Assembly: GCA_024278345.1 (NCBI GenBank)
Contig: JAJRTK010000333.1
Span: forward strand, 1-18,663
Source of the DNA: a bacterium
GTDB lineage: Bacteria; CSSED10-310; JAJRTK01
DNA length: 18,663 nucleotides
Direction of reading: 5' to 3'
The notes beneath the pieces were generated by a model. The model ran no database searches. It was not told the origin of the DNA and worked only from the letters and a program-made list of their open reading frames with translations. Below are positions 1 through 18,663 of this stretch, one piece after another; positions within the stretch are counted from its first letter, which is position 1; the number at the start of each line of letters is the position of its first letter. The position numbers and the translations under genes were made by a program.

Positions 1-18
1 CGGAGCGTACAAAAACGT

Positions 19-140
19 GGGTCCAGGGAGGTAACTCCCTGGTGGGTGCAGGGCGAAGCCCTGCCAGGGGATGGAATCCCCGGACGACCTACGGGTAACG
101 CGCGGCGTGACCCGCCGAGCGACAGCGAGGCGTTGCCCGG
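19..140. repeat. Array of short GC-rich hairpins (left edge)
   Basis: Three perfect short hairpins follow one another: an 8-bp stem at 23-30/35-42 with loop GTAA, a 7-bp stem at 48-54/58-64 with loop GAA, and a 6-bp stem at 67-72/76-81 with loop GGA. A fourth, longer and imperfect stem pairs about 90-100 with 130-140. The array lies just downstream of the minus-strand gene ending at 230. It shares the GGGTCCAGGGAG start and a GCCGAGCG-N2-AGCGAG block (114-129) with the array at 17521-17660. I see no coding signal here. Short ORFs overlapping it have the low-complexity Pro/Arg-rich look of spurious frames. It may be a mobile palindromic repeat family or a transcription-terminating element. Confidence 0.7.
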
Positions 141-229
141 ACGCTTTCGATTCCACAGTCCCGGGAATGTCCCGCCTTGCGTGGATACCCCCCTCCACGG
201 CCCAAGATCTGCGTTGGAGGCCGCGGTCA

Positions 230-1933
230 TTAGATTCCCTCCCCACCGGCACCCTGGACCCGTATCCGTAAATCGGTCTCCGAGTCGGCATAGCGGAGTT
301 CAGCCTCCAGGCTCCGGATGAGCCGGGAAACTTGTGAGATCATCTCCAGATCCCGCGTGGCTTCTTCTCGGGTTTGCCCCTCCTCCACCATCCGGTTCGG
401 CACGAGGATCGGCATTGCCTGGGTCAGGGCTTCGGCAAGGGCCGGGCCATGGACAACCAGTCGGTCGATGGGGTACTTTTCGCCGGTGGAGGCTGCCGGC
501 GGGGCGCTTCTTCCCAGGAGCTTGCGCACCTGGTCCTCGGAGGTAGAGAGGACGAAATCTCCTCCACTCCGGCCACAGGCTGGGCGCAGATTGTATCGGA
601 GATCGGCCTGGTCCTTTTGTTGGTCCGGTGCGGGGAAATAGGCGCGCAGGATCTGAGCTCCCTGGCCAGCCGCGGCGAATCCAAGTGACAAAGGGGTACC
701 GCCCTTCTTGCCACGATCAAGGTTGGAGAGGACGACGGCACTTTGGAAGGCTTGAGAGAGGCGCTCGCCCAACTTCTCCGGATCGCGAAGGACGGCGTGG
801 AGAGCCACGGACGGAAGCCTCATCCTTGGGGTCGGCCCACCGGCGGGGAACTCCTGGGGCGAAACGATGATGGAGATGGGCGGGACCAGCCCGGACAGGA
901 CTTCTTCGGGAGGGCCAGAGAAGAAGATCGATAAAATGTTCTGGGCTTCGGCCAAGCCGGCCCGCATCCGAGGCGGCAGCAGCTCGCGGCGCTTTTCCCA
1001 GAAAAGACCCACATCCCGAGCCAGGCTGAGGCTGAGAATGTCCGATTCGTTCCCAATCTCCAGTCCAGAAACGGTCCCCGCGGAGTAGAGCCCGCGGATG
1101 GCAGGTTCCATAGCGGTCAAACCGGCATTCAGACTCAGACTGGCTGTCACGCCCTCGTTTCCAGGCTCCAGCAGAAACCGGAGCACGGTGGCAGCGCCGA
1201 TGATGTCGGTGAGCCCTGCGGCAGCAAGGATCGGCAGCGGCTCATCCGGTCTCTGAGGTCCACCGGGATGCCCTTTTACGCGGCGCACCGCCGCTAGATC
1301 GACTTCGATCTCAAGTCCGCTTGATGATCCTGATTTCGCCGAAGCAGGCAGCTTGCGGGCTTTTTGGATGAGCAGGAGCGCCGTCTTCTTATCACTGGCA
1401 AGCACCACCTGGCCGTTATCCAAGGCCAGAACAGCTTCGTCCAGCTGGAGGAAGTCGATGCCATTTTGGCTGGAGACTCGATCCTCGCCCTGGGTCCGCA
1501 CCAGGTCCGACACGCGTTGGAAGGCGGTTCGTAGCGCCGAGGCCGAGTCGGGGAAGGCCACGATACCGACGTTCATCCCGCCTCCCTTCCGTTCCCACGC
1601 CGCCAGCGCCGCCCGCTGGCCCACGGTCTTGAAGAAAAGCTCTACAGGATCGATGTCCAACCAATAACCGACCGTTCTGCGGCCGGCCTGGAACTGATCC
1701 CAATCAGGGGATTGCCGGAACTCTAAGAAAACCGCGGACGCTTCGAAACCGAGCCAGGCCTTGGAGCTTAGAAAAGCCTCGTACGTGGAACGAGCACCGT
1801 CAAGCTCCAGGTAGATCAAACTCTTTTCGGGGAAAATTTCCCGAAGCTCACGTTTTTCGGGCGCAGCGCCCACCAATCCGCACCATCCGAAAAGGACCGC
1901 GGACAAGACCACCAGACCACGCTGATATCGCAT
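230..1933 (-). CDS. Secreted protein of unknown function (567 aa), loosely DUF3352-like
   Basis: I do not recognise this protein with certainty. The start at 1933 was chosen because GGAGG lies 4 bases before the ATG and the N-terminus (MRYQRGLVVLSAVLFGWCGL) is a good Sec signal peptide ending near residue 23 (VGA). A longer frame to 1963 would add ten residues that spoil the signal. The mature protein begins with a segment about the protein as an 'ELDG' actor (LIYLELDG) and continues with alternating beta strands and amphipathic helices, with VVLASDKKTALLLIQKA and VHGPALAEAL segments. This pattern is like large periplasmic DUF3352-type proteins, but that resemblance is weak. There are no catalytic motifs, heme sites or C-terminal anchor. 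It is divergent from the protease gene at 2195, with a 261-base shared upstream region. Expression and export look likely; the role is unknown. Confidence 0.75.
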   Translation of the reverse strand: MRYQRGLVVLSAVLFGWCGLVGAAPEKRELREIFPEKSLIYLELDGARSTYEAFLSSKAWLGFEASAVFLEFRQSPDWDQFQAGRRTVGYWLDIDPVELFFKTVGQRAALAAWERKGGGMNVGIVAFPDSASALRTAFQRVSDLVRTQGEDRVSSQNGIDFLQLDEAVLALDNGQVVLASDKKTALLLIQKARKLPASAKSGSSSGLEIEVDLAAVRRVKGHPGGPQRPDEPLPILAAAGLTDIIGAATVLRFLLEPGNEGVTASLSLNAGLTAMEPAIRGLYSAGTVSGLEIGNESDILSLSLARDVGLFWEKRRELLPPRMRAGLAEAQNILSIFFSGPPEEVLSGLVPPISIIVSPQEFPAGGPTPRMRLPSVALHAVLRDPEKLGERLSQAFQSAVVLSNLDRGKKGGTPLSLGFAAAGQGAQILRAYFPAPDQQKDQADLRYNLRPACGRSGGDFVLSTSEDQVRKLLGRSAPPAASTGEKYPIDRLVVHGPALAEALTQAMPILVPNRMVEEGQTREEATRDLEMISQVSRLIRSLEAELRYADSETDLRIRVQGAGGEGI

Positions 1934-2194
1934 GACTACCTCCGGGAAGATTGTTGCCGTCATCTGGCATTACCCCGAAGGCGAGAATCCGTTACTCAAG
2001 CTTGTAAACCCCAAGTCCAACCGCAAAAGCTTTTGGGGACAAGACTCATCGCCCTCGACCCGTCCTCGATGCCAAGAAGGACTCCGCGCCCAGCCCGCTG
2101 AAGTAGATTCACAGTTCTATGATTGTTGAGTTCATGTCAAACTAATAAATAGGAATTATTACGCGCGAGAAAGAGCAAGGACGGAGGAATTGTC
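1934..2194. promoter_or_regulatory. Divergent intergenic region with weak promoter candidate and palindrome
   Basis: This 261-base region separates two divergent secreted-protein genes, so both promoters should lie here. It is more AT-rich than its surroundings toward the right. The best plus-strand candidate is TTGTTG at 2123-2128 and TAAATA at 2146-2151, 17 bases apart, but the -10 match is poor. A 12-base palindrome CAAAAGCTTTTG sits at 2024-2035 inside a longer hairpin (CCCCAA 2009-2014 with TTGGGG 2033-2038). It could be an operator or part of a leader. No short gene is supported. Confidence 0.3.
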
Positions 2195-5100
2195 GTGAGA
2201 GACTGGCGCATGCCGAAACGGTTGCTTGTTGTTTTCGCCCTGCTGTTGGCCACTGCATGGGTGGCCATTCCAGCGCCGTCCACGGCGGAAATCCGCGTCG
2301 CTCCTACGACGTTTCTCACCGATAGTGACGGAATTACGGAGTTTGAACTGTACAAGAACGGCATCTATTGGTGGCAGAGGATGTGGGAAGAGACGACTCC
2401 GACCCGAGTCGTCACCATCCACCCGGGGACGATTCGGCTTCGCGGAACCATGGGCGGCTCGCAAAAGAGCGTGATGAGATCGGATCAGATCCTCACGCCT
2501 ATCAGCAATTCCACGGAAAATCATGGCAACGTGGCGCACGATGGGCAGTATGTCTACTTTTTCAGCCAGGGTCTGCTCCACCGGAAATCGCTGAACCTGG
2601 CCGAGGGGACATCGAGTCAACCCATGCCCGGGAACATCAGCCTGGCTACAGGGGAAAACAGCGCCTATATCGAGCTTTCAGGAGGGCAGCTCTATTGGGC
2701 GAACCACACCGTTAACCCCATTACGCTCCAGATGACGAATTACGTCTACAGTATGCCCACCAACGGGAATCAGTCCTCCCTGCTCTTCAGCAGCCCGGGG
2801 AGCGGGAGGATCGCGAAGATCCAAAGGGCGACCTACCGCCAGGCCGATGGCACGGATGTGGAAGCCTTGTTTCTTCTCACAGCCGATGGACGGCTCTTGA
2901 AGATACCGCTGAACCCCTCTGGCAGTGAACAGCTTTTGGATATGGACGTCTGGGATTTCGCCATCCACCATCGCGCCTGGATAGGAGGAGCCGCCACCGA
3001 CATTTACGCCGTCACCAGCCTGTTTACTGAAGGAAGCTTGACTCCGCCGTCCCCTGGAGAGTTGGTGCGAATCGATGCGGAAACGAACCTGGCGACGCGG
3101 TTGCGGACCGCCTCGGGTACCAAGCAATTCCTGGCGGTGACCACGGACAGCGACTCTGGTGCGACCAGCCCCGACAAGAATGTCTACGTCGTCGAGGCTG
3201 CCGTGAATTGCGGCGAACTAGTAGGATGCACGATAGGGGGTCCCTACGAAGTCTCCCGTCACAAGATTACGGTTCCGGTGGACTCGGGAGCCTGGGATAC
3301 ATTCGTCATCCAGATTTCGGGGATCGGTTCCATCAGGAGTGATGACCAAACTTTCTACTTTGTGGAGTATGGCGGTTCCTACGATTCGATCATGATGCTT
3401 CCCACGGATGCTGCCCCCGTCGAACTGGATTTCCAGGCCGATTACATGGAGGTGACTCAGGGAATCCAGAATATGGCTGGCGCTGTCCCTTTGGTGGGGG
3501 GGAAGGAGACCTATGTCCGAGGCTGGGGGTCTATCACCAACACGACGGGAGACAATGGTTGGCGCCCGTACGCGGTTATCCACGGCTACCGGAACGGGCA
3601 GGAACTCGCTGATTCGCCCATCGATTCTCGTAACTTTCCCTATTTGAGCGACACCAGCTCCTTGGCATACGATCGCCCCAGTTTGAATCATTCCTACTAT
3701 TTTCGGCTTCCGGAAACCTGGACTCAAGCCGGAAACCTGACCTTGGCCTTTGAGATCTCGCCATCTCCGGCGGAAACCGGGACTCTCCCCAACACGGTGA
3801 CCAAAGATGTGACATTTCAGAGTGTTCCGCGGCCCTGTATCGTCGGGATGCCTATCGCGGCGCAAGCGACTCCGTTTTTCAACCAAGTGGGCATAGCAGA
3901 CTGGCGGTTCGCCGACATTCTGGATCGATTTCGCACTCTCTTTCCCATCGGTCAATTCAGTTTCCACTACATCGACCAGCCGATCTACAAAACTTCCATC
4001 GACTTGGAAGTCCTTTGTCTCCCCGATGTTCCTATCATCTGGCCACCCTTTTGTGCCCCCTTCCCGGTGATCTCATATTCCCAGTTCGATATGAGTCTCA
4101 AGGATGAATGGTCGGAGGCATTGGGCAATGTGGCTCAAATGGCGGTCCTCAGCAATCTTTCCGGCTATCAGCCCGGCAATTGCGATCCGACGACTACCCA
4201 TTGGGTGGCGATGCTCCACCCGGTCGTGCTCAACGGCGCCTGGGCCGGCCTTGGGTATAGGCCGGGAAACTCGTCCATCGTGACCATGACGACGAGTCAG
4301 CCCAGCAAGAGCTACACCTACCCTCGCGGCGGCCAGATTCTGGCCCATGAATTGGCTCATAACCACGGGCGCAAGCATATCAATTGCGGCAGCGGTATAC
4401 TGGGGCCGTTCGACAATCCGCCGTGGGCGTCATGCAACCTGGGTCCGAACGATACACAGGAGTATTACGGCTTCGACGGATTCTCCTTTCCGCCCTCGAT
4501 CATCGCGCCGAATCCTGCTGCCGTGGCCGATCTCATGACCTATTTCCAACCCAAGTGGACCAGCAGCTTCACGTGGAATGCTATCTTGGGGACGACGCTT
4601 CCCGTTCGGCGGGCGGTGTGGCTGGAATCGGGAGAAGGCCGTCGTGCCAGTGAACTGCTCACGGTGAGCGGGACGATCTGGCCGCAGCAAGCCACGGTCC
4701 AAGCCAATCCTTTCTACCGGATCCCCGCCACACCGCTCACCCGGGCTCGGGCGGCACGATACGCGCCCACGGGTGTTGAAAGCCGCACGGTGTCGTACGA
4801 CATCCGTCTTCTGGACGCCCGGGGCCTGGAACTGTATCGGGAAGCGCTGGTCCTGAGCGCCGGTGAAGAGCCTCTGGAGACTGCGGCAGCCTTCTCCCGA
4901 ACCCTGACTTTCGATCCCAATACCGCCTACATCGAAATCGTTGATGCCAACAATACGACCCTCTTGCAACGGGCGGTCACTTCCAGCGCTCCCCTGCTCA
5001 CTCTCCAAGGAGTAACCGTGAACGACACGGACCAGACCGTGGAGCTTCGCTGGATCTCCTACGATCCAGACAACGATGTAGCCCCCGTTTTCACGATCCA

Positions 5101-6544
5101 GTACAGTACGGATGATGGCCTGACCTGGCAGCCCGTGGCTCTGAATTATGAGTTGTACAAGATCGTTCTGAATGCTTCGATGTTGCCAGGAAGCGACACC
5201 GCACGTCTCCAAGTCCTAGCCACCGACGGAGTCAACACGACCATCGCCATGAGCCAGCAGTTCAGCTTGCCCAAGCATGCACCCCGGCCTCTGATCGGAG
5301 GGATCACCGAAGGGGAACGGTTGGATTTCGCCATCGTTCCCACGCTTTCCGGATATGGTCTCGACGCCGAGGATGGTACGGTGGACGGGACAGGATTGAG
5401 CTGGGCCGTCACTGGCCCGGTCGCCCTGTCGGGGACTGGAAGAAGCTTCCCCCTGCCCGACCTGCTTCCCGGTGAGTACACGGCGGTCCTCACCGCCATC
5501 GACAGTGATGGGCAGTCGGGGATGGCCACACGTCATTTCGAGGTTCTACCGGTGGCGGTTCCCGATACGGCGGTTCCGGAACTCGATGGCCGTTGCACCG
5601 ATACCGCCTATACCGATGCCACCCTGGTCCGGCTTCTCCTGTCCAGTGGCCGGTTCGTCCGAGGGTGGATGCTTCATGCCAACGGAGCCCTTTACCTCTG
5701 CTTCTCCGATCTGCCCTTCGCCTCCGCCGGAGGCAGTCCCCTCGTGGTGGGAATCCGAGTGGATGGCGACAAAAGCGGCGACGGGGTGGCCCAAGCCGGA
5801 GATATGGGCTTCTTCGTCGATGAAGAAGGAATTCCCTACCAACTGGTGGGCGACGGAGCGGGCGCCATGCCCATCAGCTCGACGCCTGCGGTGGGATTCG
5901 AGGCGGTGGTGGAATGGGATACGGCGAGCTGGGACTCTCCGCCCCAGGATTGGAGCGCCGAAATGGAGATTTCCGAATCCCTCGTCAATGGTTGGGATCA
6001 CGCCGCCGGGATTATGTTCGACTACGCCAAGCCTTTGGATTCGGCTGGCACCACCTGGCCAGCCGGGGCCGGGGAGTCGGCTCCCTCCACCTGGGCTTCG
6101 GCCTGGTTTGGGACTCCACCGGCACCGGAGAATCGTCCTCCCGTAGCCAATCCCGGCATTGACGAAACTCTTCTGGTTCCGCAAGATCGGACGATCTATC
6201 TGGATGGCGGAAGCAGCTATGATCCCGATGGCAATCCTCTCAGCTACACCTGGATCCAGACGGCGGGCCCAACGGTGACTCTGCTCAATCCCGATTCATC
6301 GACGCCGAGCTTCGTGGCGTCTCCCGTGAGCGAGCCCACGGTTCTGGAGTTTGAGCTCATCGTGAGCGATGGGACGTTGAGTAGTGTCGCCGCCCGCATC
6401 AGGGTGACGTTGCTTCCGGCGTCGAGAGTGCCGGAAACGACGATGATTCCAGCATGGACGGGAACTCTGGGGACGATCTTGCTCCTCGGCCTGCTGGCCT
6501 TCTTCATGGCATCCCGCCGGCGTCGGTACACTCCTCGGGTTTGA
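2195..6544 (+). CDS. Large secreted metzincin-type zinc metalloprotease with beta-sandwich modules and C-terminal sorting-like helix
   Basis: The 1449-residue product starts at GTG, with GGAGG 7 bases upstream; an ATG at 2210 is a weaker alternative. Residues about 8-30 form a signal peptide (LLVVFALLLATAWVAIP). Residues about 35-410 look like a beta-propeller-like region of repeated short strands. The peptidase core carries HELAHNHGRKH at 718-728, matching HExxHxxGxxH (zinc ligands H718, H722, H728; catalytic E719). A likely Met-turn (DLMTYFQPKW, M781) follows 53 residues later. Both fit metzincins. Then come FN3/PKD-like modules (about 930-1120), a CBM9/DOMON-like domain (about 1125-1305) and a PKD-like domain (1313-1408, DGGSSYDPDGN). 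The end is IPAWTGTLG, a hydrophobic helix (about 1422-1441) and RRRR, resembling IPTL/PEP-CTERM sorting tails, though the match to IPTL is partial. Expected to act outside the cell or on its surface; the substrate is unknown. Confidence 0.85.
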   Translation: MRDWRMPKRLLVVFALLLATAWVAIPAPSTAEIRVAPTTFLTDSDGITEFELYKNGIYWWQRMWEETTPTRVVTIHPGTIRLRGTMGGSQKSVMRSDQILTPISNSTENHGNVAHDGQYVYFFSQGLLHRKSLNLAEGTSSQPMPGNISLATGENSAYIELSGGQLYWANHTVNPITLQMTNYVYSMPTNGNQSSLLFSSPGSGRIAKIQRATYRQADGTDVEALFLLTADGRLLKIPLNPSGSEQLLDMDVWDFAIHHRAWIGGAATDIYAVTSLFTEGSLTPPSPGELVRIDAETNLATRLRTASGTKQFLAVTTDSDSGATSPDKNVYVVEAAVNCGELVGCTIGGPYEVSRHKITVPVDSGAWDTFVIQISGIGSIRSDDQTFYFVEYGGSYDSIMMLPTDAAPVELDFQADYMEVTQGIQNMAGAVPLVGGKETYVRGWGSITNTTGDNGWRPYAVIHGYRNGQELADSPIDSRNFPYLSDTSSLAYDRPSLNHSYYFRLPETWTQAGNLTLAFEISPSPAETGTLPNTVTKDVTFQSVPRPCIVGMPIAAQATPFFNQVGIADWRFADILDRFRTLFPIGQFSFHYIDQPIYKTSIDLEVLCLPDVPIIWPPFCAPFPVISYSQFDMSLKDEWSEALGNVAQMAVLSNLSGYQPGNCDPTTTHWVAMLHPVVLNGAWAGLGYRPGNSSIVTMTTSQPSKSYTYPRGGQILAHELAHNHGRKHINCGSGILGPFDNPPWASCNLGPNDTQEYYGFDGFSFPPSIIAPNPAAVADLMTYFQPKWTSSFTWNAILGTTLPVRRAVWLESGEGRRASELLTVSGTIWPQQATVQANPFYRIPATPLTRARAARYAPTGVESRTVSYDIRLLDARGLELYREALVLSAGEEPLETAAAFSRTLTFDPNTAYIEIVDANNTTLLQRAVTSSAPLLTLQGVTVNDTDQTVELRWISYDPDNDVAPVFTIQYSTDDGLTWQPVALNYELYKIVLNASMLPGSDTARLQVLATDGVNTTIAMSQQFSLPKHAPRPLIGGITEGERLDFAIVPTLSGYGLDAEDGTVDGTGLSWAVTGPVALSGTGRSFPLPDLLPGEYTAVLTAIDSDGQSGMATRHFEVLPVAVPDTAVPELDGRCTDTAYTDATLVRLLLSSGRFVRGWMLHANGALYLCFSDLPFASAGGSPLVVGIRVDGDKSGDGVAQAGDMGFFVDEEGIPYQLVGDGAGAMPISSTPAVGFEAVVEWDTASWDSPPQDWSAEMEISESLVNGWDHAAGIMFDYAKPLDSAGTTWPAGAGESAPSTWASAWFGTPPAPENRPPVANPGIDETLLVPQDRTIYLDGGSSYDPDGNPLSYTWIQTAGPTVTLLNPDSSTPSFVASPVSEPTVLEFELIVSDGTLSSVAARIRVTLLPASRVPETTMIPAWTGTLGTILLLGLLAFFMASRRRRYTPRV

Positions 6545-6567
6545 GTGTCGGGGTATCAAGTGAGATT

Positions 6568-6602
6568 CGAGGCCGGTCGGTGAGAATCGCCAGCCGGCCT
6601 CG
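6568..6602. terminator. Strong intergenic hairpin between convergent genes
   Basis: CGAGGCCGG at 6568-6576 pairs perfectly with CCGGCCTCG at 6594-6602 (9 bp, 17-base loop that can pair further). It lies 24 bases after the protease stop and between two convergent genes. That position suits a bidirectional terminator. There is no T-tract on either strand, so it is not a classical intrinsic terminator. Confidence 0.4.
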
Positions 6603-6681
6603 CCGACCTTCCGCGCGGATGGGGCGGGGTCGTTGCTCAGCGCTTTCGAGCCAAGATTGCTTCCCGGGCTGGCGGCCCCAC

Positions 6682-7587
6682 TTACTCTGAGCCGCGGGCC
6701 AGGATCGCCTCGTAAGCTTGATTGACTTTTTCGTATTCCGCTTCGGCCTCCTTGGGACCGACGGATTCGGGCTTGAGACGCTTCTGAAGGTCCAGCCAGA
6801 GCTTTCCGAAGAGCCGCTTTTGGGGGAAGGTGGTCACCAGCTTTGCCGTGGAGTCGCCTTCGCCCAGAACACCACCGACAGGGCTCTGACCCTGAATGCT
6901 CTTCGCCGCGCGACGAAGGAGGTTTTCCGCTTCCAGGCGATCCCCTTTGCGATACCGGATGAAACCCAGAAGGTAGAAAGCGCTGGCGTCGTCGGGGTTG
7001 CTCCGGAGGAGTTTTTCGAACCGTGCCGCGGCGGCATCGAGGCGGCCTCTGGCCAGATCGATCTCCGCCAGCCGGCCTTGGGGCCCCGTCTGTTCTGGGT
7101 TGAGCTCTATGACTCGCCGGTATTCGGTGGCGGCCGCGTCCAGATTCCATGGCGCCCCCGCCTCGGGGCATGCCTGGACGGTGCCCAGTTGAAAATGGGC
7201 GCGGGCGCTTCCGGGATTGACCCTGGCCATGTGACGCCACGCATTTAGGGCTTCTTCATAGCGCCCGACCTCAAAAAGAGCGTTTCCCAGAAAGTAGAGA
7301 GCGCTTTCGTGTTCGGGGTCGAGCTCCAAGGCCTGGCGGAAAAGTTCGGCGGACTCTGGCCAGTGTCCGGCTTTCTGCAGCATCAGAGCCTTCCGGTAGA
7401 CTTCCCAAAACTGGATCACCCGTTTCCGGTATTCGCGATCTTTGGCTCCCGGATGCTTCTTGGCGGGCATCGCGGGATCATCCCGTCCGACAGGAGCGTC
7501 TTGGTCCCCCGGAGAACAGCCGCCAAGAAGAATTAGAAACAGAACGGCCCAGGGAAAAAGTCGAGGGTAGCTGGATCTGTTTTTCAT
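6682..7587 (-). CDS. TPR-repeat lipoprotein (301 aa)
   Basis: The ATG at 7587 gives a classical lipoprotein signal: positively charged start (MKNRSSYPR), hydrophobic core and lipobox LLGGC with the lipidated Cys at residue 24. An upstream in-frame TTG at 7626 would add 13 residues and spoil this. After a charged linker, the protein is built of tetratricopeptide repeats, for example AGHWPESAELFRQALELDPE, YEEALNAWRHMARVNPGS, ATEYRRVIELNPEQ and LDAAAARFEKLLRSNPDD. Each shows the A/Y-G/A-P spacing of 34-residue TPR helical hairpins. TPR proteins are protein-protein scaffolds, so it is probably a periplasmic or outer-membrane-anchored assembly factor. It faces the cytochrome operon divergently across a 646-base gap. 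A link to cytochrome maturation is possible but not shown. A charged, helical C-terminus (EAEAEYEKVNQAYEAIL) ends the protein. Confidence 0.8.
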   Translation of the reverse strand: MKNRSSYPRLFPWAVLFLILLGGCSPGDQDAPVGRDDPAMPAKKHPGAKDREYRKRVIQFWEVYRKALMLQKAGHWPESAELFRQALELDPEHESALYFLGNALFEVGRYEEALNAWRHMARVNPGSARAHFQLGTVQACPEAGAPWNLDAAATEYRRVIELNPEQTGPQGRLAEIDLARGRLDAAAARFEKLLRSNPDDASAFYLLGFIRYRKGDRLEAENLLRRAAKSIQGQSPVGGVLGEGDSTAKLVTTFPQKRLFGKLWLDLQKRLKPESVGPKEAEAEYEKVNQAYEAILARGSE

Positions 7588-7975
7588 GGTGTCGCCGCTC
7601 CAATCAGTGATTCCGCTCCTCGACAAGGGTTCTCGGGACCGGTCATCGGCGGCCGGTAAAATCGACCACCGGTGTTTGGTTTAAGCTTGACTTGGCGGTG
7701 TCCGCCGGAGCTGTCTCCGGGTATTGAAAAACCGCCTTTAGCCAAGGGTAGAGTAGAGGGATGTCCCAGTCCATAGCGGAGCTTTGGAGCGTGCCGGGAG
7801 GAGACTTTGTGGGGTGGAAGCTCGTATCATGGGTGCTAGAAGGCGAGCAGCGGGAGCGGATGCGACCGATGGGAGCGGAAATCAACCCAAAGAGAAAAGA
7901 CCGACGCCGCAGACTTGGTGGGACTTGTTTTCAAAATTGCGTCGGATTGGGAGTGGATTTTTTTGTATACCGTCA

Positions 7976-8031
7976 TCCGCACAGTTGGGCAACGCTGTGG
8001 GCGGACAACCGCACATGCGGTGTTTTTTTTT
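7976..8031 (+). terminator. Tandem hairpin with T9 tract: intrinsic terminator, attenuator or sRNA 3' end
   Basis: Hairpin 1 pairs TCCG 7976-7979 with CGGA 8002-8005 and CACAG 7980-7984 with CTGTG 7995-7999, with a two-base bulge and a 10-base loop. Hairpin 2 pairs ACCGC 8008-8012 with GCGGT 8017-8021 around loop ACAT. One G and nine Ts (8023-8031) follow directly. This is the textbook shape of a plus-strand intrinsic terminator. No gene precedes it on the plus strand for over 1.4 kb, so it should end a small RNA or act in a leader of the cytochrome operon. Confidence 0.6.
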
Positions 8032-8080
8032 ACGGACTGTGGGTCGCGGGTTTTTGATCGACCCGGCCATGGGTTCAGCA

Positions 8081-8096
8081 CTGAATCGCGATTCAG
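8081..8096. promoter_or_regulatory. Perfect 16-base palindrome, candidate operator
   Basis: CTGAATCGCGATTCAG equals its own reverse complement. A dimeric helix-turn-helix regulator would bind such a site. It lies 60 bases upstream of the putative -35 element at 8156, an activator-like distance, and 138 bases before the Rieske start codon. The cognate regulator is not in the window. Confidence 0.5.
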
Positions 8097-8155
8097 AGAG
8101 TCAGGCACCGGTGGATGAACTTGGATGGTGAGCGCCTGCGGTCGGGGTACAATTG

Positions 8156-8183
8156 TTGCTTCTGAACGATGGACCTTTATAGT
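8156..8183 (+). promoter_or_regulatory. Putative sigma-70 promoter of the cytochrome operon
   Basis: TTGCTT (8156-8161) and TATAGT (8178-8183) are separated by 16 bases. Transcription would start near 8190, leaving a leader of about 44 bases before the ATG at 8234. It lies downstream of the T9 terminator, so the operon could be transcribed independently of it. The -35 also reads TTGTTG at 8153 with a 19-base spacer. Confidence 0.4.
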
Positions 8184-8233
8184 TTCGAGTCCACGATAAC
8201 CCGAGAACCACGACATACGGAAAGAGCAGACCC

Positions 8234-8884
8234 ATGATTCTCGTGCTGGAACCAGATGCCCCACAGGAGCTTGTAGAAAGCCTGTGCCGTGACGTCGAAA
8301 GTTTAGGGGTGACCTGCGAAGTGTCTCGGGGGCCCCGGGAAGTCATCATCGCCCTTCCGCCCACCGTCGATAGCGTCGAGCTCCAGAAGCTCATGGAAGA
8401 AAGGCGTGAGGTGGATGTCATCCCGATCCTTACGGAGCCGGAATACGTGAGGCAGCGGGGGAGGCGGAAGTTCATGCGGAGTTTGTTGGCGGGGCTTGGC
8501 CTATTGAGCGGAGTCGCAGCGGGGATTCCCGTTGTCGGCTTTCTTTTGCCGCCTCGGAAGCAGCTTTCGCAGCCGAATCGGGTTCTGGGGGGGCGTGTGT
8601 GGCAGCTTTCCCGGAACGAGACGAAGCTGGTGCGATTGCGCGGCAAGCCGGTGTTGGTCATCAACGATGAGTTCGGAAACTACCATGCGGTCAGCGCGCT
8701 TTGCACCCACATGAACGTGTGCCAGTTGGAATGGGACCCGAGTCGCCGGCTTCTGGCCTGTCCCTGTCACGACGGTGCCTTTGATGTTCATGGCAACGTG
8801 GTTGCCGGGCCACCTCCGACACCGCTCCAGACGTTCGAGGTCGAGGTTCAAGGCGACGAGATCTACATCAGCCGGGAGGGTTGA
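8234..8884 (+). CDS. Rieske [2Fe-2S] protein with N-terminal DAHP-synthase-type FXD domain
   Basis: First gene of the operon; 216 residues with a weak GGAAAGAG ribosome site. Residues 1-72 (MILVLEPDAPQELVESL..., SRG, ...VIPIL) match the beta-alpha-beta pattern of the ferredoxin-like regulatory domain of DAHP synthase (compare MIVVLKPGSTEED... of the Thermotoga enzyme, from memory). A Tat-like motif RRKFMR (77-82) and a hydrophobic anchor (83-105) follow, as in uncleaved Tat-dependent Rieske proteins. The C-terminal Rieske fold has box I CTHMNVC (C157, H159, C163) and box II CPCH (C176, C178, H179), plus GPPPTPL. C157, H159, C176 and H179 should bind the cluster. Box I has one residue more than the usual CTHxxC, shifting the disulfide cysteine. 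Topology puts the FXD domain in the cytoplasm and the cluster outside. It should pass electrons from quinol to the cytochromes downstream. The 4-base gap to cytochrome b supports one complex. Confidence 0.93.
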   Translation: MILVLEPDAPQELVESLCRDVESLGVTCEVSRGPREVIIALPPTVDSVELQKLMEERREVDVIPILTEPEYVRQRGRRKFMRSLLAGLGLLSGVAAGIPVVGFLLPPRKQLSQPNRVLGGRVWQLSRNETKLVRLRGKPVLVINDEFGNYHAVSALCTHMNVCQLEWDPSRRLLACPCHDGAFDVHGNVVAGPPPTPLQTFEVEVQGDEIYISREG

Positions 8885-8888
8885 GTTC

Positions 8889-9536
8889 ATGCGCTCCAAG
8901 AGACACGGAGTCAGGCGGACCTTGTGGAGGGCGATGCAGCAGCCGGTATCGCCGCGACAGGCTGGCATGATGAGGTTTGTCTGGCTGTTGATATTGCTTT
9001 TTGCGGTTCAGATCGTCACGGGGATTCTGTTGTCGCTTTACTATCAGCCGTCGCCGGAATCCGCGTATGAAAGCGTTGTCTTCATTTTGCGCGATGTGTC
9101 GTTTGGCTGGCTTCTTCGCGGGGTCCATTATTGGTCTGCTCAACTGATGATCGCCCTTGGCATGTTGCAGGTGATCCGGGCGTTTTACGCCGGTATGTAC
9201 AAGGGGCCAGGCCGCATCCACTGGTATATCGGGATGCTCTTGTTTCTGTCGATCCTTGCCTTTGCGCTCACCGGTTCCCTGCTTGCGTGGGATCAGACGG
9301 CTTACTGGGGGGCTGTAGGAGCCATGGAATGGGTCGAAGCGATTCCAGTTGTTGGCACGATGATGGCGCTCGTTTTGCGCGGGGGGCACCAAGTTGGGGC
9401 GGCGACTTTGGGGCGATTCTATTCGATTCATATTCTGCTTTTGCCCTGGATCACCTTCTATCTGCTGCTGGCCCATCTGTGGTTGCAGTCGCGGATCCGT
9501 GCCGAGCAAGTTCCGATGACACCCAAGGAGAAATAG
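8889..9536 (+). CDS. Cytochrome b (b6-like, four-helix) with a missing heme bH ligand
   Basis: The ATG at 8889 follows GGGAGGG by 8 bases and gives 215 residues, the length of cytochrome b6; upstream in-frame extension overlaps the Rieske gene and was rejected. Four membrane helices are visible: A (about 27-52), B (about 70-100), C (about 110-137) and D (about 177-200). Family marks include QIVTG, YYQPSP, SFGWLLRGVHYWSA, LAWDQTAYWG, VVGTMMALVLRGG and FYSIH. Helix B has H80 but Q94 (codon CAG at 9168) where b6 and mitochondrial cytochrome b have the second His, 14 residues on. Helix D has H181 and H196 with the b6-type spacing of 15. So bL (H80/H181) looks intact and bH (Q94/H196) does not. 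The Cys that binds heme cn in b6f aligns with Arg here. It forms the quinol-oxidising core with the neighbouring genes. Confidence 0.93.
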   Translation: MRSKRHGVRRTLWRAMQQPVSPRQAGMMRFVWLLILLFAVQIVTGILLSLYYQPSPESAYESVVFILRDVSFGWLLRGVHYWSAQLMIALGMLQVIRAFYAGMYKGPGRIHWYIGMLLFLSILAFALTGSLLAWDQTAYWGAVGAMEWVEAIPVVGTMMALVLRGGHQVGAATLGRFYSIHILLLPWITFYLLLAHLWLQSRIRAEQVPMTPKEK

Positions 9537-9538
9537 CC

Positions 9539-10123
9539 ATGATCGTCGTTCTCAGGCGAGGGATTACCGACGCTCAAATCGAGGAGATCCTGGGCGAGTT
9601 TCCAAAACTTGGGATTGAGGGGCGGGTTATACGGGGCGCGAGCAAGCCGGTAATCCACATTCTCTCGGGGACTTTTTTAGCCGTGCGACCGCTGCTGCGC
9701 ATGGATCGAGTGGAGGCGATTGTCCGCACCGATGGCCCCAGAATCCGAAAAGTCGGGCGGCCCTTTTTCCCCCACCACTTCATCAACTGGTGCGTCTCGA
9801 CATTATTGGCTTTGGCCGGGTTGATCGTGCTGGCCGGGTTTCTTCCGCCGGGGTTGGGTTCTCCGGTGGACGTAACGCAGGCACCGGGTGTTTTTTCGTC
9901 ACCCTGGTATGCGCGGGCCTTTGAAAAGCTGATTTCCCTTGCTCCTCCGGCGTACGCAAAGGTTGCTCCAGGAGCGACATTCCTGATGATCGTCGTCATT
10001 TTTTTCCTGCCTCTTTGGGACCGAGGCGAAGACCGCCGCCTGATCAGGCGCTTGCCGGTACTTTTGCTTGGCACCGCTGTTCTGGCGGGGTTCATCTACC
10101 TGTCCATCGTTGGGCTCTTCTGA
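9539..10123 (+). CDS. Cytochrome b6f subunit IV-like protein with N-terminal FXD domain
   Basis: Start at 9539, two bases after the cytochrome b stop, with AAGGAG upstream; 194 residues. Residues 1-78 (MIVVLRRGITDAQIEEIL, VIRG, VEAIVR, ...VGRPFFP) align almost without gaps to the DAHP synthase FXD domain, even in its closing VxREFxP-like segment. After that come three membrane helices: E (about 82-105), F (about 139-160) and G (about 170-192). This matches the C-terminal half of cytochrome b / subunit IV, with FFPHHFINW and LPPGLGSPVD typical of the start of helix E. The Qo motif PEWY reads S121-P122-W123-Y124, lacking the Glu that takes quinol protons. The N-terminus of subunit IV faces the cytoplasm, the same side as the Rieske FXD domain, so the two could pair. 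The identity of the helical part is firm in context. Confidence 0.88.
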   Translation: MIVVLRRGITDAQIEEILGEFPKLGIEGRVIRGASKPVIHILSGTFLAVRPLLRMDRVEAIVRTDGPRIRKVGRPFFPHHFINWCVSTLLALAGLIVLAGFLPPGLGSPVDVTQAPGVFSSPWYARAFEKLISLAPPAYAKVAPGATFLMIVVIFFLPLWDRGEDRRLIRRLPVLLLGTAVLAGFIYLSIVGLF

Positions 10124-10159
10124 GCCTGGGGCCACGAAATGCACGAGGAACCATCCACA

Positions 10160-11386
10160 ATGGAAGCGCGACTAGAAGACTGGAAGAAGAAGCTGCTGGT
10201 TCTACTGGCTCTGGCGTTGTGTCTCTCCGTCTCGCCGGCTTTTTCGTCACCGGTGAGCCCGCGAGGCTGTGCCGTTTGCCATGGCAAGGAAGCCAAACAG
10301 CTTGACCGGAGCATTCACACCGGTGTGCCCCTTAGTTGCACGAGCTGCCACGAAGGCAACGATGGGCCGGTGAACAAGGAAGAAGCCCATGGGGATACCC
10401 TCCGGATCTTAGACACGGGCCGGAAGGTCGTCGAATTGTGTGGAAACTGTCACTCCGACTTGGAGAAGATGCGTTTCTTCGGTGTCCGCACGGATCAACT
10501 TGCTCTTTACAAGACATCCCTCCACGGGAAACGCTTGTTCGAAAACGACGATGCCCACACGGCCACTTGCGTGGATTGCCATGGCGCGCACGACATCTTG
10601 CCGCCATCCGATCCTCGGGCTCCAACTCATCTATTCAACCAGGCGAAGACTTGTGGCCGTTGCCACTCCGACCCGGAGCTCATGAAACCCTATGGTCTCC
10701 GCACCGATATCGTCGAGCTCTATAAGGATTCAGTTCATGGGAAACGCCTCCAGACCAACCAGAATACGGCAAACCCAAGTTGCTCCAGTTGCCACGGTTC
10801 TCACGGTGCCGCTCCGCCGCGTGTGGACAAGGTTGCCACCGTTTGTGGCCATTGCCATTCGGTGATCCGCGGGTCATTCGAAGAGAGTCCCCATCTCAAG
10901 GCGGTGGAGTCCGGTGCCATGGAAGAATGTGTCAGTTGCCATGGCGATCACGGTGTCCAAGAACCTGGGCCCAGCATGTTTCTGGGTGATGAGGAGGGGC
11001 ACTGTGGTTTCTGCCACGACGGCGATGAGGGCGAAGCGACGGCCAAAGCCCTCCACCGTGGAATCGAGGAGGTACAAGCCGATCTGGAAATGACTGAGGA
11101 GGATCTCCGGGCTGCGGCTCGAGAGAGCATCTTCATCGAAGACGAAGAGGGCTACTTGGATGAAGTCAACGCCCTCATCGTCCGCTCCAGGGCCAAGACG
11201 CACACCGTGACTCCGGAAATTCTACAAGAATCATTTAACCGCACGAAGGCGATGCTCCGGGAGACCCGCAGCAGCCTAGAGCTCAAGACCCGATGGCTCC
11301 GGGATCGCAAGATCTTTACGGCGGTCTTCTTCCTGGTAGTCCTCGTCTTCACGGCCTGTTTGTTGGCCTATCAGCGCACGAGGTAG
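10160..11386 (+). CDS. Membrane-anchored nonaheme cytochrome c (408 aa)
   Basis: Start at 10160 chosen for GAGGA 10 bases upstream; an in-frame ATG at 10139 is possible and adds 7 residues. A signal segment (LLVLLALALCLSVSPAF) leads into nine CxxCH heme sites: CAVCH (C37), CTSCH, CGNCH, CVDCH, CGRCH, CSSCH, CGHCH, CVSCH and CGFCH (C282). A two-heme module of about 65 residues is repeated, marked by CGxCHSDxExM, GxRTD, LYKxSxHGKRL and CxxCHGxH; a third copy is degenerate. Residues about 292-375 are charged and helical, probably coiled coil, and 384-403 form a C-terminal membrane anchor ending in QRTR. The heme domain should lie in the periplasm and take electrons from the Rieske protein in place of cytochrome c1 or f. 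It ends 5 bases before the next cytochrome gene. Confidence 0.92.
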   Translation: MEARLEDWKKKLLVLLALALCLSVSPAFSSPVSPRGCAVCHGKEAKQLDRSIHTGVPLSCTSCHEGNDGPVNKEEAHGDTLRILDTGRKVVELCGNCHSDLEKMRFFGVRTDQLALYKTSLHGKRLFENDDAHTATCVDCHGAHDILPPSDPRAPTHLFNQAKTCGRCHSDPELMKPYGLRTDIVELYKDSVHGKRLQTNQNTANPSCSSCHGSHGAAPPRVDKVATVCGHCHSVIRGSFEESPHLKAVESGAMEECVSCHGDHGVQEPGPSMFLGDEEGHCGFCHDGDEGEATAKALHRGIEEVQADLEMTEEDLRAAARESIFIEDEEGYLDEVNALIVRSRAKTHTVTPEILQESFNRTKAMLRETRSSLELKTRWLRDRKIFTAVFFLVVLVFTACLLAYQRTR

Positions 11387-11391
11387 GAACC

Positions 11392-13446
11392 ATGAGACAG
11401 ACCAGACGCCGGTCGCTTTTCCGGATCCGTGCCGTTCAACTGCTTCAGACCTCCCTTTTGGTTTTGGTTTTTGGCGTTGCCCTCATGGCAGCAGGGATGT
11501 TCGCGGCCATTGAATATACGGCCCAGCCGGATTTTTGCCGAACTTGCCACAACATGGAGCCCTTTTATCAGTCCTGGAAGAAGTCCAGCCACTCCAAGGT
11601 TCCCTGTATCGAATGTCACTACGAGCCAGGTGCCGTAGAAACGCTCGACGGCAAGTTCAAGGCACTTTCGCAGCTCGCCAAATACGCCACCCGCACCCAG
11701 GGAACCAAGCCCTGGGCCGAAGTCAGTGACGATAGTTGCATGCGCTCTGGCTGCCACTACACCCGCCTTCTTGAAGGCCCCATCCGGTTTGGCAAGGTCA
11801 AATACGATCACGGACCCCACCTCTTGGAGAACACAAAGGGGCACCGGCTCCAATGTACCACCTGCCACTCTCAGGTTCTCCAAATCGAGCATTTCAGCGT
11901 TTCGAAGAATCTCTGTTTCACCTGCCATTTCATGGACGAGTCCAAGAGTGGCTTCCGGAATGCCAGCGACTGCCTCAAGTGCCATGTGCCACCGAAGGAA
12001 GCGATTCCGGTTGACGGCAAGCCCTTCCTACATTCGGATTACACGAACCGAGGAGTCCAGTGCCGCGAATGTCACGATCCCGCGTCGAAGGGCGCCGGTC
12101 AGGTTCGCCGCGAGCGTTGTCCCTCTTGCCACGGCGAGGTCGAATACCTGGAGCGGTACGAGGAGACTGTTTTTCTCCACCAGAGCCACGTCACCGACCA
12201 CAAGGTCGAATGTTTCGAGTGCCACGACGATATCCAACACGGCCTCTTGCCACTGGAGTCCCCGGTGAAAAGCTCCGAGGGCTGCGGTTCATGCCACGTG
12301 ACGCCCCACGATGCCAACCAGATGCTCTATGCCGGGACCGGAGCCGTTGGAGTGGAAGACCGGCCTAGCCGTATGTTCCAGACCCGCATCGTCTGTCAGG
12401 CCTGCCACACGGGCAGAAGCCAGCCCAAGGCCGGAATGAAGAAGAAGCATGGCACGGAAGGAAGCTCCCATATTCCCACTTCCGTGGTGGCTGCCGCGGG
12501 GGAAGTGGATTGCTTCCATTGCCATGACGTGAAATTCGAGGGCATGCTGCCCCGGTGGCAAGGGAGTGTAGAAGGTGTTTTGGCGGAACTCTTGCCCGCC
12601 CTTGAAGCGCTTGGGCAGAAGCTCCCGGATTCGGAGGACCACCCGGCGCGGCAGCTCTATCTCGAGGCTAAACAGAATGTCGATCTGGTCGTGCTGGATG
12701 GCTCCAAGGGTGCTCATAATGTCTCTTACGCTTTGGACGCTCTTCGCGTCAGCGCGGAGCGAATCGCCGAGGCATCGAAGCTTCTCGATCCAGAGGCACC
12801 CGCCGTGCCTGTGGGCAAGTTTCCCCTTTCTTTCAAAAGCGATTGCGCTTCCGGATGCCATCTGGGAGTGGAAGAAACCAAGAAAGTAGAGTTCAGGAAT
12901 GGTGAGGTCTTCCCCCATCGCCGACACCTGGTGGAGGGAAAACTGGACTGCGCCAGTTGCCATAGCACCGAAGAGCACGGACAACCCGCCTTCCCAAGGA
13001 GCCAATGTGGGAATTGCCACCACCAGCCAGCGGAAGGTTCGGGCCAAGAGATCCAGTGTGCCACCTGCCACGCCACCCAAGCGGGGATGATTGCGGGCGA
13101 GCTTCAGGATCTGAAGGGCGAACCGTCGATCATGGCGGAGTCGGTTTCGTGTGATGGTTGCCATGGTGAGGCGCCGGAAATCGTGAGGCCCACGGGAGAG
13201 ACTTGCATCGATTGCCACGAGGATGGCTACGAAGAGTTTCTGGCGGAATGGCGCTCCAATACGGCGGAACTCCAGGAGCGTTTGCGAAAGAAGCTTTTCG
13301 AGGCAGAAGACGACGCTCTTCCAGCGGATCTCATCCAGCGGGCAAAGCAGGTTCTCCAATGGACGGAGCAAGACGGAAGCAAGGGAGTCCACAACGCGGA
13401 TTTCGTCGAAGAAATGCTCACCGAAGCGCTCCGGAAGCTCAAATAG
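11392..13446 (+). CDS. NapC/NirT-anchored multiheme cytochrome c, about 18 heme sites (684 aa)
   Basis: ATG at 11392 with AGGA upstream; the frame extends further upstream inside the previous gene but no sensible start lies there. The N-terminus has one membrane helix (LLQTSLLVLVFGVALMAAGM) and the NapC/NirT signature FCRTCHNMEPFYQSW (C49) then CIECH. I count 16 CxxCH sites, one CX4CH (C116-C121-H122, with MRSG between the cysteines) and one CX3CH (C485-C489-H490, with ASG between), 18 in total. Two helical modules carry DGSKGxHN (436-443 and 661-668), like the HN-containing helices of NrfA-type cytochromes, each after a long helix. It is the last gene of the operon. NapC-type anchors take electrons from quinol or neighbouring b subunits; here it probably extends the heme wire in the periplasm. 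No catalytic nitrite-reductase CxxCK site is present. Confidence 0.92.
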   Translation: MRQTRRRSLFRIRAVQLLQTSLLVLVFGVALMAAGMFAAIEYTAQPDFCRTCHNMEPFYQSWKKSSHSKVPCIECHYEPGAVETLDGKFKALSQLAKYATRTQGTKPWAEVSDDSCMRSGCHYTRLLEGPIRFGKVKYDHGPHLLENTKGHRLQCTTCHSQVLQIEHFSVSKNLCFTCHFMDESKSGFRNASDCLKCHVPPKEAIPVDGKPFLHSDYTNRGVQCRECHDPASKGAGQVRRERCPSCHGEVEYLERYEETVFLHQSHVTDHKVECFECHDDIQHGLLPLESPVKSSEGCGSCHVTPHDANQMLYAGTGAVGVEDRPSRMFQTRIVCQACHTGRSQPKAGMKKKHGTEGSSHIPTSVVAAAGEVDCFHCHDVKFEGMLPRWQGSVEGVLAELLPALEALGQKLPDSEDHPARQLYLEAKQNVDLVVLDGSKGAHNVSYALDALRVSAERIAEASKLLDPEAPAVPVGKFPLSFKSDCASGCHLGVEETKKVEFRNGEVFPHRRHLVEGKLDCASCHSTEEHGQPAFPRSQCGNCHHQPAEGSGQEIQCATCHATQAGMIAGELQDLKGEPSIMAESVSCDGCHGEAPEIVRPTGETCIDCHEDGYEEFLAEWRSNTAELQERLRKKLFEAEDDALPADLIQRAKQVLQWTEQDGSKGVHNADFVEEMLTEALRKLK

Positions 13447-13451
13447 AGGAC

Positions 13452-14210
13452 CTACATCCGCGGCGACCGTTTTTTCAGAAAGGCCTCGACCCCTTCCAGC
13501 GAGTCGGGGCCTGACATCAGCTCTGCAAGATAGAGCGTTTGGATCTCTTCGAAGCGCCTCTTGAGAGTCGGCGTGAAGCCCGCCCGGACAGCGCGCTCCG
13601 CAAGTCGCAGGGAACGGGGACTTCGGGGTGCCAGCGTCTGGCGGAAAAAATCCTGCGCCGCCTTGTCTGGATCGGCAGTCACGTCGTGGATGAGGCCCAT
13701 GTGCAGTGCCTCATCCGTTCCGATGGTCCGACCGGAAACGCAGAGGTCCAGTGCTCGGGCGCCACCCAGCCGCCACGGCAGCAGCGCTGAGCCCGCCGCC
13801 GGGAACAGGCCAAGCTTGATCTCCGATTGCCCGAACCTGGCCATGGGCGCCGCGAAGACGTAGGAGCAACAGGAGACCAGATCGAGGCCCGCGCCGAAAC
13901 AATCCCCATGAACGACGGCCATCGTGGGAATATCGATGCAGAAAAGGCGGAAAACCAGCGAAAGATAGCGCTCCAGAAGCCTGGGAACCCGCTCTGCCGA
14001 GTGCTGCGACACATCGACACCGAAACAAAAGTCTTCACCTTCGCCGGTCAAGAGAATCGCTCGAAGATGGGACTGGCTTTCGATCCCCTCCAACGATTCC
14101 AGAAGATCGAGGACCATCATCTCATCCAAGAGGTTGCCGGGGGGGGCATTGAGATGGATGCGCAGCATTCGGCCGCCATGACAAAGCTCCTGGGTCAGTT
14201 TTCCTCTCAT
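13452..14210 (-). CDS. Enoyl-CoA hydratase/isomerase family, resembles cyclohexadienoyl-CoA hydratase
   Basis: The ATG at 14210 (MRGKLTQ) gives 252 residues, the usual crotonase length; a TTG at 14258 is the only upstream alternative. The oxyanion region is ILLTGEGEDFCFGVDVSQH, and the catalytic segment is GDCFGAGLDLVSCCSYVFAA followed by FGQSEIKLGLFP. E130 matches the second catalytic Glu of crotonases; the first is replaced by D110, 20 residues earlier as expected. The C-terminal ending LYLAELMSGPDSLEGVEAFL then KKRSPR strongly recalls cyclohexa-1,5-diene-1-carbonyl-CoA hydratases of anaerobic benzoyl-CoA breakdown (Dch/BamR type), as far as I remember them. That substrate is an inference; no benzoyl-CoA reductase is in the window. 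It follows the CoA-transferase gene by 142 bases in the same direction. Its stop lies 5 bases from that of the cytochrome operon, tail to tail. Confidence 0.85.
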   Translation of the reverse strand: MRGKLTQELCHGGRMLRIHLNAPPGNLLDEMMVLDLLESLEGIESQSHLRAILLTGEGEDFCFGVDVSQHSAERVPRLLERYLSLVFRLFCIDIPTMAVVHGDCFGAGLDLVSCCSYVFAAPMARFGQSEIKLGLFPAAGSALLPWRLGGARALDLCVSGRTIGTDEALHMGLIHDVTADPDKAAQDFFRQTLAPRSPRSLRLAERAVRAGFTPTLKRRFEEIQTLYLAELMSGPDSLEGVEAFLKKRSPRM

Positions 14211-14352
14211 GGCGAACCCTTTTGGCGACGCAATCCCTGTGATTCTGCGGAAAACCAACCTTTATCAGATGATTTGCACTTTGACCGAAAGCGCTCTACC
14301 GGATCCAGGCATGAAATCGATAGCACCAGCCCGCCGCCACCCAACAGCGGGC

Positions 14353-16206
14353 TCATTCGAATCGGATTTCCAGCTTGTAGGTTCCTTCCTCGAAGCGGCT
14401 GCTAACTTTGAGGCCGGTCTTGTGGAGAAGCATCATCATCGATTTGTTCGATGAACGCACCCTTGCCGCGAAACCCGCCAACCCTCGAGCACTGGCGATT
14501 GCGCCTATTCGTTTCACCAGGCGCGTTCCCAGGCCCCGGCCTCGCCAATCGTCTCGGACGACAATGGCGATGTCGGCCATTCGGGTCGCTCGGATCACGT
14601 CATAGCGGGCCACGCCCAAGATTTCCTCTGCCTCGCCATCGGCCTGGATCGCCACCAGCCCGAGATTCTGCTCGAAGTCCAAGGCCGCCAGGTTGCGCAT
14701 TTCCTCCTCGCAGGCATGCTCCTGGGTGTAGGCCAGGAACCGCCTGAACGTACGCGGGTCCGCAAGGCGATAGAAAAAGTCCTGTAGAAGTTCGTGATCG
14801 CTCAGTTTAACGGGGCGGATCAAAATCCTTTCGCCATCGTCCAAACACTCTGTTCGGGTTTCCTGCCAAGGCACCACCGCCCTGGGAACAAGCTGTTCTG
14901 GGAAGACGTAACGGCGTTTCTTCGCCGACGCCAGGAGCTCAGCTCTGTAATCGGGATGGGCGATCTCGATGAGCGCCATCGCCCGCTGGCGGATGTTTTT
15001 GCCCCAGAGATCCGCCACTCCATATTCCGTGACGACAAAATGCACGTCACCGCGGCTCGTGACGATCCCCGCCCCCTCCTCCAGAACCGGCTGAATTCGG
15101 CTGATGCTACCCCTTTTCGCCGTGGATCGAAACGCAAGGATCGGCTTGCCCCCCTTGCTCCGAGCAGCGCCACGGATAAAGTCCACCTGCCCACCGATTC
15201 CAGAGAAAAAGCGCCCCCCGAGCGTGTCGGAGGCCACCTGTCCCGTCAAATCAATGGCCAGCGCGGAATTCACGGCAATCATCCGGTCGTTTCGGGCTAT
15301 GATGAAAGGGTCGTTCGTAAAATCGCTGGGCCGCATTTCCACGCAAGGGTTGTCGTGGACCCATTCATACAGGCGGCGCGTACCCATGACGAACGACGTC
15401 ACCAGCTTGCCTGGAAGCAAGCTCTTTTGCGCGCCGGTGATCACCCCGGTCTCCACAAGCTTCATGACGCCATCGGACAACATCTCGGTGTGGACGCCCA
15501 GATCGTGGTGGTTTGCAAGCTCCGAGACCACGGCGTCAGGGATCTTTCCGATTCCAGTCTGCAACGTTGCCCCGTTGGGGATCAGGCTTGCCACGTGGCG
15601 CCCGATTTCCCGGCTCACCCCATCCAGCTCGTCGGGGATGAGCTCTGGAAGAGGCTCGTCCACGGGCACCAGAAGATCGATCTTGTCCACATGCAGAAAC
15701 GAGTTGCCCAACGTTCGTGGCATGTTGGGGTTGACCTCCGCAAGGATCAGGTCGGCCGATTCCACCGCCGCCCGCACGATATCCACCGAAACCCCAAGAC
15801 TGACGTAGCCGTGCCGATCCGGCGGACTCACCTGGATCATCGCAACATCCAGCCGAACTCTACGCGACCGGATCAAGAGAGGCAGCTCCGACAAAAAGAC
15901 CGGCATAAAATCAGCCCGGCCTTCGTGAACAGCTTTCCTGACGTTTGGCCCGATGAAAAAGGCCATGTGCCGAAAATGGCGCTCCATTCCCGCCCCCACG
16001 TAGGGCGCCGGCCCCATGGTCAACAAATGGACGATCTCGTTGTCCACAAACCTCGAACAATTCGCCACAAGGGCTTCCACCAGCCGCCGAGGCTCCGCGA
16101 CTCCCGAGCCAATCAGAATCCGCCGCGCGGGGTCGATCCTCCGCACCGCCTGATCCGCCGTCGTCAGCTTTGACGAAAATCTTGCCTGCCATTCCAATCC
16201 ATCCAC
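14353..16206 (-). CDS. Acetyl-CoA hydrolase/transferase fused to a C-terminal GNAT domain (617 aa)
   Basis: GTG start at 16206 with GAGGA about 10 bases upstream. Residues 1-440 are a class I CoA-transferase of the acetyl-CoA hydrolase / 4-hydroxybutyrate CoA-transferase type: MIQVSPPDRHGYVSLG, LQTGIGKIPDAV, HTEMLSDG with the likely catalytic E241, and GIGGQVDF (336-343). Residues about 455-617 form a GNAT domain with the acetyl-CoA-binding motif VRDDWRGRGLGTRL near 550-560. The order transferase-GNAT is known from a family annotated as bifunctional acetyl-CoA hydrolase/transferase and GNAT. The first part would move CoA between acyl donors and acids; the second may acetylate a small molecule or protein, or act as a regulatory part. 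The gene sits between the MBL hydrolase and the enoyl-CoA hydratase genes, suggesting acyl-CoA metabolism. Confidence 0.9.
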   Translation of the reverse strand: MDGLEWQARFSSKLTTADQAVRRIDPARRILIGSGVAEPRRLVEALVANCSRFVDNEIVHLLTMGPAPYVGAGMERHFRHMAFFIGPNVRKAVHEGRADFMPVFLSELPLLIRSRRVRLDVAMIQVSPPDRHGYVSLGVSVDIVRAAVESADLILAEVNPNMPRTLGNSFLHVDKIDLLVPVDEPLPELIPDELDGVSREIGRHVASLIPNGATLQTGIGKIPDAVVSELANHHDLGVHTEMLSDGVMKLVETGVITGAQKSLLPGKLVTSFVMGTRRLYEWVHDNPCVEMRPSDFTNDPFIIARNDRMIAVNSALAIDLTGQVASDTLGGRFFSGIGGQVDFIRGAARSKGGKPILAFRSTAKRGSISRIQPVLEEGAGIVTSRGDVHFVVTEYGVADLWGKNIRQRAMALIEIAHPDYRAELLASAKKRRYVFPEQLVPRAVVPWQETRTECLDDGERILIRPVKLSDHELLQDFFYRLADPRTFRRFLAYTQEHACEEEMRNLAALDFEQNLGLVAIQADGEAEEILGVARYDVIRATRMADIAIVVRDDWRGRGLGTRLVKRIGAIASARGLAGFAARVRSSNKSMMMLLHKTGLKVSSRFEEGTYKLEIRFE

Positions 16207-16243
16207 GTCACACCCGTCCTCGATCCCGTTTCGTAGGAAAACT

Positions 16244-16266
16244 CAAAAAGCGCTTGATCCTTTTTG
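16244..16266. terminator. Weak A5/T5 hairpin in the MBL to CoA-transferase gap
   Basis: CAAAAAG (16244-16250) pairs with CTTTTTG (16260-16266) around a 9-base loop, 42 bases after the MBL stop. The stem is AT-rich and no extra T-run follows, so it is a weak candidate for partial termination on the minus strand. The 101-base gap otherwise shows nothing clear. Confidence 0.25.
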
Positions 16267-16307
16267 GGTTGCGTTCCGTTCCCGCCGCTCGCAGCCGCTC
16301 CCGTCGC

Positions 16308-17090
16308 TCACCCGGCATCTCCCTCCCCAGCGGGGACCACTTCCAAGGCAAGTCCATCACGCGCCAAAGTGATGGAACCATCGTACCGCTTCCGTAGGAT
16401 CTGCTCCAAACCCGCCTTCACGGGATCGAAGTAAAAGTGAGACGGCACTAGATGCCCCACTCCCGCTCGTGCCGCCAGATCAGCCACATCGTTGGCGCAC
16501 ATGTGAGCGGTTCGCCCATCCTTTTCCAGCAGCGAGCATTCAGAGATTAACAGGTCCACACCCTGGAAGAAATCCACCAAGGCCTCAGAAGGGGCCGTAT
16601 CACCCGTGTATCCCAGCGAACGACCGGCAGCCTCAACCCGGATTGCCAGGCTCTCAGGGGTGTGATTGGATTTCGCTACCAACAGGCGGACACCTCCGAT
16701 CTCGGTTTCTCCTCCCGGCTCCAACTCGCGGATCTCCAAGGGGAATTCTTGCTCCCGCAGGCGCCGCTGGAAGGCTTGATCCACTCCTTTCAAAAGGGAG
16801 CAAAGACCCACCGGCCCCACCAGGACAAGGGGCTTGTCCCGAGGAGATTCCCTGCCGTACTTCATGGCGAACAAAAGGGCGGGCAATTCCCCCGCGTGAT
16901 CGATATGGAAATGGCTGATGACCTGACAGTCGAGTCTTGTCCAGGGCAGGTGGTAGCGGGCCAGGGCATGGAGAGATCCAGCCCCGGCATCCAAACGGAT
17001 TGTCATTCCCAGGGCCTCTACCCAGTAGCTTGAGGAGCTCCGGAGCCCTGAAGGCCGGCAAATGCCACTTCCCAATACGGTCAGGCGCAT
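16308..17090 (-). CDS. Metallo-beta-lactamase-fold hydrolase, RNase Z-like (260 aa)
   Basis: The ATG at 17090 (MRLTVLGSG) is the usual start of this family, and it lies 13 bases after the dehydratase stop; the longer frame adds 27 unlike residues overlapping that gene. The N-terminal beta sheet MRLTVLGSG, then the metal-binding HFHIDH (H60, H62, D64, H65), SNHTPES, GYTGDTAPSE and VPSHFYFD give a complete MBL metal set. The layout is that of RNase Z/ElaC-like and related phosphodiesterase or acyl-hydrolase proteins. It lacks the exosite arm and is shorter than bacterial RNase Z (about 300 aa), so a tRNA role is doubtful. It follows the pterin dehydratase closely and likely shares its transcript. 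The substrate is unknown. Confidence 0.85.
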   Translation of the reverse strand: MRLTVLGSGICRPSGLRSSSSYWVEALGMTIRLDAGAGSLHALARYHLPWTRLDCQVISHFHIDHAGELPALLFAMKYGRESPRDKPLVLVGPVGLCSLLKGVDQAFQRRLREQEFPLEIRELEPGGETEIGGVRLLVAKSNHTPESLAIRVEAAGRSLGYTGDTAPSEALVDFFQGVDLLISECSLLEKDGRTAHMCANDVADLAARAGVGHLVPSHFYFDPVKAGLEQILRKRYDGSITLARDGLALEVVPAGEGDAG

Positions 17091-17103
17091 GTCAGTATCT
17101 CGC

Positions 17104-17445
17104 TCAAGCCATTTCTTGCCTGGCAGCGTCGCATTTGGCTGCCAGAACGAAATCGGCTTTCGCCAGCCCATTGATCTTGTGGGTCCAGACCTTGACTTCC
17201 ACGCGCCCCCAAGACAGGTAGAGATCCGGGTGGTGATTCTGCTCCTCCGCGATGGCTCCGATCCGATTCACAAGTTCCAGGGCACGGGCAAAATTCTCGA
17301 ATTCATACAGTTTCCCCAGGTGATGCTCCTCCACGACTCGCCAGTCGCCACCAAGACTGGCAAGCAGATGTTCGATTTGGTCCCGGGTCAAGGGGAGAAC
17401 GCCGCCTCGGCAGGGCAGACAGACTTCATTGGCAAGCTCGGACAT
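17104..17445 (-). CDS. phhB: Pterin-4a-carbinolamine dehydratase (PCD/PhhB family, 113 aa)
   Basis: The ATG at 17445 follows AGGAG by 6 bases (AGGAGTGGAAAATG), which fixes the start; a longer frame to 17793 runs through the hairpin array and is not real. The 113-residue protein is of normal length. It shows GGDWRVVEEHHLGKLYEF and the family signature EEQNHHPDLYLSWGRVEV (H71, H72, P73), followed by WTHKINGLAKADFVLAAKCD. PCD dehydrates 4a-hydroxytetrahydropterin in the cytoplasm, recycling the cofactor of aromatic amino acid hydroxylases. No hydroxylase is in the window, and many bacteria with PCD lack one, so another role (for example in pterin or molybdopterin metabolism) is possible. First gene of the minus-strand group; the upstream region is a hairpin array and no clear promoter stands out. 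Confidence 0.92.
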   Translation of the reverse strand: MSELANEVCLPCRGGVLPLTRDQIEHLLASLGGDWRVVEEHHLGKLYEFENFARALELVNRIGAIAEEQNHHPDLYLSWGRVEVKVWTHKINGLAKADFVLAAKCDAARQEMA

Positions 17446-17520
17446 TTTCCACTCCTGGTCACAGGTCTTTTTTCGGCGAAGCCCCGACCACCCAAAAAAG
17501 CGCGCAGCGCCCAAAGAGGG

Positions 17521-17660
17521 GTTCAGGGAGCTGGCTCCCTGGCGTGGGTCTGATGCCGAGCGTAAGCGAGACGCGGCCCAAGGGGCCGCGGCGCAAGCTC
17601 CCAGCGAAGGTTCCGGGAGCAGAGCTCCCGCCGGGGTCCAGGGCCAGCGGCCCCGGGGCG
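17521..17660. repeat. Array of short GC-rich hairpins (right edge)
   Basis: At least four hairpins are strung together: CAGGGAG 17524-17530 with CTCCCTG 17535-17541; CGCGGCCC 17572-17579 with GGGCCGCG 17583-17590 (loop AAG); CGGGAGC 17614-17620 with GCTCCCG 17624-17630 (loop AGA); GGGCC 17641-17645 with GGCCC 17649-17653 (loop AGC). The block GCCGAGCG-N2-AGCGAG at 17555-17570 matches one in the left array at 114-129. The region 17446-17860 otherwise has no convincing gene and no obvious promoter. The array lies directly upstream of the dehydratase gene, unlike the left one, which is downstream of a gene. Confidence 0.7.
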
Positions 17661-17860
17661 GCGCTTGGAATTCCACGATGGCCGGGGCCGAGCGCAGCAA
17701 GAGTCGGTTCCGCCCACCAACGATGACCGGTTCCGATGGAGAGCTTTCCGCCCATGAGTTCTGGAATAGGATGCCAAGCAAGTTATGCTGCAAGTGAGTG
17801 CCAGGACAATCGCGCTCCCCCGGTTCCTTCTTCCGAAACTCGAACCATTTTCGATGACCG

Positions 17861-18226
17861 ATGTTCCCACTCGTCTTGGGCTTTATCTGCCAGCCCGCCC
17901 TCTGGATCTTCCGCGGTACCGAGCGATCAGCCGTGGTCCGGGATCGCCTTCTCCGGCCCGCTACGATGCTGTTCCTGGAAAGCGCCCTCCGAGCATGGCG
18001 CCAAGGTGGCCCCGAGGCCTGGAATCGATGGCACCTCCCCTTGGCCCGGGCCTTTGGGGAGGCCAGAGCCGCCTACTTGGCGGCGAAGCTCGGGATCGAC
18101 CCGGAAAACGCTTTAAGCCTAGGCGCCAGCCACGACTACGAAGGCCCGCTCCCGGGAATCACGGGCCACTGCTCCGCCGGCGATGAATCCTGCCGTTTTG
18201 TCCACCGCCTGCCTAGCCGCTTCTAG
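17861..18226 (+). CDS. Protein of unknown function, possibly truncated (121 aa)
   Basis: I do not recognise this protein. The frame has strong G/C bias at third positions from the first ATG to the TAG, so it is very probably coding. However, the ATG has no Shine-Dalgarno sequence and a stop (17855) lies just upstream in frame. The protein could be missing its N-terminus or be shifted from an upstream frame starting near 17785. It starts with a hydrophobic stretch (FPLVLGFICQPALWIF), then helices rich in Ala and Arg (LFLESALRAWRQ and WHLPLARAFGEARAAYLAA) and ends with a Cys-containing tail (GHCSAGDESCRFVHRLP). The cysteine pair and the helix-rich build suggest a small binding or hydrolase-like domain, but I assign none. 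Its stop overlaps that of the minus-strand remnant at 18223. Confidence 0.5.
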   Translation: MFPLVLGFICQPALWIFRGTERSAVVRDRLLRPATMLFLESALRAWRQGGPEAWNRWHLPLARAFGEARAAYLAAKLGIDPENALSLGASHDYEGPLPGITGHCSAGDESCRFVHRLPSRF

Positions 18227-18486
18227 ACTTCTTCCATCCCGAAAACCTCTTCGATAGTCTGGGCTCGCAGTAGCTCGACTCCCCAGTGATCCAGCTCTTC
18301 TGAATTTCCCTCTTTGATCCGTTGGGGCAGCCACGAGGGAACCGGGGCAAACTTTGCATCCACGAGCCGGAGCAGGAACTTGCGGCGGCCCTTTTGTAGG
18401 CCCTCTTGGAGGCCCTTATCTCGGACAAGCTTTCGGATGACTTCGTGGGTGCTCTGTAGGCCTGCGCCCGGAAGATCCGGTGGCAA
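18223..18486 (-). pseudogene. C-terminal remnant of an Rpn-family / DUF4351 protein
   Basis: The 87-codon frame opens at a TTG without a ribosome site; an in-frame TGA lies about 50 bases further upstream (near 18540). It encodes the charged linker GLQEGLQKGRRKFLLRLVDAKF followed by a DUF4351-like tail (VPSWLPQRI, DHWGVELLRAQTIEEVFG). In complete Rpn/PD-(D/E)XK nuclease-family proteins (about 250-300 residues) this is only the last quarter. The nuclease core and its motifs are missing, so I call it a fragment. Such genes are often duplicated and decayed. Confidence 0.5.
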
Positions 18487-18604
18487 GTCCTCCCGCGGCT
18501 GGACCCGGAGACGAAGTGCCTGTTTTAACCCTGTGAAACCTCAGCTCTGAAGAGTGTAGTTTTTTCGCGTTGGAATAGGCTATTAGATGGGTGTGGAGAG
18601 GAAT

Positions 18605-18633
18605 CGACGAAAAAAAGTGGAATTTTTTTGTCG
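18605..18633. repeat. AT-rich inverted repeat
   Basis: CGAC (18605-18608), one unpaired G and A7 (18610-18616) pair with T7 (18623-18629) and GTCG (18630-18633), around a six-base loop. It is the most AT-rich spot in the right edge and could end an element or serve as a terminator for whatever lies beyond 18663. The window ends 30 bases later. Confidence 0.35.
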
Positions 18634-18663
18634 CCCTCAGAGGGACTGGAAGAGGTTAGAGAG

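Follow-up and report, generated by a model that had tools for sequence, protein, structure and literature searches.

DAHP synthase-type FXD domains at the N-termini of the Rieske and subunit IV-like proteins of a Rieske/cytochrome b complex

The window analysed here, a stretch of 18,663 nucleotides, contains an operon of five genes on the + strand which encode, in order, a Rieske protein, cytochrome b6, a subunit IV-like protein, a 9-haem cytochrome c and a 16- to 18-haem cytochrome c. The coordinates of the genes and of features within them are summarized in Table 1. The spacing between neighbouring genes is 2–15 bases, and the start of the subunit IV-like gene is preceded by a good Shine-Dalgarno sequence (AAGGAG). 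The host genome is a draft of 550 contigs (6.06 Mb, 88% complete). The Rieske protein is of the bc/b6f type, as judged by PF00355 and hydropathy, with the CTH and CPCH ligands and the N-terminal anchor (residues 87–105) present; its cluster motifs read CTHMNVC and CPCH, the former being one residue longer than CTHxxC. For the membrane part of the subunit IV-like protein, phmmer returned subunit IV of other genomes, with the Pfam family PF00032 reaching only E 0.12. Elsewhere in the window (2195–6544) lies the gene for a 1449-amino acid secreted-type protein that carries a zinc-protease motif (HELAHNHGRKH), a region near the C-terminus matching myxosortase-dependent M36 proteins, and a C-terminal membrane helix with an arginine cluster.

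Table 1. Positions of the operon genes and of the features discussed in the text, numbered from the first letter of the window.
Feature	Position	Strand	Evidence
Rieske protein gene	8234-8884	+	first operon gene
FXD domain (DAHPS regulatory-type, ferredoxin-like), Rieske residues 1-71	8234..8446	+	PF18152, own profile, AF2 model
Twin-arginine-like motif RRKFM and membrane anchor, Rieske residues 77-105	8462..8548	+	sequence; hydropathy segment 87-105
Rieske [2Fe-2S] domain, residues 120-201	8591..8836	+	PF00355, 52.3 bits
Cytochrome b6-type subunit, 215 aa	8889..9536	+	PF00033, 147 bits; alignment
Gln94 (codon CAG) in place of the helix-B histidine ligating haem bn	9168..9170	+	cytochrome b alignment
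Subunit IV-like protein gene	9539-10123	+	third operon gene
FXD domain, subunit IV-like residues 1-70	9539..9748	+	PF18152, own profile, AF2 model
Membrane part of the subunit IV-like protein (three hydrophobic helices)	9749..10123	+	alignment, phmmer, hydropathy
SPWY where the Qo site normally has PEWY, subunit IV	9899..9910	+	alignment
9-haem c-type cytochrome, C-terminal membrane helix	10139..11386	+	9 CXXCH
NapC/NrfH-anchored multihaem c-type cytochrome	11392..13446	+	16 CXXCH plus 2 CX3-4CH

A preliminary description of this locus had assigned the N-termini of the Rieske and subunit IV-like proteins to the FXD domain of DAHP synthase (DAHPS), the enzyme with which aromatic amino acid synthesis starts, and profile searches, shuffled controls and structural matching all uphold that assignment at the same coordinates. 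Both N-termini exceed the 27 bits that PF18152 (DAHP_snth_FXD) has as its curated cut-off, with 32.4 bits for the Rieske copy (E 8e-8, residues 1–41) and 33.0 bits for the subunit IV copy (E 6e-8, residues 1–62), and they are the only matches to this family in the whole 6.06 Mb genome. In the Rieske copy the Pfam match covers 41 of the 67 family positions; support for the second half of this domain comes mainly from the structure model and a four-sequence profile and less from Pfam. A separate FXD profile, made from 30 DAHP synthases and controlled with 5000 shuffles of each domain, gave 27.0 bits for the Rieske copy (best shuffle 9.0) and 29.6 bits for the subunit IV copy (best shuffle 11.0). 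When 10,950 ORFs from six-frame translation of the retrieved loci were searched with the same profile, nothing but DAHP synthases and the two window genes came out at E <1e-3.

At the level of single sequences, residues 1–79 of the subunit IV-like protein pair with residues 1–79 of Thermotoga maritima DAHPS with one gap in each, a match that is weak alone (E 0.28). The alignment closes with a VxRxFxP-like segment, and bears out the nearly gap-free pairing with this enzyme given in the preliminary description. The two window copies align to one another without gaps up to residue 33, and both begin with the MI-V-L pattern. Gly33, which is invariant in the 30 DAHPS domains, is present in both. 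Their mutual identity is 27%, no closer than that of either to DAHPS; direct comparison of the two by BLASTP returned no match, and it is the profile and the alignment that relate them. In a tree of FXD domains the window copies stand apart on very long branches, and the tree is uninformative. No DAHP synthase barrel follows the FXD domain in either gene, where the Rieske or subunit IV part is found instead.

AlphaFold models of both copies have the element order beta-alpha-beta-beta-alpha-beta, with pLDDT of 74–75; the input alignments were small, with one clear DAHPS row (L197) that may steer the model, so that the evidence from the fold is partly circular. The highest-scoring structural match was T. 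maritima DAHPS for the subunit IV copy (Z 10.8, rmsd 2.7 over 69 residues) and also for the Rieske copy (Z 9.0). In both cases this enzyme, or a chimera of it, ranked ahead of unrelated ferredoxin folds, so a check by structure prediction proposed in the preliminary description turned out in favour of the DAHPS FXD fold for both N-termini. The sequence evidence for FXD identity is independent of the bias in the AF2 input. Alignments for the full-length proteins were also tried, and were discarded as the FXD rows were misplaced. The T. maritima domain (PDB codes: 1RZM, 1VR6, 4GRS) resembles the window copies in its N-terminal place, profile score and predicted fold, and has in common with them Gly33 and the MI-V-L start. 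In comparison to it, the window copies are attached to membrane subunits rather than to the DAHPS barrel, and they have lost His29 and the GxIG motif that follows strand 3.

The reading frames of both genes are unbroken, and the codon-position GC of the FXD parts resembles that of the remainder of each gene. A concern raised at the outset was that fusions lacking homologues elsewhere might come from mis-joined frames: homologous fusions were indeed not found in the searches described below, but mis-joining is unlikely given the continuous frames and normal coding GC. Within 386 genomes, no Rieske homologue among the matches listed carried an FXD domain, nor did any Rieske protein in 53 genomes from the phyla of G021, G214 and G201. 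The Rieske scan of 84,980 species found nothing, and a cytochrome b scan of the same 84,980 species, which gave at least 596 candidate stretches of which 80 loci were kept, yielded no FXD in any of them. The host belongs to a small phylum, and neither the Rieske protein nor the 9-haem subunit gave a match in the seven other genomes searched from it. Homologues of the latter occur in 41 of the 386 genomes and lie beside Rieske and cytochrome b genes in the examples inspected.

Searching from the side of the FXD domain gave a similar picture. An FXD alignment matched in 206 of 386 genomes; this search shows the best matches only, and weak non-DAHPS FXD domains may be hidden, while any resembling those of the window would have ranked at the top. 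The matches listed outside the window are almost all DAHP synthase-sized frames, with two shorter ones of 144 and 248 amino acids. No further fusion carrier was found in the phylum of G049 with the alignment, or in 193 genomes with PF18152. Several PF18152 frames of odd size were considered as new fusions and rejected, as they proved to be DAHP synthases (some with prephenate dehydratase) or long frames; in two loci, L154 (G003) and L157 (G042), a single protein joins an FXD-DAHP synthase to a prephenate dehydratase-like domain. Two short FXD orphans, L165 and L159, were left after the search of 193 genomes. The latter (G103:C367, positions 1461–1718, - strand) is an 86-amino acid stand-alone FXD-like ORF with a PF18152 score of 20.8 bits, below the cut-off, and is possibly a second case of an FXD domain outside DAHP synthase. 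Apart from a few such truncated or orphan pieces, the FXD carriers found are DAHP synthases only. Fusion of FXD to a complex of this kind is not described in the literature searched; the preliminary description had known of no such bc/b6f-type relative, and none came to light in the genome searches either. No small-molecule regulatory domain is known on core subunits of cytochrome bc/b6f-type complexes, and none is described in the literature searched. The fusion of FXD to both the Rieske and subunit IV-like proteins is confirmed, and is known from one draft genome.

The Rieske protein is ordered as FXD domain, RRKFM motif, one hydrophobic helix and Rieske domain, and its relatives begin near the RRKFM motif. 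In the subunit IV-like protein, SPWY follows helix 1 and a basic loop (DRGEDRRLIRR) follows helix 2, which together argue for an N-terminus on the inside. From the way such proteins are known to cross the membrane, and from the positive-inside rule, the two FXD domains are predicted to lie on its cytoplasmic (n) side, in line with the earlier assignment.

The cytochrome b6-type subunit retains His80, His181 and His196 and departs from the four-histidine set at Gln94; the histidine expected here, in helix B, was assigned to haem bn via alignment with b6f. Among 134 compared cytochromes b this position is His in 120, Arg in 12 and Gln in two, namely the window and one other. The SPWY of the subunit IV-like protein lacks the PEWY glutamate, as do the relatives without the haem bn ligand, in which the motif is PPWY, APWY or ISWY. 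The Arg-type relatives, found in kin of G201 and G214, have PPWY in most cases, and in six rows the partner His196 is also lost (Thr instead). As both the PEWY glutamate and the haem bn ligand are absent, quinol oxidation by the normal Q-cycle is not to be assumed; Gln94 and SPWY, which the preliminary description had not remarked on, together suggest that the complex is probably not a canonical Q-cycle enzyme. In a tree of cytochrome b the window falls beside L013 (95/96), a grouping that is possibly due to long-branch attraction given the length of the L013 branch (4.2). The 12 rows of the Arg type fall in a clade of their own, which lends no support to a single origin of ligand loss. Overall, there seems to be a lineage of Rieske/cytochrome b complexes that do without the normal n-side haem. 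The gain of FXD as the cause of ligand loss was considered and rejected, because some FXD-free relatives have lost the ligand too.

Operons from G021, G214 and G201 (L168–L170) resemble that of the window in the order of Rieske, cytochrome b and multihaem c genes, in a residue other than His at the position of the helix-B haem bn ligand and in the missing PEWY glutamate. Unlike the window, they encode b6 and subunit IV as a single fused protein and have no FXD domain, and FeS and NrfD-type genes lie upstream in two of these operons. In the haem-bn-deficient operon at L168 these are a Tat-type FeS protein gene and an NrfD-like gene, and at L170 at least an FeS protein gene lies upstream in the same strand region. 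Such FeS/NrfD-like genes might provide the n-side quinone site that is missing at L168 and L170.

Operons of this general kind are widespread, including Geobacter ExtN-Q and the Rieske/cytochrome b operons of anammox bacteria, and FXD was present in no other operon examined. In Geobacter, ExtN-ExtO-ExtP-ExtQ are a multihaem c-type cytochrome, a Rieske protein, a cytochrome b and a membrane protein (PMC5877670, PMC2825233). This cluster shares with the window a Rieske protein, a separate cytochrome b, a small membrane subunit and multihaem cytochrome c. Against the ExtP model (NCBIfam NF040969) the window cytochrome b6 scores 177.3 bits with a cut-off of 290, and is thus related and not a member. 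The window differs from the Ext cluster in having no ExtI/ExtKL neighbours and in its FXD domains, Gln94 and SPWY; ExtO, with its 14.1 kDa, leaves no room for an FXD domain. The anammox gene clusters Kustd1480-1485 and Kuste4569-4574 encode Rieske, cytochrome b and subunit IV-like proteins with multihaem cytochrome c replacing cytochrome f, and their complexes carry an n-side NAD(P) oxidoreductase that contains FAD and FeS clusters (PMC12954380). The anammox complexes and that of the window both have extra protein on the n-side, which in the window is the FXD domain fused to the Rieske and subunit IV-like proteins.

Most plausibly, a Rieske/cytochrome b/multihaem c complex of the ExtNOPQ kind acquired DAHPS-type FXD domains on two cytoplasmic N-termini. 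The FXD domains of DAHP synthase act in pairs, and since one copy is found here on each of two subunits, our preferred reading is that the two may pair inside the cell and so clamp the Rieske anchor to subunit IV on the n-side; we give this reading a probability of roughly 0.45. The n-side is altered in any case, with no His for haem bn, and the FXD pair would probably stabilize or tune the complex there. Chance capture would not predict two FXD domains on two core subunits of one tight operon. Against a clamp, the two copies resemble DAHPS at least as much as they resemble one another (27% identity), so they may have evolved separately. Moreover, similar complexes work FXD-free, including those with the same loss of the haem bn ligand, and the fusion comes from a single genome.

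A doubtful alternative is that the FXD pair, being ACT-like, binds a cytoplasmic metabolite and thereby switches electron flow. FXD is regulatory in DAHP synthase, two copies suffice for a pair, and the Rieske copy retains Ser31 and Gly33. The relevant ligand residues, which we take to be His29 and Ser31 at the tyrosine site of T. maritima DAHPS, are retained in 25 and 24 of the 30 DAHP synthases, respectively. The corresponding residues are Glu and Ser in the Rieske copy and Arg and Ile in the subunit IV copy, which leaves both without His29 and the latter without Ser31, and the GxIG motif is missing from the two alike. The host's own type I DAHP synthase (L152, G000:C160) has no FXD domain, with the proviso that an 88% complete genome may omit another copy. 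The loss of these residues and of GxIG, together with a host enzyme free of FXD, disfavours feedback by aromatic amino acids, and the sensing role suggested in the preliminary description is not borne out for these compounds; a ligand of another kind is possible. In a specific form of this alternative, which we regard as unlikely, a cytoplasmic metabolite bound between the two captured domains would set electron flow in a complex whose n-side haem site has degenerated, and a domain borrowed from amino acid biosynthesis would thus exert allosteric control over a quinol-oxidizing core.

Each FXD domain could instead act separately, as a docking site for a soluble protein of the cytoplasm or for a further subunit on the n-side. 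A precedent for n-side additions is the NAD(P) oxidoreductase in the anammox complexes (PMC12954380), and with the haem bn site altered, electron entry or exit on this side may differ. FXD itself carries no redox cofactor, however, and neither the operon nor the rest of the window shows an evident redox partner for the n-side, which makes separate docking distinctly unlikely.

The long branches, the lost DAHPS motifs and the restriction to one genome would fit FXD coding sequence that was captured twice and is merely tolerated, but in both domains the frame is still open, the composition is that of coding sequence and the core is foldable, and two independent neutral captures within one operon are improbable, as we consider this explanation to be. 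A chance profile match, a wrong start codon or an assembly mis-join, to which the partial Pfam match of the Rieske copy (41 of 67 positions) and the 550-contig draft might point, is largely refuted by the shuffles, structure, coding composition, unbroken frames and the Shine-Dalgarno sequence AAGGAG at the subunit IV start, and is very improbable.

If the FXD domains merely clamp the two subunits together, they would clearly illustrate how a regulatory domain can be reused as a structural one. If the pair binds a ligand, metabolism would tune respiration directly in this organism. Loss of the haem bn ligand, both here and in a second lineage, asks whether a Rieske/cytochrome b complex works without the normal n-side haem.

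Follow-up and report, generated by a model that had tools for sequence, protein, structure and literature searches.

Every Rieske/cytochrome b complex is accepted to have at its core two bis-His b hemes placed across the membrane, the arrangement on which the Q cycle is based. In Geobacter, the Ext cluster combines a Rieske protein (ExtO) and a cytochrome b (ExtP) with ExtQ and the multiheme proteins ExtM, ExtN, and ExtS (PMC5877670). Heme bH has been knocked out by engineering in R. capsulatus through H212N, which replaces the helix-D bH ligand His by Asn, and no natural Met or Lys ligands have been reported for membrane b hemes (PMC4807273). H198N in the same species, a comparable loss at heme bL, kept a high-spin heme (PMC8138165). 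In the Qo site, Y147 and E295 take part in the proton network, and PEWY motif variants are known that contain no protonable residue (PMC10583091). A search of the open-access literature, with subscription papers outside its scope, returned no earlier report of a natural Rieske/cytochrome b complex without bH.

We analyzed an 18,663-bp stretch of bacterial DNA (here called the window), which is one whole contig of genome G000 (6.1 Mb, 550 contigs, 88% complete). Positions 8234 to 13446 carry five forward-strand genes that probably encode a Rieske/cytochrome b6-type quinol dehydrogenase in which heme bH is lost and heme bL is kept, with electron exit on the P side and no Q cycle. Elsewhere in the window, an acetyl-CoA hydrolase/transferase fused to a GNAT acetyltransferase domain is encoded on the reverse strand (14353 to 16206), and the forward strand encodes a large exported protein (2195 to 6544) with a PKD domain, a metalloprotease-like motif (HELAHNHGRKH), and a C-terminal transmembrane (TM) segment that leads into a basic tail.

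The second gene of the cluster (8889 to 9536, forward strand) encodes a b6-type cytochrome b of 215 amino acids, which belongs to PF00033 (E value, 5.8e-43; 147.4 bits against a cut-off of 27.2). A phmmer alignment to the cytochrome b6 of 1vf5 runs over 165 residues without a gap (E value, 5.8e-41) and equates H80, Q94, H181, and H196 with b6 H86, H100, H187, and H202, respectively, confirming the residues given in the initial annotation. The protein model, predicted from 45 sequences (the window and the loci), has a pLDDT of 94 and superimposes on the b6 chain 2e74_A with a Z score of 23.1, displaying the four-helix heme bundle. Given this model confidence and similarity to b6 chains, Q94 sits in an ordinary helix B. 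Following the established b6/bc1 assignments, we take H80 and H181 to be the heme bL ligands and positions 94 and 196 to be those of heme bH. The bL ligands are thus His80 in helix B (9126 to 9128) and His181 in helix D (9429 to 9431), both invariant in the alignment, and the bH position in helix B is occupied by Gln94 (CAG, 9168 to 9170). In helix D, His196 (9474 to 9476) remains as a bH ligand; it is Asn, Ser, Glu, or Trp in 13 of 15 relatives. A His elsewhere in helix B could have taken over the site, yet the helix contains none beyond H80. The heme cn Cys is absent as well, as the initial annotation had pointed out: Arg29 of the window corresponds to b6 position 35, the heme cn site, and no member of the family described below has Cys in this column, which is occupied by Cys in 26 of 63 control cytochromes b.

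These controls comprise 63 non-redundant ordinary cytochromes b, including the nearest ordinary matches of the window protein. The family itself has 16 members, namely, the window (G000), 14 clusters from one class of Planctomycetota, and G021, which belongs to another phylum. The order Rieske, b6, subunit-IV-like protein, nine-heme cytochrome c, and NapC/NrfH-type multiheme cytochrome c is kept in all 16, as far as the contigs reach. A first search recovered G021, which has a matching cluster and Gln at the Q94 site, and the planctomycete metagenome-assembled genomes L034 and L035, with the complete gene order and Asn at position 196. Of 154 genomes of the one planctomycete class searched with a profile of the third subunit, 14 carry the cluster; among 386 genomes sampled across the domain, the same subunit gave no strong match in any other genome. 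A more distant cluster from a phylum-wide sample, L057, has His at both 94 and 196 and lies outside the family. A DNA pattern for the helix-B Gln, checked on known members, matched G000, G021, and, once, G678; the last proved to be a chance match and not a cytochrome b. In G021, cytochrome b and the third subunit form one fused protein, and genes for a multiheme c, a 4Fe-4S protein, and an NrfD lie immediately upstream of the Rieske gene (L037, 2013 to 4765).

Eight positions pack on or ligate the two hemes (G31, G45, H80, H94, G115, G129, H181, and H196), and all eight are invariant in the 63 controls. At position 94, these controls, which include the three further cytochromes b of G000 with their ordinary heme ligands, have His throughout. 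Across the family, the bL set (G45, H80, G129, and H181, together with R77) is likewise invariant (16/16), so that the bL pair, which the initial annotation had described as intact, is bis-His in every member. The bH ligand pair, in contrast, is broken in all 16. Position 94 is Gln in nine members and His in seven, and position 196 is Asn in nine, His in three, Trp in two, Ser in one, and Glu in one. The resulting 94/196 pairs are Gln/His (the window, G021, and L056), His/Asn (L034, L035, L052, L053, L117, and L118), His/Ser (L055), Gln/Asn (L121, L122, and L123), Gln/Trp (L054 and L119), and Gln/Glu (L120). Both bH ligands are therefore missing in six members. In addition, the helix-A Gly31 that packs on heme bH is replaced in 7 of the 16, by Val in the window (8979 to 8981), and G115 is replaced in two; the window retains G115 and H196.

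The occurrence of Gln94 in independent genomes (9 of the 16 members) excludes a sequencing error or chance as its origin. Conservation of Gln among homologues, put forward initially as a check on the anomaly, holds only in part, since seven members have His94, yet the bH pair is broken in these as well. Close homologues with His at this position would have pointed to a sequencing or strain change, but all 15 syntenic relatives have a broken pair. Because H198N of R. capsulatus keeps a high-spin heme, loss of a single ligand is no proof of heme loss, and the six members without any bH ligand form the stronger evidence: they indicate that the family functions with no protein-ligated bH. We consider it probable that the family as a whole has no working bH. 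For the window's own protein, the same conclusion is likely but held slightly less firmly.

The cytochrome b gene is preceded by that of the Rieske iron-sulfur subunit (8234 to 8884, forward strand; Pfam Rieske, 5.6e-14), which bears an N-terminal DAHP-synthase ferredoxin-like domain (DAHP_snth_FXD, 6.6e-7). Its cluster motifs (CTHMNVC...CPCH) provide the two Cys and two His ligands, with one extra residue in box I. In four relatives (L054, L056, L121, and L123), the box-I His is replaced, by Leu in one, Tyr in two, and Phe in one, and the cluster may have altered ligands there. The third subunit (9539 to 10123, forward strand) consists of a ferredoxin-like domain (PF18152) and three TM helices equivalent to subunit IV of b6f, as judged from the model and profile. 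Foldseek matched only its ferredoxin-like domain (to the DAHP synthase domain), and its TM part was assigned by profile matches to subunit IV and the C-terminal part of cytochrome b at 2e-6. The Rieske and subunit-IV-like proteins thus both start with a DAHP-synthase ferredoxin-like domain (8234 to 8350 and 9539 to 9740), predicted to lie on the N side.

The Qo site on the third subunit is modified, too. In the motif table and the profile alignment, SPWY (9899 to 9910, forward strand) takes the place of PEWY and the catalytic Glu is absent. This Glu is missing in all 16 members and present in L057, an outgroup whose bH pair is intact. In L055, the third subunit (3835 to 4248) lacks the ef-loop segment bearing PEWY, either through a real deletion or through an assembly error. 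Loss of the PEWY Glu alone is not evidence of a dead site, given the known PEWY variants that lack a protonable residue. Where R. capsulatus has Tyr147, the window has Ser130 (9276 to 9278) and the 15 relatives have Glu or Asp, and it is possible that in 15 of the 16 members the Qo carboxylate has been relocated from the PEWY loop to this position.

Downstream, two multiheme cytochromes complete the cluster. The first is a c-type cytochrome with a C-terminal TM anchor (10139 to 11386, forward strand; Pfam and motif count), with nine CXXCH motifs in each of the 16 members. The second (11392 to 13446, forward strand) has 16 CXXCH motifs plus two variants and an N-terminal NapC/NrfH-type membrane domain (PF03264, 1.7e-9; TIGR03153, 8.7e-13); its first heme motif is CXXCHXM, found in every family member whose gene was readable. 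An MtrC/OmcA-like outer-membrane multiheme cytochrome is encoded upstream of the cluster in L035 (2 to 2434), which suggests an extracellular acceptor in some hosts. In the 88% complete assembly of G000, neither MtrB/PioB nor MtrC-type families were found; both are weak negatives, the MtrC search having been run without a positive control.

A family tree was built from four of the five proteins, leaving out the cytochrome b trait columns. It requires two changes at position 94 and five at position 196. The simplest order would be a basal change of His94 to Gln, at least two losses of H196, and a subsequent return of His94 where H196 was already gone; the base of the tree is uncertain owing to the long L018 and L057 branches. 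A simple convergence among unrelated losses was rejected, as the tree favors a single change of H94 to Q, followed by losses of H196 and by one reversion to His94.

This order has a bearing on the window itself, in which H196 and G115 are still present, so that a five-coordinate heme could be accommodated. If Gln94 came first and H196 was lost later, the window would display an early state, and the heme would have been lost completely in the derived planctomycete members only, a reading also in line with the high-spin heme left behind by the bL His-to-Asn change in R. capsulatus. Gln94 is retained over deep branches, and so it has some role; this retention, like the His94 of seven relatives, speaks against the reading of a family with bL as its only b heme. 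However, Gln94 is also kept where position 196 is Asn, Glu, or Trp and it has no second ligand to pair with, which argues both against its being a heme ligand and against heme ligation as the cause of its retention. Moreover, Val31 replaces the bH-packing Gly in the window, and the window lacks the PEWY Glu, like the members without bH. Restriction of heme loss to the derived members is rated unlikely. Of the two forms of abnormal bH proposed initially, Gln/His ligation is made unlikely by the same pattern, and a five-coordinate heme is possible in the window, with its Q94/H196 pair.

The changes in the cluster could also be read as decay, with losses accumulating in a pseudogene-like relic: the box-I His of the Rieske subunit is gone in four members, and L055 lacks a segment of subunit 3. 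This reading is contradicted by the selection and conservation data and is highly improbable. Cytochrome b has a dN/dS of about 0.06 between L117 and L118 (dN, 0.011; dS, 0.19) and of about 0.14 between L034 and L035 (dN, 0.139; dS, 1.0), and the gene is under purifying selection. Furthermore, the reading frames are full in all 16 genomes, the bL pocket and heme counts are invariant, and the gene order is kept across phyla. Ligation of bH by another residue, such as His111, where helix C begins on the N side, is equally improbable: H111 occurs in the window and in the possible sister pair L054/L119 and is not conserved in the rest of the family, and, judging from the b6 fold, it would sit a turn outward from G115, closer to the propionates of the heme than to its iron.

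Whereas the residue changes, the order of the genes, the pattern of conservation, and purifying selection are observed, we infer the absence of bH, the path of the electrons, and the loss of the Q cycle as follows. Quinol would be oxidized at the modified Qo site on the P side, and the first electron would pass through the Rieske cluster to the nine-heme cytochrome. The second electron would move to heme bL and then return to the P side, where its likeliest acceptor would be the first heme of the NapC/NrfH-type subunit; for a single b heme to suffice, a P-side acceptor would have to lie close to bL, a demand that counts against this reading. With no bH and, for lack of a Cys at position 29, no heme cn, the complex would have no redox center on the N side, leaving an N-side quinone site out of the electrons' reach by the known path. 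The retained bL, the Rieske subunit, and the P-side multiheme partners together suggest that both quinol electrons leave on the P side and, with no Q cycle involved, go to acceptors in the periplasm and, for some hosts, outside the cell. The earlier proposal, according to which the complex has either a single b heme or an unusual bH and its Q cycle is altered or missing, is thus supported, at the level of sequence, by the broken bH pair in all 16 members. For the fullest version of this proposal, we see the case as evenly balanced: a natural lineage with bL only, in which quinol oxidation is uncoupled from the Q cycle and both electrons run on the P side into some 25 c hemes, with the Qo carboxylate moved in 15 of the 16 members and the Rieske His lost in some.

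A lineage that spans several species and is maintained by selection although it lacks the bH site would demonstrate that a plain quinol dehydrogenase can be made of the complex. Natural counterparts to engineered bH knock-outs would thereby become available for short-circuit and bifurcation studies. In addition, the lineage points to a hitherto undescribed connection between the quinone pool and multiheme electron transfer, possibly of the extracellular kind, among uncultured Planctomycetota and in another phylum that has been sampled sparsely.

Compared with known systems, the complex shares with b6f and bc1 the cytochrome b6 fold, the bL ligands, a Rieske subunit, and a subunit-IV-like third subunit. 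It differs from them in its broken bH pair, the lost PEWY Glu, and the missing heme cn Cys, as well as in having two large multiheme cytochromes c instead of a cytochrome f or c1 and ferredoxin-like domains on two subunits. Since two defining features fail, the bis-His bH site and PEWY, it is not filed as a bc1/b6f complex, although fold, gene content, and bL make it a relative. Among described clusters, Geobacter Ext comes closest and likewise combines a Rieske protein, a short cytochrome b, a small membrane subunit, and several multiheme cytochromes (PMC5877670). ExtP (NF040969) is the best NCBIfam match of the window cytochrome b, at 177.3 bits, which is below the cut-off of 290. ExtP was compared by this model score only, and all control cytochromes b, unlike that of the window, keep the four His. 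Six relatives carry the same Asn as R. capsulatus H212N as their only ligand loss. In contrast to that engineered variant, the state found here is fixed under purifying selection, and the window has lost the helix-B ligand instead. Finally, the last subunit resembles the NrfH/NapC quinol dehydrogenases in its membrane domain and CXXCHXM first heme and differs from them in its 16 to 17 hemes and in being encoded within a Rieske/cytochrome b operon.
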